A DNA stretch of 60,671 bases from Lachnospiraceae bacterium. GTDB lineage: Bacteria > Bacillota > Clostridia > Lachnospirales > Lachnospiraceae. This document shows, in pieces, positions 1-60,671 of this stretch. The notes beneath the pieces are model-generated. The model had not been told where the DNA came from and searched no databases. It saw nothing but the letters and a program-made list of their open reading frames with translations. The translations under genes and the position numbers were made by a program. Numbering within the stretch: the stretch's first letter is position 1; each line of letters opens with the position of its first letter. The stretch lies in the NCBI GenBank assembly GCA_023663945.1, contig JAMPGL010000021.1, forward strand, positions 1 through 60,671, in the 5' to 3' direction.

Positions 1-123
1 CTTGATACGAGTGGTCGTTTTGATAATACGCCTAATCAAACTAAACCGGAACTTAATGATATTACATTTTTTGAGCGTGAAAACGTTGCAGTGTAGAAAC
101 AAATCTTTATACAAGCATCCGTC
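1..123. repeat. Palindromic repeat element, partial copy at window edge
   Basis: Bases 1-60 are the reverse complement of 9365-9424 with only two mismatches, and the match runs a few bases further inward. Bases about 68-122 separately resemble 9517-9564 in direct orientation, including the shared stretch around 93-122. Both matches are to the palindromic element at 9361-9605, so this is a second, rearranged and probably truncated copy that continues beyond the left edge. No protein of its own is evident. Confidence 0.75.
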
Positions 124-337
124 CCTTACGCAGGAAAAGTTCAACAACGCCCATTCTCAAGTTATTTTCTTTTGTTATTTCAATACATATTTGTCACTTA
201 TTTTCAAGTTAAGGCTGCCGATTTTGATTCTTTTTCATTTTCATCACCCTTAACTTAGTTTTTTCTACAGTCCACCATACTTTTCGATAAAACAAGAAAA
301 TGATTTGGATACACTTTATCTTACGCGATTTCACCCC

Positions 338-390
338 TTGCACTTCCGATTTTTCTATATTATAATGTACAAGGCTTACACACAGGAGGA
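338..390 (+). promoter_or_regulatory. Sigma-A promoter and RBS of the DAHP synthase gene
   Basis: TTGCAC at 338-343 and TATAAT at 361-366 are separated by exactly 17 bases. AGGAGGA at 384-390 lies 6 bases before the ATG at 397. The leader is only about 25 bases, too short for a T-box or other large attenuator. From about 124 to 337 I see no gene or clear signal. Confidence 0.8.
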
Positions 391-396
391 AATACT

Positions 397-1422
397 ATGT
401 CATTTGAATTTATAAAATTACTTCCCACCCCCGATGAGATTCGGGAGCAGTTTCCTTTTCCTTTGGAACTGGCGCGTCTGAAAGCACAGAGAGACCAGGA
501 GATCCGCGATGTGATCACAGGGAAAAGCAATAAATTTTTGGTTATTATCGGTCCTTGTTCTGCCGACAATGAAGACGCGGTATGCGAATATGTATCCCGT
601 CTTGCCAAAGTCAACGAAAAGGTGAAGGATAAGCTGATTCTGATTCCCCGGATTTATACCAATAAGCCAAGAACTACCGGCGAGGGATACAAGGGAATTA
701 TTCACCAGCCGGATCCTGAGAAAAAGCCTGATTTTCTGGCAGGGCTGATTGCCATGCGCAAAATGCAGATTCACGCCATCGAGGTATCCGGGCTCACGGC
801 GGCGGACGAAATGCTGTACCCCGAAAACTGGGGTTATGTGTCAGATCTTTTGTCCTATGTTGCCATCGGCGCACGTTCCGTTGAAGACCAGCAGCACCGG
901 ATTGTTGTCAGCGGTTTTGATGTTCCATCCGGCATGAAGAACCCGACCAGCGGCAATCTGACTGTAATGTTAAATTCCGTTTACGCCTCCCAGCATCCCC
1001 ACTCTTTCATTTACAGGGGCTATGAGGTAAGAACGAACGGAAACGAACTTGCCCATACGGTTCTGCGCGGTGCTACCAACAAGCACGGAAGCAATCTTCC
1101 CAATTATCATTACGAAGATTTGAACTTGCTTCTTAAACTTTACGAAGAGAGGGATTTGAAAAATCCTGCAACGATTATTGACGCTAATCACAGTAATTCC
1201 AACAAGGAATTTGAACAGCAGATTCGGATTGTAAAGGAAGTCATGCACAGCCGCAAGCTGAGCACCGATATTCATAAACTGGTCAAGGGCGTTATGATTG
1301 AGAGTTATCTGGAAGAAGGATGCCAAAAGGTGGGCGGAGGCATTTACGGCAAATCCATCACCGACCCCTGTCTGGGATGGGAGGCATCCGAAAAGCTGAT
1401 TTACGACATAGCGGAATATTAA
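397..1422 (+). CDS. aroF: 3-deoxy-7-phosphoheptulonate synthase (DAHP synthase, class I, AroF/G type)
   Basis: Condenses phosphoenolpyruvate and erythrose 4-phosphate to DAHP, the first step of the shikimate pathway to aromatic amino acids. The 341-residue length fits class I alpha enzymes. IGPCSAD near residues 51-57 carries the metal-binding Cys, and PRIYTNKPRTT near 84-94 contains the KPRT substrate-binding motif; the IDANHSNS segment supplies a metal-ligand His. The N-terminal extension of about 40 residues is where the AroF/G/H type is feedback-regulated, but the effector amino acid cannot be told from sequence. The gene is monocistronic, with its own promoter and a terminator hairpin, and converges on xerD. 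The family is secure; the choice of aroF rather than aroG or aroH is by convention. Confidence 0.93.
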   Translation: MSFEFIKLLPTPDEIREQFPFPLELARLKAQRDQEIRDVITGKSNKFLVIIGPCSADNEDAVCEYVSRLAKVNEKVKDKLILIPRIYTNKPRTTGEGYKGIIHQPDPEKKPDFLAGLIAMRKMQIHAIEVSGLTAADEMLYPENWGYVSDLLSYVAIGARSVEDQQHRIVVSGFDVPSGMKNPTSGNLTVMLNSVYASQHPHSFIYRGYEVRTNGNELAHTVLRGATNKHGSNLPNYHYEDLNLLLKLYEERDLKNPATIIDANHSNSNKEFEQQIRIVKEVMHSRKLSTDIHKLVKGVMIESYLEEGCQKVGGGIYGKSITDPCLGWEASEKLIYDIAEY

Positions 1423-1423
1423 A

Positions 1424-1447
1424 AGAGCTGGCTGTAAAGCCAACTCT
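1424..1447 (+). terminator. Hairpin terminator after the DAHP synthase gene
   Basis: AGAGCTGGCT and AGCCAACTCT form a 10-bp stem with one mismatch and a GTAA loop, starting 2 bases after the stop codon. Only a short T-poor tail (CTTAG) follows, so it is an imperfect intrinsic terminator. The tandem hairpins at 1448-1618 may help. Confidence 0.5.
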
Positions 1448-1618
1448 CTTAGTGTCCGTGGTGTGCTTTGACGTACACCTTCTTAGCGTCTGGAAGTGTG
1501 TTTCGGCGTACACCTGCTTAGTGTCTGGGGTGTGCTTTGGCGTACACCTGCTTAGTGTCTGGGGTGTGCTTTGGCGTACACCTGCTTAGTGTCTGGGGTG
1601 TGCTTTGGCGTACACCTC
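1448..1618. repeat. Five tandem 34-bp repeats derived from the xerD 3' end
   Basis: Units lie at 1448-1481, 1482-1516 (35 bp, most diverged), 1517-1550, 1551-1584 and 1585-1618. The middle ones are identical. Read on the minus strand, the last unit encodes the end of XerD (EVYAKAHPRH and stop), so the array is serial duplication of the gene terminus into the gap before aroF. Each unit can fold: GTGTGC pairs with GTACAC, with one G-U, around a 6-base loop. Duplicated copies are out of use as coding sequence, since the stop lies in the gene-proximal unit. Confidence 0.9.
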
Positions 1619-2470
1619 TCTTAATTTATTTCGGTTCATATTCATATAAATCTGCGTGGTGGAAATATCCGAATGTCCCAGCATCTCCTGCACGCTCCGC
1701 AAATCCGCTCCATTCTCTACCAAGTGGGCCGCAAAGGAATGTCTGAGCGTGTGGGGCGTAATGTCCGAAACGATTCCTGCTTTCCGGGCGTAATACTTAA
1801 TCAGCTTCCAAAATCCCTGACGGCTCATAGGCTGTCCGGAGCAATTGGTAAACAGATACTCCGACTGTGCATCCGCTATCATTGCCTGACGAGTGCCTTC
1901 CAGATACCGCAGCAGCGCACTCTTTGCCGCATTTCCAAAAGGAATGATCCTCTCCTTCCCATTGTCCCGGCACATAATATATCCCATCTGCAGATTCACA
2001 TCATTGACCTTAAGGGTAATCAGCTCCGTCACCCGGATTCCGGTAGCATACAAAAGTTCCAGCATAGCTTTGTCACGGATTTCCTTGGGCGATGTTCCGG
2101 AGGGCTGTTCCAAAAGCCGCACTACCTCGTCTGTCGAAAGCACTTCCGGAATCTTTTTTTCAATCTTCGGCGCGTGAAGAGACTCCGCCACGTCCTCGGC
2201 TACCATTCCCTCTTTGCACATATAATGATAAAAAGCTTTCAAAGACGCAATATTCCTTGAGATTGTCGCCGCGGAAAATTTATTCTTCTCCAGATAAAGA
2301 ATATAGGAGTTCAAATTGGTTGAAGTAATCTTTTTTACATCTTCAATCCCCTGCTCCTGAAAATAATTCTTCACCTTCACCAAATCTCTGCGATAAGACA
2401 TCTCTGTGTTTTCGGAGGTTTTCTTAATATTATGTAAATAAATCATAAATGAATTAATCTCAGTTTCCAT
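1586..2470 (-). CDS. xerD: Site-specific tyrosine recombinase XerD
   Basis: Resolves chromosome dimers at dif as half of the XerCD pair. Length is 294 residues, normal for the family. An N-terminal SAM-like core-binding domain (about 1-100) precedes the catalytic domain. Catalytic residues are visible: Arg146 in TGIRVTEL, Lys172, His240 and Arg243 in HTLRHSF, His266 in LGHSDIS, and Tyr275 in TTQIYMNM. The C-terminal HPR motif is typical of XerD. The stop codon lies inside the 34-bp tandem repeat. The gene is followed upstream on the same strand by spoIIM and a Nudix gene, an order common in Clostridia. XerC is not in the window, so XerD rather than XerC rests on overall similarity. Confidence 0.92.
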   Translation of the reverse strand: METEINSFMIYLHNIKKTSENTEMSYRRDLVKVKNYFQEQGIEDVKKITSTNLNSYILYLEKNKFSAATISRNIASLKAFYHYMCKEGMVAEDVAESLHAPKIEKKIPEVLSTDEVVRLLEQPSGTSPKEIRDKAMLELLYATGIRVTELITLKVNDVNLQMGYIMCRDNGKERIIPFGNAAKSALLRYLEGTRQAMIADAQSEYLFTNCSGQPMSRQGFWKLIKYYARKAGIVSDITPHTLRHSFAAHLVENGADLRSVQEMLGHSDISTTQIYMNMNRNKLREVYAKAHPRH

Positions 2471-2526
2471 ACTTTTCCCCGCGTCTCCTGCTTAATTTTC
2501 GTTTACATAAACAGTGTACAAATTCC

Positions 2527-2555
2527 ATTATAAGCAAGAAATTTAAGAAAAGCAA
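2527..2555 (-). promoter_or_regulatory. Sigma-A promoter of xerD
   Basis: On the minus strand TTGCTT (2550-2555) and TATAAT (2527-2532) are separated by 17 bases. The leader to the ATG at 2470 is about 50 bases and contains GGAGA near the start. The rest of the xerD-spoIIM gap is AT-rich, with an A/T-run dyad near 2650-2675 that could weakly terminate spoIIM. Confidence 0.65.
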
Positions 2556-2661
2556 ATGTATTTTTTCCCTATTTTACGTACATTTCAGCGATTTTTGCTC
2601 AAAAATACAACATATCGCAAATCCCAAATTATGTTAATACTAGATGTTGTAAAAAATTTTT

Positions 2662-3267
2662 TTAAAAAATTTTTATAATATCAGAAACTAAAATTGGGTT
2701 TACATAACTTTCCAGCACACATCCAATCAACATGACCAGCAAAATCCACAACAGTAAAATTCCCTGATGAAAAAATTGCTGCCTTCGGCTTCGGAAATAT
2801 GGAATCGTTCCCTTCCCATATCTATGGAACCAGTAATAATTTTCGAGACACCATCCCAGCAGCATAACGCTTCCCGGAATCAGCAGGCATTGATGAGGAA
2901 ACATCCCGCCCAAAATCAGCAGAAGCCCCTTGATTCCATAACGTATGACCGCCGCCGTCACCAGCATCCCGGTGATTGCTCCCTTCCACAAAATCACCCC
3001 ATAGGCGGAAATCAGCCCAAGCGCCGTAGTCGATAGAATGAGCATTACCGCGCATCCGCCCAATCTCTGGCGCAGCACGTAAACAAAAAACTTTCCATTA
3101 TTGATTTCAATAAATTTCAGCCGGTTTATGGAAGCCTTATTAAAAATCCCCGCCTCCCCCAGCAGTATCTCATTTCCCATATTCATCATTAAGATTCCCA
3201 GCAGGAAACTTCCCAAAAAAAGGTAAAGCCATCTTCTGTACACTCCATTCTTTTCCGCTCTGCTCAT
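2662..3267 (-). CDS. spoIIM: Stage II sporulation protein M (SpoIIM)
   Basis: SpoIIM is part of the SpoIID-SpoIIM-SpoIIP engulfment complex in the mother-cell membrane, where septal peptidoglycan is degraded. The protein has 201 residues with about five hydrophobic segments (about 11-30, 70-95, 97-118, 120-140 and 170-192), fitting the DUF95/SpoIIM family. The motif ILGGMFPHQCLLIPG corresponds to the family's conserved central helix region. AAGGTGAG precedes the ATG. It lies between xerD and a Nudix gene, as in many Clostridia. A candidate sigma-E promoter lies immediately upstream. Confidence 0.88.
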   Translation of the reverse strand: MSRAEKNGVYRRWLYLFLGSFLLGILMMNMGNEILLGEAGIFNKASINRLKFIEINNGKFFVYVLRQRLGGCAVMLILSTTALGLISAYGVILWKGAITGMLVTAAVIRYGIKGLLLILGGMFPHQCLLIPGSVMLLGWCLENYYWFHRYGKGTIPYFRSRRQQFFHQGILLLWILLVMLIGCVLESYVNPILVSDIIKIF

Positions 3268-3293
3268 CTCACCTTGACGCTTTCGTTTTTTTC

Positions 3294-3331
3294 AATATAT
3301 GAAAAACAGGCGGTGCATATGCACTGCCTGT
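3294..3331 (-). promoter_or_regulatory. Nudix terminator hairpin overlapping a candidate sigma-E promoter of spoIIM
   Basis: Bases 3306-3331 form a near-perfect 26-bp dyad (ACAGGC at each end) followed on the minus strand by TTTTT, an intrinsic terminator for the Nudix gene. The same bases read as a sigma-E-like promoter for spoIIM: GCATAT (3317-3322), a 15-base spacer and CATATATT (3294-3301). spoIIM is sigma-E controlled in Bacillus subtilis. The terminator is clear; the promoter is inference. Bases 3332-3456 show nothing further. Confidence 0.55.
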
Positions 3332-3456
3332 CTGTACTTCTTACCCTTCTGTTTTGCCGTCCTATTCTGTCTTTCCCTCTGTTCCCTGCTCTGTCTTCTT
3401 TTTATGTCTTTATATTGTAAGTGCTTTTCTCTGCTTGTCGGAGAATGGCTCTTTTT

Positions 3457-3990
3457 TTACAAATATTTGTCTTTATATGCCATGATAGCGGCAACGGTCT
3501 TGGAGTCCTGAATCTGCCCGCTGTAAATCATCTCTGTAAGCTCCTCAACAGTGCAAGCCCTTACATTTACATACTCATCCTCGTCCAAATGCTGGTTTCC
3601 CGGAGTCAAATGATCCGCCACATAAATATCAATCTTTTCATTACAGTACGCAACGGTTGTACGGATACTGATCAACAGCTCCAAATGGTCTGAATGATAG
3701 CCGGTCTCCTCAGAAAGCTCCCTTGCGGCGGCATCTCTTGTAGGCTCATCCACGCTTTGAAGCCCGCCTGCCGGAATTTCCAGCGTATCCCGGTCAAGGG
3801 CGTTGCGGTACTGGCTTACCATAATGATCCGCCCCTTATCATCCACCGGCACCACGGCTGCCGCACCCTTATGGTCGATAAAATCCCATTTAACAATATT
3901 TCCATTGGGTACCTTCATAGTATCCTGATAATAATCAATAATTGCTCCATGGGCAACTAAAGACCGCTCCAATCTTTCAAATTTTTCCAT
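3457..3990 (-). CDS. Nudix hydrolase, ADP-ribose pyrophosphatase-like
   Basis: Likely hydrolyses ADP-ribose or a related nucleoside diphosphate derivative. The Nudix box is perfect: Gly, five residues, Glu, seven residues, then RELSEETGY, ending near residue 98 of the chosen start. YRNALDRDTLEIPAGG just before it is typical of the ADP-ribose group (NudF type). An upstream ATG exists at 4002, but a GGAGG 5 bases before the ATG at 3990 favours the shorter 177-residue product. The gene lies between spoIIM and an aminotransferase gene, with 64 bases between it and the latter. Substrate specificity cannot be fixed by sequence alone. Confidence 0.85.
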   Translation of the reverse strand: MEKFERLERSLVAHGAIIDYYQDTMKVPNGNIVKWDFIDHKGAAAVVPVDDKGRIIMVSQYRNALDRDTLEIPAGGLQSVDEPTRDAAARELSEETGYHSDHLELLISIRTTVAYCNEKIDIYVADHLTPGNQHLDEDEYVNVRACTVEELTEMIYSGQIQDSKTVAAIMAYKDKYL

Positions 3991-4054
3991 TTCCGCCTCC
4001 ATGCCGTTTTAACCGCGGCTTTCTTTATGTTTATGCCTGTGTCTTCTCGAATGC

Positions 4055-5344
4055 TTATGCCTTCTCTTCCAGAAGCTTCTCCACGCTGACAAGCTTTACG
4101 CACAGCACAAAAAGGTCTGTTGCCATGGAAAGCTCCTCCGATGAGGGAAATGTAGGCGCCAGACGAATATTACTGTCCTTAGGGTCTTTTTTGTAAGGAT
4201 AAGTTGCACCTGCCCCTGTGAGAACCACTCCTGCCTCCTTACATTTTTGTACAACCGCCTTAGCGCATCCATCCATCGTCTCAAAAGAAATGAAATAACC
4301 GCCTACCGGCTTTGTCCAAGAGCCAAGCCCTGTTCCGCCCAGTTCCGTTTCAAGAACATCAAGCACAGCCTCAAACTTCGGGCGTACAATCGCCGCATGT
4401 TTTTTCATGTGCTCCTTCATTCCGTTAATATCCTTAAAATACCGCACATGACGAAGCTGATTAATCTTATCAAAACCGATGGTCTGAATAGTCATCGCTT
4501 TCTTAATGAAATCCAGATTTGCCTTTGATGAGGCCATTGCTGAAATGCCGCCTCCCGGGAACGTCACCTTGGAGGTAGAGCAGAACTCATATACCATATC
4601 CGGGTTCCCAGCCTTTTCACATTCCTGAAGGATTTCTGACAATACAGTATCTTTGTCCTCATATAAAAAGTGGATGGCATATGCATTATCCCAAAAAATG
4701 CGGAAGTCCGAAGCCGCCGGTTTCAGTCCTGCAAAGCGCTTTACTGTCTCGTTGCTGTAGGTATAGCCTTGCGGATTAGAATATTTCGGCACACACCAGA
4801 TTCCCTTTACGGCAGGATCATTGTTTACATATTGTTCCACCAAATCCATATCCGGTCCGTCTTCCGTCATGGGAATATTAATCATTTCAATTCCAAAATG
4901 TTCAGTGATTGCAAAATGTCTGTCATATCCCGGCACGGGGCAAAGAAACTTAACTTTATCAAGCCTGCACCAGGGAGTGCTTCCCATTACGCCAAAAATC
5001 ATGGAACGAGCCACGGTATCATACATGATGTTCAGACTGGCATTGCCGCATACAATCACCTGCTCTTCCGAGACGCCCATCATATCAGCCATCAGTTTTT
5101 TTGCCTCCGGTATTCCATCCATCAAGCCATAATTTCTACAGTCAACTCCTGCCTGCGTTTTTATCTCCGAACTCGAATTGATCACATCAAAGAAGTCCAT
5201 CTCCATATCTAACTGTGCGGATGCCGCCTTGCCTCTGGACATATCCAGTTTCAAGCCTTTTGCCTTTGCTTCCTCATATTGACTGTCCAATTCCTTTTTC
5301 AGCGCAAGCAGTTCCTCTTTGCTCATTTCCTTATATGCTTTCAT
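4055..5344 (-). CDS. PLP-dependent class I aminotransferase, aspartate aminotransferase 1c type
   Basis: The 429-residue sequence looks like the group sometimes labelled aspartate aminotransferase subfamily 1c (Aminotran_MocR family without a GntR domain). Visible fold-type I landmarks are PVPGYDRHF near 136-144, YSNPQGYTYS near 188-197, the cofactor Asp in WDNAYAIH near 218-225, and the Schiff-base Lys at about 259 in CSTSKVTFPGGG. A C-terminal RLAP segment carries the substrate-carboxylate Arg. It probably transaminates aspartate/2-oxoglutarate, but the amino acid substrate is inferred. Start ATG follows a GGAGGAA at good spacing. A perfect dyad lies about 60 bases upstream. Confidence 0.85.
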   Translation of the reverse strand: MKAYKEMSKEELLALKKELDSQYEEAKAKGLKLDMSRGKAASAQLDMEMDFFDVINSSSEIKTQAGVDCRNYGLMDGIPEAKKLMADMMGVSEEQVIVCGNASLNIMYDTVARSMIFGVMGSTPWCRLDKVKFLCPVPGYDRHFAITEHFGIEMINIPMTEDGPDMDLVEQYVNNDPAVKGIWCVPKYSNPQGYTYSNETVKRFAGLKPAASDFRIFWDNAYAIHFLYEDKDTVLSEILQECEKAGNPDMVYEFCSTSKVTFPGGGISAMASSKANLDFIKKAMTIQTIGFDKINQLRHVRYFKDINGMKEHMKKHAAIVRPKFEAVLDVLETELGGTGLGSWTKPVGGYFISFETMDGCAKAVVQKCKEAGVVLTGAGATYPYKKDPKDSNIRLAPTFPSSEELSMATDLFVLCVKLVSVEKLLEEKA

Positions 5345-5392
5345 GACGCATATTCCTCCTCAATTCTCTCGTATCGCTTCAATAATGGTATT

Positions 5393-5417
5393 GTTGGATA
5401 ATTGTATACAATCCAAC
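5393..5417 (-). promoter_or_regulatory. Dyad-symmetric candidate operator upstream of the aminotransferase
   Basis: ATTGTATACAAT (5401-5412) is a perfect 12-bp palindrome inside wider arms GTTGGAT (5393-5399) and ATCCAAC (5411-5417). TTGT-N2-ACAA cores resemble sites for GntR-family repressors; no such regulator is present in this window. The rest of the gap between the aminotransferase and rny (5345-5650) holds only this dyad and the rny terminator. Confidence 0.4.
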
Positions 5418-5587
5418 ACTCATATTATTTTACTATATCCACATTCCAGTAACAAGTTCTTTTTTACGGTGTCATTTACAAATATTTTAACTAATTTTAG
5501 GATTTTTTATTAAAAATAGCCAATTTCCTTATGCCTTCCATGCAAGAAAATCACTTCACAATTATCTTCTCTTTGAAGAAACCTCCT

Positions 5588-5635
5588 ACATAAAAAGAAA
5601 GTATTAAGCCTTTTATTCTCTCAATACTTTCTTTT
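5588..5635 (-). terminator. Intrinsic terminator of rny
   Basis: Arms at 5593-5605 and 5623-5635 (AAAAGAAAGTATT on the minus strand with its complement) make a 13-bp A/T-rich stem. It is followed on the minus strand by TTTTTAT and lies 16 bases past the rny stop. Confidence 0.7.
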
Positions 5636-5650
5636 AATTACTTTATCTAA

Positions 5651-7198
5651 TTATTTTGCGTAATCAATTACGCGTGACTCTCTGATCACATTTACTTTGA
5701 TCTGTCCAGGATATTCCAATTCTGCTTCAATCTGCTTTGAAATATCTCGAGCCAAAAGAACCATATCGGAATCAGAAATCTGTTCCGGAACTACCATTAC
5801 ACGAATCTCTCTACCTGCCTGAATTGCAAAAGATTTATCTACACCTTTAAAATTGTTTGTGATTTCTTCTAACTGCGTTAATCTGCTTGTGTAAGTTTCA
5901 AGAGTTTCTCTTCTTGCCCCCGGTCTTGCTGCGGAAATTGTATCAGAAGCCTGTACAATACATGCAATCAAAGACTGAGGCTCAACATCACCATGGTGAG
6001 ACTCCACTGCATTAATCACCGTAGGTGATTCCTTGTACTTTCTGCAGAGTTCAACGCCTAGCTGTATGTGAGAACCTTCCATCTCATGGTCTACTGCTTT
6101 GCCAATATCATGGAGCAAGCCTGCTCTCTTAGCCATTCTGACATCAAGACCAAGCTCGGCAGCTAAAAGACCCGAAAGCTGTGCCACTTCTATGGAATGC
6201 TTAAGCGCATTCTGACCATAGCTTGTTCGGAATTTCATCTTACCAAGCAATCTTACAAGTTCGGGGTGAATGCCGTGTACGCCCACTTCAAGGGTTGCCG
6301 CTTCACCTTCCTCCTTAATCATTACTTCAACTTCCTTCTGCGCTTTTTCAACCATTTCTTCAATTCTTGCCGGATGGATACGTCCATCTACAATCAACTT
6401 TTCAAGCGCAATCCTTGCTACTTCCCTTCGGATTGGATCAAATCCTGATAGGATAACGGCTTCCGGTGTGTCATCAATGATTAAATCCACTCCGGTAAGG
6501 GTTTCAAGGGTTCTGATATTCCTGCCCTCACGACCGATAATCCGTCCTTTCATTTCATCATTCGGAAGTTGAACTACAGAAATCGTAGTCTCGGAAACAT
6601 GGTCTGCCGCACATTTCTGTATAGCTGTAACCACATATTCCTTTGCCTTTTTATCGGCTTCATCTTTGGCACGGGTCTCCATTTCCTTGACCATCACTGC
6701 CGTTTCATGTTTTACTTCATCTTCAACAATTTTTAATAAGTATTCTTTTGCCTGTTCGGAGGTTAAGCCTGAGATTCGTTCCAGTTCCTGTAATCTCTGT
6801 TCGTTCAGCTTTGAAATCTCGGTGCGAAGCTTAGACAGCTCTTCTTCTCTGCGTGCCAAACTCGCTTCCTTCTTTTCAATCGCATCAGCCTTTTTGTCGA
6901 TGTTCTCTTCCTTCTGCTGGACTCTGCGCTCATACCGCTGTGCTTCCGCACGGCGTTCCTTGATCTCCTTATCCAATTCGTTCTTGGTTCGAATGGACTC
7001 TTCTTTCACTTCGAGCAAGGATTCGCGCTTCTTAGTCTCGGCAGTTTTCAGCGCTTCATCGATAATCTCCCGTGCCTTGTCCTCCGCATTTCCAATCTTA
7101 GCTTCTGATACCTTTTTGTAGTATGCCGTAGCTAAAAACCATGCAATAGGAGCCGTCACGACCAGCGTAGCGATTACTGCGATCAAAACTTGCTGCAT
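5651..7198 (-). CDS. rny: Ribonuclease Y
   Basis: Membrane-anchored endoribonuclease that initiates mRNA decay in Firmicutes. The 515 residues show all parts in order: an N-terminal transmembrane helix (about 4-24), a long charged coiled coil (about 30-195), a KH domain around 205-270 with [15 protein letters not shown], and an HD domain with [10 protein letters not shown] and [12 protein letters not shown] supplying the metal-binding His and Asp. AAGGAGG precedes the ATG. It lies downstream of recA and recX, as often in Firmicutes. Length and motifs leave little doubt. Confidence 0.96.
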
Positions 7199-7300
7199 TT
7201 ACAGGAGCACCTCCTTATTTAGTTTTCATTGTACTCTGATCTATATAGAATGCATGTTAAAAACATTCTAAAAGCAATTTACAACACTTCAATTTTAAAC

Positions 7301-7936
7301 TCAAATAGAAGTTATGTCAAGTGAAAGTACACTTCTTATCGAATCAAATGAAAAACCCTTTCGGTAAAGGAAAGCCGTCATCTTCCGTGCCTCATTTGCA
7401 GATGCCTCATCCACTGAAAAATTCTTCTTTCTGACCCATTCTTTTATTTGTTTTCTTTCAAGAGCGGCGCTGTCCTCTCCTACCTCCTCATCAAAGATCT
7501 GCTCAAACAGCTGCTTGGATATTCCCTTGTTCATCAAATCCGTAAGCATTCTCTGACGAGTCTTTCTCTCCTTGTTGTACTCGATGAAATCTCTGACATA
7601 CTGTTCATCGTCCACATAGCCAAAGGACTCCGTATATTCCACGGCACTCTTTGCAAGCTCTGCCGGGTATCCCCCGTCCAACAGTTTATTTAACAGCTGT
7701 GCACGGGTATAAGAACGACTTTTCAAAAGATTCATAGCGCGCAGCTTTGCCTGCCTTGGCAGAATCTCCTGCATTAGCGCCTCATAGTGCTCGTCAGAAA
7801 GCGCTTCTCCCTCTTTGATTCCATAAGTGCACAGTTCGCCTTTGTACAAGACAAAAGCAAATTCTCCGTCAATCTCAATTTTGACCCTTGACTTTGACAT
7901 CTCCGAGATGCCCGTCACAATTCTAACGCCGCTCAT
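7301..7936 (-). CDS. recX: Regulatory protein RecX
   Basis: RecX modulates RecA filament formation. The protein has 211 residues with the three-helix repeats of the family; ARKMTAFLYRKGFSFDSIRSVL is the typical C-terminal repeat, and LLNKLLDGGYPAELAKSAVEY with DDEQYVRDFIEYNK the central one. It starts 18 bases after recA with GGAGAGG before the ATG, so it is probably cotranscribed and SOS-induced with recA. Confidence 0.92.
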   Translation of the reverse strand: MSGVRIVTGISEMSKSRVKIEIDGEFAFVLYKGELCTYGIKEGEALSDEHYEALMQEILPRQAKLRAMNLLKSRSYTRAQLLNKLLDGGYPAELAKSAVEYTESFGYVDDEQYVRDFIEYNKERKTRQRMLTDLMNKGISKQLFEQIFDEEVGEDSAALERKQIKEWVRKKNFSVDEASANEARKMTAFLYRKGFSFDSIRSVLSLDITSI

Positions 7937-7953
7937 TTCTAAGCCTCTCCTTA

Positions 7954-9003
7954 TTAGGAATCTGCTTTCGGATTATTATCCGCTTCTACAGCAGCAGGCA
8001 CATCTCCGCCCTGAAGCCCGTAATGTGCGCGAACCTTCTGCTCAATCTCTTCAAGCACAGCCGGATTGTCTTTCAGATACTGCTTGGTATTTTCTCTTCC
8101 CTGTCCGATTTTATTACCCTCGTAGGCATACCACGCACCACTTTTGTTTACGATATTCACATTAGCCGCCAAATCAAGGACATCGCCTACCACCGATATT
8201 CCTTCCCCAAAGATAATGTCAAACTCCGCCTCTTTAAAGGGGGGCGCGATTTTGTTCTTTACTACCTTTACTCTGGTTCTGTTTCCAATCATCTCTCCGC
8301 TCTGCTTGAGCGTCTCAATTCTTCTCACATCAAGTCTCACTGATGAATAAAATTTCAGCGCACGTCCGCCGGTGGTTGTCTCCGGACTTCCAAACATAAC
8401 TCCTACCTTTTCACGGAGCTGATTGATAAATACTACCGTACAGTTTGACTTACTGATCACTGCCGTGAGTTTCCGGAGTGCCTGGGACATCAGCCTTGCC
8501 TGCAGACCCACGTGGGCATCTCCCATGTCACCATCAATCTCAGCCTTGGGAACAAGCGCCGCAACAGAGTCCACGACAACAATATCAATTGCACCTGAAC
8601 GCACCATGGTCTCTGTGATCTCCAAAGCCTGCTCGCCGTTATCCGGCTGGGAAATATAAAGATTATCCACATCCACTCCAATATTCTTAGCGTAAACGGG
8701 GTCTAAAGCATGTTCTGCATCGATGAATCCGGCAATTCCGCCTCTCTTCTGAACCTCGGCAATCATATGTAAGGTGACAGTAGTCTTACCACTGGACTCC
8801 GGTCCATATATTTCTATAATTCTGCCTTTGGGTATTCCTCCAAGCCCAAGCGCAATATCAAGGCTTAAAGAGCCTGTAGGGACTGTCTCCACGTTCATCT
8901 GCGCGGAGGAATCTCCCAGCTTCATCACAGCGCCCTTTCCGAACTGCTTTTCAATTTGACCAAGTGCGGCATCCAGTGCTTTCAGTTTTTCTTCTTTTAC
9001 CAT
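7954..9003 (-). CDS. recA: DNA recombinase RecA
   Basis: Strand-exchange ATPase and LexA co-protease activator. The chosen ATG at 9003 ([14 protein letters not shown]) has AAAGGAGAA at good spacing and gives 349 residues, the normal length; a longer open frame upstream to 9099 runs through the promoter and is not coding. Walker [10 protein letters not shown], the VVVDSVAAL Walker B region and the loop-2 segment [14 protein letters not shown] are visible. Its promoter carries LexA-type boxes. recX follows directly. Confidence 0.98.
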
Positions 9004-9051
9004 AAATAATTTCTCCTTTTCATTCACTGCGCTCTTCGCAGTGTAAATGTG

Positions 9052-9099
9052 AGAACATTTGTTCTTTATTACTATAAAACAAATGTTCGGTTTTGTCAA
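9052..9099 (-). promoter_or_regulatory. recA promoter with two LexA-type (SOS) boxes
   Basis: On the minus strand TTGACA (9094-9099) and TATAGT (9071-9076) flank a 17-base spacer. Box 1, CGAACATTTGTTTT (9076-9089), fills the spacer, and box 2, AGAACAAATGTTCT (9052-9065), lies just downstream of the -10. Both fit the Gram-positive LexA pattern GAAC-N4-GTTC, box 2 almost perfectly. LexA bound here would block RNA polymerase directly. Confidence 0.9.
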
Positions 9100-9360
9100 T
9101 GAAATTGTATCATTTACTTCTTTAAATTTATATTACACCATTTAGTGTCCAATAAAACTCCCTCAAAGGCATCCTCTCCCTTCTTTTTTAATTTAACTCT
9201 GAATGTTTGGCAGAAAATGCCTGATTTGCAATACAGAGATTTTATTTGCCGTTTGACAACAGCAGAGCTTTACCATAAATCAGCGTAGCATAAGAAGAGA
9301 CTTTTCGCAACTGTTTTTGAAAAATTTAAGCGGATTCTATGTGAAATTTTTTAGTAAATG

Positions 9361-9605
9361 GAATATCATTAAATTTCGGTTTAGTTTGATTAGGCGTATT
9401 ATCAAAACGACCACTCGTATCAAGAATAACTTCTGCGTCGCCCCACTCTCGTTCACTAAAAAGCGCAGCAGTACTTGGTGAGGTATTTTCGAACCTAGTA
9501 CTGCTGTGCTTTTTAGTGAGCGAGAGCGTGGCGACGTAGAAATAAATCTCCATACAAGCGTCCGTTTTCTAAACTCCCTTTACCACATTAAACCGAAATT
9601 TATTG
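9361..9605. mobile_element. Palindromic MITE-like element, about 245 bp
   Basis: The core is a very long hairpin: arms 9431-9475 and 9497-9540 are complementary with few mismatches around a 21-base loop. Symmetry continues outward more weakly, and near the outer ends ATTAAATTTCGGTTTA (about 9368) faces TAAACCGAAATTTAT (about 9589), like terminal inverted repeats. A second, rearranged copy begins the window. There is no transposase; a 75-codon frame across it is just the palindrome read through. It sits at the recA end of the accessory island. The flanks 9100-9360 and 9606-9780 hold no gene that I can support. Confidence 0.7.
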
Positions 9606-9780
9606 AAAACCCAAGCACAACCTAACACCACCAAAACAGTAAATCTTTTCACCATAGCTTAGCTGCCTGTTTAATGGAAAAGAAAATTGTATACGCATAA
9701 CAAACTGGCGCAGGGATAAGCCTCTGCTGCCATATTTTTGACCACTTATGCTTAAAAATCAGCCGACTATTGGAAACTTA

Positions 9781-9827
9781 TTGAAAGCAGCATTAGCTTT
9801 TCATATAATATTATCACACAGAGGAGG
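9781..9827 (+). promoter_or_regulatory. Sigma-A promoter and RBS of the LytTR gene
   Basis: TTGAAA (9781-9786), a 17-base spacer and TATAAT (9804-9809) are followed by GAGGAGG (9821-9827) and the ATG at 9836. The leader is about 20 bases. Confidence 0.8.
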
Positions 9828-9835
9828 AATTTTAA

Positions 9836-10276
9836 ATGCAGCTCGAAGTAAGGATAGACAGCTCATATATTGAGCCTAAAGTAATTATATTGACTGCTTC
9901 TATGACGGAAGATGTTAAGGTTATATTGAACAAGTTGTCACATCAGGCGCCACAGATTATTTCAGGAAGCAAGGATAATAAAATTGAAATTATAGAACTG
10001 GAGGATTTGATTCGGATTTATGCAAGCTCTGGAAAAGTTTTTGCTGTTACCCATAAGGGCGAATACACGCTACGCCTTCGGCTATATGAAATAGAGGAAA
10101 GGCTGCCACCTCATCAATTTATCCGTATCTCCAATTCAGAAATCATTAATCTGAAAAATGTCAATAACTTTGACTTGAGCTTTACCGGCACAATTTGTGT
10201 TAAATTATCAAACGGAATAACAACATATGTATCGAGACGGTATGTTTCAAAACTAAAAAAAATATTAGGAATATGA
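9836..10276 (+). CDS. LytTR-domain DNA-binding regulator
   Basis: The 146-residue protein has a C-terminal LytTR DNA-binding domain: the segments IYASSGKVFAVTHKGEYTLR, LPPHQFIRISNSEIINL and TYVSRRYVSKLKKIL are characteristic. There is no receiver domain; the N-terminal 50 residues are a short alpha/beta region. Such stand-alone LytTR proteins usually pair with a DUF3021 membrane protein, which follows directly, and the pair commonly regulates its own operon or nearby transport genes. It has its own strong promoter on the plus strand, opposite to the surrounding core genes, and is AT-rich, both consistent with acquisition. Target genes are unknown. Confidence 0.88.
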   Translation: MQLEVRIDSSYIEPKVIILTASMTEDVKVILNKLSHQAPQIISGSKDNKIEIIELEDLIRIYASSGKVFAVTHKGEYTLRLRLYEIEERLPPHQFIRISNSEIINLKNVNNFDLSFTGTICVKLSNGITTYVSRRYVSKLKKILGI

Positions 10277-10286
10277 GGTGAAGGTT

Positions 10287-10757
10287 ATGAAAAAGAAGAT
10301 TATTATGCGCAGTCTTTTAGGATTTCCAATTGGAATTGCAATAGGTTATTTAATTACAATCTTGATTTCTCTTGGTTGGGCAAATGGATATTACTCTCCT
10401 TGTGTGCCCGAGCTTATATCAGTTATGGGAAATGAAATCAATGCCGTCATTTTACAAACATTCCTTTGTGGAATGTTAGGTATAGGATTTGCGGCAAGTT
10501 CAACAATATGGGAAATGGATAATTGGAGTATTGTAAAGCAGACAGGGATTTACTTTTCAATCATTTCGGTAATAATGTTGCCAATCGCTTATTTTGCATA
10601 TTGGATGGAGCATAGCATAGTCGGATTTTTTACCTATTTCGGAATTTTTGTTTTAATTTTTGTAATTATGTGGATAACGCAGTTCGTGATAGGCAAACAC
10701 AATGTAAGAAAGATGAATGAGAAATTGTTTCAAACAAGAGATAACGGAAATGAGTGA
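10287..10757 (+). CDS. DUF3021 family membrane protein, partner of LytTR regulator
   Basis: Predicted four-helix membrane protein (about 9-32, 48-72, 80-105 and 110-135) of the DUF3021 family, which is nearly always encoded next to a LytTR protein and is thought to restrain or sense for it. A GTG at 10278 is in frame, but GAGGTG placed 6 bases before the ATG at 10287 favours the shorter 156-residue form. It begins 10 bases after the LytTR stop, so the two are cotranscribed. It overlaps the start of the next, broken gene by 8 bases. Confidence 0.82.
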   Translation: MKKKIIMRSLLGFPIGIAIGYLITILISLGWANGYYSPCVPELISVMGNEINAVILQTFLCGMLGIGFAASSTIWEMDNWSIVKQTGIYFSIISVIMLPIAYFAYWMEHSIVGFFTYFGIFVLIFVIMWITQFVIGKHNVRKMNEKLFQTRDNGNE

Positions 10758-10935
10758 GAAACAATGGGCACGTTGTCCTATCTGCGGCACTAAAACACCT
10801 ACAATGATACGAGAAGATACGGGATTGAAAAACTTTCCTCTGCACCGTCCGAAGTGCAAAAAAGAAACTCTTCACAGAACAAAAACTGCTTCCAGTACGA
10901 CGAGCTTTACCACCTCAACTACTATACCGAGGTAA
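10750..10935 (+). pseudogene. Truncated cysteine-rich KTR-type protein
   Basis: The first 37 residues resemble the small KTR-domain, zinc-ribbon-like proteins found in integrative elements: WARCPICGTKTPTM, then REDTGLKNFPL and PKCKKETL. Two points mark decay. The second Cys pair is broken (HRPKC where CPKC is usual), and after about residue 40 the reading frame turns into low-complexity Ser/Thr sequence that does not belong to the family. The start overlaps the DUF3021 stop. Probably a remnant from a conjugative element that brought in the LytTR pair. Confidence 0.55.
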
Positions 10936-11042
10936 AAGAAAAAGACCGTACTTACTACGAGGTTTGCAGCCTGCCGAGAACAGAAGAAATCTCCGATGGC
11001 TACAAGGAAAGCGAAGCGTACTTCCGCAAGACTGCTGGATAA
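10869..11042 (+). pseudogene. Out-of-frame remnant of an unidentified protein
   Basis: Overlapping the KTR tail in a second frame is a well-composed stretch (QYDELYHLNYYTEVKEK, then YYEVCSLPRTEE) that ends at a natural stop at 11042. It has no start codon or RBS of its own, and looks like the C-terminus of a gene whose front was lost at the KTR junction. I do not recognise the family. Confidence 0.35.
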
Positions 11043-11065
11043 GGCAGTCGGCGAAGATTAAAAAA

Positions 11066-11105
11066 TTTCCCTTGTTTCGGCTTGTAAGGGCAAAAACAAG
11101 GGAAA
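11066..11105 (+). terminator. Hairpin, probable terminator of the island genes
   Basis: TTTCCCTTGTTT (11066-11077) and its exact complement AAACAAGGGAAA (11094-11105) make a 12-bp stem. It follows the last plus-strand stop by 24 bases. The stem ends in U's only weakly, so it may act from both sides. Confidence 0.45.
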
Positions 11106-11186
11106 ATACATAAGGTCGTAACACAAAGCAGGCGAAATGCCTTAAAAACACTGCGTTTTTAGAGGGTTGGATAAACAAATTCATAT

Positions 11187-11513
11187 TTATTGATTATATG
11201 CTTCTCTACTCACCGCGTACAGTTCCGTTTCCCAATTCTCAAATGGCTTGTCAGGGTGATATGAGGGGTCAAAATATTCTCGGATATATTCTGCGGCTCT
11301 TCTTTCACAATATTTATAATTTAAGACGTTCCCTTCATCATCTAGTTCAAGGTTATTCATAAATATTGCAAATGCCTGCTCCATGCAACTGCTGTCTTCA
11401 TCTAATTCGCTTAAATAGTCAATTTCCTCAAGAATAGGGTATCCTAATGTTCCATGCACAAACCAATATGAAAATTGTCTTACTGCACCAGATAAATAGT
11501 GACTTACTTTCAT
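11187..11513 (-). CDS. Uncharacterised small protein
   Basis: 108 residues, soluble, acidic, no signal peptide or membrane segment. The N-terminal part (SGAVRQFSYWFVHGTL) and the aromatic C-terminal part (FDPSYHPDKPFENWE) look like a real folded domain, and an AGGAGG sits 8 bases before the ATG. I do not recognise a family with confidence. It lies alone at the cinA-side edge of the accessory island, with AT-rich flanks, and may be cargo of the same acquisition. Confidence 0.6.
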   Translation of the reverse strand: MKVSHYLSGAVRQFSYWFVHGTLGYPILEEIDYLSELDEDSSCMEQAFAIFMNNLELDDEGNVLNYKYCERRAAEYIREYFDPSYHPDKPFENWETELYAVSREAYNQ

Positions 11514-11650
11514 GTAACAAATCCTCCTAATAAAATGCCGATTTATCTTTATAAAGTTTGAATGTTTTTTGCATCAAAAATATATTTTTATGAGTTCATT
11601 TTTAATAGATATACAATTCCAAAAAGAGAGCAATTAAGTTAAACAGAAAT

Positions 11651-12652
11651 TTACAACGGATTCACAAACTTCGCATAATCCGGATAAGTAACCGTCACCC
11701 ACCCATAAAAATAATTAAACCCTACCTCCATGCCAAGGGGCGTGTAAAAAATAATCAGCGAATCCTCATCATTGAGCATCTGGGTAATCTCCTGGTCAGA
11801 GTAAATATCCAGCGAATTGTTGCTTCCGTTCTGCTTTTCGGTTCTCTCCCGGAAATCGATGGAAAAGTCGTCGTTGATGCTTAAAATCTGTGAGTTGGTC
11901 ATCTCCATACCGCTTTCCATGTCAATATTCACCGAAATCACATAGCTTTCAAACCATTCGTCATCCAGATAACCGTACTCCACATAGGCAACGCTTAAGG
12001 TATCCTCATCCATGTAAGTCACGTAGCTTTCCACGTCAAACATAAACAGCATATCCTGATCCAGTTCTCCCCCTACATATTCAAGATGGTCAAGAACCGA
12101 CTCTATCTCCTCATAAATAATGTTGTTGACCCTTTCCTCTTTCTTTTTGTCTTCGCAGATTACTTTGGGATAGTTGCCGCCTGCCAAGGCGCCCTTATTT
12201 TCTTCTGCAAACTCCGAAAATTCCTCTATCCGAATCTGATAAGATAAGTCCTTGCTTATCGCATTGTGGAACTCATAATACTCACCGGATTGAGCAGAAT
12301 ATTCCTCATCCAAATCCGGCTCTGCCCGCCAGTCTTCTTCATCAGGCAAATCATATTCATCCGGGTCTAAATCGTCATAATCATATTTATCAGGATTAAA
12401 GCTGTCAAAATCCTCTTCATCCGCAGGCTCTGGCGATCCGGAGTCTGCCGGGTCATAAACCGGTGCTTCCGCCCAGAAGTCTGTATTCTCATCGCGATTC
12501 TCCTGTGCGCCGTACAAAAGCCCATCCAGCATTCTGATGTTTCTTGCTAACGGGCGCAGACTGGCATAGGCGGAAACAATCAGCACTATGCCGGCGCCGA
12601 TTGTTCCAAAAACCACTGCAATAATTTTTCCCGAAGTCCATTTTTTGTTCAT
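11651..12652 (-). CDS. Membrane-anchored protein with acidic linker and DUF3298-like C-terminal domain
   Basis: 333 residues: a short cytoplasmic start, one membrane helix (about 11-29), an Asp/Glu/Pro-rich linker (about 50-125), then an extracellular domain. That domain resembles the DUF4163/DUF3298 pair of RsiV-type proteins (YPKVICEDKKKEERVNNII near 160, TPLGMEVGFNYFYGWVTV near 310). RsiV is an anti-sigma factor and lysozyme inhibitor, but this protein has no recognisable sigma-binding N-terminus and no sigma gene next to it, so its role is open. It is the last gene of the rimO-pgsA-cinA run, 24 bases after cinA. Confidence 0.65.
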   Translation of the reverse strand: MNKKWTSGKIIAVVFGTIGAGIVLIVSAYASLRPLARNIRMLDGLLYGAQENRDENTDFWAEAPVYDPADSGSPEPADEEDFDSFNPDKYDYDDLDPDEYDLPDEEDWRAEPDLDEEYSAQSGEYYEFHNAISKDLSYQIRIEEFSEFAEENKGALAGGNYPKVICEDKKKEERVNNIIYEEIESVLDHLEYVGGELDQDMLFMFDVESYVTYMDEDTLSVAYVEYGYLDDEWFESYVISVNIDMESGMEMTNSQILSINDDFSIDFRERTEKQNGSNNSLDIYSDQEITQMLNDEDSLIIFYTPLGMEVGFNYFYGWVTVTYPDYAKFVNPL

Positions 12653-12676
12653 CTGCCTGCTTCCTCCCTATTTCTC

Positions 12677-13156
12677 TCAGGTAAGACATTCCACCAGCAG
12701 TTCAAGCGCCGCTTCCACTGCCTGTTTTCTTACTTCCCCTCTGCTTCCGGAAAAATAATTTTCCGTCACTGTCATGTTTCCTTCCATATAGCATCCGATA
12801 TATACAAGCCCTACCGGCTTATTCGGCGTTCCGCCGCCGGGTCCTGCAACTCCGGTGATGCCTACCGCCGCCTGTGCCCCGGAGCGCTTTGCCGCCCCCT
12901 GCGCCATCTGCATGGCAACCTGCTTGCTCACCGCCCCGTAACTGCCAAGAGTCTGTCTGTCAACCCCTAACAGTCTATACTTTGCTTCATTAGAATAGGT
13001 CACATACCCTTCTTCATATACCTCCGATGAGCCCGGCACATTCACCAGTCTTCCGGATAACAGTCCCCCCGTGCAGGATTCCGCAAAAGATATTTTCATG
13101 TGTCTTTCCTTTAAAAGGGAAACCACCTGTCTCTCCAGAGCATGTTTTGCTTTCAT
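12677..13156 (-). CDS. pncC: Nicotinamide-nucleotide amidohydrolase (CinA C-terminal domain only)
   Basis: Deamidates nicotinamide mononucleotide in NAD salvage. The 159 residues comprise only the CinA C-terminal amidohydrolase domain: AESCTGG near 25-31 with the catalytic Ser, SNEAKYRLLGV, and GITGVAGPGGGTPNKPVG. The N-terminal MoCF-like half of full CinA is absent. The gene lies one base after pgsA. The usual Firmicutes order continues to recA, but here a 2.6-kb accessory island intervenes. Confidence 0.92.
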   Translation of the reverse strand: MKAKHALERQVVSLLKERHMKISFAESCTGGLLSGRLVNVPGSSEVYEEGYVTYSNEAKYRLLGVDRQTLGSYGAVSKQVAMQMAQGAAKRSGAQAAVGITGVAGPGGGTPNKPVGLVYIGCYMEGNMTVTENYFSGSRGEVRKQAVEAALELLVECLT

Positions 13157-13157
13157 A

Positions 13158-13691
13158 TTATTTATTGTCCTTCATCACGTCTTTATTTTTTACAAGATAA
13201 TCGATCAGGGAAACCACCGTGAGAATCACTGCTATCCATAAGACAATCTGCGTGAGCATATTAATCGCAGATATATCGGCAATCAAAAGACATACTGCGA
13301 TCATCTGAAAGGTGGTCTTAAACTTGCCCCAGTAGCTTGCGGCGATTACGACTCCGTTGTCTGACGCCACCAGCCGAAAGCCGCTGATGATAAATTCCCT
13401 TGCAATAATCACAATCACCATCCACGCGGGAATCTTGTCAAGCTCAATCAGACAGATCAGTGCGGCGCATACCAGAAGTTTATCCGCCAGCGGATCCATG
13501 AACTTTCCAAAATTGGTGACCAGATTATACTTTCTTGCAATCTTTCCATCCAACAGATCCGTCAGGCTTGCTATAATAAAGATAGCAAGAGCTATCCACT
13601 TATCATAAGGCGTGATTGGTATTAAAAGAAATACGATAAAAAAGGGAATCATGATCACGCGCATCATAGTCAATTTATTAGGTAAATTCAT
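13158..13691 (-). CDS. pgsA: CDP-diacylglycerol-glycerol-3-phosphate 3-phosphatidyltransferase
   Basis: Makes phosphatidylglycerophosphate, the committed step to phosphatidylglycerol. The CDP-alcohol phosphotransferase signature is complete: Asp48-Gly49, Ala52-Arg53, Gly62, Asp66 and Asp70 in the stretch DLLDGKIARKY to MDPLADK. The 177-residue polypeptide has about five membrane helices. It sits 14 bases after rimO and one base before pncC, a tight operon. Confidence 0.95.
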   Translation of the reverse strand: MNLPNKLTMMRVIMIPFFIVFLLIPITPYDKWIALAIFIIASLTDLLDGKIARKYNLVTNFGKFMDPLADKLLVCAALICLIELDKIPAWMVIVIIAREFIISGFRLVASDNGVVIAASYWGKFKTTFQMIAVCLLIADISAINMLTQIVLWIAVILTVVSLIDYLVKNKDVMKDNK

Positions 13692-13705
13692 TTTCTGTCC
13701 TCCAT

Positions 13706-15040
13706 TTATATCTCTTCTTCAATGATTTCTCCAATTAAATCATATTCATTGGAACCGGTAACAACAACCTTTAACAGGGTGCCGCTTAACAGTTCCCTGT
13801 CTGCATGTAAAAACAGGTAACCGTCCACCGCCGGTGCATCCCGGTAAGTTCTTGCCACATACACATCGTCTTCCGGCATTCTGCCCTCAATCATCACTTC
13901 TAAAACTTTTCCGGTCATCCGCTCCGCAGTTTCAAAAGCGATTTCCTGCTGAAGCTCCATAATCTCATCCCGGCGCATATTTTTGACCTCTTCCGGTATC
14001 TGGTCCGGCATCTTGGCCGCCGGCGTGTCCTCCTCCGGAGAATAGGTGAATACCCCGAGCCGGTCAAATTCCATCTCATCCACAAAAGCCATAGTAGCCT
14101 CGTGATCCTCATCGCTTTCGCCCGGAAATCCTGCAATCAATGTGGTACGGATGCAAATATCCGGAATCTCCTGTCTGAGACGGCGGATCATGTTCTCAAT
14201 TTGACGGCTGTCCGTCCTTCTGCCCATCCGCTTTAAAATCCTGTCGCTTCCGCTTTGTATGGGAATATCAAGATAATGGCATATCTTGTTTTCCGTCCTG
14301 ATTACCTGAATCAATTCCTCCGTAATCTCTTCCGGATAGCAGTACAATATCCGAATCCAAGAAAGCTCTTCAATCCTGCACAGTGCCTTAAGCAGCTCGG
14401 GAAGCATCTTTTGGCCGTAAAGGTCAGTTCCGTAAAGCGTGGTCTCCTGAGCTGCCAGAATTAATTCCTTTACACCGCCCTCTGCCAATGTCTGCGCTTC
14501 CTTTACAAGCTCATCCATGGGAACGCTTCGGTAATTTCCTCTTACCTTGGGAATAATGCAGTATGTGCAGTGTTTGTCGCAGCCCTCCGCTATTTTTAAA
14601 TAGGCGTAATAACCGCCTGTGGTAACAACGCGCTTTTGGTTTCCATGCACGGGTCTGTGAATGTCTTCCAAATGATTTGCCGGGCTTCCGGCAATCACAT
14701 CCTCCAAAGTCTTTACAACGGCATCAAGGGCTGTCGTCCCGATAACCGCATCCACCTCCGGGATTTCTTTTTGTATTTCCGCATGATAGCGCTGTGCAAG
14801 GCATCCTGCCACGATCAGCGCTTTTAACTGCCCGGATTTCTTGAGCTCCGCCATTTCAAGAATCGTGTTAATGCTCTCTTCCTTTGCATCATTGATAAAA
14901 CAGCATGTATTGATCACTACCGCTTCCGCTTCCCGCTCATCGTCCGTAAAATCATAGCCCTTCTGCGCAAACATGCCCAGCATTACTTCCGAGTCCACAA
15001 GATTCTTGTCACAGCCCAATGAAATAAATAAAATCTTCAT
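13706..15040 (-). CDS. rimO: Ribosomal protein S12 methylthiotransferase RimO
   Basis: Radical-SAM enzyme that methylthiolates the conserved Asp of ribosomal protein S12. Start is taken at the ATG at 15040 (MKILFISLGC), because family members begin here and a GGAAAGG precedes it; this gives 444 residues. The N-terminal UPF0004 domain carries its three cluster Cys (SLGC at 10, INTCC, AGCLAQ). The radical-SAM core has CDKHCTYC, and a TRAM domain ends the protein. S12-specific RimO rather than MiaB is favoured by overall length and the pgsA context. Confidence 0.93.
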   Translation of the reverse strand: MKILFISLGCDKNLVDSEVMLGMFAQKGYDFTDDEREAEAVVINTCCFINDAKEESINTILEMAELKKSGQLKALIVAGCLAQRYHAEIQKEIPEVDAVIGTTALDAVVKTLEDVIAGSPANHLEDIHRPVHGNQKRVVTTGGYYAYLKIAEGCDKHCTYCIIPKVRGNYRSVPMDELVKEAQTLAEGGVKELILAAQETTLYGTDLYGQKMLPELLKALCRIEELSWIRILYCYPEEITEELIQVIRTENKICHYLDIPIQSGSDRILKRMGRRTDSRQIENMIRRLRQEIPDICIRTTLIAGFPGESDEDHEATMAFVDEMEFDRLGVFTYSPEEDTPAAKMPDQIPEEVKNMRRDEIMELQQEIAFETAERMTGKVLEVMIEGRMPEDDVYVARTYRDAPAVDGYLFLHADRELLSGTLLKVVVTGSNEYDLIGEIIEEEI

Positions 15041-15090
15041 TTTATGCCTTTCCGCTCCGCCTCCCTGTGAGGCGGATTTTGTCAAAAAGT

Positions 15091-15116
15091 CAAACACCCC
15101 GCAGCAGACTACGGGG
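15091..15116 (-). terminator. Intrinsic terminator after rpoZ
   Basis: On the minus strand CCCCGTAG, a 4-base loop and CTGCGGGG form an 8-bp GC-rich stem (15097-15116), followed by TGTTTG and a further T run. It lies 37 bases past the rpoZ stop and separates the yicC-rpoZ run from rimO. Confidence 0.75.
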
Positions 15117-15152
15117 CTCTTATGATACCTTCAGGTATGATGAACAAATGTA

Positions 15153-15389
15153 TTATTCTTCATCGGATAAGATTTTGATTTTGCCTTGATTTAACTCTTC
15201 AACAGCGACAGACAGCGGCTTGCTGACGTTTTTGGTATTGATCAGCGGTTCCTCGCCTGCAATAATCTGTCTTGCCCTTTTGGAGGTCGCCATCACAATA
15301 GAATACCTGCTGTTGACTACCGGAGCTTCCCCCGGCTCAACCTCGCTGTTGACTACCTTCATTAAATCAGAATAGGATGGATGTAACAT
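15153..15389 (-). CDS. rpoZ: RNA polymerase omega subunit
   Basis: 78-residue omega subunit. PSYSDLMKVVNSE, NSRYSIVMATSKRARQI and KPLSVAVEELNQGKI are the conserved elements that cradle the beta-prime C-terminus. AAAGGAG precedes the ATG. It follows gmk, in the usual remA-gmk-rpoZ order. Confidence 0.92.
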   Translation of the reverse strand: MLHPSYSDLMKVVNSEVEPGEAPVVNSRYSIVMATSKRARQIIAGEEPLINTKNVSKPLSVAVEELNQGKIKILSDEE

Positions 15390-15413
15390 AAATAAACTCC
15401 TTTCTAAGAAGCC

Positions 15414-16043
15414 CTATCTGCAGGCTTCCAGTTCCTTTCTCATATTTTTGATAAACTCCTCATTTCTGATGGGAGCATCATGTGCCGCCTGAATCAGCGT
15501 ATGCATTCGGGGAACGCACTCCTCAAGCCGGTCATTGATCACAATGTACTCATATTTCTCAATGCCCGCCGCCTCCTCCGATGCGCGCTTTAGTCTTTTG
15601 CCAATCACTTCCATGCTTTCGGTGCCCCTGCCCATCAGGCGCTTTTTCAATTCGCCGATGCTGGGAGGCATCACAAAAAGCAGCAGCGCGTTCGGGAATT
15701 TTTCTTTTACTTTTAATGCCCCTTGAATCTCAATTTCAAGAATCACGTCCCGCCCCTTTTCAAGCTGTTTTTCAACATATTCTCTGGGTGTTCCGTAATA
15801 GTTGTCGCAATAGCTGGCGTACTCAATCAGCCCGTCCTCGGCAATTGTCCTCTCAAATTTTTCCCTGCTGACAAAGAAATATTCCCTCCCCTCTTCCTCT
15901 CCGGGTCTCGGCTCTCTGGTTGTCATAGAAACAGAAAGCGCATAATTGTCATAAGAATGCACCAGCTGCTTCATAAGAGTACCCTTCCCGGCTCCGGAAA
16001 ATCCGGAAACCACTATCAATATTCCTTTACGTTTCATCTTCAT
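15414..16043 (-). CDS. gmk: Guanylate kinase
   Basis: Phosphorylates GMP to GDP. The P-loop GFSGAGKGTL is near residues 14-23, and the GMP-binding SMTTREPRPGE and EYASYCDNYYGT segments follow. An upstream ATG extends the frame, but the ATG at 16043 gives the family's normal length of 209 residues and lies inside the last codons of remA, implying translational coupling. Confidence 0.95.
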   Translation of the reverse strand: MKMKRKGILIVVSGFSGAGKGTLMKQLVHSYDNYALSVSMTTREPRPGEEEGREYFFVSREKFERTIAEDGLIEYASYCDNYYGTPREYVEKQLEKGRDVILEIEIQGALKVKEKFPNALLLFVMPPSIGELKKRLMGRGTESMEVIGKRLKRASEEAAGIEKYEYIVINDRLEECVPRMHTLIQAAHDAPIRNEEFIKNMRKELEACR

Positions 16044-16290
16044 TATCTCTGCTTTCTGCCTGCGCCCGCTGTGCAATGGTCTCCGGCAGAAGCGCCGAGA
16101 GAACTAACTGGCTGTTTTCCATAACGAGCACCGCTTTGGTTCTTCTTCCCTGTGTGGCGTCAATTGCGGTTCCGGCTTCCCTCGCCCTCTGCACCAGCCG
16201 TTTTACCGGTGCCGAATCCGGGCTTACGATAGCAATAATCTTGCCGGAATTGACAATATTGCCAAATCCAATATGAATCAGTTTATTCAC
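16027..16290 (-). CDS. remA: Extracellular matrix regulator RemA (DUF370)
   Basis: 87-residue DNA-binding protein of the RemA/DUF370 family; in Bacillus subtilis it activates matrix and osmoprotection operons. Conserved motifs NIVNSGKIIAIVSPDSAPVK and ATQGRRTKAVLVMENSQLVLSA run through the protein (in pieces near 11-30 and 44-66). It is 9 bases after yicC and overlaps gmk by 17 bases, the standard arrangement. Confidence 0.92.
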   Translation of the reverse strand: MNKLIHIGFGNIVNSGKIIAIVSPDSAPVKRLVQRAREAGTAIDATQGRRTKAVLVMENSQLVLSALLPETIAQRAQAESRDNEDET

Positions 16291-16299
16291 AAAATCCCT

Positions 16300-17178
16300 C
16301 TATTCAATATTTTGAATCTGCTCCCGAACCTTTTCGATTTCTGTCTTTAACTCAATACCGCGGTTGGAAACTTCAAGGTCGCTTGATTTTGATAAAATCG
16401 TGTTTGCTTCCCGGTTCATCTCCTGTGCTATAAAATCAAGCTTCCGTCCGATGCTTCCGCCTTGAATCAACGTCTGTCTGGTGGCTTCAATATGACTGCG
16501 GAGCCGTACCAGCTCTTCGTCTACGCAGACCCTGTCCGCAAAAATGGTAACCTCCGTCAACAGCCGGTTCTCATCCATCTTGGTGTCCTCCAAAAGATCG
16601 CAGACCTTTTCCCTCAGCTTTTGACGGTACTCGGCTATAATCTGAGGCGACCGCTCCGAAATAAAATCTACGTGGGTGAGCATTCCATCCAGCTTGGCAA
16701 TCAGGTCATCCTTTAAATGTTCGCCCTCCCGAATTCTTGTCTCAACAAATCCCTCTGCCGCCTCCTTGAGCGCGCGCTCTAAAAGCTGCCAGAGCTGCTT
16801 TTCGTCTATGGTCTGTTCTTCCATCGTAAGCACTTCCGGATATCTGGAAAGCACGGAAACCCTCACGTCATTGTCCAAGGAAAAGTCCTCCGCCATCTGC
16901 TTTAGGTATTCCATGTACTCTGACGCAAGCTCCTTGTTGTACTTGACACAGACGTTCGACTCCGTATAATCCTCGTAGGTGATAAAAAGGTCTACCTTCC
17001 CGCGCTGAATGTAATTTTTAAGCTCATTTCTGATTGCCGCTTCAAAAAAATTCAGCTTTTTGGGCATCTTAATGTTTACATCCAGATACCGATGGTTCAC
17101 CGACTTCATCTCGACCGTAATTTTACGTCCCGTCTCCTGTATCTCACACCTGCCAAATCCTGTCATGCTCTTAATCAT
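16300..17178 (-). CDS. yicC: YicC family endoribonuclease
   Basis: 292 residues from the ATG at 17178, which fits the family start (MIKSMTGFGR) and has GGGGGGA upstream. The YicC N-terminal domain (SVNHRYLDVNIKMP near 31-44) and the DUF1732 C-terminal domain (IGRKLDFIAQEMNREANTI near 244-262) are both complete. Members have been reported to act as endoribonucleases on small RNAs and mRNA in other bacteria. It heads the yicC-remA-gmk-rpoZ run. Confidence 0.9.
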   Translation of the reverse strand: MIKSMTGFGRCEIQETGRKITVEMKSVNHRYLDVNIKMPKKLNFFEAAIRNELKNYIQRGKVDLFITYEDYTESNVCVKYNKELASEYMEYLKQMAEDFSLDNDVRVSVLSRYPEVLTMEEQTIDEKQLWQLLERALKEAAEGFVETRIREGEHLKDDLIAKLDGMLTHVDFISERSPQIIAEYRQKLREKVCDLLEDTKMDENRLLTEVTIFADRVCVDEELVRLRSHIEATRQTLIQGGSIGRKLDFIAQEMNREANTILSKSSDLEVSNRGIELKTEIEKVREQIQNIE

Positions 17179-17213
17179 GGCAATCCCCCCGCTTTTGTAC
17201 ATACCTGCTTTTC

Positions 17214-17242
17214 ATTATAGGCGAACTATTTCCAAACGTCAA
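17214..17242 (-). promoter_or_regulatory. Sigma-A promoter of yicC-remA-gmk-rpoZ
   Basis: On the minus strand TTGACG (17237-17242), a 17-base spacer and TATAAT (17214-17219). The leader to the yicC ATG is about 30 bases. Confidence 0.85.
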
Positions 17243-17304
17243 GGCGAATAAACCGCGCCGCCAAAAAACTTCTCAGAAAAACTTTTCAGAAAAGCTTTTC
17301 TCTG

Positions 17305-17333
17305 TTGTGAGAACGGAAAAATTGCTATATAAT
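17305..17333 (+). promoter_or_regulatory. Sigma-A promoter of rqcH
   Basis: TTGTGA (17305-17310), 17 bases and TATAAT (17328-17333); AAAGGAG follows before the ATG at 17360. It diverges from the yicC promoter. A 14-bp palindrome AGAAAAGCTTTTCT lies just upstream, near 17289-17302. Confidence 0.75.
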
Positions 17334-17359
17334 GATAACGATTGAAAGGAGTTATTGTT

Positions 17360-19117
17360 ATGGCATTTGACGGAATTACAATTGCGGCAGTCGCAAAAGA
17401 GCTAAAAGACACCCTTATGGGGGGACGGATTTCCAAAATCGCACAGCCTGAGAGCGATGAACTGCTTTTTACCATAAAAACCATGGAGAACGGTACGCGG
17501 AAGCTTCTTTTGTCCGCAAACGCTTCCCTGCCTCTGGTTTATCTGACTGACACAAATAAACCCAGCCCCATGACGGCGCCGGGATTTTGTATGCTGCTCC
17601 GCAAGCATTTACAGAACGGCAGAATTACCGATATTACCCAGCCCGGATTGGAACGGATTCTTCATTTTCACATTGAGCATCTGGATGAAATGGGAGACTT
17701 AAAATGCAAACGGTTGGTCATTGAGTTGATGGGAAAGCACAGCAACATTATCTTTTTGGACGACAGGGACATAATCATTGACAGTATTAAGCACATTTCC
17801 GGCATGGTCAGCTCCGTCCGTGAAGTGCTCCCCGGCAGACCTTATTTCATTCCGCTCTCCGGGGAAAAGAAGGATCCCCTTTCCTTAGACCGGATAATTT
17901 TTGAGCACACCATGACTGCCGGAAATCTTCCTGTTTACAAGGCTCTTTACAGCTTTTACACGGGCATCTCTCCCTTTTTTGCGCAGGAGCTCTGTCACCG
18001 TGCCGGGATAGACGGCGATTTGTCCACCGCGCTTTTTAACGAGGATCCACAGGGAGAGAATCAGCTAAATCGGCTTTATGAGGTCTTTTCCTCCGCAATG
18101 GAGCAGGTAAAGGCAGGCTCCTTTGCTCCCGTGATCATCTACGAGAACGGGGAACCCACCGAGTATGCGGCTCTGCCCGTCACTCTCTTCCAGCAGTCCG
18201 CCTGCAGGGAGATTTCCTCTATCAGCGCTCTTTTGGAACAATATTACGCAGAAAAAAACACCCACACCCGTATCCGTCAAAAATCGTCGGATCTACGCAG
18301 GGTAGTTCAGACGGCATTAGAGCGGAATATTAAAAAATACGACCTTCAGCTCCGCCAGTTGAAAGATACGGACAAAAAAGATAAATACCGGATTTACGGA
18401 GAACTTTTAAACACCTACGGCTATGAGGTTCCTGCCGGTTCTAAGGAGACAGCGGCGCTCAATTATTACACCGGCGAAATGATCACTATTCCCCTCGACC
18501 CTCTTCTGTCTCCTTCGGAAAACGCCAAAAAATATTTTGAAAAATACGGCAAGCTGAAACGAACCGGGGAAGCTCTCTCCAAGCTGACGCTGGAAGTAAA
18601 AGAAGAGATTGACCATTTAGAATCCATTCAGACCTCTCTTGACATTGCCTTGAAAGAGGAAGACCTTACGCAGATTCGGGAGGAACTGATTGCCAGCGGT
18701 TATATCCGCCGGAGGGGACCTGCGAAAAAGGTGAAGATAACCAGCAGTCCGTTTCATTATTTAAGCAGCGACGGATTCCATATTTATGTAGGCAAAAATA
18801 ATTATCAAAACGACGAGCTTACTTTTAAATTTGCCGTGGGCGGGGATTGGTGGTTTCACGCCAAAGGCATGCCCGGCTCTCATGTGATTGTCAAAACCGA
18901 CGGCAAAGAACTTCCCGACAGGACTTTTGAGGAGGCGGCAAGGCTTGCCGCCCACTATTCCAAGGCTCATGACCAAAACAAGGTGGAGGTTGACTACCTT
19001 CAACGGAAAAATGTCAAAAAGCCCGGCGGAAGCAAACCCGGCTTTGTGGTTTATTACACTAATTATTCTATGGCGATTGATTCCGATATTTCCGGGATTA
19101 CACTGATTGAGGATTAA
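17360..19117 (+). CDS. rqcH: Rqc2 homolog RqcH (NFACT / FbpA family)
   Basis: Bacterial ribosome quality control factor: binds stalled 50S subunits carrying peptidyl-tRNA and directs addition of C-terminal alanine tails. Start ATG at 17360 gives 585 residues. Order of domains: NFACT-N (about 1-250, DGITIAAVAKELK, GGRISKIAQP), two helix-hairpin-helix/coiled-coil regions (about 290-450), and NFACT-R (about 460-575) with GGDWWFHAKGMPGSHVIV and VEVDYLQRKNVKKPGG. It is the only core gene here on the plus strand between two minus-strand runs, with its own promoter and terminator. Older annotation as fibronectin-binding protein refers to the same family. Confidence 0.93.
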   Translation: MAFDGITIAAVAKELKDTLMGGRISKIAQPESDELLFTIKTMENGTRKLLLSANASLPLVYLTDTNKPSPMTAPGFCMLLRKHLQNGRITDITQPGLERILHFHIEHLDEMGDLKCKRLVIELMGKHSNIIFLDDRDIIIDSIKHISGMVSSVREVLPGRPYFIPLSGEKKDPLSLDRIIFEHTMTAGNLPVYKALYSFYTGISPFFAQELCHRAGIDGDLSTALFNEDPQGENQLNRLYEVFSSAMEQVKAGSFAPVIIYENGEPTEYAALPVTLFQQSACREISSISALLEQYYAEKNTHTRIRQKSSDLRRVVQTALERNIKKYDLQLRQLKDTDKKDKYRIYGELLNTYGYEVPAGSKETAALNYYTGEMITIPLDPLLSPSENAKKYFEKYGKLKRTGEALSKLTLEVKEEIDHLESIQTSLDIALKEEDLTQIREELIASGYIRRRGPAKKVKITSSPFHYLSSDGFHIYVGKNNYQNDELTFKFAVGGDWWFHAKGMPGSHVIVKTDGKELPDRTFEEAARLAAHYSKAHDQNKVEVDYLQRKNVKKPGGSKPGFVVYYTNYSMAIDSDISGITLIED

Positions 19118-19123
19118 CGCATT

Positions 19124-19164
19124 AAGAGTTGGCTGAGTGCCTGAACACTACCGCCAACTCTTTT
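19124..19164 (+). terminator. Intrinsic terminator of rqcH
   Basis: AAGAGTTGGC (19124-19133) pairs with GCCAACTCTT (19153-19162), followed by TT. The stem lies 6 bases after the stop. Confidence 0.7.
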
Positions 19165-19241
19165 AAAGAGCGGAAGAATTTCCCGCAGGATTTCTTCTCT
19201 GCCTGCTTAAGCCTCCTTCTCTGCCTGCTTAAATTTCTGAC

Positions 19242-19502
19242 TTACAAAGTCCCTCCTGTAAACAGTCCCTTCACATGGTCAATCTCCTGCTGGGTCGCCT
19301 TTGCCGCCGGAACATAATAGGACTTCTCACGGGCAATCTGGTACAGCTCTTCCTGCGACTGTTCGCAGGCATTCCGAAACTGCTTTAAGGTCTGCTTCAA
19401 TTCCGAATTTTCGGTCTGGGCGATCATCTCTCCAAAACGCACCAGTTCTCCGTTTATTCCTGTCAACGTATCTGCTACCATTGTCTTTTCATTTAACTGC
19501 AT
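19242..19502 (-). CDS. Small CotF-like spore coat protein
   Basis: 86 residues from the ATG at 19502, chosen because GGAGG lies 8 bases upstream. It is helical and resembles the CotF family (spore coat protein F; DUF3231-like four-helix fold): LTGINGELVRFGEMIAQTE, LKQTLKQFRNACEQSQEEL, then KSYYVPAAKATQQEIDHVK. CotF-type proteins often come as a short and a long member side by side; the second follows upstream. A spore coat role is inferred from family and genome context. Confidence 0.7.
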   Translation of the reverse strand: MQLNEKTMVADTLTGINGELVRFGEMIAQTENSELKQTLKQFRNACEQSQEELYQIAREKSYYVPAAKATQQEIDHVKGLFTGGTL

Positions 19503-19520
19503 CTTTTTCTCCTCCATCTC

Positions 19521-19706
19521 CTACTGCAAAAATTTCATTAACTGGTTTTTGTTTTCCATTGCCGATCTGGCGCCTTTTTCAAAAAACTGCTTTACCTGCG
19601 AATCCGATGTGCTGGACGCATATTCCTTCATTTTGCAGTGGGTTACGTCATACCCTCCTATCAGGTGACGCAGATTCTGTAGATCAAGTTCTGACAAATT
19701 AGCCAT
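19521..19706 (-). CDS. Very small CotF-associated protein
   Basis: 61 residues from the ATG at 19706 (MANLSELDLQNL), with AGGAGG upstream. It has Leu-rich and polar helices (LIGGYDVTHCKMKEYASS, VKQFFEKGARSAMEN) like the short partner found next to CotF-like genes in Clostridia. It is the first gene of a two-gene operon, 18 bases before the second. Function is inferred from its partner. Confidence 0.6.
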   Translation of the reverse strand: MANLSELDLQNLRHLIGGYDVTHCKMKEYASSTSDSQVKQFFEKGARSAMENKNQLMKFLQ

Positions 19707-19771
19707 AAAAAATACCTCCTGAAATTTTACTGTTTTACAAGTCAAACTTATTATTTCCAGAAGGCAGCTTT

Positions 19772-21520
19772 TTATTCATCCAGCCAAAAATCCTCGTCGG
19801 ATTTCTTTGGGACGGCTTTCGTTTTTTTCTTTTTCTTTTTGCGTTTTTTCTTTTTCTTTTTGCGTGGAACTGCTTTTTGTTCCTTGGGCATAATCCCTGT
19901 CTTTTTGGCGATTGCAGTCAGCAGGTATCCTTTGGGCATGCTCTTTAGTTCGTCCTCCGATACTGCCTTCCACCGTATGATCAGAATAAAATACACGGAT
20001 GCGCCTATCAAAACGGCAAATGCAAGCGCAATGATATTTATTTTAATCAGATAATAAAGCCCCTGATAGACGCCGAATGCCGCTCCTCCCATCAGCGCCG
20101 ACGCAATGACAGGGCGCAGAAATGTCTTATCCACCTCCTGTGTATAATTCAGCGCCCGGTGAACCACAATCTGATTCAGCACGCACAACAGCAGGGCGTA
20201 GATGACCGTGACAAACACATAGTAGTATAAGCTGTATTTTTCATTTAAAAACAATTCCATGACAATCATCAGCACCGCATGAATCACCACCGCAGTAGTG
20301 GCGTTAATAATCGGGGCTTTCATTCTCCCCACTGACTGAAGAATTGCCTGCGTCAGTGTGGAAAGGGCGTACAGCACCACCGTGACTGCCATACAGGACA
20401 ACAGAATCGATGCCAGTTCCAGCGTATCCGGCTGGTGAAAAATCACCATCATCACCGGCTTTGCCAAAACTCCAAGCCCCACCGCAGATGGAATGGAAAT
20501 CAGCATGGTCACTTTTACGGATTTTGCCACCTTATAACGGACACTGTTCAAATCCCCTTTGGCAAAGTCGCTGGATATGCCGGGGATCAGTGCAGTCGCC
20601 ATCGCTGAAGCAAGGGCAATGGGAATGTTGGCAATCTTAGTTCCTTTTGCCATCGCGCTTAAATCGGTGGCAACCGCCGCCTCCTCCACATGGCGCACCC
20701 CCATCATAATCTGCTGGTAAATGGTCTTGTCAAGGAAATTGTTTATATTGTAAATTCCGGTGCTTAAGATAAAGGGGGTCACCACCATAAGAATCATCTT
20801 AAAAATATCCTTGTAGGACTCATCTGTGTGACCGGTGTCCCTGTCAATTCTTTTTTGGATGGTTTTGCGGTTCAGCGCATAGATTCCCACCATAAAAAGG
20901 AGCGCCGCCAAGACTCCCGCCCCTGTTCCGATGGTTCCTCCAGCCGCTCCATAGGAGGCTCTGGCGGTCATATCCTGATCCGCCGCCATCTGGACAAGCA
21001 CGCACGCCATTGCAATGCTCATGCCCGCATTTACAAGCTGTTCCAGAATCTGGGAAATGGAGGTCTGCAGCATGGTCCGGTGCGCCTGAAAATATCCCCG
21101 CAGCACTCCTAAGATTCCGCTGAAAAAGATTGTCGGTGCCAAAACCCTGAGCGGCAGGACGGCGCTGTCCATCTTGACTAGGATGCCTGCTCCGAAAAAC
21201 ACAAATAAGCTGGCAATACCACCGACTACCAGCACATAAATAAATGCACATTGAAAAATTCTGTGTGCATTGCGATATTCTCTTACTGCCAGCCTTTGGG
21301 CAATCACCTTGGATACTGCCGAGGGAATGCTGTAGGAGGATATTAACAGCATAATGCTGTATGCGGCGTAAGCGCTGTCATAATATCCAAACCCCTCATC
21401 TCCTATGATTGAAACCAAAGGCTTGTTATACAGAAGACCAATGATGCGGACGATGATTCCGGCAAAAGCCAGAATCCCCGCCTGCATAATAAAACCGTCT
21501 CTCTTTTTTTTAGTTGGCAT
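19772..21520 (-). CDS. SpoVB/MurJ-type lipid II flippase family protein with Lys-rich tail
   Basis: 582 residues with about 14 membrane helices, fitting the polysaccharide transporter/SpoVB group of the MOP superfamily (GILAFAGIIVRIIGLLYNKP near 15-34 is the typical start). Members flip lipid-linked peptidoglycan or polysaccharide precursors; SpoVB acts in spore cortex synthesis, and YtgP-type members in vegetative cells. The two cannot be separated here. The C-terminus (about 535-582) is a cytoplasmic tail with a dense Lys/Arg run before DEDFWLDE, which is unusual. The gene lies between glgA and the CotF pair. Confidence 0.82.
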   Translation of the reverse strand: MPTKKKRDGFIMQAGILAFAGIIVRIIGLLYNKPLVSIIGDEGFGYYDSAYAAYSIMLLISSYSIPSAVSKVIAQRLAVREYRNAHRIFQCAFIYVLVVGGIASLFVFFGAGILVKMDSAVLPLRVLAPTIFFSGILGVLRGYFQAHRTMLQTSISQILEQLVNAGMSIAMACVLVQMAADQDMTARASYGAAGGTIGTGAGVLAALLFMVGIYALNRKTIQKRIDRDTGHTDESYKDIFKMILMVVTPFILSTGIYNINNFLDKTIYQQIMMGVRHVEEAAVATDLSAMAKGTKIANIPIALASAMATALIPGISSDFAKGDLNSVRYKVAKSVKVTMLISIPSAVGLGVLAKPVMMVIFHQPDTLELASILLSCMAVTVVLYALSTLTQAILQSVGRMKAPIINATTAVVIHAVLMIVMELFLNEKYSLYYYVFVTVIYALLLCVLNQIVVHRALNYTQEVDKTFLRPVIASALMGGAAFGVYQGLYYLIKINIIALAFAVLIGASVYFILIIRWKAVSEDELKSMPKGYLLTAIAKKTGIMPKEQKAVPRKKKKKKRKKKKKKTKAVPKKSDEDFWLDE

Positions 21521-21540
21521 TCCTGTTACGCTCCAAACCT

Positions 21541-22989
21541 TTATCCGATCAGCCAGTCATACATTTCCTGATATTTCGAAGCTGAAACCTGCCATGAAAA
21601 ATCCGCCGCCATCGCGCGGTCCACAATCTTATTCCACTCCCGTTTCCTGTCGTAATAAATCTTTTCGGCGTAGCGGATGGTTGCAAGCATCTCATGGGCG
21701 TTATAGTTCACAAAGGAAAAACCGGTTCCGGTACTTTCGTATTCATTATATGCCTGAACTGTGTCTTTCAGTCCTCCGGTTTCTCTTACAATCGGCACCG
21801 TGCCGTATCTAAGGCTCATAAGCTGGCTTAATCCGCAGGGTTCAAACAGGGAAGGCATCAAAAACGCATCGCTTGCCGCATAAATCTTATGGGACAGCGC
21901 CTCAGAATAATAAATATTGGCAGAAACCTTGTCATTGTACTTCCAGTCAAAATGACGGAACATGTTTTCGTAACGTTCTTCGCCGGTTCCCAGCACCACA
22001 AGCTGGATATTGTCCTGACAAAGTTCGTCCATCATATAGGCAATCAGGTCAAATCCCTTTTGGTCGGTCAGTCTGGATACCACGCCGATCATAAGCTTCC
22101 GGTCATCCTGATCAAGGCCTAATTCCGCCTGCAGTGCACGTTTGTTCTTAATCTTTTCTTTGCGGAAATTCACCGCATTGTAATGATGTTCAATGTATTT
22201 ATCCGTCTCCGGATTAAACTCGTCATAATCGATTCCGTTAACAATTCCGCGCAGGTCATTGGAGCGGGCGCGCATCAGCCCGTCTAACTGCTCCCCGTAA
22301 AACTCTGTTTTAATCTCATCCGCGTAGGTCTGGCTTACAGTCGTGATCGCATCCGCATAAACCAGTCCGCCCTTTAACAGATTGGCATCCTTAAACAATT
22401 CCAGCTTATCCGGAGTAAAGAAGTAAGAGGGAAGCCCCGTAATGTCCTGAACCTCTTTGACACCCCATCTGCCCTGAAACTTTAAGTTATGGATAGTCAT
22501 TACCGACTTGATTCCGCGGTAAAACTCATTTCCCTGAAAACGCTCTTTCAGATAAACGGGGATTAAGCCGGTCTGCCAGTCATGACAGTGAATCAGATCC
22601 GGTCTGAAACCGACCACCGGCAGAATGGAAAGCGCCGCCTTGGAAAAAAATGCGTACTTCTCAATTTCAAAAAGAGCGTTATCGCTGTAAGGCTTAAAGC
22701 CGTTAAAGAACATCTCATTATCAATAAAATAATATTTAACTCCGTCCACCTCGGCGTTCAGGACTCCCACATACTCATTTTTCCAGTGAAAATCCATGTA
22801 AAACGAGGTCACAAAGTTCATTTTATCCTTCATTTCCTGAGACATGCAGGTATATTTGGGAAGAATGACCCTCACATCAAAATACTGCTTATCAATACAC
22901 TTGGGAAGTGAGCCAACCACATCCGCAAGTCCGCCTGTTTTAATAAATGGAACTCCTTCTGATGCAACAAAAAGAATATTTTTCATCAT
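21541..22989 (-). CDS. glgA: Glycogen synthase (ADP-glucose starch/glycogen glycosyltransferase)
   Basis: GT5 family enzyme that extends alpha-1,4-glucan chains from ADP-glucose. The 482 residues have the N-terminal VPFIKTGGLADVVGSLPK substrate-binding motif, the DWQTGLIP segment, and the C-terminal GT-B fold with SLFEPCGLSQLMSLRYGT. Two adjacent in-frame ATGs exist at 22989 and 22986; GGAGG spacing fits the second at least as well. No other glg genes lie in the window, so it appears separate from a glycogen operon. Confidence 0.93.
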   Translation of the reverse strand: MMKNILFVASEGVPFIKTGGLADVVGSLPKCIDKQYFDVRVILPKYTCMSQEMKDKMNFVTSFYMDFHWKNEYVGVLNAEVDGVKYYFIDNEMFFNGFKPYSDNALFEIEKYAFFSKAALSILPVVGFRPDLIHCHDWQTGLIPVYLKERFQGNEFYRGIKSVMTIHNLKFQGRWGVKEVQDITGLPSYFFTPDKLELFKDANLLKGGLVYADAITTVSQTYADEIKTEFYGEQLDGLMRARSNDLRGIVNGIDYDEFNPETDKYIEHHYNAVNFRKEKIKNKRALQAELGLDQDDRKLMIGVVSRLTDQKGFDLIAYMMDELCQDNIQLVVLGTGEERYENMFRHFDWKYNDKVSANIYYSEALSHKIYAASDAFLMPSLFEPCGLSQLMSLRYGTVPIVRETGGLKDTVQAYNEYESTGTGFSFVNYNAHEMLATIRYAEKIYYDRKREWNKIVDRAMAADFSWQVSASKYQEMYDWLIG

Positions 22990-23187
22990 ATCCCTCCAAA
23001 ATGTAATATTATACTACAGTAAACGATATTAGAAACTGCCTTTGGGGCTTACAAAAGCTTACCGATATGAATTTTGCAAGAGCCGGAAAGAGCAATTTGT
23101 TATGTCATTTACCATATATTATACAACATACTTTCCTGCATTAAAAGAAGAATTTATATTTTATCTACAGCATTTTATCTGCGCATT

Positions 23188-23706
23188 TTATCTATACTGC
23201 AAGCGTATCTTATCTGCAATCAAGGCAATAAACTCCGAATTAGTGGGTTTGCCTTTGCCGGTATTAATGGTATAGCCGAACATTGCGTCCAGCGTTTCCA
23301 TCCTTCCGCGGTTCCACGCAACCTCAATGGCGTGCCTGATAGCGCGCTCCACCCTGCTTGAGGTGGTCTGGTATTTCCTTGCAATGGTAGGGTAAAGCAC
23401 CTTGGTAATGGAACCCAGCATCTCCGGGTCCTCCACGGACATAATGATTGCTTCCCTGAGATACTGATACCCTTTAATATGCGCCGGAACCCCAATCTCG
23501 TGAATCATATCTGTTACATCTCTTTCCAGGTCATGGCCGGACAGCCTGGTTTCCTCTTCTCCTGTGGGAAGCTCCAGCTTTGCTCCAGTGCTTATGGAAG
23601 GCACCGTTATCATGATCTGAAATTCTCTCTCCATGTGAATCAGGTCGCCTAAAATCTTGTAAACCTTTTCTGCATCTTTGGTCGTAGTTAAATTAAGCTG
23701 TTCCAT
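23188..23706 (-). CDS. Spo0A-type DNA-binding protein lacking the receiver domain
   Basis: 172 residues. Residues about 62-170 are a complete Spo0A C-terminal DNA-binding domain: [20 protein letters not shown] (69-88), [16 protein letters not shown] (97-112), recognition-helix region [18 protein letters not shown] (114-131) and [17 protein letters not shown] (153-169). The usual 120-residue receiver is absent. In its place is a unique 60-residue N-terminus with no phospho-acceptor signature. The start is supported by AAGGAAGGG before the ATG. Only 138 bases separate it from ldcA, so a receiver is not hidden upstream. It lies five genes after spoIVB, where full-length spo0A normally sits. It may be a receiver-less paralogue or a truncated Spo0A; a full-length copy elsewhere cannot be excluded. 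Confidence 0.88.
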
Positions 23707-23843
23707 ATCATTATTCCCTTCCTTTTCCCAAATTTTGATATAAATTTATTATAAGGAACATGAAACAGCAATTCAACCTTCATTCATCGCACAAATTTCC
23801 GCCATTCTCCAAGGCTTTTGTAAAACTCCATCGAATAATCTTT

Positions 23844-24908
23844 TTATTTAAATATCATCTCGATTTCCAGTCCGCCATTTTTCGATTGTATTTTTGCAAA
23901 GCTCCCCGTCACCAAAGGCATTGCCGGCGGAAGATGCCCCAAATCCGCATCCATGATAACAGGGATCCCCCTTTTCCGTGCCGTGGGAAGGACTGCCTCG
24001 TACTGATCAAGCCCCATCATCTCCTGCCCGTATACAAGCGGTCTTCCAATCAAAAATCCCTTCGCATGCTCAAACCAGCCGGCATGCTCCATCTGCCACA
24101 TTGCCCTGCGGATGGCAAACACATTCAAATCACAGCTTTCCAAGAACCAGATAAATCCATCCTCTTTATATTTTTGAACGAAATCCTTCACCCGGTCAAA
24201 CCGAGTCCCTAAAAGATTTACCAGACAATCCATGCATCCGCCGATCAACCTGCCCTCCATTTGACAGTCCTCGGAGAGCGTCATGATTGTTTCCGTCCCT
24301 TTTGCTCCGCCCTGCGGAAGATAACAGCGGATTTGGGAATCCTCCGTACAGTGATAAGGCAGTAAGGGATGTTCTTCATCCTTAATCCCTTCCTTTTCCC
24401 ATTTATCATAATTCGTCAATATTCTCTTTCTGCCCATCAACACATCCATGGCATCCAAAAGGGATTGATGTCTCGGCTCCATTCCAAAGGCGGCTGCGCA
24501 GGGACCGTAGATGGATGCGGTATCGCAGAGCGTTGTCAGCAGGAACGTCATATTTGTATTGTCGGAGTATCCCATAAACCACTTGGGTTTCCCTTCCCTG
24601 ATCGCTTTAAAATCCACGTATTCCAAAATCTCGCACATCAGTTCCCCGCCCCCGCAGGAAATCAGACAGTCGCTTTTATTATCCAGATAACAGGTTTCCA
24701 GCTCTTTACCGCAGTTCTGCGGCGTACTGCTGATTCCGATGCCGTCTCCTAAAAGGCAGTTCGATCCAAGCACCGTAGAAAAGCCATCCTCCCGCCATTT
24801 TTTCAGGGCGTTTTCAAAAGCCGCCCGGTATGGCTGTATGTTGCATCCAAAGGAGGGCGCAGCGAATCCAATGGTTCCGTTTTCTTTTAAAAATTCAGGG
24901 TATCTCAT
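23844..24908 (-). CDS. LD-carboxypeptidase (S66 family)
   Basis: Probably trims L,D-linked residues from peptidoglycan peptides or cleaves related peptides (LdcA/MccF family). From the ATG at 24908 it has 354 residues; a longer frame upstream overlaps the next gene. The nucleophile Ser115 is in GYSDNT; the Glu in WFLESCD and His in ADLGHLPPAM complete the Ser-Glu-His triad expected of S66. GTIGFAAPSFGC is the N-terminal family motif. It has no signal peptide, so it acts in the cytoplasm. The gene is 17 bases after the hybrid pseudokinase and is likely in one operon with it and the HD-GYP regulator. Confidence 0.87.
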   Translation of the reverse strand: MRYPEFLKENGTIGFAAPSFGCNIQPYRAAFENALKKWREDGFSTVLGSNCLLGDGIGISSTPQNCGKELETCYLDNKSDCLISCGGGELMCEILEYVDFKAIREGKPKWFMGYSDNTNMTFLLTTLCDTASIYGPCAAAFGMEPRHQSLLDAMDVLMGRKRILTNYDKWEKEGIKDEEHPLLPYHCTEDSQIRCYLPQGGAKGTETIMTLSEDCQMEGRLIGGCMDCLVNLLGTRFDRVKDFVQKYKEDGFIWFLESCDLNVFAIRRAMWQMEHAGWFEHAKGFLIGRPLVYGQEMMGLDQYEAVLPTARKRGIPVIMDADLGHLPPAMPLVTGSFAKIQSKNGGLEIEMIFK

Positions 24909-24925
24909 TGACAGGTCTCCGTCTC

Positions 24926-25792
24926 TTACTTGATATATTCCATTAATGTGCGGATACATTCCTTCGCGTCAATCGGCTTGGCAATGTGCGCATTCATTCC
25001 GCTCTCCCTGCTCCTCTGCACATCGCCGGAAAATACGTCCGCCGTCATAGCGATAATCGGGAGATTGCGGTCTTCGCGGTTCATGCCGCGGATTTCTCTG
25101 GCGGCCTCATAACCGTTCATGACGGGCATCCGAAGATCCATCAGGACAGCGTCATAATATCCAATCTCCGATGCTGTAAACATATCCACGCATTCCTTTC
25201 CGTTCTCTGCCCATTCCAGTTCCAGCCCAAACTCCCCGAGGGCTGCATCCGCCACTTCCCAGTTAATCTCAATATCCTCCGCAAGAAGGATTTTCCTCCC
25301 GTCCAAGGAGCCACTCACCGCTTCCGCACTGTCTGCGGTCCACTCCGCACGGGCTCCCGGCTCTTCCTGATTGTCATCCGCACTGTCGCAAAACTGTTTG
25401 GCATCATCCTCCGCCAGAATATTCCAAGGCGTAAGCTCCATATCTTCGGACAAAATACTTACATCAGGTATCTCATTAATCAACTCAAGCAGGCGCTTAC
25501 TAAAAAGTTTAATCTTATGCAGGCATTCTTCCACCCGGATGGTGTCTTCCGTATTCTTGAGGGCAATCTCCGTCATGCCGATAATTGCATTCATAGGCGT
25601 GCGGACATCATAGCTCATGCTGGAAAGAAAATCGTTTTGGAATCTGCCGGCAGCCGCCGCTTCACGCCGCGCCGCCTCCAATTCCCGGATTTTCTTTTGC
25701 GATAAGCGATAATACCAAAGGAAAACGCCAGTCATCAGGACTAAAATTACCGCAAAAACACTAATGATCACTACAATCTGCATACAATTCAA
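24926..25792 (-). CDS. Degenerate hybrid histidine kinase: HisKA without His or ATPase, fused to a receiver
   Basis: 288 residues: an N-terminal membrane helix (about 5-27), a coiled region, a HisKA-like dimerisation segment (about 50-110), and a receiver domain (about 165-287). Two features of a working kinase are missing. The phospho-acceptor position of the H-box is Tyr61 (SYDVRTPMNAIIG where SHDVRTPMN is usual; codon TAT for CAT), and no HATPase domain with N, G1 or G2 boxes lies between HisKA and receiver. The receiver is intact: the ILLAEDIEIN acidic pair, phospho-Asp219 in VLMDLRMPVMNG, Thr250 and Lys272. It may serve as a membrane-bound phosphate sink or scaffold; that is inference. 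Cotranscribed between the HD-GYP regulator and ldcA. Confidence 0.85.
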   Translation of the reverse strand: MNCMQIVVIISVFAVILVLMTGVFLWYYRLSQKKIRELEAARREAAAAGRFQNDFLSSMSYDVRTPMNAIIGMTEIALKNTEDTIRVEECLHKIKLFSKRLLELINEIPDVSILSEDMELTPWNILAEDDAKQFCDSADDNQEEPGARAEWTADSAEAVSGSLDGRKILLAEDIEINWEVADAALGEFGLELEWAENGKECVDMFTASEIGYYDAVLMDLRMPVMNGYEAAREIRGMNREDRNLPIIAMTADVFSGDVQRSRESGMNAHIAKPIDAKECIRTLMEYIK

Positions 25793-25804
25793 TCCTTATT
25801 TCAA

Positions 25805-26872
25805 TTATCTTTTATGCCCTGTGTCCTTTTCCGCCTTATTTAAGGCAGATTCAAACACTTTTAGTATCTTAGGGTTAAAGGCTCCGCATTCGCCGTTGTA
25901 AATCATGGATAACGCCGTCTCCCTGTCAAATTTCTTTTTGTATACCCGGTCTGAGGTCAGGGCGTCATATACGTCCACCAACGCCGTCACCTGCGCCCAG
26001 ATAGAAATCTCATCTCCGCAGATTCCATCCGGATACCCTCTTCCATCCCATTTTTCGTGATGATGCCGGCAAATATCATAAGCATAGCTGTATACTCCCG
26101 CATCCATAATATCCGGAATCTTACGCAGAATCTCACAGCCTTTGGTGGTATGCTGTTTCATAATATCAAATTCTTCCGCCGTCAGCCTGCCCGGCTTATT
26201 TAAAATCTGATCCGGGATAGAAATCTTTCCAATATCGTGAAGACATGCGGATGAGGCGATTTTATCAATCTCAGCATCCGGCATCCGGTATTCCTCGTAG
26301 GTATCGCTGACCTCCTTCATCAGTACGCCGGTCAGGTAAGAAACCCGTTTTACATGTTCCCCGGATTCCAGATCACGGAATTCAATGACTGATGCCAAAA
26401 CCTCTATCATGGACTTCATCAGTTCACTAAGCCGTGCCACCTGCTTGTCTACGATCTTTTCCAGCTGATGCCGATGCTCGTACAGCTCGATCACGCTGTT
26501 GACCCTGCATCGCAGGAATTGGGTCATGAAGGGCTTATTGATCACGTCGATTGCCCCAAGATCATAACTCTGCATCAGCATATCTTCGCTGTCTGCAGCC
26601 GTAATCATAAAGACCGGAGTCTCCTCAATCCGTCCTGTCCGATTCATCTCCCTAAGCACGTCCAGTCCGTTCACCTCCGGCATCAGCAGATCCAGAAGAA
26701 CTGCTGAAATGTTTTCATTGTGCGCTAAAATGTCAATTGCTTCTGCACCTGATCCGGTGTCGATGATGTGATAAGTGTCTTTGAATATTTCTGCCAAAAT
26801 CATCCGATTGATTTCAACGTCATCAACGATTAATAGTGTCTTTTCATCCGTTAATGTATTTGTTGCTGCCAC
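25805..26872 (-). CDS. Response regulator with HD-GYP phosphodiesterase domain
   Basis: 355 residues. The N-terminal receiver has acidic pair IVDDVEINR, phospho-Asp61 in LLDLLMPEVNG and Lys113 in NKPF. A helical linker leads to an HD-GYP domain (about 155-345) with LHDIGK (211-216), the His-rich RHHHEKWDGRGYPDG (269-283) and VDVYDALTSDR. Such proteins degrade cyclic di-GMP when phosphorylated or in response to a partner. It is the first gene of the operon with the degenerate hybrid kinase and LD-carboxypeptidase and has its own promoter. A genuine kinase partner is not in the window. Confidence 0.9.
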   Translation of the reverse strand: MAATNTLTDEKTLLIVDDVEINRMILAEIFKDTYHIIDTGSGAEAIDILAHNENISAVLLDLLMPEVNGLDVLREMNRTGRIEETPVFMITAADSEDMLMQSYDLGAIDVINKPFMTQFLRCRVNSVIELYEHRHQLEKIVDKQVARLSELMKSMIEVLASVIEFRDLESGEHVKRVSYLTGVLMKEVSDTYEEYRMPDAEIDKIASSACLHDIGKISIPDQILNKPGRLTAEEFDIMKQHTTKGCEILRKIPDIMDAGVYSYAYDICRHHHEKWDGRGYPDGICGDEISIWAQVTALVDVYDALTSDRVYKKKFDRETALSMIYNGECGAFNPKILKVFESALNKAEKDTGHKR

Positions 26873-26922
26873 GGTAACATCTTTCCTTTCCTTACTCTGT
26901 TTCCGCCTTTAATTTCGATAGG

Positions 26923-26951
26923 ATTTTACCATATAAGACCGGAAAAGTCAA
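26923..26951 (-). promoter_or_regulatory. Sigma-A promoter of the HD-GYP operon
   Basis: On the minus strand TTGACT (26946-26951), 17 bases and TAAAAT (26923-26928), about 50 bases before the gene. AAGGAAAG precedes its ATG. It lies just past the end of the AbiE pair, so the two modules are separately transcribed. Confidence 0.75.
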
Positions 26952-27043
26952 CGTTTGGCTGCTTCTGCTATTACGGGTATCATAAGGCAAAAATCCGTCA
27001 AGGAGTACGCTCATCTGTGTTGATTTCTGCTTCTTTCGCTTAT

Positions 27044-27952
27044 TCAATGAAACATACCGCTATCTGCTAAAGTGACCATTTCATCTATGACCTGCTCATA
27101 TTCGACCATATCATCCACAAAATATTCTGTAATACTAATATAATCCTGCCTGAAAAAATCCTGTTCACAAAATTTATGTATCAATGCAGGTATATCCACC
27201 CCTTCCTTTGCAGAAGGGCATATCATCATTCCTGCCCTATGCTTTCTGACCTCCTTAATCAGCCTGCTAAACTCTTCATTAAAAACTACATGTTCCTTTA
27301 ATTTATATAAGTCATATAAATGTCTGGAATATCTCTTTGATTTTCCCTGTATGTAATAGTCGCATAAAGCAAAAACCTTATCAATATATGTTCTGCTGAT
27401 TGACTGCAAATTCATTTCAAATGGCTCCAGCTCAAATTCCTTAATTAAATTCTGATTATCCAATTCCAAATATTGCCTTACATAACTATCTATATTTCCC
27501 CTTTCTGTCGGAAAAGAATAAGATGCTAATGCGGTTTCTACCTTAACACCTTCTGTTAAGCTGTTTTCCGCATATGTATCTAAGGGTTCATATTGAAATA
27601 TATAACAATTATAATCCTTATCACTTTCTATTTTATTCCAGTTTGAGATCGGCATATCAAGTTCTTCACTAATTTCCTTCATTACATTATATTTTAGCTT
27701 TTTTCTTCTAGCTTCTCCTAAATGTTCGGAAAAAGTAATGTCAATATCTTCCGAAAACCGTTTTATTACATGAAATCCCTTCGAAAGTGATGTGCCGCCT
27801 TTAAAAACACATTTGGCAGACTTTTGGGATAGAAGTTTTAAAATCATCGTGACATAATAATCCTTTTCTACCACCGCAACAGCCAAATTCATCTGAACCG
27901 CGGTATTTGTAATAACCTCTTGGAATAATTCCCTGTCTTCATGCAAATACAT
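27044..27952 (-). CDS. AbiEii-type nucleotidyltransferase toxin
   Basis: 302 residues with the nucleotidyltransferase motif of the AbiEii family: KGGTSLSKG near 51-59 and SEDIDI near 67-72, where Asp69 and Asp71 bind metal. Members of the MenA/AbiEii group inactivate cellular targets by nucleotide transfer to RNA. It overlaps the antitoxin gene by 14 bases. Together they form a type IV-like toxin-antitoxin or phage-abortive pair, sitting between spoIVB and the HD-GYP operon where spo0A would be expected. Confidence 0.88.
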   Translation of the reverse strand: MYLHEDRELFQEVITNTAVQMNLAVAVVEKDYYVTMILKLLSQKSAKCVFKGGTSLSKGFHVIKRFSEDIDITFSEHLGEARRKKLKYNVMKEISEELDMPISNWNKIESDKDYNCYIFQYEPLDTYAENSLTEGVKVETALASYSFPTERGNIDSYVRQYLELDNQNLIKEFELEPFEMNLQSISRTYIDKVFALCDYYIQGKSKRYSRHLYDLYKLKEHVVFNEEFSRLIKEVRKHRAGMMICPSAKEGVDIPALIHKFCEQDFFRQDYISITEYFVDDMVEYEQVIDEMVTLADSGMFH

Positions 27953-28559
27953 TTTCTAACCTCATCTCATAGATTGATTTATATACTTTCAACGGAAAAT
28001 AGCCAATATACTGGTCTACAGCATTCCTCGTAATCTGAAATTTCCTAATATATCCGGCAACCTGCTCCCTTGCGTTCTGCTCATCATCGCTGTATTCATC
28101 AATATCTTTCAGCAGTTCAAGTAATTGTAAAACAATATGGTTGCTCTCATTTATCTCGACAGGCGCCCTCCGGACTATATATACCCTGTTTCCCACAAAT
28201 ACCTCACGAACAATGGCTGCCATATTATTGCTGGTAATCTCCTCCTTCACAGGCACCTGCATAGAAATTCCCATCTTGTTTGCCAATGTGTGTCCGGCAT
28301 AATATCCCATGATACGCCCCATTCTGGAAATATATTTATATCGGGCAACAATATCTGGTGCAAGAGCTGTCATTCCTTTCAATCTGGACATTTGGGGGAT
28401 ATAATATATTCCCTGTTCATACCGTTTCACCTCTCCGCTATCCGTCAGCTTTTTAAACTTTTGCCTGATATAAGCATCTGACATTCCATCTATTTTTATA
28501 TCCTGTAGAAAGATTGGTTCTCCAGGATTATAATTTTCTTTTATATATTCAAACAGCAT
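27939..28559 (-). CDS. AbiEi-type antitoxin / transcriptional repressor
   Basis: 206 residues from the ATG at 28559, chosen for the GGAGG 5 bases upstream. The N-terminal winged helix (DAYIRQKFKKLTDSGEVKR, IYYIP) and the C-terminal part (YYAGHTLANKMGI) fit the AbiEi/DUF6088 antitoxin family. These repress their own promoter and counter the AbiEii toxin. An inverted repeat overlaps the transcription start region, consistent with autoregulation. Confidence 0.82.
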   Translation of the reverse strand: MLFEYIKENYNPGEPIFLQDIKIDGMSDAYIRQKFKKLTDSGEVKRYEQGIYYIPQMSRLKGMTALAPDIVARYKYISRMGRIMGYYAGHTLANKMGISMQVPVKEEITSNNMAAIVREVFVGNRVYIVRRAPVEINESNHIVLQLLELLKDIDEYSDDEQNAREQVAGYIRKFQITRNAVDQYIGYFPLKVYKSIYEMRLENVFA

Positions 28560-28590
28560 GTGTTCCTCCAAAATCCAAAGCGTAAATAAC

Positions 28591-28648
28591 AAATAATAAT
28601 ATTATATATTACTATTTGTATTATACTCATTCTTTTTCTGCACGTCAA
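28591..28648 (-). promoter_or_regulatory. abiE promoter and candidate dyad operator
   Basis: On the minus strand TTGACG (28643-28648), 17 bases and TATAAT (28620-28625). Immediately downstream 28591-28617 is an AT-rich inverted repeat (arms AAATAnTAATAT), placed to cover the start site. AbiEi antitoxins bind inverted repeats in their promoters, so this is the likely site. Confidence 0.65.
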
Positions 28649-28693
28649 TAAAAATGTCACGCGTCATTTTCATTGGAAGTTACAGAATATCCC

Positions 28694-30007
28694 TCAATGT
28701 ACCAGCATCTCCTCTATAAAAATCCCATACCCCTTAGTGGGATCCTGCACCAGAACATGAGTCACTGCGCCGATCAGTTTGCCGTCTTGAATGATGGGGC
28801 TTCCGCTCATCCCCTGCACAATGCCGCCTGTGACGGCAAGAAGCTCAGGATCCGTAATCTTGACCACAATTCCCCGGTTCACATTGTCGTTTTCCAGATT
28901 AATGTCCACGATCTCCACATCGTAAATCTCCGCCTCTCCTCCCAGCGAACAGATAATCTGAGCTTCCCCTTTCTTGATCTCCTGTTTTAATCCCAGAGGA
29001 AGATAATCGTAAACCGCGCTTTGCTCCGTCTCCGGCGTGCAGATTCCAAAAATTCCTTTTGCGGTATTATCGGTAATGCTTCCCATAATATTCTTGTCGT
29101 CATATTCAATAAAACCGGTAAGCTCCCCCGGTGCTCCGGTACTGCCCCTTGTAATCCCAATGATTTCCGTATGGTAGAGGGTCCCCTTTGCAAGGCTCAT
29201 AAGCGTTCCGGTGTCAATATCGTTAATCCCGTGCCCTAACGCCCCAAAACAGCCGTTTTCATCTATATAAGTCATTGTCCCTACCCCTTGGGCGTTATCC
29301 CGGACCCATATTCCCATCTTATATTCCCCGCTTTTATTTTGTTCCGGGCGCGCCTTAATTTTCAAAATAGATTCTCCTCTCTGCAGGGTAAAATATAGTT
29401 CCTGCCCTTCGCAGTGGTCGATCATTTCCACCAATTCCTTCTTTTCGTTGATTTCCTGATCGTTAATCTCCAAAATATAGTCTCCGGTCTGAAAAACGTA
29501 TTTTCCGGGGCTTAAAGTCTGTCCATCTTCACCTTCAAATTCTCCGATTCCTACAATTAAGACCCCTTTTGTTTTTACATAAATTCCAATCGGAATCCCT
29601 GCCGGTTTCAGCCGAATGTCCTGTATGACTTCAACATCCACCTCTTTTAGGGGAATCATTCCGAACAGCTTCAGGTACAGCTTATACTGGTCTACCTGAT
29701 TTGCCTTGACCACCACTGTCTTTCCAAAATCCACATGCAGGCTTTGCTGTGCGCTGGTATTCTGCCCGGCACTTCCGCTTGTTTCGATTGCCTCCCGATA
29801 CAATTCACCGGAGGCGGGCACGCGAAAATCCAGCGTCTGATCCATCCCCGCCTTGAGCATAATGGTAGAAGGGACACTGCTCCACATGGAATAATAGAGG
29901 GAGGCAAATACTGCGATAATACCCGCAGAGAGCAAAAAATATAAAGTTTTTTTATAGATACGCCGCCGGAAACCCTGCGGCTTTACCTGTTCTTCCACAA
30001 AATTCAC
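28694..30007 (-). CDS. spoIVB: SpoIVB serine peptidase
   Basis: Secreted from the forespore to trigger pro-sigma-K processing by cleaving SpoIVFA. 437 residues: a membrane helix (about 22-42), a PDZ domain (about 135-220), and an S55 peptidase domain with His259 in GALGHGINDI and Ser401 in VQGMSGSPIIQDGK. It follows recN by 183 bases, in the common Clostridia order. The gene that usually follows, spo0A, is replaced by the AbiE pair. Confidence 0.95.
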   Translation of the reverse strand: MNFVEEQVKPQGFRRRIYKKTLYFLLSAGIIAVFASLYYSMWSSVPSTIMLKAGMDQTLDFRVPASGELYREAIETSGSAGQNTSAQQSLHVDFGKTVVVKANQVDQYKLYLKLFGMIPLKEVDVEVIQDIRLKPAGIPIGIYVKTKGVLIVGIGEFEGEDGQTLSPGKYVFQTGDYILEINDQEINEKKELVEMIDHCEGQELYFTLQRGESILKIKARPEQNKSGEYKMGIWVRDNAQGVGTMTYIDENGCFGALGHGINDIDTGTLMSLAKGTLYHTEIIGITRGSTGAPGELTGFIEYDDKNIMGSITDNTAKGIFGICTPETEQSAVYDYLPLGLKQEIKKGEAQIICSLGGEAEIYDVEIVDINLENDNVNRGIVVKITDPELLAVTGGIVQGMSGSPIIQDGKLIGAVTHVLVQDPTKGYGIFIEEMLVH

Positions 30008-30088
30008 ATCCTTTTACCGCTCACATAAGAAAAGTGCATAGCAATTTTCTTATTCTGACAAAATTTCCTAATTAAATTAAATTAAAGG

Positions 30089-30117
30089 AAAAAGAGACAT
30101 ACGATTGCGTACATCTC
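30089..30117 (-). terminator. Intrinsic terminator after recN
   Basis: On the minus strand GAGATGTACG (30108-30117) pairs with CGTATGTCTC (30094-30103), with two G-U pairs and a 4-base loop, then TTTTTCC. It separates recN from spoIVB. Confidence 0.7.
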
Positions 30118-30190
30118 CTTTAGTATGTGAAAATATGAAAGAATCATTCTAAAAATTTAAGTAAAAATACCGGCACGGCATTCTGGGGAG

Positions 30191-31873
30191 TCATCCCTTC
30201 ACCGCTCTTGCGTTTTCCCTCATTTCTTTTGCATTTTCAAGCACGGCTCTGGTCATCTCTCCGCTTCCTAAAAGCCTTGCAAGTTCATTCAGGCTTTCTT
30301 CCTCGGTAAGCTTCCGGATTCCGGTCACCGTCCGTTCCCCGCTCAGTCCCTTTTCGATCAAGAAATGTCCATCCGCCATGGATGCAATCTGCGCCAAATG
30401 GGTAATGCAGATAATCTGATGATTTCCGGAAAGCCTTCCTAATTTTTCGGCAACCTTCCAGGCTGTTTTTCCGCTGATTCCGGTATCAATCTCGTCAAAA
30501 ATCAGCGTATCCGTCTCGTCCCGGTCGGCAGACACCGTCTTAAAGGCAAGCATAATGCGGGAAAGCTCTCCGCCGCTGGCAATCTGCCACAGCGGTCTTA
30601 CCGCCTCTCCGGGATTGGTCGAAATCAAAAACTCTACCTGATCATATCCTTCCTGAGTAAAATGTTCCTCCTCAGGCGTTACGGAAATGTCGAATTTCAC
30701 ATCCTGAAAATTCAAATCCGCCATTGCCTCCTTAAGCTTTGCGGAAAGCGGAGCCGCCGCTTTTTGACGAAGCTTGGATAATTCCTCACAGCAGGACAGG
30801 ATTTCCTTTTTACAGCGGGATTCTTTTGCTTTCAGCTGATCCATATATTCTTCAAAATGGCGCAGCCTCTCCAATTCTTCCGCCTTTTCCCCGGCGGAAT
30901 CGAGAACCGCTTCCAAGGTATTTCCATATTTATTTTTGAGATGGTTTATCACGTTAAGACGCTCTTCCAACGCCGCAAATTCCTCGCCGTCAAATTCCAA
31001 GCTGTCCTGATAGTCTGCCATAGAACGGTTAAAATCATTCAAAAGATTATCAATATCTGTAAGCTGTTCAATCAAAGGGTCAATTTCCTCGTCCATGCCT
31101 TTTAAGGACTTAAGTTCCCTCAGCGCATATCCTGCCGCCGCTCCGGCGCTGTTCTCCTCTTCATATCCGGTAAGTCCGTACACCAGCCCGATTGTCTCTT
31201 TCATTTTGCGGGAATTGACCATTTTGCGGTATTTCTTTTCGATCTGCTCATCCTCGGAGGGCGTAAGCGCCGCCGCTTCAATCTCCTGAACTTCAAATTC
31301 TAAAAGACGTATCTTTCCCTCCCGTTCTCTCTCGTCAAGGCTCTGCCTGTCCAATTCTTCCTTCGTATCCCTGTAATCGCTGATAAGCGCCTTCAGCCTG
31401 TGCTGAATGTCCTCCGCTTCCTCCCCCACATACGCATCTAACATCTTCCGATAAGAGGAAGGCTTTAATAGCGATTGATGCTCATGCTGTCCGTAAAGAT
31501 CCAAAAGGCAGGGGGCAAGCTTTTTAAGCTGGGAGGCGGAAACGCTTTCGCCGCACACCCGGCAGGTGCTTTTGCCGGGCATAATCTTCCGCTGCAGGAT
31601 AAGCGTATTTTCATCCTCAAGCGGCAGCTCCATCTCCCGAACCTGCCTGCACTGCTGTTCATTTAAAGAAAAGCTCAATTCAATCAGCGCATAATCCGCT
31701 CCGGCGCGAATATAATCCTTATCCGCCTTTGCACCCAGTGCCAGATTGATGGAGCCGATGATAACGGATTTACCTGCGCCGGTCTCTCCGGTCAGGATGT
31801 TCATTCCCCTGCCGAAAGTCACCTCCTGCTCATCAATCAGCGCAAGATTCTTTACATGTAAATTTTCAAGCAT
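30191..31873 (-). CDS. recN: DNA repair protein RecN
   Basis: SMC-like ATPase that recognises double-strand breaks. The ATG at 31873 (MLENLHVKNLALID) is the family start and gives 560 residues. Walker A is GETGAGKSV near 30-38; coiled coils fill about 155-360; the ABC signature and Walker B are in ASGGELSRIMLAFK and TLIFDEIDTGISG. It lies 35 bases after argR. Confidence 0.95.
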   Translation of the reverse strand: MLENLHVKNLALIDEQEVTFGRGMNILTGETGAGKSVIIGSINLALGAKADKDYIRAGADYALIELSFSLNEQQCRQVREMELPLEDENTLILQRKIMPGKSTCRVCGESVSASQLKKLAPCLLDLYGQHEHQSLLKPSSYRKMLDAYVGEEAEDIQHRLKALISDYRDTKEELDRQSLDEREREGKIRLLEFEVQEIEAAALTPSEDEQIEKKYRKMVNSRKMKETIGLVYGLTGYEEENSAGAAAGYALRELKSLKGMDEEIDPLIEQLTDIDNLLNDFNRSMADYQDSLEFDGEEFAALEERLNVINHLKNKYGNTLEAVLDSAGEKAEELERLRHFEEYMDQLKAKESRCKKEILSCCEELSKLRQKAAAPLSAKLKEAMADLNFQDVKFDISVTPEEEHFTQEGYDQVEFLISTNPGEAVRPLWQIASGGELSRIMLAFKTVSADRDETDTLIFDEIDTGISGKTAWKVAEKLGRLSGNHQIICITHLAQIASMADGHFLIEKGLSGERTVTGIRKLTEEESLNELARLLGSGEMTRAVLENAKEMRENARAVKG

Positions 31874-31908
31874 ACAGTTATGCCCCTTTCCGTACATTCT
31901 CCGCGCGC

Positions 31909-32361
31909 CTAATCGCCAATTGCCCTGCGGAGCTTCTCCATCACTACCTGCGTATCCTCTACCGTCCTCACCGCCATCATAATGGTGTCATCTCCGGCAA
32001 TGGAACCTACGATTTCCTTAAATTTCATCGCATCCACCGCGGCCGCCACCGCCATTGCCATACCGGACACGGTCTTAATCACCAGAATATTCTGCGCCAT
32101 GTCCATGGAGACAAACCCGTCCTTGAGAACGCGGATATATTTATCTCCCAAATGCCTGTCATCATGCTCTAAAATAGTGTACATCTGGTGCCCGTCCCCT
32201 AAAGGAATCTTGGAGAGCTTTAATTCCCTGATGTCTCTTGAAACGGTTGCCTGCGTCACCGCATATCCTGCTTCCGTCAGCTTATCCGCCAGCTCCTCCT
32301 GAGTTTCAATCTGGTACTGTTCTACTAATTCCTTGATTTTCTGATGTCTGCTCTTTTTCAT
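31909..32361 (-). CDS. argR: Arginine repressor ArgR/AhrC
   Basis: 150-residue arginine-responsive regulator. N-terminal winged helix (KELVEQYQIETQEELADKL, VTQATVSRDIRELKL) and C-terminal arginine-binding oligomerisation domain (GSIAGDDTIMMAVR near 120-133). It is 9 bases after nadK and 35 before recN, its standard place; no arg biosynthesis gene lies nearby, so it acts in trans. Confidence 0.95.
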   Translation of the reverse strand: MKKSRHQKIKELVEQYQIETQEELADKLTEAGYAVTQATVSRDIRELKLSKIPLGDGHQMYTILEHDDRHLGDKYIRVLKDGFVSMDMAQNILVIKTVSGMAMAVAAAVDAMKFKEIVGSIAGDDTIMMAVRTVEDTQVVMEKLRRAIGD

Positions 32362-32370
32362 AACTACTTC

Positions 32371-33225
32371 CTAATCACTCATTTTTTGATGAAGGGCTTC
32401 CACAAAACTCATCTGGCTGAGTTTGATGATCCCTGTTGTTTTGCGGGACTTTTTGATTTCCACCTTATCTCCCGCCCGAAGGGCTATCTTATGGCTTCCG
32501 TCAAAAATTGCTTCCACCTGCTGTCCCTCTTCCCCGTGCCCCGGTTCCAATTCAATCATCACCCGATCCTCCGGGGAGAGGACAATACTCCTGCTCTGCA
32601 TGGAATGCGGGCAGATTGGGGAAACCAAAATCAGGTTTGCCCTCGGCTCCACAATAGGTCCTCCCGCCGAAAGGCTGTATCCGGTGGAACCTGTGGGCGT
32701 TGCCACAATCACCCCGTCCGCATGGTATCGATGCAGAAACTGCCCATTCACATAAATATTAAAATTAATAATCTGCAAAGAACCCTTTCGGGTGATGACA
32801 ATGTCGTTAAGCGCTCTTGCCTCATCCTGCCAGGATGTGCCCGCCGGTCCCGTTCCGTAAAGCATCATCCGGTTTTCAATCTCATATTCATCCCGAATCA
32901 GCCGATCTAACGCCGACGCGGTCTCCGACACGCTGACCTCCGCCAGAAAACCCAGCGTCCCTAAATTAATTCCGAGGAAAGGGATTTCCATATCCACAAG
33001 GTCTGATGCTGCCTGCAGAAGGGTTCCATCTCCCCCCAACACAATCACACATTCCGTCTTATCATCTACTTTGGACCGATCCGTGTAGCCATCCTGCTTT
33101 TTGTTGTCACCTCCTGTGTCAATCACACAGGTTTTTCCTTGTTTTATCAGATAATCCCTGATAAAATATGTGACCTTCAAATCCGCATCCTTGGCTGGAT
33201 TGGTTATCACATAAAAATGATCCAT
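32371..33225 (-). CDS. nadK: NAD kinase
   Basis: Phosphorylates NAD to NADP. The motifs VLGGDGTLLQAA, NLGTLGFLAEV and TPTGSTGYSLSAGGPIV are all present. A longer frame upstream has in-frame ATGs at 33261 and 33237, but GGAG 8 bases before the ATG at 33225 and the family start (MDHFYVITNPAK) support 284 residues. It lies between tlyA and argR. Confidence 0.93.
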   Translation of the reverse strand: MDHFYVITNPAKDADLKVTYFIRDYLIKQGKTCVIDTGGDNKKQDGYTDRSKVDDKTECVIVLGGDGTLLQAASDLVDMEIPFLGINLGTLGFLAEVSVSETASALDRLIRDEYEIENRMMLYGTGPAGTSWQDEARALNDIVITRKGSLQIINFNIYVNGQFLHRYHADGVIVATPTGSTGYSLSAGGPIVEPRANLILVSPICPHSMQSRSIVLSPEDRVMIELEPGHGEEGQQVEAIFDGSHKIALRAGDKVEIKKSRKTTGIIKLSQMSFVEALHQKMSD

Positions 33226-33241
33226 CACACGCTCCATTCTG

Positions 33242-34132
33242 TTATCCGTCAAGATTTCCATGGGCTTCCTTTATAATCCGGCTGATCAGACTGCTTACCT
33301 CTTCCCGGTCAGAATACCCTCCGCCTCTTTCTGCACTTCTATACAGCTCCTCCCTCTCAGATGCCTCGTCCACATCTATGACCTGCTCCGCTCTGCCCGG
33401 ATTCTTTTTGATGTGAAGCAGGTATTCAATATTCCCCTCCGGTCCCTTTATCGGTGAATAATCCAAGTGAAGAATGTCAAATCCCAGATAATCCGCAAAA
33501 TCCATGATTTTACGGACTACTTCCTCATGTACGGACCAGTCTCTGACTACACCCTTTTTGCCTACCTTTTCCCTGCCCGCCTCAAACTGTGGTTTAATCA
33601 GGCATACCATTTCTCCATCCGCTTTCAGCAGCTCCCTTGCCGGGAGCAGAATCTTGGTAAGCGAAATAAAAGAAACGTCCACGGAGGCAAAATCCAGCCG
33701 GTCGGGAATGTCCTCCGGCTGCATATATCTGAAATTTGTTTTTTCCATGCATACCACGCGCTCATCATTCCGCAGCTTCCAGTCCAGCTGTCCATGCCCC
33801 ACATCCACTGCGTACACCCTGCGCGCTCCATTTTGAAGCATACAGTCCGTAAATCCCCCGGTGGAGGCTCCAATGTCCATGCAGATTTTTCTATCCAGCG
33901 TAAGCCCGAACTCATGAACCGCCTTTTCCAGCTTTAACCCTCCGCGGCTGACATATTTTAATGCTTTTCCTTTTACGGTAATCTGTGCCTTATCCGGGTC
34001 AAAAACGGTTCCTGCCTTATCTTCCCTCTGCCCGTCCACAAACACATTTCCTGACATGATGACTGCTTTTGCCTTTTCTCTGGAAGGCGCATACCCTCCC
34101 TGAACAAGCAGAATATCCAATCGCTCTTTCAT
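33242..34132 (-). CDS. tlyA: TlyA family rRNA 2'-O-methyltransferase
   Basis: Methylates rRNA at cytidine 2'-hydroxyls; some members are also called hemolysin A. From the ATG at 34132 it has 296 residues: an S4 RNA-binding domain (about 1-65, KERLDILLVQGGYAPSREKA) and an FtsJ-type methyltransferase (DIGASTGGFTDCMLQNGA, IKPQFEAGREKVGKKGVVRD). The start codon lies one base beyond the dxs stop region, suggesting coupled translation. Confidence 0.92.
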   Translation of the reverse strand: MKERLDILLVQGGYAPSREKAKAVIMSGNVFVDGQREDKAGTVFDPDKAQITVKGKALKYVSRGGLKLEKAVHEFGLTLDRKICMDIGASTGGFTDCMLQNGARRVYAVDVGHGQLDWKLRNDERVVCMEKTNFRYMQPEDIPDRLDFASVDVSFISLTKILLPARELLKADGEMVCLIKPQFEAGREKVGKKGVVRDWSVHEEVVRKIMDFADYLGFDILHLDYSPIKGPEGNIEYLLHIKKNPGRAEQVIDVDEASEREELYRSAERGGGYSDREEVSSLISRIIKEAHGNLDG

Positions 34133-34133
34133 A

Positions 34134-35993
34134 TCAGCCTTCCATTTCCTTTTTGATTCGGTTGATAATGGTCTGCGTGTCAATGCCAATTTCTTTTTCA
34201 AGCATTTCTACATTTCCATGCTCCACATACTCATCCGGTATTGCAATCCGCAAAAGTCTGGTCTGCATTTGAAAGCGGTCCAAAACCTCCCGGACCTTTT
34301 CTCCAAAACCGCCGCTGGCAACATTTTCTTCCATGGTTACCAAAAGATTATGCCCCTGCGCCGCATAGCAGACTGCCTGCTCGTCAATAGGCTTCACAAA
34401 CCTTGCGTTGATGATACTGCACCGAAAGCCCTCTTCTTTTAACTTTGCCCTGACCACTTCCGCCCTTTTGACCATGCTTCCCACTGCAAGAAGACATATC
34501 TCATCTTCCCCATAAATAATTTCCGCCATTCCCATTTCAATAGGCACCCGGTATTCCCGAAGCCCGGAATACGCCTCTCCCCTTGGATAGCGGATTGCTA
34601 TGGGCACTTCATTTGCAAGGGCAAATTTCAGCATATCGGAAAGCTCCCATTTATTCTTAGGCGCCATAATATGCATGCCGGGGATGGATGACAAATAAGA
34701 CAGGTCAAAAATTCCCTGATGAGTCTCCCCGTCGCTTCCCACAAGCCCCGCCCGGTCAATGGCAAAGATAACCGGCAGATTCTGAATGCACACATCATGA
34801 AGAATCTGGTCGTACGCTCTCTGCAAAAAAGAGGAATAGATGGCAACAATCGGCCTCATGCCCCCTGCCGCCAGCCCTGCCGCAAAGGTAACCGCATGTT
34901 CCTCCGCAATTCCCACATCAAAAAACCGATCCGGATACATATTCCGGAAGCGTTTTAATCCGGTGCCGTCAGGCATTGCCGCCGTGATTCCAATCACTCT
35001 CTCGTCTCTTGCCCCCAGCTTTGTCATAATCGTAGAAAAAATATCCGTATAATTTGCCGTTGTCCTTGGCTTGCTTGGAAGCCCCGTCTCAATCTCAAAA
35101 GGCTCCGCTCCGTGGAACCGCGCCGGATGTCGTCTTGCCGGCTCATATCCTCTTCCCTTTTCGGTAATCACATGCACAATGACCGCCTTGCGGATTCTCT
35201 TTGCCTCCTGAAGAACGCGTAATATCTCCGTGATATTATGTCCGTCTACCGGACCTAAATATGTAATTCCAATATCCTCAAAGAACATTCCCGGAACTAC
35301 CAGATGCTTAAAACTGCTCTTCGCCTTCCGGATACTCTCAACCACCTTTTCCCCTTTGGGAATATCCTTCAGCGTGTTATAGACCCCTTCCTTGATATCC
35401 AGGTAAGCGTTCGCCGTCCGCACGTTATTTAAATATTTTGATACGCCGCCCACGTTTTCGGAGATAGACATATTGTTGTCATTGAGCACAATAATAAAAT
35501 TGGTCTCCAACTTCGCCGCATTGTTTAACGCCTCGTACGCCATTCCGCCTGTAAGCGACCCGTCCCCAATCACGGAAACCACTGTGTTTGTCTCTCCCTT
35601 AATGTCCCTTGCTTTTACAAGCCCTAAGCCTGCCGATATGGAGGTGGAGCTGTGTCCGGTATCAAAACAGTCGCAGTCGCTTTCCTTTCTTTTGGGGAAC
35701 CCGCTCATTCCGCCGAACTTGCGGAGATTTTCAAATCCCTCTCTTCTGCCGGTCAACAGCTTATGCGTGTAAGACTGATGCCCCACATCCCAAATCAGCT
35801 TGTCCTTAGGCAGATCCAAAAACAAATGAAGCGCCATAGTAAGCTCCACGGCTCCCAGATTGGATCCTAAATGTCCTCCTGTCTTTGAAATCTTCTCTAT
35901 CAGAAATTCCCGAATCTCACAGGCAAGCTCCTGATATTCTGCGGGATTTAAATTCTTAATATCCCCGACCTTTTTTATCTTGTCAAGCAACAT
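34134..35993 (-). CDS. dxs: 1-deoxy-D-xylulose-5-phosphate synthase
   Basis: First enzyme of the MEP isoprenoid pathway, thiamine-diphosphate dependent. 619 residues with GDGSLTGGMAYEALNNAA and the NDNNMSIS motif for cofactor and metal binding, and the transketolase pyrimidine region (GIAEEHAVTFAAGLAAGG). It lies 40 bases after ispA in a run that couples isoprenoid precursor synthesis to RNA and DNA maintenance genes. Confidence 0.96.
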   Translation of the reverse strand: MLLDKIKKVGDIKNLNPAEYQELACEIREFLIEKISKTGGHLGSNLGAVELTMALHLFLDLPKDKLIWDVGHQSYTHKLLTGRREGFENLRKFGGMSGFPKRKESDCDCFDTGHSSTSISAGLGLVKARDIKGETNTVVSVIGDGSLTGGMAYEALNNAAKLETNFIIVLNDNNMSISENVGGVSKYLNNVRTANAYLDIKEGVYNTLKDIPKGEKVVESIRKAKSSFKHLVVPGMFFEDIGITYLGPVDGHNITEILRVLQEAKRIRKAVIVHVITEKGRGYEPARRHPARFHGAEPFEIETGLPSKPRTTANYTDIFSTIMTKLGARDERVIGITAAMPDGTGLKRFRNMYPDRFFDVGIAEEHAVTFAAGLAAGGMRPIVAIYSSFLQRAYDQILHDVCIQNLPVIFAIDRAGLVGSDGETHQGIFDLSYLSSIPGMHIMAPKNKWELSDMLKFALANEVPIAIRYPRGEAYSGLREYRVPIEMGMAEIIYGEDEICLLAVGSMVKRAEVVRAKLKEEGFRCSIINARFVKPIDEQAVCYAAQGHNLLVTMEENVASGGFGEKVREVLDRFQMQTRLLRIAIPDEYVEHGNVEMLEKEIGIDTQTIINRIKKEMEG

Positions 35994-36033
35994 ATTAAAC
36001 CTTCTTTTCTTCCGTTTTGCTGTTAATGTCCGG

Positions 36034-36933
36034 TTACTTTTCTCTGGTTACCAATGATTCAACCAGCTTAATCAAAAACTCATTCTTATCTTCATAGGAG
36101 TTCAGAATCCCCAGCGCCTCCGCAGACAGCCTGCGGACCTCCTCCCGTGACTTGTCCAGTCCGTGAAGAGCCACGTAAGTAAGTTTTTGATTTCTCTCGT
36201 CGCTTCCCACAGGCTTCCCTAAAACCTCCGTGGTGCTGGTAACATCCAAAATATCATCCTGTATCTGAAAAGCAACTCCAATGTTATATGCCGCACGCTC
36301 CATCCGGGCTACATCCGAAGCATCCGCACCTGCAAGGACAGCGCCGATCATCAGCGCCGCCTGAATCAAAGCCGCCGTCTTATTCTCATGGATAAAAAGG
36401 AGCATCTCCTCCGTTACCTGCGTTCCCGACTCCGCCATAATATCCGCGGTCTGACCTCCGATCATGCCGTAAACTCCGGATTTCCTCCCAAGAATGCGGA
36501 TTGCACACGCCGCGCGGATAAACTCCTTGTCCGTCTTTGCAAGATCAAAAGCGCCCGCCGCTGTTTCAAAGGCAAGATTAAGAAGCCCGTCGCCTGCAAG
36601 CACTGCCATGCCGTCCCCGTAAACCTTCCAAGTGGTTTCCCGTCCCCGGCGGTACTCGTCATTATCCATAGCCGGAAGATCATCGTGCACCAGAGAATAA
36701 TTATGAATCATCTCCAGCGCCGCCATAAAAGGCTCCACCAGCTCTCCCTGTCCGCCAAAAAGAAGAAAACTCTCCTCCATCAGTATGGGGCGCAGTCTCT
36801 TGCCGCCTGCTGATACGCTGTAGTTCATTGCCTTTAAAACCTGACTCTGATATCCGGTCTCTTCGGGCATATACCGCTTAAGCACTGCCTCCGCCCTGCC
36901 TGTTTTTGCTTCCAGCACCTTTTCAAAATTCAT
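36034..36933 (-). CDS. ispA: Farnesyl/geranyl diphosphate synthase (IspA type)
   Basis: Prenyltransferase making C15 (or C20) diphosphates. First Asp-rich motif DDLPAMDND near 90-98, second QDDILDVTS near 228-236 in the 299-residue form. The ATG at 36933 is favoured over 36945 because GGAG lies 6 bases before it, and it then overlaps the xseB stop. The bases before the first motif determine chain length, which cannot be fixed here. Confidence 0.93.
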   Translation of the reverse strand: MNFEKVLEAKTGRAEAVLKRYMPEETGYQSQVLKAMNYSVSAGGKRLRPILMEESFLLFGGQGELVEPFMAALEMIHNYSLVHDDLPAMDNDEYRRGRETTWKVYGDGMAVLAGDGLLNLAFETAAGAFDLAKTDKEFIRAACAIRILGRKSGVYGMIGGQTADIMAESGTQVTEEMLLFIHENKTAALIQAALMIGAVLAGADASDVARMERAAYNIGVAFQIQDDILDVTSTTEVLGKPVGSDERNQKLTYVALHGLDKSREEVRRLSAEALGILNSYEDKNEFLIKLVESLVTREK

Positions 36934-37132
36934 TGCTTTCTCCATCCTCGTTCAGAACCAGAACCTGTTTTTCCACTTTGTCAATTGCCTGATTGCACTT
37001 CTTTAGAAGCTCCATTCCTTCCTTATAAATCTGAAAAGACTTTTCCAGAGAAATATCCTCCTGCTCTAACGCCGTCACGGTCTCTTCCAGCTTAGAAAAC
37101 GCCTCTTCCAGATTCAGATTTTCTTCCTGCAT
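36923..37132 (-). CDS. xseB: Exodeoxyribonuclease VII small subunit
   Basis: 69-residue helical subunit. NLEEAFSKLEETVTALEQ, ISLEKSFQIYKEGMELLKKCN and IDKVEKQV are the family signature. The chosen ATG at 37132 begins 2 bases after xseA ends; it overlaps ispA by 11 bases. Confidence 0.93.
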   Translation of the reverse strand: MQEENLNLEEAFSKLEETVTALEQEDISLEKSFQIYKEGMELLKKCNQAIDKVEKQVLVLNEDGESNEF

Positions 37133-37133
37133 A

Positions 37134-38354
37134 TTATTTTTCTCCCATCTCTCTGTCCGTCCGCCATTTCCGGGTAACAGACGCCTCCAGCATGCCGTTT
37201 TTAACAAAAATGCGGAGCATCTCGCCTAAGGACACCTTATCAATATCGCTGACCGTCCTGCCCTGCCCATCCGCTACATAGGAATAACCCTGATTTAACT
37301 TATCCAACGGAGATAACCCCTTTAACCGCTCAATATAAACAGCAAGCCTGTGCCTGTTGTGCGTTATTTTATTTTTCATTGAGGCTGCAAGCTTATCCTC
37401 AAAGCTTATAAGCATGCTGCGCCTTTCTCTTATTCTGCCCATGGGGCTGTTCATTTTCAGCTTTGCCTCTAATACCTTCAGCGTTTCCCTCTCATAACGC
37501 AGACGCGCCTGCATCTGCCTGAGAAGCGCCGCCTTTATGGATTCCATCCGGGTAAATGTCTGCATCACGTCATAGACAGCCAGCTCCGCCGCCGCCGAAG
37601 GCGTGGGAGCCCGAAGATCCGATACAAAGTCAATCATTGTGGTATCCGTCTCATGTCCCACCGCAGAGATAATGGGAACTCCGCAGTCAAACACAGCCTG
37701 CGCCACCGCTTCCTCATTGAACGCCCAGAGATCCTCGATAGATCCTCCTCCGCGCCCGACAATCATTACATCCACCTGTTTGGCTTCCAGCATTTTAATT
37801 CCCTGGATAATGCTGGGCGCCGCTCCATCCCCCTGCACCACTGCCGGGTACAAAAGGATCTGGACATACGGGTTCCTTCTTGAAGTAATATTGATAATGT
37901 CACGGACTGCCGCCCCGGTTGGCGCTGTCACGACACCGAGAGTCCTGATATATTTGGGGATAGGCTTTTTGTAGCCTGTATCAAACATTCCCTGCTCTTC
38001 GAGCTTTCTTTTCAGCCGTTCAAACTGCTCATAGAGAGCACCCTCCCCATCCGGCTTAATGGACTTGGCATATAACTGGTATTTGCCGTCGCGCTCATAT
38101 ACATCAACCGCCCCCCGGACAATAACCTGCATTCCCTCCGCCATACGGAAGGAAAGTCCGCCGCGATTGCCTGCAAACATCACGCACGCAATGGTTCCCT
38201 TTCCATCCTTTAACGTAAAATAAATATGTCCGGAGGAATGATACTTACAGTTGCTGACCTCTCCCTTAACGGAAAGCTCCTGCAGCAAAAAATCCTGCTC
38301 GAACATATTTTTGATATATGCATTCACCTGTCCGACTGTATAAACATTCTGCAT
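37134..38354 (-). CDS. xseA: Exodeoxyribonuclease VII large subunit
   Basis: Catalytic subunit of the single-strand exonuclease. 406 residues with an N-terminal OB fold (VKGEVSNCKYHSSGHIYFTLKD, near 25-46) and the conserved core VVTAPTGAAVRDII, VGRGGGSIEDLWAFN and SAVGHETDTTMIDFVSD. It lies 12 bases after nusB, the usual partner order. Confidence 0.95.
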   Translation of the reverse strand: MQNVYTVGQVNAYIKNMFEQDFLLQELSVKGEVSNCKYHSSGHIYFTLKDGKGTIACVMFAGNRGGLSFRMAEGMQVIVRGAVDVYERDGKYQLYAKSIKPDGEGALYEQFERLKRKLEEQGMFDTGYKKPIPKYIRTLGVVTAPTGAAVRDIINITSRRNPYVQILLYPAVVQGDGAAPSIIQGIKMLEAKQVDVMIVGRGGGSIEDLWAFNEEAVAQAVFDCGVPIISAVGHETDTTMIDFVSDLRAPTPSAAAELAVYDVMQTFTRMESIKAALLRQMQARLRYERETLKVLEAKLKMNSPMGRIRERRSMLISFEDKLAASMKNKITHNRHRLAVYIERLKGLSPLDKLNQGYSYVADGQGRTVSDIDKVSLGEMLRIFVKNGMLEASVTRKWRTDREMGEK

Positions 38355-38365
38355 ATTTTACCTGC

Positions 38366-38764
38366 CTATGCAAATTTGGCAAGGACACCGTTGATAAACG
38401 CCGGTGAGGAATCCTGTCCAAACTTTTTTGCCAGTTCCACTGCCTCGTTGATTGCAACGCTGGTAGGAACCTCCTCATCATAACGTATCTCATAGACCGC
38501 AAGCCGGAGAATTGTCAGATCCACCTTGCCCATCCGGTCTGTGGTCCATCCTTTTGCTCTTTGGTTTAAGTCCGCATCAATCTCTTCCAACCGCTCCACG
38601 ATCTTATTGAATTTGCCGCCAATCTGAGCACTGTCCTCTTCTTTGGCATGATTCTCCTCATCAGCAAAGAAAAACGCCTCCTGCTGTTCCAGTTCTTCTT
38701 TGGGATTAAATTCCACCCGGAAAAGAAGTTTAAAAATCTGCTCTCGTAATTCTCTTCTGCTCAT
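38366..38764 (-). CDS. nusB: Transcription antitermination factor NusB
   Basis: 132 residues from the ATG at 38764 ([19 protein letters not shown]), the typical family start. The helical bundle includes [30 protein letters not shown] in two pieces near 93-122 and the C-terminal [10 protein letters not shown]. NusB with S10 supports rRNA antitermination. It overlaps nothing and follows asp23 by 14 bases. Confidence 0.94.
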
Positions 38765-38778
38765 GAACGCCACCTGCA

Positions 38779-39165
38779 TTATTTTTCTTTGATCATGTTC
38801 ACGCCGGCAATCCGCACATCCACATCCGATACTTCCAGCCCGGTCATGCTTTCTACCGTCGTCTTTACCTTTTCCTGTACCTTCTGTGAAACTACGGGGA
38901 TATTGTATCCGTATTCGATAATCAGCGCCAGCTCCGCCTTGACCCTCTTGCCTAATACTTCAACCTTTACGCCCTTTGCCAAATTTTTAACGCCCATCCT
39001 GCTAAGCAGGTCATTACTGATATTTCCTGCCATAGCGGACACGCCTTCCACCTCTGTTGCCGCAAGACCTGCAATCATTGCCACAACATCATCTGCAATT
39101 TTTACAGTTCCAAGATTCTCATCCTCCTGCAAAGTATAGGTGTTCTGTTCATACGTTTTTTCCAT
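38779..39165 (-). CDS. Asp23/Gls24 family envelope stress protein
   Basis: 128-residue cytoplasmic protein of the Asp23/Gls24 (DUF322) family, often anchored to the membrane by a partner: [30 protein letters not shown] and [12 protein letters not shown] near its ends. Precedes nusB, its usual place in Firmicutes. The leader (39166-39267) includes an 8-bp hairpin with CCCACAG arms near 39187-39205. Confidence 0.88.
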
Positions 39166-39267
39166 GATAATTTCCCTTTCTTTTATCCCACAGTATTCTG
39201 TGGGGAATTGACTGCAAGCCTTATTTGATAATCATACCAAAATTTAATCGTTTTGCCTAGTCCTATT

Positions 39268-40560
39268 CTACAGCCAAAAACTAAGGCTTAACTGCTCTTC
39301 ATTCTCTGCATAGGAAACAGTTCCCCCTTTGGTGTTCAGATACCGGAATATCTTTTGATCCGCTATCAGATGTTTTGTCATCTCATAATAAGTCTGCTCA
39401 TCTGCACATTTCAAGGTGACGTAACCGCTTCCATTCTCATACGCCGTCAAAAAGACCTGCTCTAACAGTTCCTCGTCCACCTGAGTAAAGTACAGCCCTT
39501 CCCTCACGTAATAATTATCCTCCATTGCGCTGCATACCGGAATGTCCACAATCGCGTCAATGGTATGCGTCTTTTCAAGCTGCTGTGTTGTGACGCACAG
39601 ATAATCATAATTGATGGGCGGAATGCTGCCTGCCATCTCGCTGTTTCCTCCTACCATCTGGTAGGAAGCGTCTCCCCATGTAGTATCTACAAAATAATAA
39701 TTTTCATCAAGCCTCACCAGATTCCAGGCATGTCCCTCCCCGCCGGAAACTCTCCCCATAATCAGGGTCGCTTCAATTCCCGCACTGTTTAAAAGATATT
39801 CTGTCGCCTTTGCATAGCCCTGACAGACACTCCTTTTGTGGATAAACACGGAACAGATATTCTGATTGTCCGGCGCCTGTGCATCATATTCCGTTTCCCG
39901 TATAATATACTCATAGATATACTTTACCCTTCCGTAATCGTCCAGAGCCGGATCCATTTCCTGCATGCATTTTGCAACATAAAGGTTAATCTGCTCCTGT
40001 CTTGTTGCCGCCTCGGCGCTGGTCATATTGTAAGCCCCGGAAAAGGTGATTTTCTTTACCTCGTCCCCCAGCGTATATCTGGTAAAGGTATATCCCTCCA
40101 CATAAAAGATCTCTGGATGGTCATTGAGCACGCTTTGAAACGCCCGTTCAATGTGACCCGTGTCCGTGCTCCGAAGCGCAATTCCCTCTCCAAACTGCTT
40201 CAAAATACTCAGGATTTCCACATACGCCGTCTGCTCTTCCTCGGAAAGTCTTTCGTAATGAAAAAGCCCTTTCTGCTGATCCTTTAAAAATAGGATCTCC
40301 TCTTCGGGAACTCCCGGAATATTGTCCACATCCTCATTGCCAATCTCCTTTGGCACGCCCTGATTCCAGACGTGATGCTCAGTCGTAGGCTGCGCTGTCT
40401 CCGGAGCCTCCGTCTTTGCCTCTTCCCTGTCAGCTTCCTGATTATTTAATTGTTCTTCTCTCTCCTGCTTGTCCGGCTCATCCTTAGAATAATCCAGTGT
40501 ACATCCGGAAAGTGCCAGCGCCAGAATACTTACAAGCAGTATGTTCCGTTTCATCTTCAT
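39268..40560 (-). CDS. Lipoprotein with transglutaminase-like domain
   Basis: 430 residues. The lipobox LALALSGC puts the lipidated Cys at residue 20, after which an acidic, Gln/Glu-rich linker extends to about 75. A transglutaminase-like (CNPq/TGc) fold lies at about 220-310 with the catalytic triad visible: Cys in [10 protein letters not shown], His in EGHAWNLV and Asp in FVDTTWGD. Acts outside the membrane, perhaps on peptide crosslinks; substrate unknown. The start codon adjoins the prfC stop, so it is cotranscribed with prfC. Confidence 0.82.
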
Positions 40561-42174
40561 TTAACCACGTCCAAATTCAGAAAGAATCAGCCCCTCATTC
40601 CGTTCCAGCGTCATGCCTACGCTCCACGCATTGACAAATAACAGCAGGGGATTTCCTTTCAGGTCTTTTATTTTTTTCATGTCGGAGGTGCCTGTCAGTC
40701 TGCTTAAATCAATCTCTTTATTTTCAATCCAGCGGATATGCTCGTAAGGCAGCGGCTCCAATTTAATATCAACGTTGTACTCATTTTCAAGCCGGTATTT
40801 CAGCACATCAAACTGCAATACGCCCACCACGCCTACAATAATCTCCTCCAACCCCGTGTTAAACTCCTGAAAAATCTGAATAGCGCCCTCCTGGGCAATC
40901 TGAGTAATTCCCTTTACGAACTGCTTCCGCTTCATGGTATCTACCTGTCTGACCCTTGCGAAATGTTCCGGCGCAAAGGTAGGTATTCCCTCATATTGAA
41001 ACTGCTCTCTGGGCATACACAGCGTATCTCCAATGGAAAAAATCCCCGGATCAAAAACTCCTATGATGTCCCCTGCGTATGCCTCGTCCAAAATCTTCCG
41101 CTCGCTTGCCATAATCTGCTGAGGCTGGGACAGGCGCATCACCTTCCCGCCCTGAACATGCTTAACCTCCATGCTTGCCTCATACCTGCCGGAGCAGATG
41201 CGCATAAACGCGATCCTGTCCCGATGCGCTTTATTCATATTTGCCTGTATCTTGAATACAAAGGCTGAAAATTCGTTTTCGGTCGGCGAAATCACTCCAA
41301 TATCCGCTTTGCGCGGCAGCGGCGTTGTGGTCATTTCAAGAAAGTGCTGTAGGAAAAATTCCACTCCAAAATTGGTCAGGGCAGAGCCAAAGAAAACCGG
41401 AGTCAGTTCACCGGCGCGGATCCTTTCAAGGTCATACTCTGCGCTTGCGCCATCCAAAAGTTCAATCTCATCGGTCAAAAGCTCCTCTGCCTCCCTGCCG
41501 ATGACGGAAAGAAGCCTCTCCTCGTCAGAAAGAGGAATCCGCTCTGTCTCCCCTTCCTTTGTCCCCTTTTCGGTATCGGAATAGGTAAGCACGCACTGGT
41601 TGTCCCTGTCATAGACACCCTTAAAACGCTTTCCGGAACCAATAGGCCAATTGATCGGGCAGGTAGCTATCCCCAGCTCCTTCTCTATCTCATCTAACAG
41701 TTCAAAGGTATCGTTTGCATCTCTGTCCATCTTATTAATAAAGGTAAAAATGGGAATCTTGCGCATAACGCACACCTTAAAAAGCTTCCGCGTCTGCGCC
41801 TCCACTCCCTTGGATGCGTCTATAACCATCACGGCGGAATCCGCCGCCATAAGCGTTCGGTAAGTGTCCTCCGAAAAGTCCTGATGCCCCGGAGTGTCCA
41901 GAATATTAATACAAAATCCGCCGTATTCAAATTGGAGCACGGATGACGTGACGGAAATTCCTCTCTCCTTTTCAATCTCCATCCAGTCGGAAACCGCATG
42001 TCTTGCCGTTGCCTTCCCCTTTACGCTGCCCGCTAAATTGATTGCTCCCCCGTATAAAAGAAACTTTTCCGTTAGTGTTGTTTTGCCGGCATCCGGGTGA
42101 GAGATAATGGCAAATGTTCTTCTCCTGTTTATTTCCTGTTCAAAATTACTCACTGATTTATCCTCCAAGTTCAT
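40561..42174 (-). CDS. prfC: Peptide chain release factor 3
   Basis: GTPase that recycles RF1/RF2. 537 residues; G1 SHPDAGKT at 25-32, G3 DTPGHQDFSEDTYR, G4 NKMDRD, and the RF3-specific C-terminal region. The downstream lipoprotein gene follows without a gap. Confidence 0.95.
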   Translation of the reverse strand: MNLEDKSVSNFEQEINRRRTFAIISHPDAGKTTLTEKFLLYGGAINLAGSVKGKATARHAVSDWMEIEKERGISVTSSVLQFEYGGFCINILDTPGHQDFSEDTYRTLMAADSAVMVIDASKGVEAQTRKLFKVCVMRKIPIFTFINKMDRDANDTFELLDEIEKELGIATCPINWPIGSGKRFKGVYDRDNQCVLTYSDTEKGTKEGETERIPLSDEERLLSVIGREAEELLTDEIELLDGASAEYDLERIRAGELTPVFFGSALTNFGVEFFLQHFLEMTTTPLPRKADIGVISPTENEFSAFVFKIQANMNKAHRDRIAFMRICSGRYEASMEVKHVQGGKVMRLSQPQQIMASERKILDEAYAGDIIGVFDPGIFSIGDTLCMPREQFQYEGIPTFAPEHFARVRQVDTMKRKQFVKGITQIAQEGAIQIFQEFNTGLEEIIVGVVGVLQFDVLKYRLENEYNVDIKLEPLPYEHIRWIENKEIDLSRLTGTSDMKKIKDLKGNPLLLFVNAWSVGMTLERNEGLILSEFGRG

Positions 42175-42458
42175 TCCTGTCTGCTCAGCCGGTTCCCGGC
42201 ATGTATATGTGCTTATAGGAGCGCATACTCTATAAAAACGTACACTCTATAAAAGCGTATGCCCTACGGAAGCAGATGCTCATAGAAGCATATCACAAAC
42301 CGCCAAAATAATAAAGTCAAAATCCTTTATCAGCGCCGGTTCGATAAGGCGCGGATAAATTATTTCTGTGTAATGCCGGTCAGTCCGGAAACAGGCATCG
42401 GCGCAGACAATTGGACTCTCGTAATAGAATACCACATTTAAAAAAATATATCACCTAT
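42175..42458. other. Intergenic region with diverged inverted repeats
   Basis: No gene is seen. From 42219 to about 42292 there is a run of short, imperfect hairpins: GCATAC near 42223 faces GTATGC near 42257, with ACTCTATAAAA repeated twice between, and ATGCT/AGCAT arms follow. The remainder has no clear promoter of the prfC run; TTGACT near 42313 has no good -10 at 17 bases. Confidence 0.45.
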
Positions 42459-43202
42459 TTATTCCTGTGAGGACAGGGTGCTGATCACAATCGCTTCCGG
42501 CGCCACCCCTGTTTTGCGTATGATAATATCCTCGATCTGCGCCCGCTGGGCTTCTGACAGATCCGCCGTTCCAACCACCACATCCACGGTATCGTCCGTA
42601 ATGCTTACCACCACATCATCAAATCCCTTGCTTTCAAGAAGGATTTCCGCCGCGGTTTCCTTTTCTGCTATGTCGGTAATCGTAATCATATTATCTACGG
42701 CTTCCTGCTTTTGTTCCTCTCCAATATTCACATTGTTGATAATCTCCAAGAGCGTTTCTTTATTTCTTGCTCTGGTCTGCTCCTTCAAGAGGCGTGCGCC
42801 GGAAAGGGTATCAAGCCCTGAGGTTGAAGTAAAGACAGCTTCTCCCGGAACCTCCCCGTCAGACAATTGATTTTCCAGATTCTGCGCCATCTGATCCGCC
42901 ATCGCCTCATCCATTGTCTCATCCAGATAGTTTTCCTGTTGAAGAACCACATCCGAATCAAGACTTTCAATCTCTCCGTACTGTGCCTGCTCCATATCCT
43001 CATCGGATATTTCAAACAGCGCCGCCACCTCCGGGTCTTCTTCCGTGCCGGTCTGCCCCGTGTAGGCAATCCCGTCTGCTCCCGTGGTCATAATCTCCTC
43101 TTCGGTAATTCTGGTGCCGGCAAAATTCAGGTATCCCGCAACTGCGATCATAATCGCCAGCGCCGTAATCATGATCTGATTCTTTTTCACCATATTCTTC
43201 AA
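42459..43202 (-). CDS. spoIIIAH: Stage III sporulation protein AH
   Basis: Mother-cell component of the SpoIIIAH-SpoIIQ channel. 247 residues: membrane helix (about 8-28) then an acidic linker and a C-terminal YscJ/FliF-like ring domain (about 145-240). The start is probably a TTG at 43202, 8 bases after GGAG; the ATG at 43193 is 17 bases away. Last gene of the complete spoIIIA operon. Confidence 0.9.
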   Translation of the reverse strand: MKNMVKKNQIMITALAIMIAVAGYLNFAGTRITEEEIMTTGADGIAYTGQTGTEEDPEVAALFEISDEDMEQAQYGEIESLDSDVVLQQENYLDETMDEAMADQMAQNLENQLSDGEVPGEAVFTSTSGLDTLSGARLLKEQTRARNKETLLEIINNVNIGEEQKQEAVDNMITITDIAEKETAAEILLESKGFDDVVVSITDDTVDVVVGTADLSEAQRAQIEDIIIRKTGVAPEAIVISTLSSQE

Positions 43203-43216
43203 TCCCGTATCTCCTT

Positions 43217-43840
43217 CTACCTTGTTATCATTTTAACTATAATAATTTTATGAGGCTCGATTCCAAATAATGCCTGAATTGCCTTAGTAATCTTCTGCGC
43301 GGTCCGGGCATCCCCTCCGCCCTGCGCCGATACCGCCACGCCGCAGACCCTGGGATATTTCACCTGCCGGATAAAGGGCGCCTCCTGACTGCCCTGCCCG
43401 GAAAACACTGTGCTCTCCTCCGTGGAAATGTCGGTGGTATTCCGGCTTCCTCCGGCGGAATCCACCTCAGTGGTTCCCGCCCGCCGGGTAACCTGATCCT
43501 TCTCAACTAATGTCTCTCCCCTATCCTCTAAGGTGATCATCACCTTCACCTCTCCTACCCCATCCATGGTGGCAAGCAGGCGTTCCAGCTCTCCCTCCAG
43601 ATATTCGGCGTATTCTGCTTCCGTATCTGAGCCTCTTCTGCCCTCCGGCGTATCAGTGCTGTTTTCCTTCCATGATTCCATTGTAACATCATCACTGTCC
43701 CATTGACCGGACTGTAACAAATTTTTATCCGTTTCCTGTTTCACCGGCAGGGCGATCACCAAAAGAAGAATCCCCAAAAGCACCATGATCACAAAATTAT
43801 CTTTGGTCAGCTTCCATTTTCCTTTCAGCGCATTTTTCAT
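43217..43840 (-). CDS. spoIIIAG: Stage III sporulation protein AG
   Basis: 207 residues; one membrane helix (about 15-35) and a ring-forming domain with LEGELERLLATMDGVGEVKVMITLE and PRVCGVAVSAQGGGD segments. Forms an oligomeric ring in the mother-cell side of the feeding-tube apparatus. Overlaps spoIIIAF by 4 bases. Confidence 0.9.
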   Translation of the reverse strand: MKNALKGKWKLTKDNFVIMVLLGILLLVIALPVKQETDKNLLQSGQWDSDDVTMESWKENSTDTPEGRRGSDTEAEYAEYLEGELERLLATMDGVGEVKVMITLEDRGETLVEKDQVTRRAGTTEVDSAGGSRNTTDISTEESTVFSGQGSQEAPFIRQVKYPRVCGVAVSAQGGGDARTAQKITKAIQALFGIEPHKIIIVKMITR

Positions 43841-44415
43841 CTTTTTGCCGTCCCTCCTGCCTGCTTCACCACAATATTACCCGGTTCCACCCCGATACAA
43901 TCACTATACTGCCTTTTCAGCTCTGCAAAATCCGCAGTCCCCTCATAATCCGCCCCTCCTTCTTTCCCCTGTCCGCCTCCTAAAACTACCGGAGGAATCC
44001 AAATCTCTCCATCGCTTTCCGCCCTTTCTTCCCTGTTTTTCTGTACTGTGACCACGACAGCGCCTGCTTCCCCGTCAAGAGTCACTGCCTTTACTGTATA
44101 TTCATTCTCACAAGAAGCAAGCTTCTCTTTCAGCTCCTCCTCGATTCCTTGGTAGATTTCCATGCTTCTATCCTCTATCTCCGGCAGGGGCTTCGTCTCT
44201 TCCAGCTTTTCAAACATCCCTTCCAGCCTTTCCTGTATCTCCGTTTCCGTCTTCTCATCCGCAAAAAAATTAATAAACGGCTCCGTAACCCTGAGAATCA
44301 CCAAAATGCCTGCCAGTATCCGGACATATTTCATGTAGGCTCCGCCCGGCACAAAAAACAGAACTGCCTGTGCAATCAACATAAAAACACAGATTTCCTT
44401 AACAGCCTGAACCAA
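43837..44415 (-). CDS. spoIIIAF: Stage III sporulation protein AF
   Basis: 192 residues with two membrane helices (about 9-26 and 30-48) and a soluble C-terminal domain (about 100-185). It starts with TTG, with GGAG placed 8 bases before. Sits between AE and AG. Confidence 0.88.
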   Translation of the reverse strand: MVQAVKEICVFMLIAQAVLFFVPGGAYMKYVRILAGILVILRVTEPFINFFADEKTETEIQERLEGMFEKLEETKPLPEIEDRSMEIYQGIEEELKEKLASCENEYTVKAVTLDGEAGAVVVTVQKNREERAESDGEIWIPPVVLGGGQGKEGGADYEGTADFAELKRQYSDCIGVEPGNIVVKQAGGTAKR

Positions 44416-44445
44416 TCTGCCCTCTCCCTTCTTAACCTCTTTGCG

Positions 44446-45615
44446 TCAATAAGATATGGTGTACGCCGCAACTGCAATGACAATAATAAAAAGTGCCATA
44501 GATGTAAACACGCAGCGGAGCAGCAATAGACACCCCTCCCCCACCCGGTCCGCGCATCCGGAAAATCTTTTGTCGCTGACAATTCCCGCAATGGCGGCTC
44601 CAAGCTTGACCGCCCCCGTAACCAAAAGAATCCGGAGTAATGGGAGCAGACAGCTTAAAAGTAATAGAAGCAGCATAAGCACGCCGATACTGTTTTTAAG
44701 GAGCACCGCTGATCCCAGCATCAGCTCCGCCACTCCCTCCGCCGCGCTTCCAATACCCGGAATGGACGATACGGTTTTTCTGAAAGCCGATATTTTCAGA
44801 CGATCCGCCACCGGGACAATTACGGATTGCACCAGACTAAGCCCGGTGACTGCTCCTAAGGAAAGCTTAAGCGCCGCGCCGATTCCCTTTTTCATCAGAT
44901 CCAGCAGAAGAGCAAGCTTCTCTTCCGCCCACACCCCGTTTAAAAGCGCCAGCAATACATAGCTGTACACCAAGGGAAGCAGCATGCCGCTGACAAAGCC
45001 TTCCACAAAATAAACCGCCAGAAGCATAAGCTGATAATAACAGACCGCCGCCGTCTCTCCCCCTGCCGTCCCTGCCGCCGTAAAGTAAGCCGGAATAAAC
45101 AGCTTCACAAACAGAACAATATTTTCCACCGCCTTTGCCGCAACCTCCGCCGCCATTAAAAACGCCCCGGTGAGGACCACCATCAAAAAAAGGTAGAGAA
45201 AGTAAAATCCCGCCTGAGCAATCTGCTGTCCGGAAAACAAATCCGAAAACCCGGAAAACAATGCGGACAATACCCCCAGCACCAATAGATACAAAAAGAT
45301 TCTGCGGATATTCTGCACTTCCCCCCTAAGGCTTCCTTTGAGCTGGGAAAAAAGCCTCTTCCCAGCCTCCAGGATTTTCCCATCCAAAATCAGGCGCAAA
45401 AGCTCCCCGGCATCTATCTGAACTTCCGGAAAGAGACTTTTGATTCCCTCATCCATGCCGCTTAAGTCCGTAGAAGAAAGCCAATAATCCACATACTGCC
45501 TGTCCGCCTCGTCCCCGTCTATTTCCTTTGCATATGAAAGCGTCCCGTTTCCCATAAGCAGTCCCCATAAAACTGCCAGAAAACACAGTTTTTTAATTCT
45601 TTTCACCTTACTCAT
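44446..45615 (-). CDS. spoIIIAE: Stage III sporulation protein AE
   Basis: Polytopic membrane protein, 389 residues, about seven to eight helices after a signal-like N-terminus; related to flagellar/type III export components in role. LSSTDLSGMDEGIKSLFPE and LKLSLGAVTGLSLVQS are conserved in the family. Overlaps spoIIIAD by 4 bases. Confidence 0.92.
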   Translation of the reverse strand: MSKVKRIKKLCFLAVLWGLLMGNGTLSYAKEIDGDEADRQYVDYWLSSTDLSGMDEGIKSLFPEVQIDAGELLRLILDGKILEAGKRLFSQLKGSLRGEVQNIRRIFLYLLVLGVLSALFSGFSDLFSGQQIAQAGFYFLYLFLMVVLTGAFLMAAEVAAKAVENIVLFVKLFIPAYFTAAGTAGGETAAVCYYQLMLLAVYFVEGFVSGMLLPLVYSYVLLALLNGVWAEEKLALLLDLMKKGIGAALKLSLGAVTGLSLVQSVIVPVADRLKISAFRKTVSSIPGIGSAAEGVAELMLGSAVLLKNSIGVLMLLLLLLSCLLPLLRILLVTGAVKLGAAIAGIVSDKRFSGCADRVGEGCLLLLRCVFTSMALFIIVIAVAAYTISY

Positions 45616-46007
45616 CCCGCCTGACCAGCCAGAGCGTTAATATTTTCCACAACGGCAATCAAAACCGGGATTCCCATCATAAGGACTGATAATTTCCCAA
45701 ATATCTCAATCTGTCCCGCAACGGCTCCATACCCTGCATCCTTGCAGATTGAGGCACAAAACTCGCACACATAGGTAATTCCTACCGCCTTAAACAGAAA
45801 TCCAAGATAATTTCCACTGCCGCTTAAATAGGCCTCTATGTCCCGCACCTTAGAAAACAGGGCGCCTAATCCCTGCAATGAGCAAAAAAATATGATCAGG
45901 CAGATTACCGTGCCAAGATAAATCCCATATTCCGGCCTTCCCGACCTAAACTGCAGGGCAAGCATCACTCCGGCAACTCCCAAAATCCCGATTTTTACTA
46001 TCTCCAT
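45612..46007 (-). CDS. spoIIIAD: Stage III sporulation protein AD
   Basis: 131 residues with about four membrane helices; GITYVCEFCASICKDAGY near 80-97 is the strongly conserved family motif. AAGGAGG precedes the ATG. Confidence 0.92.
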   Translation of the reverse strand: MEIVKIGILGVAGVMLALQFRSGRPEYGIYLGTVICLIIFFCSLQGLGALFSKVRDIEAYLSGSGNYLGFLFKAVGITYVCEFCASICKDAGYGAVAGQIEIFGKLSVLMMGIPVLIAVVENINALAGQAG

Positions 46008-46045
46008 GATAAACCTCCTTCCCTTTCTGTACCGGCGTCAGGCGG

Positions 46046-46240
46046 TCACATACTAAATAAGTCCTGTATCATCACGAACAGATCATAGATATACGGCAAA
46101 ATCCACGTAAGAACCAAAATCAGCCCTGCAAGACTGATCAGGAACGCATGCTCTTCCCGTCCGCTGTGTTTTAGGATCTGACCTAATATCGTAACTAAAA
46201 TCCCCACTGCCGCAATTTTAAAAATCAGGCTTACCTCCAT
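46046..46240 (-). CDS. spoIIIAC: Stage III sporulation protein AC
   Basis: 64-residue two-helix membrane protein (MEVSLIFKIAAVGILVTILG, then ILVLTWILPYIYDLF). An upstream start is possible but the ATG at 46240 with a nearby GGAGGAAG gives the known family length. Confidence 0.9.
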   Translation of the reverse strand: MEVSLIFKIAAVGILVTILGQILKHSGREEHAFLISLAGLILVLTWILPYIYDLFVMIQDLFSM

Positions 46241-46259
46241 GCTTCCTCCATCTTCCCGG

Positions 46260-46775
46260 CTATAACAGCAGAATGGATAAGAGCACTCCACCGGCAAGCC
46301 CAAGACTCATCACCATTTTATTTTTACTCTTTTGTTCCCCGGAAAGCTCTTCAATCCTTCGGATAACTTCCCGCTGAAGTTCATCCAAAGCCCCTGCCTG
46401 TGCACCCTCTTCCATATATCCCAGACAGGAAGGAAAATCCATCAAAAGCTTCCGCTCCTCCCCCTTAAGGGAAGAGCACGCCAATAGTTTTTCCATGCGT
46501 ATTTTCCAGACATCCGGAAATCCCCCGTTCCCCTCTCTGCATTCCTCATAAATTTCATAAAACGCCGCGGCAAAGGGCTCCTTTTCCTTTTCCGAAATTC
46601 GGAGCAGTGCTTCCGGAACCGTGGTTTTTTGATAGGCAATATAATATTTCATATTCTCATAGATTTCCCGGATCTGTTTCAGCCAAAAAAGCCTGCTGTT
46701 ATTATCCCTGCATATAACCCAGGCAACTCCCAGACAGCCTGCAATAATCAGCGCACATCCCATTAGCTGCAGCAT
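46260..46775 (-). CDS. spoIIIAB: Stage III sporulation protein AB
   Basis: 171 residues, hydrophobic at both ends with a helical soluble middle; the fold resembles type II secretion GspF-like proteins. AIIAGCLGVAWVIC and LGLAGGVLLSILLL are the membrane ends. Overlaps spoIIIAA by 13 bases. Confidence 0.88.
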   Translation of the reverse strand: MLQLMGCALIIAGCLGVAWVICRDNNSRLFWLKQIREIYENMKYYIAYQKTTVPEALLRISEKEKEPFAAAFYEIYEECREGNGGFPDVWKIRMEKLLACSSLKGEERKLLMDFPSCLGYMEEGAQAGALDELQREVIRRIEELSGEQKSKNKMVMSLGLAGGVLLSILLL

Positions 46776-47776
46776 AACAATTCCCTTTTCTTTTTCTCCG
46801 TCCTGATTCCCTTTTGGTCAAAAATTGCCCTGATGCGTCCCTCTCCCCGTTTTCTCTCCAAAAACACATATCTCTCAAAGAAGTCCTCCGGACGGTATAA
46901 CACCTGCCCTACATGTTCCATGGCTTGTTCCCGCATTCCAATATTCATGTGCCGTTGTACATCCTCAATGGAATTTCCGTGCATGGTGGCGAGCACGCTG
47001 CTTCCGCATTGCAGAACCTGATAAACCGCCCTCATGTCTTCCGGTCCTCCAATCTCATCCACTGCCACAACCGCCGGGGACATAGAACGCATCAGCAGCA
47101 TCATTCCCTGTATCTTAGGACAGCCATCCAGCACATCCGTGCGCATTCCCACGTCATTTTGCGGGATTCCCATAAAGCTTCCGGCAATTTCGGAACGCTC
47201 ATCCACCACTCCCACCTGACGCCCTTTTCCATACAGATTCCCCGTTGATACCTGCCTGACAATATCCCGAAGAAGGGTTGTCTTTCCGCCTCCCGGCGGT
47301 GACACCAAAAGAGTATTGCAGAACCGTTTCCCTTCATAGAGAAACTCCATGATTTCATCCGCCGCACCGATAATCTGATGGGAAATGCGGACGTTCAAAA
47401 AACGGATATGAGACATATTCCGGATACTTCCGTCTCCATTAAGCACCACTTGTCCTGCCAGTCCGATTCGATGGCCGCCGGAGATGGTCAAAAATCCCTG
47501 ACGGATTTCATTTTCAAATGCATATAAGGAATAACGGCACACATTTTTGATGATCTCATCCATCTCCCGTTCCGTCATAAACCAAGCATCCTGAATCCCT
47601 TTTCCAAATCCTCCCCGGCAGGACAAAAAAAATTCTTCTCCCTCCGTCAAAAAACGTACCGGTCTTCCCACTCCCAAACGAATTTCTTCCAGTTTGTCCG
47701 CTCTTTCCAGTGGTTTTTCCAATCTTCCCCTCATAGAATCGGGAAAGATTCTTAATATTTCTTCCCTTTTTTCCAT
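46763..47776 (-). CDS. spoIIIAA: Stage III sporulation protein AA, secretion-type ATPase
   Basis: ATPase of the mother-cell-to-forespore channel. The 337 residues contain Walker A SPPGGGKTTLLRD and the Walker B region VAVDEIGGPEDM. A GTG at 47785 is in frame, but GAGGTG sits 6 bases before the ATG at 47776. CATATATT, sigma-E-like at its -10, lies about 20 bases upstream; no matching -35 was found. Confidence 0.93.
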   Translation of the reverse strand: MEKREEILRIFPDSMRGRLEKPLERADKLEEIRLGVGRPVRFLTEGEEFFLSCRGGFGKGIQDAWFMTEREMDEIIKNVCRYSLYAFENEIRQGFLTISGGHRIGLAGQVVLNGDGSIRNMSHIRFLNVRISHQIIGAADEIMEFLYEGKRFCNTLLVSPPGGGKTTLLRDIVRQVSTGNLYGKGRQVGVVDERSEIAGSFMGIPQNDVGMRTDVLDGCPKIQGMMLLMRSMSPAVVAVDEIGGPEDMRAVYQVLQCGSSVLATMHGNSIEDVQRHMNIGMREQAMEHVGQVLYRPEDFFERYVFLERKRGEGRIRAIFDQKGIRTEKKKRELLCCS

Positions 47777-47815
47777 CACATTCACCTCTTATCCCAATAT
47801 ATGTAGCTTGGCATC

Positions 47816-47845
47816 AAAAAAGAACGCCTCCTGCCGGAAGCGTTC
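47816..47845 (-). terminator. Intrinsic terminator of pnp
   Basis: On the minus strand GAACGCTTCC (47836-47845) and GGAGGCGTTC (47822-47831) pair around a 4-base loop with one mismatch, followed by TTTTTT. It lies about 43 bases past the pnp stop and isolates the spoIIIA operon. Confidence 0.85.
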
Positions 47846-47887
47846 CTTTGTAATCTGCATTTATTCAATTACCATTCTATGCTGTCT

Positions 47888-49978
47888 TTACTTCTGTGCT
47901 ACATCCTTCATGGAAAAACTCATTCTGCCCATCTTATCCTTGCCAAGGCATACCACCGTTACCTTGTCTCCTAAGGTAAGCACATCTTCTACGCGGTTAA
48001 TCCTTTCTTTGGCTATCTTGGAAATATGAACCATTCCCTCCTTGCCGGGCGCAAATTCAATAAATGCGCCAAATTCCTTGATGCTAACCACAATTCCCTT
48101 GAAAATTTGTCCTTCCTGATAATCGGTTACAATGGTCTTAATATATTCCACCGCCTTCGCCATCATATCCGGCTCTGTACCGCATACGGATACCTTGCCG
48201 TCATCGGTGATGTCAATCTTCACTCCCGTGCGGGCAATAATCTCGTTGATGGTCTTTCCGCGCTGGCCAACCACATCCCCAATCTTTTCCGGATCAATCT
48301 GAATCGATATAATCTTAGGAGCGTAAGGTCCAACCTCCGGCCTGGGTGCGGAAATTGCAGGCTTCATGCAGGTATCCATGATAAACAGCCTTGCATCACG
48401 GCATCTTGCAATCGCGCCTTCCACAATGGGTCTTGTGAGGCCATGAATCTTAATATCCATCTGGATTGCCGTAATCCCTTCGGTGGTTCCCGTCACCTTA
48501 AAGTCCATGTCTCCAAAGAAATCTTCCAGACCCTGAATGTCCGTAAGCAGTACGAAATCATCATCGGTTTCGCCGGTAACCAGACCGCAGGAAATGCCTG
48601 CTACCATCTTCTTGATCGGCACGCCTGCCGCCATCAGCGACATACAGGACGCACAGGTTGACGCCATGGAAGTGGAGCCGTTGGATTCAAAAGTTTCGGA
48701 TACGGTACGGATTGCATAAGGAAACTCCTCCTCAGAAGGAAGCACAGGAATCAATGCTCTCTCTGCCAGTGCTCCGTGTCCGATCTCTCTTCTTCCGGGT
48801 CCTCTGGAAGGCTTGGTTTCGCCTACCGAATAGGACGGGAAATTATAATGATGCATATAACGCTTGCTTACTTCGTTCTCATCCAGACCGTCAATTCTCT
48901 GCTGGTCGGATAAAGGCGCCAGCGTGCAGACATTACAAATCTGTGTCTGTCCTCTGGTAAACATTGCAGAGCCGTGTACTCTGGGAATAATATCCACCTC
49001 CGCGGACAGCGGACGAATCTGGGTAATCTCACGGCCGTCAGGACGCTTATGATCCTTTAAGATCATCTTGCGGACTGTTTTCTTTTCGTACTGATAAATT
49101 GCTTCACCCAGCACTTCCAGCCACTCTTCCTTCTCCGCAAACGCCTCCTCCAGCTTTTCGGTAATGTTCTTTATGTTCTCCTCACGAACCTGCTTCTCGT
49201 CAGTGAACACTGCCTCCTCCATCTCTGAGGGAGGTACAATCTCCTTAATTGCCTCAAACAGCTCTTCCGGAACTGCACAGCTGGTATATTCATGCTTGGG
49301 CTTGCCTGTTTCGGCAACAATCTGATTGATAAAAGCAATGATAGTCTGGTTGATCTCGTGCGCCTTGTAGATGGCGTCAATCATCACTGCCTCCGGAACC
49401 TCATTTGCCCCGGCTTCGATCATAATTACCTTTTGGGCGGTAGATGCCACGGTCAGATTTAAGTCACCGTTTTTCCACTGTTCCTGAGAGGGATTGACAA
49501 TAAACTCTCCGTCAATCATTCCCATCTGCGTCATAGCGCAGGGACCGTCAAAGGGAATATCGGAAATACTGGTTGCAATCGCCGCTCCCAGCATAGCCAC
49601 CAGCTCCGGACGGCACGCCGGGTCAACACTCATAACCATATTGTTCAAGGTGACATCATTTCTGTAATCTTTGGGGAATAAAGGACGCATCGGCCGGTCA
49701 ATGACACGGCTCGTCAAAATTGCATTCTCGGAAGCCTTTCCCTCTCTCTTGTTAAATCCTCCGGGAATCTTGCCTACCGCATAAAGCTTCTCCTCATATT
49801 CCACGCTTAAAGGGAAAAAGTCTATTCCCTCTCTCGGCTTGTCCGATGCTGTCGCGGTAGAGAGCACCGTAGTGTCGCCATAGTGCATAAATGCACATCC
49901 ATTTGCCTGCTTGCCCACGCGGTTAATATCTACGCTTAACGTGCGGCCTGCAAGCTCCATTGAATACGTCTTAAACAT
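47888..49978 (-). CDS. pnp: Polyribonucleotide nucleotidyltransferase (PNPase)
   Basis: Phosphorolytic 3'-5' exoribonuclease and degradosome partner of RNase Y. The chosen ATG at 49978 (MFKTYSMELAGR) follows AAAAGGAG and gives 696 residues; the longer frame before it overlaps the leader. It has two RNase PH domains, a KH domain (KIGDVVGQRGKTINEI near 561-576) and an S1 domain at the C-terminus (FKGIVVSIKEFGAFIEF). Confidence 0.96.
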   Translation of the reverse strand: MFKTYSMELAGRTLSVDINRVGKQANGCAFMHYGDTTVLSTATASDKPREGIDFFPLSVEYEEKLYAVGKIPGGFNKREGKASENAILTSRVIDRPMRPLFPKDYRNDVTLNNMVMSVDPACRPELVAMLGAAIATSISDIPFDGPCAMTQMGMIDGEFIVNPSQEQWKNGDLNLTVASTAQKVIMIEAGANEVPEAVMIDAIYKAHEINQTIIAFINQIVAETGKPKHEYTSCAVPEELFEAIKEIVPPSEMEEAVFTDEKQVREENIKNITEKLEEAFAEKEEWLEVLGEAIYQYEKKTVRKMILKDHKRPDGREITQIRPLSAEVDIIPRVHGSAMFTRGQTQICNVCTLAPLSDQQRIDGLDENEVSKRYMHHYNFPSYSVGETKPSRGPGRREIGHGALAERALIPVLPSEEEFPYAIRTVSETFESNGSTSMASTCASCMSLMAAGVPIKKMVAGISCGLVTGETDDDFVLLTDIQGLEDFFGDMDFKVTGTTEGITAIQMDIKIHGLTRPIVEGAIARCRDARLFIMDTCMKPAISAPRPEVGPYAPKIISIQIDPEKIGDVVGQRGKTINEIIARTGVKIDITDDGKVSVCGTEPDMMAKAVEYIKTIVTDYQEGQIFKGIVVSIKEFGAFIEFAPGKEGMVHISKIAKERINRVEDVLTLGDKVTVVCLGKDKMGRMSFSMKDVAQK

Positions 49979-50048
49979 AATTCTTCTCCTTTTCCTGTAC
50001 AAAAGGCGGAGCCCGGACTTCCCGGCATGCTCCGCCTTAAAACGCTGC

Positions 50049-50315
50049 TTATCGTCTGAGTCCCAGTTTTTCAATCAGAGCACGGTATCTCTCAATGTCT
50101 TTATTCTTCAGATAATTGAGAAGCCCGCGCCTCTGGCCAACCATCTTGAACATACCTCTTCTGGAATGATTGTCCTTCGGATGCTGCTTTAAGTGCTCTG
50201 TAAGCTCCTGGATTCTTGCCGATAATACTGCAATCTGCACCTCCGGCGAACCTGTGTCGCCTTCACATCTGGCATACTCTTTCATGATTGCAGTTTTCTT
50301 TTCCTTAGAAATCAT
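50049..50315 (-). CDS. rpsO: Ribosomal protein S15
   Basis: 88 residues with the S15 core [21 protein letters not shown] near 20-40 in part, and [20 protein letters not shown]. Precedes pnp, the conserved pair. Its leader is about 80 bases and could hold an S15 feedback structure. Confidence 0.95.
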
Positions 50316-50406
50316 TGTTGTTCCTCCTTCATTTTCAACCGCCGGATGCCAGGAAGCGGTCGGAGAATCCAGCTTCTGGGCATAGGCTGAGTTTCATACG
50401 TGAAAA

Positions 50407-50435
50407 ATGATAACACAAATCACCTTCAATGTAAA
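50407..50435 (-). promoter_or_regulatory. Sigma-A promoter of rpsO-pnp
   Basis: On the minus strand TTTACA (50430-50435), 17 bases and TATCAT (50407-50412). The leader to 50315 contains an ACCGC/GCGGT stem that S15 might bind, by analogy with other bacteria where S15 represses its own mRNA. Confidence 0.65.
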
Positions 50436-50460
50436 GAAAAAATTCATTAATCATATAGGA

Positions 50461-51522
50461 TCAATCATATAGGATTCGAACCATCTTGTAGGGCGTCCGA
50501 TAATTGTATGCAGAAATCTTAATTCCGGTCTTCGGGCTGCTGGCGTGGATTACCTGTCCGCCGCCAATATAAATTGCAACGTGGTTGATGGTTCCGCCCT
50601 TTGCATAAAATACCAAATCTCCCGGTTTCAGTTCCGATGCGCTGATTGACGCTCCCTGATTCGCCTGCGCTCTGGAAGAGTGAGGCAGGGAAACGCCATA
50701 CTTGGAAAATACGCTTAAGACAAATCCGGAACAATCGGCTCCCCTTGTAAGGCTTGTCCCGCCCCACACATAAGGATTTCCCAAAAACTGCTTTGCATAC
50801 TGGCAGAGATCCACTCTCACATCGGACACGCCCTGTCCGTATAACAATTCAGTCATGGTAATCGCCGTTGCCAAGTCTGATTTTACTTTCACGAAATCTC
50901 CGGAAACATAAACCTCTTCATCGTCCAGATATACCTTAATCCATCCGTCCTCACGGATTTCTACTATATCTAATGCCTCACCGGCGGCAACCTGAGTGAC
51001 AATCTCCGCATCGGTGTTGGGCTCTTCTCTGATATTAAGCGCATCCGCTGTCGAAACCGCCAGCGCCGATGCAAGCTCCTCTCCCTTTTTTCTGGCTTCA
51101 TAACCGGTGGAGAGATACTCTTCCTTCACATAACCTTCCACCTTGCCGGACTGAATAAATGCCCAGCCGTCCTCACTGCTGACAATCTCACATGCCGCAT
51201 TTTTCGGAAGCTTTCCTACCAGCTTTCCGGATTCATCCGGCTCCTGCCTGACGTTCAGGTTGTTCTCCTGAACATTGCAGATTCCCAGCTCCGTATATCC
51301 CCACAGGGCGCCCTTTGCCCTCTCGGCAATTTTCCGGTATTCATCCTTGGTAAGCACGGTGGCAAACAAATCTCCCACGCCTGCCGTCAACAGCTCCGTC
51401 TCTTCATCCAAATAATCCTGCGCCGCAGGCGCGCCCGTCTCCGTTGCATTTACCGAAAGAGGCATTCCCAAAACTATCGTTGCCGCAATTGCATAAATTC
51501 CGTATCTGATGTGCCTTTTCAC
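50461..51522 (-). CDS. Secreted NlpC/P60 peptidoglycan hydrolase with SH3 domains
   Basis: 353 residues: signal peptide (about 1-26), two bacterial SH3 domains (about 80-140 and 155-212), and an NlpC/P60 domain with catalytic Cys in RGADCSGFVL, His in INHVAIYIGGG and a third polar residue near HASSPKTG. It likely cleaves D-gamma-Glu-meso-DAP linkages in peptidoglycan. Transcribed alone after ribF. Confidence 0.9.
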   Translation of the reverse strand: MKRHIRYGIYAIAATIVLGMPLSVNATETGAPAAQDYLDEETELLTAGVGDLFATVLTKDEYRKIAERAKGALWGYTELGICNVQENNLNVRQEPDESGKLVGKLPKNAACEIVSSEDGWAFIQSGKVEGYVKEEYLSTGYEARKKGEELASALAVSTADALNIREEPNTDAEIVTQVAAGEALDIVEIREDGWIKVYLDDEEVYVSGDFVKVKSDLATAITMTELLYGQGVSDVRVDLCQYAKQFLGNPYVWGGTSLTRGADCSGFVLSVFSKYGVSLPHSSRAQANQGASISASELKPGDLVFYAKGGTINHVAIYIGGGQVIHASSPKTGIKISAYNYRTPYKMVRILYD

Positions 51523-51586
51523 AACATTCCTCCATAATTATTACAAAATTGTTACATCGCAGTAGAGCCATTATAACAACTAATTT

Positions 51587-52543
51587 CTAATCTGTCAAAC
51601 TTTTGTAACAATTTTCTGATGAAAAGTTTTTCCAATAAAGTTTTCCCTCCTCGATGTCCCTTTCCATCTGCGCCTTCAACTCCACAACGCTTTCAAACTT
51701 TTGTTCCGGACGCTTAAAGGCAAGCAATTCCGTCACAATGTCTTTTCCATACATATCCCTGTCAAAATCATACAAGTAGGTTTCCACGCTGACTGTCTTG
51801 GTATCATTTACCGTTGGCTTTCTGCCAATATTGGTAATCCCCGGATACACTCCTCCCTCATAAAGCAGTCTGGAATAATATACCCCCCAGGGCGGAAGCA
51901 GTTTTTCCGGTCTGGGATATAGATTCATGGTAGGCATTCCCAGCCGTCTCCCCAGCCGGTTTCCCCGCTCTACGGTGCCTTCAAAGCTGTAATATCTGCC
52001 GAGAAGCGCCCCTGCCTCCTGCATATTTCCCTGCTCCACCATCTCCCTCACATAGGTAGAGCTGATCTCTCTCTCCTTATAAAACACTTTATCTATGATT
52101 GTCACCTGAAATCCCAGTTCTCCCGACATCTCCTCAAGAAGCCGGCTGTCTCCCTTTCCCCCTCTGCCAAAAGATAAATCCATGCCTGCGGCAATAAACT
52201 TTGTGTTCATCTTCTTTACAAGAATGTCACGCACAAAATCCTCAGGGCTTATTGCCGCCGTACTTTTATTCAGGGGAAACTCAATCAAAACGTCCACTCC
52301 CAGCTTTTCAAAACGACTCCGTTTTTCTTCTCTGGTAGTCAATTCTCCTCCCTGCGCCTGCCCGAAATAAACGGATGCAGAAGGGTGGAAGGTAAACACG
52401 ACTGCTATTAGTCCCATTCTCTTTTGTTCCAAAATGCAGGATAAAAGCATCTCGTGCCCCCGGTGGATGCCGTCAAATTTGCCGATTGCCGCTGCTGACG
52501 CGTCTTCTAGATGAAATTCCGTAGTATCTTGTATAATCTGCAT
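51587..52543 (-). CDS. ribF: Bifunctional riboflavin kinase / FAD synthetase
   Basis: 318 residues; FAD synthetase domain with GKFDGIHRGHEML and FHPSASVYF, then the riboflavin kinase domain (YSFEGTVERGNRLGRRLGMPT, near 186-206 in part, and PGITNIGRKPTV). Last gene of the rimP operon, 40 bases after truB. Confidence 0.94.
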   Translation of the reverse strand: MQIIQDTTEFHLEDASAAAIGKFDGIHRGHEMLLSCILEQKRMGLIAVVFTFHPSASVYFGQAQGGELTTREEKRSRFEKLGVDVLIEFPLNKSTAAISPEDFVRDILVKKMNTKFIAAGMDLSFGRGGKGDSRLLEEMSGELGFQVTIIDKVFYKEREISSTYVREMVEQGNMQEAGALLGRYYSFEGTVERGNRLGRRLGMPTMNLYPRPEKLLPPWGVYYSRLLYEGGVYPGITNIGRKPTVNDTKTVSVETYLYDFDRDMYGKDIVTELLAFKRPEQKFESVVELKAQMERDIEEGKLYWKNFSSENCYKSLTD

Positions 52544-52583
52544 GATGACCCTCTTATTGCTTACTCACTCTTACTGCCTGCCA

Positions 52584-53504
52584 TTATTCGGAAAGAAAAA
52601 ATAGTTTCACGGGCAAAAACAGCTTCCTCTCCGCTTCGTAACGGTAAATTCCAAAAAACACCCCCTGATGGCTGTAAACCCGGAACTGCTCTCCATCTGC
52701 CGTCTCCCGGCTTCGTTCTTCCTCCCGAAAGCACACATCTGACATTTTAAAAGGATTTCCATTTTGAAGGGCTCTCAGGCTCTCCTCCTTCACCCGTAAA
52801 TCCGGATAATCCTCAAACAGCCTGTCCACCGGACGCACCGCCTCATGAAGCCTTCCCTCATCCGCCAAAGCCTGCAGCTTGGAAAGCCGATATGCATCTT
52901 CCATGCCAAATTCCCCTACGCGGGTTCTTTCCAGAGATACCATCACCGCTCCGCACCCAAGCTTCTGCCCAATATCATGGCACAAGGTTCTGATATAGGT
53001 TCCCTTAGAGCATACCACCCGGATGGTGTATTCCGGATGTTTCTGCCCCAAAATCTCTATTTCATAAATAGTAATCCGCCGTGCCGGACGCTCCACTTCT
53101 TTTCCCTGCCTTGCCAGCTCATAAAGCTTTTTGCCGTTTACCTTTAACGCCGAATACATGGGCGGCACCTGCATGGATTCCCCCTCAAAGGAAACAATTG
53201 CCTCTGCGGTCTCATGCTCGGATACCGTCACCGGATTTTGTTCCAGAATATGCCCTGACAAATCCTGCGTATCGGTCACGCATCCCAGCCGGAACCGGGC
53301 AATATACTCCTTTTTCCGATCGGTAAGCAGTTCACATGCCTTTGTTCCGCTCCCTAAACATACAGGAAGAACCCCCACCGCATCCGGATCAAGGGTTCCC
53401 GTGTGTCCAATCTTTTTTTGTTTACAGATACCGCGCAGTTTTGCCACTACATCATGAGAGGTATAACCGGCTTCTTTATATACATTAATGATTCCGTGGT
53501 ACAT
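52584..53504 (-). CDS. truB: tRNA pseudouridine(55) synthase
   Basis: Makes pseudouridine 55 in tRNAs. From the ATG at 53504 (MYHGIINVYKEAG, with GGAG 6 bases upstream) it has 306 residues. The catalytic Asp is in HTGTLDPDAVGVLP near 40-53; the C-terminal domain is PUA-like. An open extension to 53666 runs through the GATAATAGAAAA tandem repeats and is unlikely to be translated. Confidence 0.93.
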   Translation of the reverse strand: MYHGIINVYKEAGYTSHDVVAKLRGICKQKKIGHTGTLDPDAVGVLPVCLGSGTKACELLTDRKKEYIARFRLGCVTDTQDLSGHILEQNPVTVSEHETAEAIVSFEGESMQVPPMYSALKVNGKKLYELARQGKEVERPARRITIYEIEILGQKHPEYTIRVVCSKGTYIRTLCHDIGQKLGCGAVMVSLERTRVGEFGMEDAYRLSKLQALADEGRLHEAVRPVDRLFEDYPDLRVKEESLRALQNGNPFKMSDVCFREEERSRETADGEQFRVYSHQGVFFGIYRYEAERKLFLPVKLFFLSE

Positions 53505-53532
53505 TCCCGTCTCCCATATCCTGTCTGCCATC

Positions 53533-53580
53533 TTTTCTATTATCTTTTCTATTATCTTTTCTATTATCTTTTTTATTATC
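53533..53580. repeat. Four 12-bp tandem repeats between nrnA and truB
   Basis: TTTTCTATTATC occurs three times at 53533-53568 and once with one change at 53569-53580. The 12-base unit keeps the truB upstream frame open (IIEK repeats). Its number may vary among strains by slippage. Role unknown. Confidence 0.85.
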
Positions 53581-53637
53581 TCTTCTTTTATCTCTTCTGC
53601 TGTCTCATCTGTTATTTTCAGAACCGTCTTGCCGCCT

Positions 53638-54597
53638 TTAATCTGTCTCCGTAAGCTGTAAGGCAATCTGTGCCGACAGATTGTTCACAACATCATGAAA
53701 AGTTCCCTGCATGTTCACTCCTGCCGCCCGCTCATGACCGCCGCCTCCAAAAAAGGCTGCCACTCTTTCCACATTGACTCTTCCATTGGAGCGCAGGCTC
53801 ACCTTATATTCCAGCGTATCAAGCTGATACATAAAGATAGCGCACTCCACGCCTCTGGTGTTCCTTAACTGGTTCACAATTCCTTCCAGATCATGGGGCT
53901 TTGCATGATAAAAGCTCATGGTTCTTTTATCTACCATGCTGACGATGCACTTTCCGTCCATAAATACAATGCTTTCTAAAAGCGCCCTCCCCAAAATCTG
54001 ATTCTGCACGTAGGTCTTTTCATAAAAGGTTTCATCAATCAGCTTGGGAAAATCAAACCCGTAAGAGATCAGCTGTGCCGCCGCCCTTAAGGTTGACGGT
54101 GCCGTGTTGGAATATTGAAAAACGCCCGTGTCATGAACCATCCCTATGTAAATTGCTTTGGCAATCTCCTCATCCATCTGTTCCTTATCCTGAATCAGGT
54201 CATAGATAAGCTCACAGGTTGAACTTGCTTTCGGCATAATATAATTAACATCGCCGCATCCGCTGTTGCTGATGTGATGGTCAATGTTAATCCTCTTCCC
54301 TGCACCGTCAAAATATTTTTCCGCCCTGCCCAGTCGATCCTTCGTAGTATCTAATGCGATAAAAACATCAAACCGCTCAACCTCTGTCTCGAAATCCGTG
54401 CGAATCTGCTCTATCCCGCTGATGCATTCAAAAATATCCGCCGGTTCCTCCAGAAAAACTTGTATGTCTACCCCGGGGCACATCTTTGCCAAATACAGAT
54501 AAAGCCCCATGGCAGACCCGATGCAGTCTCCATCGGGTCTGATATGACCGCCGATGCCGATCGTCGATGCGCCGCTTACTTCTTTTAAGATATCCAT
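53638..54597 (-). CDS. nrnA: Bifunctional oligoribonuclease / PAP phosphatase NrnA (DHH family)
   Basis: Degrades nanoRNAs and 3'-phosphoadenosine 5'-phosphate. The 319-residue form starts at the ATG at 54597 (MDILKEVSGAST), after GGGGAG. DHH-family motifs IGGHIRPDGDCIGS, FIALDTTKD and INIDHHISNSG bind metals; the DHHA1 domain has GGGGHERAAG near the C-terminus. Between rbfA and truB, as in Bacillus. Confidence 0.93.
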   Translation of the reverse strand: MDILKEVSGASTIGIGGHIRPDGDCIGSAMGLYLYLAKMCPGVDIQVFLEEPADIFECISGIEQIRTDFETEVERFDVFIALDTTKDRLGRAEKYFDGAGKRINIDHHISNSGCGDVNYIMPKASSTCELIYDLIQDKEQMDEEIAKAIYIGMVHDTGVFQYSNTAPSTLRAAAQLISYGFDFPKLIDETFYEKTYVQNQILGRALLESIVFMDGKCIVSMVDKRTMSFYHAKPHDLEGIVNQLRNTRGVECAIFMYQLDTLEYKVSLRSNGRVNVERVAAFFGGGGHERAAGVNMQGTFHDVVNNLSAQIALQLTETD

Positions 54598-54598
54598 T

Positions 54599-54973
54599 TT
54601 AACTCTCTCTCCCCGTTTCCTTCCGGTTGACCTCGTCAATCAGCTTTGACATTTTAACGCCATAGGCAATCGACTGATCCACGATAAACCGAAGCTCCGG
54701 CGTGTTGCGCAGATTCATCCGGCTTGCAAGCTCTCTCCGGATATATCCTTCCGCGCTCCTTAGGCCTTCGACCGTCTTCTCCATCACTTCGTCTTCATCG
54801 CCGCCGTAAGCGCTGATCCACACCTTACAGGTCTTTAAATCAGGCGCTACCTCCACGGAAATTACTGAGGTGAGCGGTCCGATTCTTGGATCCTTCACCG
54901 TCCGTATAATTTCCGCGAGAGTCCTCTGCACCTCCCCGTTAATACGGGTATTTTTCACACTGTTCTTTCTCAC
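54599..54973 (-). CDS. rbfA: Ribosome-binding factor A
   Basis: 124-residue 30S maturation factor. [18 protein letters not shown] and [14 protein letters not shown]-like segments ([16 protein letters not shown]) are the family's KH-type core. Overlaps infB by 4 bases. Confidence 0.94.
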
Positions 54974-57894
54974 CTGGGAACCTCCACCATGATATATGCC
55001 TCAACAATATCAAGTTCCTGCATCTGGTCAAAGCCGTCGAATACAAATCCGCACTCGAATCCCGCCTTAACCTCCTTTACATCATCCTTAAAACGCTTCA
55101 AAGAAGCAAGCGCTCCCTCATAAATCTGCTCGCCCTCTCTGGAAATACGCACCTTGCAGTCACGCTGGAACGTACCGTCTAACACGTAAGAACCTGCAAT
55201 ATTTCCTACTGCCGATGCCTTGAAAATCTGTCTTACTTCGGCGTGTCCGATTACCTTTTCCTCGTAAATCGGGTCTAACATTCCCTTCATTGCCGCCTCG
55301 ATATCCTCAATTGCCTGATAGATAACCTTGTACAGCCTGATGTCCACGCCTTCCCGCTCTGCGATGGTCTTCGCCATAGCGTCCGGACGCACATTAAATC
55401 CGATAATGATTGCTGACGAAGCGGAAGCTAAGGACACATCGGATTCGTTGATTGCACCGACGCCTCCGTGAATGCACTTCACCACAACCTCCTCGTTGGA
55501 AAGCTTCATAAGGCTTTGCTTCACTGCCTCCACGCTTCCCTGTACATCTGCTTTGACAATAATATTAAGCTCTTTTAAGCTGCCTGCCTGAATCTGGGTA
55601 AACAAGTCATCCAGAGACATTTTGGCTTTGGTGTCTTCAAGCATTCTCTCCTTGTTCTGCGCCAGATAAGTTTCCGCGTAGGACTTGGCGGTCTTATCGC
55701 TCTCATGAGAAATAAATACCTCTCCTGCGCTGGGAACATCGGAAAGCCCTAAAATCTCTACCGGCGTGGAAGGACGGGCTTCCTTGACCCTTCTGCCCTT
55801 ATCATCGATCATGGCGCGGACCTTGCCGTGGCTTGCCCCCGCAGAAATAAAGTCTCCCACATACAAAGTACCCTTTTGTACCAGCACGGTTGCCACCGGG
55901 CCTCTGCCCTTATCCAGCTCCGCCTCAATCACGAGCCCTCTTGCCCGCCTGTCCGGATTTGCCTTCAATTCCAGAATTTCCGCCGTGAGAAGAATGGTCT
56001 CAAGAAGATTTTCAATTCCCTCCCCCGATTTGGCGGATACTGGAACGAACTCGGTGCTTCCGCCCCAATCCACCGGAATCAGCTCGTATTCCGTCATCTC
56101 CTGCTTCACCCGGTCAATGTTTGCACCCGGCTTATCAATCTTGTTGACCGCAACGATAATTTCAATGCCTGCCGCCTTGGCGTGATTGATTGCTTCCACC
56201 GTCTGAGGCATAACGCCGTCATCCGCCGCCACCACCAAAATGGCAATATCCGTGGCGTTAGCGCCGCGCATACGCATAGCGGTAAACGCCTCGTGTCCCG
56301 GTGTGTCCAAAAAGGTGATGGACTGACCGTTAACATTTACAGTATACGCACCTATATGCTGTGTAATACCTCCCGCTTCCTTATCCGTCACATTTGTCTT
56401 CCGGATAGCGTCAAGGAGGGAAGTTTTGCCGTGGTCTACGTGGCCCATGACACAGATAACCGGCGGTCTTCCCACCATCTTATCCGCCTCTTCCTCATCC
56501 TCTTTGAGGAGCTCCTCGATCACATCAACTTTGACTTCCTTTTCACAGATGATTTCATAATCAATCGCAATGTTTTCCGCCTCCTCAAAGGAAATCTCCG
56601 AGTTCACCGTGAGAATCTGTCCCTGTAAAAACAGCTTCTTGATGATAACTGAGGGCTGCATTTTCATTTTGTCAGCAAGCTCTTTCAAGGTGATTGACTC
56701 CGGAACCGTGATCACCTTGATCTGCTCCTTCACCTCTTCCTCCGGTTTCTTTTCCGGCTTGATAAATCTGCCTGCCCTGTTTTTGTTCTTTACCGCCGCC
56801 TCGTCTTCCTCGTAGATAAAGTCCTTCTTAGAGCGTTTATCTCTCTCCTGATTGCCTCTTCGCTTCTCTTCATCTCTTCGCTTTTCTTCCTTAACCGGGG
56901 CTTCCGGAATGAAACTCTTACCCTGCTTTTCACCCCGCTTAAATTTATTCTCCTGCCCTCTGTCGCTTCTCTCGCCGCGCCCGCTATTTCCGCCAGATCG
57001 GTTATTATTCCGATCCCCGCCGTTACCGCGGAAATCACTCCTGCCGCCTTGACCGCCCTGACGATTAGCTCCTTCAGATCGGTTATTGTTACCGCGCGCA
57101 TTCCTTTCGCCCGAACCTGCTCCAGCATTTGTGCGAGGTCTTTCATTTCTTTGATGCCTTTCATCTCTTCCTGCTGCGCTCCTTACATTTCCTTCTTTGG
57201 CGGGAGAGGTTTCCTTTGCGTTCTTAGCCGCCTGCTCGGCCGCCTGTGCCGCCTGCTTTGCTTCTCTCTCCTTTGCCTCCTGCTCTTTTGCGCTCTTTGC
57301 CGCCGCAATTCTTTGGTCTTCCATTCTGCGCGCATTCTGCTTAAAGTCCACCTGCATGCTTTCCGGCACGGAAGGCGCTGTCAGCGGACGGATAAGCTTG
57401 TGGGGGGCATCCTGCCTGTCTCTCCCCTGTCCGGGACGGTTTCCGCCCGGTCTTCCGTTTTGTCCGGGACGCTTATTTCCCTTGGAATTTCCGCCGGATA
57501 TATTACTATTATGAGGATTGCTTACAAAAATTATTTTCTTTTTCTTCTTTGGAGCTTCACCCTCACCGCCGGGACGCTGTCCTGACTGACTGCGCGGCGG
57601 CGCGGCATTCCCTGAAGTCTCCTCTTTTTTTGCTTCCTGCATCGGCTTTTCTGATTTTTCCGTCTTCTTTTCTGTCTGCACTAATTTTTCTCCTGTTTTT
57701 GCTTCGTCCGCATCCGCGGGAGCCTCCTTTTTCACCGGCTTTTTAAATGCCGTCCTGACCATGTCAGCCGCATTCTCATCCAGCACGCTCTGCGGTGCTT
57801 TAACTTCAATTCCTTTATCCTGTAAAAAAGCAATCACGTCTTTGCTCTGCTTTTCCAGTTCCTTTGCTATTTCATGCACTTTAATTTTGGCCAT
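54970..57894 (-). CDS. infB: Translation initiation factor IF-2, with long RGN-rich N-terminal linker
   Basis: GTPase that positions initiator tRNA. Start ATG at 57894 ([14 protein letters not shown]) follows GGAGG and gives 974 residues. IF2 N-domain at 1-52, Lys/Glu-rich stretch to about 125, then an Arg/Gly/Asn-rich disordered linker about 240-320, a second N-domain about 395-450, and the G domain with GHVDHGKT (484-491), DTPGH (530-534) and NKID (584-587). Between ylxQ and rbfA. Confidence 0.96.
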
Positions 57895-57914
57895 TCCATT
57901 ACCTCCGTCATATC

Positions 57915-58220
57915 CTATGATTCCTCCAAACGTTTCATGATACCGTCTGCCAGTCCCTTGTCCGTGACCGCCGCGGATGCACGCATTTCCTTGCCGACTG
58001 CATTCCCCAGCTCCTCCTTGGTTCCGTAAAAATAAATTGGTGTCTGATAATAAGCACACATATTGGTAAACATTTTCTTTGTGTTCTGGGAAGCGTCGCT
58101 GCTCACGATCACCAGCTCCGCCTTTCCATCTTTCACCGCTTTTTCCGTAGAAAACTCTCCGCTCACCAGATTTCTTCCTCTGGCGGCAAGCCCTAAGAGA
58201 GATAAAACCTTATCCTTCAT
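57915..58220 (-). CDS. ylxQ: L7Ae-type ribosomal protein YlxQ
   Basis: 101 residues from the ATG at 58220 ([16 protein letters not shown]), overlapping rnpM by 11 bases. [17 protein letters not shown] is the L7Ae/L30e RNA-binding core. It probably binds kink-turn RNA, and lies in its usual place before infB. Confidence 0.88.
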
Positions 58221-58482
58221 TTTCTTTATCAAACTCCCTTTCCAGACTGTCATAAACCTCGCTTGGAATACTCATTTTGAAAGACCGTTCCAAACCTTTA
58301 TTCTTCTTTGCTTTTAAAAGACACTCTCTCTGCTTACAAAGATATGCGCCTCTGCCGTTTCTTTTTCCGGTCATATCCAGTACAATCTCATCCTCCGGCG
58401 TTTTCAGAATGCGCATCATTTCTTTTTTGCCTTTCATTTCACCGCATCCGATACACTGCCTTACGGGAATTTTCTTTGCCAT
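58210..58482 (-). CDS. rnpM: RNase P modulator RnpM (YlxR)
   Basis: 90-residue YlxR/DUF448 protein. RQCIGCGEMKGKKEMMRIL near 8-26 and GKRNGRGAYLCKQRECL near 39-55 are the conserved parts. In Bacillus the family modulates RNase P. Twelve bases after nusA. Confidence 0.9.
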   Translation of the reverse strand: MAKKIPVRQCIGCGEMKGKKEMMRILKTPEDEIVLDMTGKRNGRGAYLCKQRECLLKAKKNKGLERSFKMSIPSEVYDSLEREFDKENEG

Positions 58483-58494
58483 AAGACCTCCCTC

Positions 58495-59880
58495 TTACTC
58501 TTCCGAATCCTCTTCCTGCGCCTCGTATTCCTCGTCGGAAGAGTCCTCGTCGAAAGAATCTTCATCGGAAGAGTCTTCGTCGAAAGAGTCTTCGTCGGAA
58601 GAGTCTTCCTCATAGGGTTCCTCGTCGGCAGAATCCTCATCGGAAGAATCCTCATCAGAAAATTCTTCATCCGGATAATCCTCGTCAGAATAATTCTCAT
58701 CAGAATAGCCTTCATCAGAATAGTCCTCGTCGGAGAAGTTATCTGCATAATCTCCTTCTACGCCGTCTTCCTCGTATTCCCCGTCGTACTCATCATCATA
58801 CTCATCATAGTCATCCATATAATCCTCGTAACGGAATCCCGGAGCATCCTTTGCCTGCGTCTCACTCTTAATATCAATCTTGTAACCGGTCAGTCTTGCC
58901 GCAAGCCTTGCGTTCTGTCCTTCCTTACCAATGGCAAGGGATAACTGGTAATCCGGAACCACTACCTTGGCGGTCTTTTCATCCGGGTCTGCAAATACCG
59001 CTACAATCTTAGCCGGTGAAAGCGCATTTTGAATCAGATTGCCGGGGTTCTCATCCCAATTGATGATGTCAATCTTTTCTCCCCGCAGCTCATCCACAAT
59101 GGAATTGACCCTGACGCCGTTTAACCCTACGCAGGCACCCACCGCATCCACGTTGGGATTATTGGATCTTACCGCCATCTTGGTTCTGCTGCCCGCTTCT
59201 CTTGCAATGCTCATAATCTCTACGGTTCCATCTTTGATTTCCGTGACCTCCGCCTCAAACAGACGCTTTACCAGCTCCGGATGGGTACGGCTTACCAAAA
59301 TTCTGGGACCTCTGGGCGTATTCTTTACTTCAAGGATATATACCTTAATCCGCTCCGTGGGGCCAAAGTGCTCTCCCTTAACCTGTTCGCTCTCGTTTAA
59401 GATGCCGTCCGCCTTTCCAAGGTTGATGCTGATATTCCTGCCGATATAGCGCTGTACGATACCGGTGACAATGTCCTTTTCCTTCTCGTAATACTGATTA
59501 TAAATAACGCTTCTCTCTTCCTCACGGATTTTCTGTAAGATTACGTTCTTTGCATTCTGTGTTGCAATTCTGCCAAATTCCTTGGACTTAATCTCCACAT
59601 GGATAATGTCTCCGATTTCCGCATCTGATTTAATCTCTCTCGCCTGCTCCAAAGAAAGCTGTAATACCGGATCCTCTACCTCCTCAACCACTTCCTTTTC
59701 CGCATAGCAGAGAAAATCACAAGTCTCTCTGTCAATTTCCACTTTTACATTGTCCGACTTGCCAAAGTGATTTTTACATGCGGTAAGCAGTGAATTTTCA
59801 ATCGCCTCAAACAAAGTTTCCTTGCTGATTTCCTTCTCCTTTTCCAGAATATCCAGTGCTTCCATTAATTCTTTGTTCAT
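58495..59880 (-). CDS. nusA: Transcription termination/antitermination factor NusA with acidic tail
   Basis: 461 residues. The NusA core is complete: N-terminal domain (about 1-125), S1 (about 132-200, VQRYIGRNISINLG), KH1 (about 200-280) and KH2 (about 285-345, SLAIGKEGQNARLAARLTG). The final 113 residues (349-461) are an extended acidic tail made of SDED/DEDS-type repeats coded by GA-rich tandem DNA. Tail coordinates are about 58498-58836. Bacillus NusA has no such tail. It is the second gene after rimP. Confidence 0.95.
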   Translation of the reverse strand: MNKELMEALDILEKEKEISKETLFEAIENSLLTACKNHFGKSDNVKVEIDRETCDFLCYAEKEVVEEVEDPVLQLSLEQAREIKSDAEIGDIIHVEIKSKEFGRIATQNAKNVILQKIREEERSVIYNQYYEKEKDIVTGIVQRYIGRNISINLGKADGILNESEQVKGEHFGPTERIKVYILEVKNTPRGPRILVSRTHPELVKRLFEAEVTEIKDGTVEIMSIAREAGSRTKMAVRSNNPNVDAVGACVGLNGVRVNSIVDELRGEKIDIINWDENPGNLIQNALSPAKIVAVFADPDEKTAKVVVPDYQLSLAIGKEGQNARLAARLTGYKIDIKSETQAKDAPGFRYEDYMDDYDEYDDEYDGEYEEDGVEGDYADNFSDEDYSDEGYSDENYSDEDYPDEEFSDEDSSDEDSADEEPYEEDSSDEDSFDEDSSDEDSFDEDSSDEEYEAQEEDSEE

Positions 59881-59919
59881 TTTCCCTTTATCCCTTTCCG
59901 CCCGTTTGTCTTATCCGGA

Positions 59920-60396
59920 CTAAAAATCAAGTGCCAGTTTAATTGCTGCAATATCTTTTCTATTTAAAACCATATCCTTCGCTTCGCCGCTCCCGGCAGT
60001 CTCCAAGGTCACCGTATCTTTGTCAAAAGCTTTTAAAATTCCTGTAAATTCTTTACTCCCGCCTAAAGGTTTATACGTTTTGACATCTACCTCCTTGGAA
60101 ATGCTCTTTTCCAAATGCTTATCCTTTTTCAGCGTCCTCCCGAGCCCCGGCGAACTGACCTCAAGAATATAGGCGTCCTCAATAAAATCCTCCCGGTCCA
60201 GCTCATCCGACAGCGCCCGGCTCACCGCCTCGCAGTCGCCGATATTGACACCGCCTTCTTTATCAATATAGCATCGAAGATAAAAGTCACTTCCCTCCTT
60301 CACATATTCCACATCGTAAATCTCCACCTGATTTGCCTGTGCAATCGGAAGCAGGAGCTTTTCCGCCCTCTCTTCATAAGTTTCACGTTTTGACAT
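59920..60396 (-). CDS. rimP: Ribosome maturation factor RimP
   Basis: 158 residues from the ATG at 60396 (MSKRETYEERAEKL), after AGAGGTGG. EIYDVEYVKEGSDFYLRCYI and YILEVSSPGLGRTLKKDKH are the typical N- and middle-domain segments. First gene of the rimP-nusA-rnpM-ylxQ-infB-rbfA-nrnA-truB-ribF operon. A longer in-frame start at 60486 would read through the leader hairpin and is rejected. Confidence 0.94.
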   Translation of the reverse strand: MSKRETYEERAEKLLLPIAQANQVEIYDVEYVKEGSDFYLRCYIDKEGGVNIGDCEAVSRALSDELDREDFIEDAYILEVSSPGLGRTLKKDKHLEKSISKEVDVKTYKPLGGSKEFTGILKAFDKDTVTLETAGSGEAKDMVLNRKDIAAIKLALDF

Positions 60397-60452
60397 CTTC
60401 CCACCTCTTTTCTCACATAGATTAAAATTCCCCTGCACGCCCTGCATATAAA

Positions 60453-60477
60453 AGAGTGGACTTGCAAAGTCCACTCT
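60453..60477 (-). terminator. Leader hairpin terminator upstream of rimP (candidate NusA attenuator)
   Basis: Arms AGAGTGGACTT (60467-60477 on the minus strand) and AAGTCCACTCT (60453-60463) are perfect 11-bp complements around a 3-base loop, followed by TTTATATG. It lies between the rimP promoter and gene, about 55 bases before the ATG, a position fit for transcript attenuation. Confidence 0.7.
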
Positions 60478-60505
60478 AGTAAGCATTTCTATCTAATTCT
60501 ATTGT

Positions 60506-60534
60506 ATTGTAGCACTCTGTTTTCCAAATTGCAA
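60506..60534 (-). promoter_or_regulatory. Sigma-A promoter of the rimP-nusA-infB operon
   Basis: On the minus strand TTGCAA (60529-60534), 17 bases and TACAAT (60506-60511). The start site should be near 60499, making a leader of about 100 bases. Bases 60535-60671 show no gene or signal I can support. Confidence 0.8.
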
Positions 60535-60671
60535 GTGTCTTCGTGAAAAATACTGCCCTTCTTGTAACAGTTCAGCCTTGCAGTTCCGGATGCAGGAAAG
60601 CCCCGTGTCATGTTCCTTTTGACAGCTATGATGTCTTTCGGGATTTTGGGAAACTGGCTGTCACAAATATC

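Follow-up and report, generated by a model that had tools for sequence, protein, structure and literature searches.

By its domain content, its locus and its place in trees, the gene at positions 23188..23706 of the window (the whole stretch of 60,671 nucleotides of Lachnospiraceae DNA that was analysed) is the spo0A orthologue itself, the only Spo0A of its genome and not a paralogue. Its product, here termed Spo0A_S, lacks the core of the receiver domain. We regard it as probable that the protein is active without phosphorylation and that the sporulation decision has moved to the amount of Spo0A_S, to its interplay with P2, a second receiver-free protein with a Spo0A_C domain, or to both. Phosphorylation of the Spo0A receiver is the switch that starts endospore formation according to the accessible text of a review (PMC11210211) and of a comparative study (PMC3533761), and a further comparative study likewise describes Spo0A as phosphorylated in the part available (PMC6136694). 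A gut Lachnospiraceae clade with a receiver-less sole Spo0A breaks this rule. The features of the region are the following:

23188..23706, reverse strand: spo0A_S, receiver-deleted Spo0A orthologue of 172 aa (ORF, Pfam, TIGR02875, trees)
23611..23706, reverse strand: residues 1-32, remnant of the Spo0A receiver, beta1-alpha1-beta2 (hhalign, shuffled control, dN/dS 0.16)
23533..23595, reverse strand: residues 38-58, variable linker, probably disordered (dN/dS about 1.1; pLDDT under 50 at residues 38-55)
23194..23532, reverse strand: residues 59-171, Spo0A effector (DNA-binding) domain (phmmer to 1fc3/1lq1, Foldseek, invariant recognition helix)
23716..23724, reverse strand: ribosome-binding site AAGGAAGGG of spo0A_S (sequence)
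23748..23753, reverse strand: -10 element TATAAT of the predicted spo0A_S promoter (sequence)
23771..23776, reverse strand: -35 element TTGAAT of the predicted spo0A_S promoter, 17-bp spacer (sequence)
23785..23790, reverse strand: GCGATG element upstream of the -35, common to the P2 promoter (motif comparison)
21541..22989, reverse strand: glgA, conserved downstream neighbour of spo0A (locus comparison)
23844..28592, reverse strand: five genes between spoIVB and spo0A_S (DUF6088, AbiEii, REC+HD, HisKA+REC, LD-carboxypeptidase), which do not belong to the system
28694..30007, reverse strand: spoIVB, normal upstream neighbour of spo0A (locus comparison)

The initial annotation had described a full Spo0A DNA-binding domain with its own ribosome-binding site and start, and this description holds: the frame of 172 aa opens with ATG behind AAGGAAGGG, and the Pfam model Spo0A_C matches residues 64-167 of the product with an E-value of 3e-47. 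The phmmer program aligned the crystallised domains 1fc3 and 1lq1 of the PDB with residues 59-171, and an AlphaFold model adopts the Spo0A effector fold, with Foldseek TMt values of 0.94 to 1lq1_D and 0.90 to 1fc3_A and a range of 0.88-0.94 over seven chains. The recognition-helix residues 207, 208 and 210-221 (B. subtilis numbering) are invariant in all 118 short-form loci, which encode 106 different proteins, and are identical to those of B. subtilis. At the other end of the protein, a Pfam search up to E 1 found no receiver family, PF00072 included. The equivalog model TIGR02875 of NCBIfam covers the product only at model positions 144-258 of 262, with a score of 199.6 bits that falls 0.4 bits short of the cut-off of 200.

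The earlier reading of about 60 N-terminal residues without a receiver signature needs correction, as the first 32 of these residues are recognisably receiver. A profile built from 89 N-termini, each 38 aa long, was compared by hhalign with 20 full-length Lachnospiraceae Spo0A proteins; residues 1-32 of Spo0A_S and residues 1-32 of the receiver aligned from the first position on (probability 95.5, E 1.6e-8, score 46.8, against a best score of 18.9 among 100 column shuffles). Thus, spo0A_S begins where spo0A begins and has lost an internal stretch, namely the rest of the receiver, including the core that bears the phospho-aspartate. On this alignment the N-terminus of Spo0A_S is a receiver stump left by an ancestral internal deletion. 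The AlphaFold model places a helix at residues 12-24 with modest confidence, the N-terminal blocks scoring a low 56-71. The stump (residues 2-36) evolves under purifying selection, with a dN/dS of 0.16, compared with 0.046 for the effector domain and about 1.1 for the linker; each value is the ratio of two sums, taken over 245 pairs for the stump, 153 for the effector and 181 for the linker, from at most 88 sequences and with the pairs filtered for a synonymous difference of 0.05-0.6.

Among relatives the gene order is nadK-argR-recN-spoIVB-spo0A-glgA, with glgA after the short spo0A and with the short gene 105-234 bp from spoIVB in 12 of the 22 relatives measured (470-7005 bp in the other ten). 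The gene had previously been seen as merely the nearest relative of spo0A, but in these relatives it occupies the spo0A locus itself, and its position between spoIVB and glgA there is that of an orthologue, with five genes intervening in the window. A full-length spo0A lies between spoIVB and glgA in ten of 20 full-length loci of other genera, compared over only 1.5 kb to each side. The five genes already reported to break the spoIVB-spo0A order were found in the window. Probes of the relative L064 detected spoIVB, the LD-carboxypeptidase gene and the short gene in a row and the other four intervening genes absent, indicating that the five-gene gap is local to the window; the insertion was for this reason rejected as the cause of receiver loss. 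The REC+HD and HisKA+REC genes were likewise dropped as candidates for the missing half of a split regulator because both are missing where spoIVB lies directly upstream. The genome G416 has the classical order with one 815-aa gene between spoIVB and spo0A. Three side observations concern these intervals: the gap between spo0A_S and glgA in G416 (L362, 9418-9725) holds a 64-bp tandem repeat of 4.8 copies with 97% matches and several open frames; the HisKA and receiver protein of the window (24926-25792), in which no ATPase domain was found, adjoins the response regulator with receiver and HD (HD_5) domains; and the DUF6088/AbiEii pair lies at 27044-28592 between spoIVB and spo0A, AbiEii being a toxin family of type IV toxin-antitoxin systems.

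The short form is found in at least 33 of 397 family genomes (at least 28 of 334 genera) in a survey with 256 matching genomes among the matches listed; the count takes the at least 33 genomes matched from residue 1 or 2, leaves out G308, which has a different form, and adds G220, whose short form was read directly although its match starts at residue 53. One carrier, G416, is a single-contig genome of 3.19 Mb. Among the best 80 of at least 580 relatives, all genomes except that of strain 0.1xD8-71 are MAGs, mostly labelled Lachnospiraceae, and some MAGs with the short Spo0A bear the genus name Acetatifactor. In trees the short-form effector domain is nested among those of full-length Spo0A. 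The short effector domains, 45 rows, form one clade (96/98) in a tree restricted to domains of 80 bits or more, as do the 34 short-form rows (100/99) in a tree of effector domain plus glgA with 55 rows and 575 columns, built on a chosen subset of loci from which rows L051, L037, L045 and L060 were dropped. The sister of this clade (96/95) comprises G277, which has a full-length Spo0A in a 280-aa frame, and G308. In the Spo0A of G308 (L358) a different internal deletion has brought receiver residues 1 to about 31 directly against the beta5-alpha5 end of that domain, and a search at E 0.001 found no receiver in it. G308 pairs with G277, its closest relative (98/94), so that two losses of the receiver core, one in G308 and one in the short-form clade, are the simplest account on these trees. 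As a separate observation, L060 (G219) and the genomes G106, G187, G198 and G224 have long Spo0A genes in tandem pairs, co-oriented and no more than about 1 kb apart.

The genome of the window contains two Spo0A_C genes, neither of which encodes a receiver: spo0A_S and, on contig C82, a gene of 123 aa. No full-length Spo0A was found in it or in 35 short-form genomes, and a search with the Spo0A receiver detected no Spo0A-type receiver in trans in the window's genome. Every one of the 37 genomes of the genus has Spo0A_C, and 35 of them match it in full (E 1e-45 or better) within a frame of 153-239 aa; the exceptions are G027, where a contig end cuts spo0A, and G012 (82% complete), where only the second gene, P2, was present. 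The stump itself was read in 30 genomes of the genus; the assembled spo0A of G073 is interrupted by an in-frame stop, and in G010 the frame opens inside the stump. Longer Spo0A_C frames of the genus are found in G025 (two, 288 aa each) and G029 (one, 435 aa) and score at most 76 bits, and a 244-aa frame of G039 (116 bits) has no receiver to the eye. In three of the 35 short-form genomes there are proteins of 263-288 aa that do carry a receiver and end in a weak Spo0A_C-like domain of 38-84 bits (49-84 bits at L251 in G025:C218, L250 in G136:C13 and L253 in G123:C63, two of the proteins being adjacent in G025); we take these proteins for other regulators.

These searches bear on three alternatives to an inherited, receiver-deleted and sole Spo0A. 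That an assembly error or a local frameshift in one MAG created the short gene might be suspected of a source genome in 107 contigs at 94% completeness; the recurrence of the same form across the family, single-contig G416 included, its presence as a short frame in 35 of the 37 genomes of the genus with the stump in 30, and the purifying selection on it exclude the loss of the receiver-coding part in assembly, which the initial annotation had allowed for, and make this scenario scarcely credible. Hardly better placed, and highly improbable, is the other option initially raised, a paralogue in competition with a full-length Spo0A from another place in the genome: G103 and G159 each hold a full-length Spo0A plus a short protein, but their short proteins fall outside the short-form clade, the genome search found no full-length spo0A at another position in the window's genome, full-length Spo0A occurs in none of the 35 short-form genomes, and the short gene stands at the spo0A locus. 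We consider it quite unlikely that the response regulator has been split, with a separate protein supplying the receiver in trans. The N-terminal remnant, being under purifying selection, could be a docking part, and stand-alone receivers do occur in short-form genomes; yet the best match to the Spo0A receiver was at most 66 bits in each of 15 short-form genomes (at most 41% identity in the rows listed), whereas the same search returned 166-233 bits at 63-90% identity in all six full-length genomes, and with the gap of 105-234 bp the locus has no room for such a gene in 12 of 22 relatives.

A further alternative is that the clade no longer sporulates, Spo0A_S having been repurposed for stationary-phase functions while the sporulation genes decay, which we judge unlikely, if less so than the preceding three. 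The kinase input is gone with the receiver, and the sporulation genes bear some marks of reduction: in the short-form genomes (e.g., L153-L170) only the C-terminal, phosphatase half of SpoIIE remains, in frames of 386-495 aa, although the full-length genomes G053 and G130 (2 of 16) likewise have no more than this half, and there is one SASP gene in each of 34 of the 35 short-form genomes, as opposed to two or more in 15 of 16 full-length relatives. Moreover, a MAG-based predictor called 24 of 24 Lachnospirales MAGs of one set non-sporulating, one of them an Acetatifactor, in the available part of that study (PMC12536801). Against this stands the retention of the checked spore genes in 62 chosen, non-random genomes (35 short-form from 16 genera, 20 of them from the genus and 15 from other genera; 16 full-length; 11 without Spo0A). 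SpoIIE and SpoIVA were found in 35 of 35 short-form genomes and SpoIIGA and SASP in 34, and each of the four in all 16 full-length genomes, while the Spo0A-less genomes yielded SpoIVA, SASP and a strong SpoIIE match in one of 11 each and SpoIIGA in none, every positive coming from G078; the SpoIIE match lies under the curated cut-off in 61 of the 62. The short-form genomes also retain Spo0A-type promoters along with the recognition helix. The receiver is thus lost and the checked spore genes are kept, so that the sporulation decision must come by another way, and the short-form bacteria would still sporulate.

The target promoters were recovered by footprinting, which gave TTTGTCAAA and TTTGACAAA; a scan for exact TGTCGAA had overlooked most of them. 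Within the genus, the predicted spoIIE promoter has TTTGTCAAA upstream and TTTGACAAA over the -35, and that of spoIIGA has TTTGACAAA over the -35 followed by a 21-bp spacer and TATAA. Counted over the best 30 loci each for spoIIE and spoIIGA, a 0A-box match (TTGTCRAA on either strand) is present in 16/18 spoIIE and 19/22 spoIIGA regions of short-form genomes and in 5/12 and 4/8 regions, respectively, of full-length genomes, where shuffles lead one to expect 0.01-0.06 per region. The 21-bp spacer, counted without a control, recurs in 17/18 and 19/22 regions of the short-form and in 6/12 and 5/8 of the full-length genomes. Spo0A promoters of B. subtilis likewise have a long spacer and an R in the 0A box. 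These patterns indicate that the 0A-box promoters of spoIIE and spoIIG have been kept in short-form genomes, their recognition by Spo0A_S being predicted.

The promoter of spo0A itself has a different history. TGTCGAA is found within 250 bp upstream of 15 of 21 full-length spo0A genes (0.4 expected) versus 12 of 106 short-form loci (2.9 expected), so that the loss of the 0A box is incomplete. Conversely, GCGATG precedes spo0A at 68 of 106 short-form loci (9.5 expected) versus two of 21 full-length ones (1.0 expected). The spo0A promoters of G277 and G308 show neither element by the patterns used. The distance from GCGRTG to a following TATAA is 37-38 bp in 72 of its 84 occurrences. The element, as GCGATG(AATGA), is common to the spo0A_S, P2 and spoIIGA promoters (noted in the window, upstream of L230, and at L177, L183, L184, L188-L190 and L195): GCGATG lies upstream of P2 at 15 of 34 loci (2.1 expected), and GCGRTG precedes spoIIGA in 16 of 22 short-form genomes versus one of eight full-length ones. 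Within the genus, its distance from the -10 at spoIIGA mostly exceeds that at spo0A by about 20 bp. There are 31 exact copies of the 11-mer GCGATGAATGA in about 1.9 Mb of loci, 24 times upstream of spo0A and seven times upstream of spoIIGA, with 0.9 expected in total. Over 14 whole genomes, GCGATGNNTN27-30TATAMT has 31 matches (12 at spo0A, eight at P2 and 11 elsewhere) against five for the reversed control, two of the genomes having none. In the window's genome the architecture GCGATGNNT-N27-30-TATAMT is present at exactly two sites, those of spo0A_S (23748-23790) and P2.

P2 in this genome (G000:C82:7051-7416; L230, L267) is the receiver-free 123-aa protein already mentioned, with little beyond its Spo0A_C domain. 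Its neighbours recur among 41 P2 loci, namely mpg at 18, degT at 20 and a phoU-like gene at 11. P2 proteins form one group that includes those of G277 and G308 (38 rows, 100/99) in a tree of domains scoring at least 120 bits, for which the rows of the genus were thinned and the G232 candidate was omitted. With a P2 alignment of 27 loci (of 32 retained from 34), all 16 newly found short-form genomes score at least 201 bits and G308 151 bits, and no gene of 34 full-length genomes reaches 182 bits, the second gene of G277 scoring 166 and seven others under 78. P2 is not universal: genomes G004, G024 and G036 of the genus (88, 93 and 59% complete) yielded a single Spo0A_C match each, and the candidate of G232 is too divergent for certainty. 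As the P2 group includes G277, with its full-length Spo0A, and G308, P2 is on this grouping most simply older than the receiver loss. The P2 recognition helix carries G or Q at position 210 in 28 of 32 sequences, K at 211 in 30 and N at 218 in all 32, where every short Spo0A has S, R and H; P2 therefore probably reads a different DNA site from Spo0A_S.

We accordingly favor, as the probable reading, a Spo0A that acts without phosphorylation. By comparison, what an ancestral internal deletion spared is about the first 32 residues of the receiver, with a variable linker and an effector domain that is intact and strictly conserved, and a whole clade inherits this form as its only Spo0A. Freed of the inhibitory, phosphorylatable receiver, Spo0A_S would bind 0A boxes and activate spoIIE and spoIIG whenever it is present. 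A positive-feedback 0A box upstream of spo0A would then have become harmful and been lost. The decision would shift from phosphorylation by histidine kinases to the amount of Spo0A_S, perhaps set via P2 at GCGATG, to interplay with P2, or to both. The original suggestion of a receiver-less, phosphorylation-independent regulator at the spo0A locus is thereby supported, in that the protein probably works without phosphorylation. A more specific version, which we put forward only tentatively, is that a receiver-free pair replaced Spo0A phosphorylation: P2 may bind GCGATG at its own promoter and those of spo0A_S and spoIIGA and so time Spo0A_S, having arisen with the receiver still intact and made it dispensable, after which the receiver was lost at least twice. 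The favored reading predicts a new control point, consisting of P2 and the GCGATG element.

The presence of spo0A serves as a genomic marker of spore formers (PMC8340488, PMC11536998, accessible text), and a Lachnospiraceae survey reports, in its available portion, the loss of spo0A in some gut genomes otherwise rich in sporulation genes (PMC11170972). Caution is due here, as a marker of presence or absence is blind to the capacity of Spo0A for receiving a signal. No description of a receiver-less Spo0A clade was found in the accessible portions of the literature searched.

Spo0A_S is a Spo0A by descent and by definition not a response regulator. With the full-length Spo0A of Bacilli and Clostridia it shares the effector domain, the recognition helix, the locus and the predicted target promoters; unlike it, Spo0A_S lacks the receiver core with its phospho-aspartate, mostly has no upstream 0A-box match and is usually accompanied by P2. 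Aspartate-less receivers (ALR) keep the receiver fold. These too are, in the accessible text on them, response regulators freed from phosphorylation, the receiver there being without its aspartate (PMC4395418), whereas in Spo0A_S the receiver core has been deleted. The isolated DNA-binding domain of Spo0A binds its targets without phosphorylation, as seen in vitro with the laboratory-made Spo0A-DBD of C. difficile, also a receiver-free effector domain, in the available part of that work (PMC3485338). In distinction from this construct, Spo0A_S is natural, is the only Spo0A of its bearers and retains a conserved N-terminal remnant and a linker, and it represents a master regulator that has, in nature, escaped two-component control.
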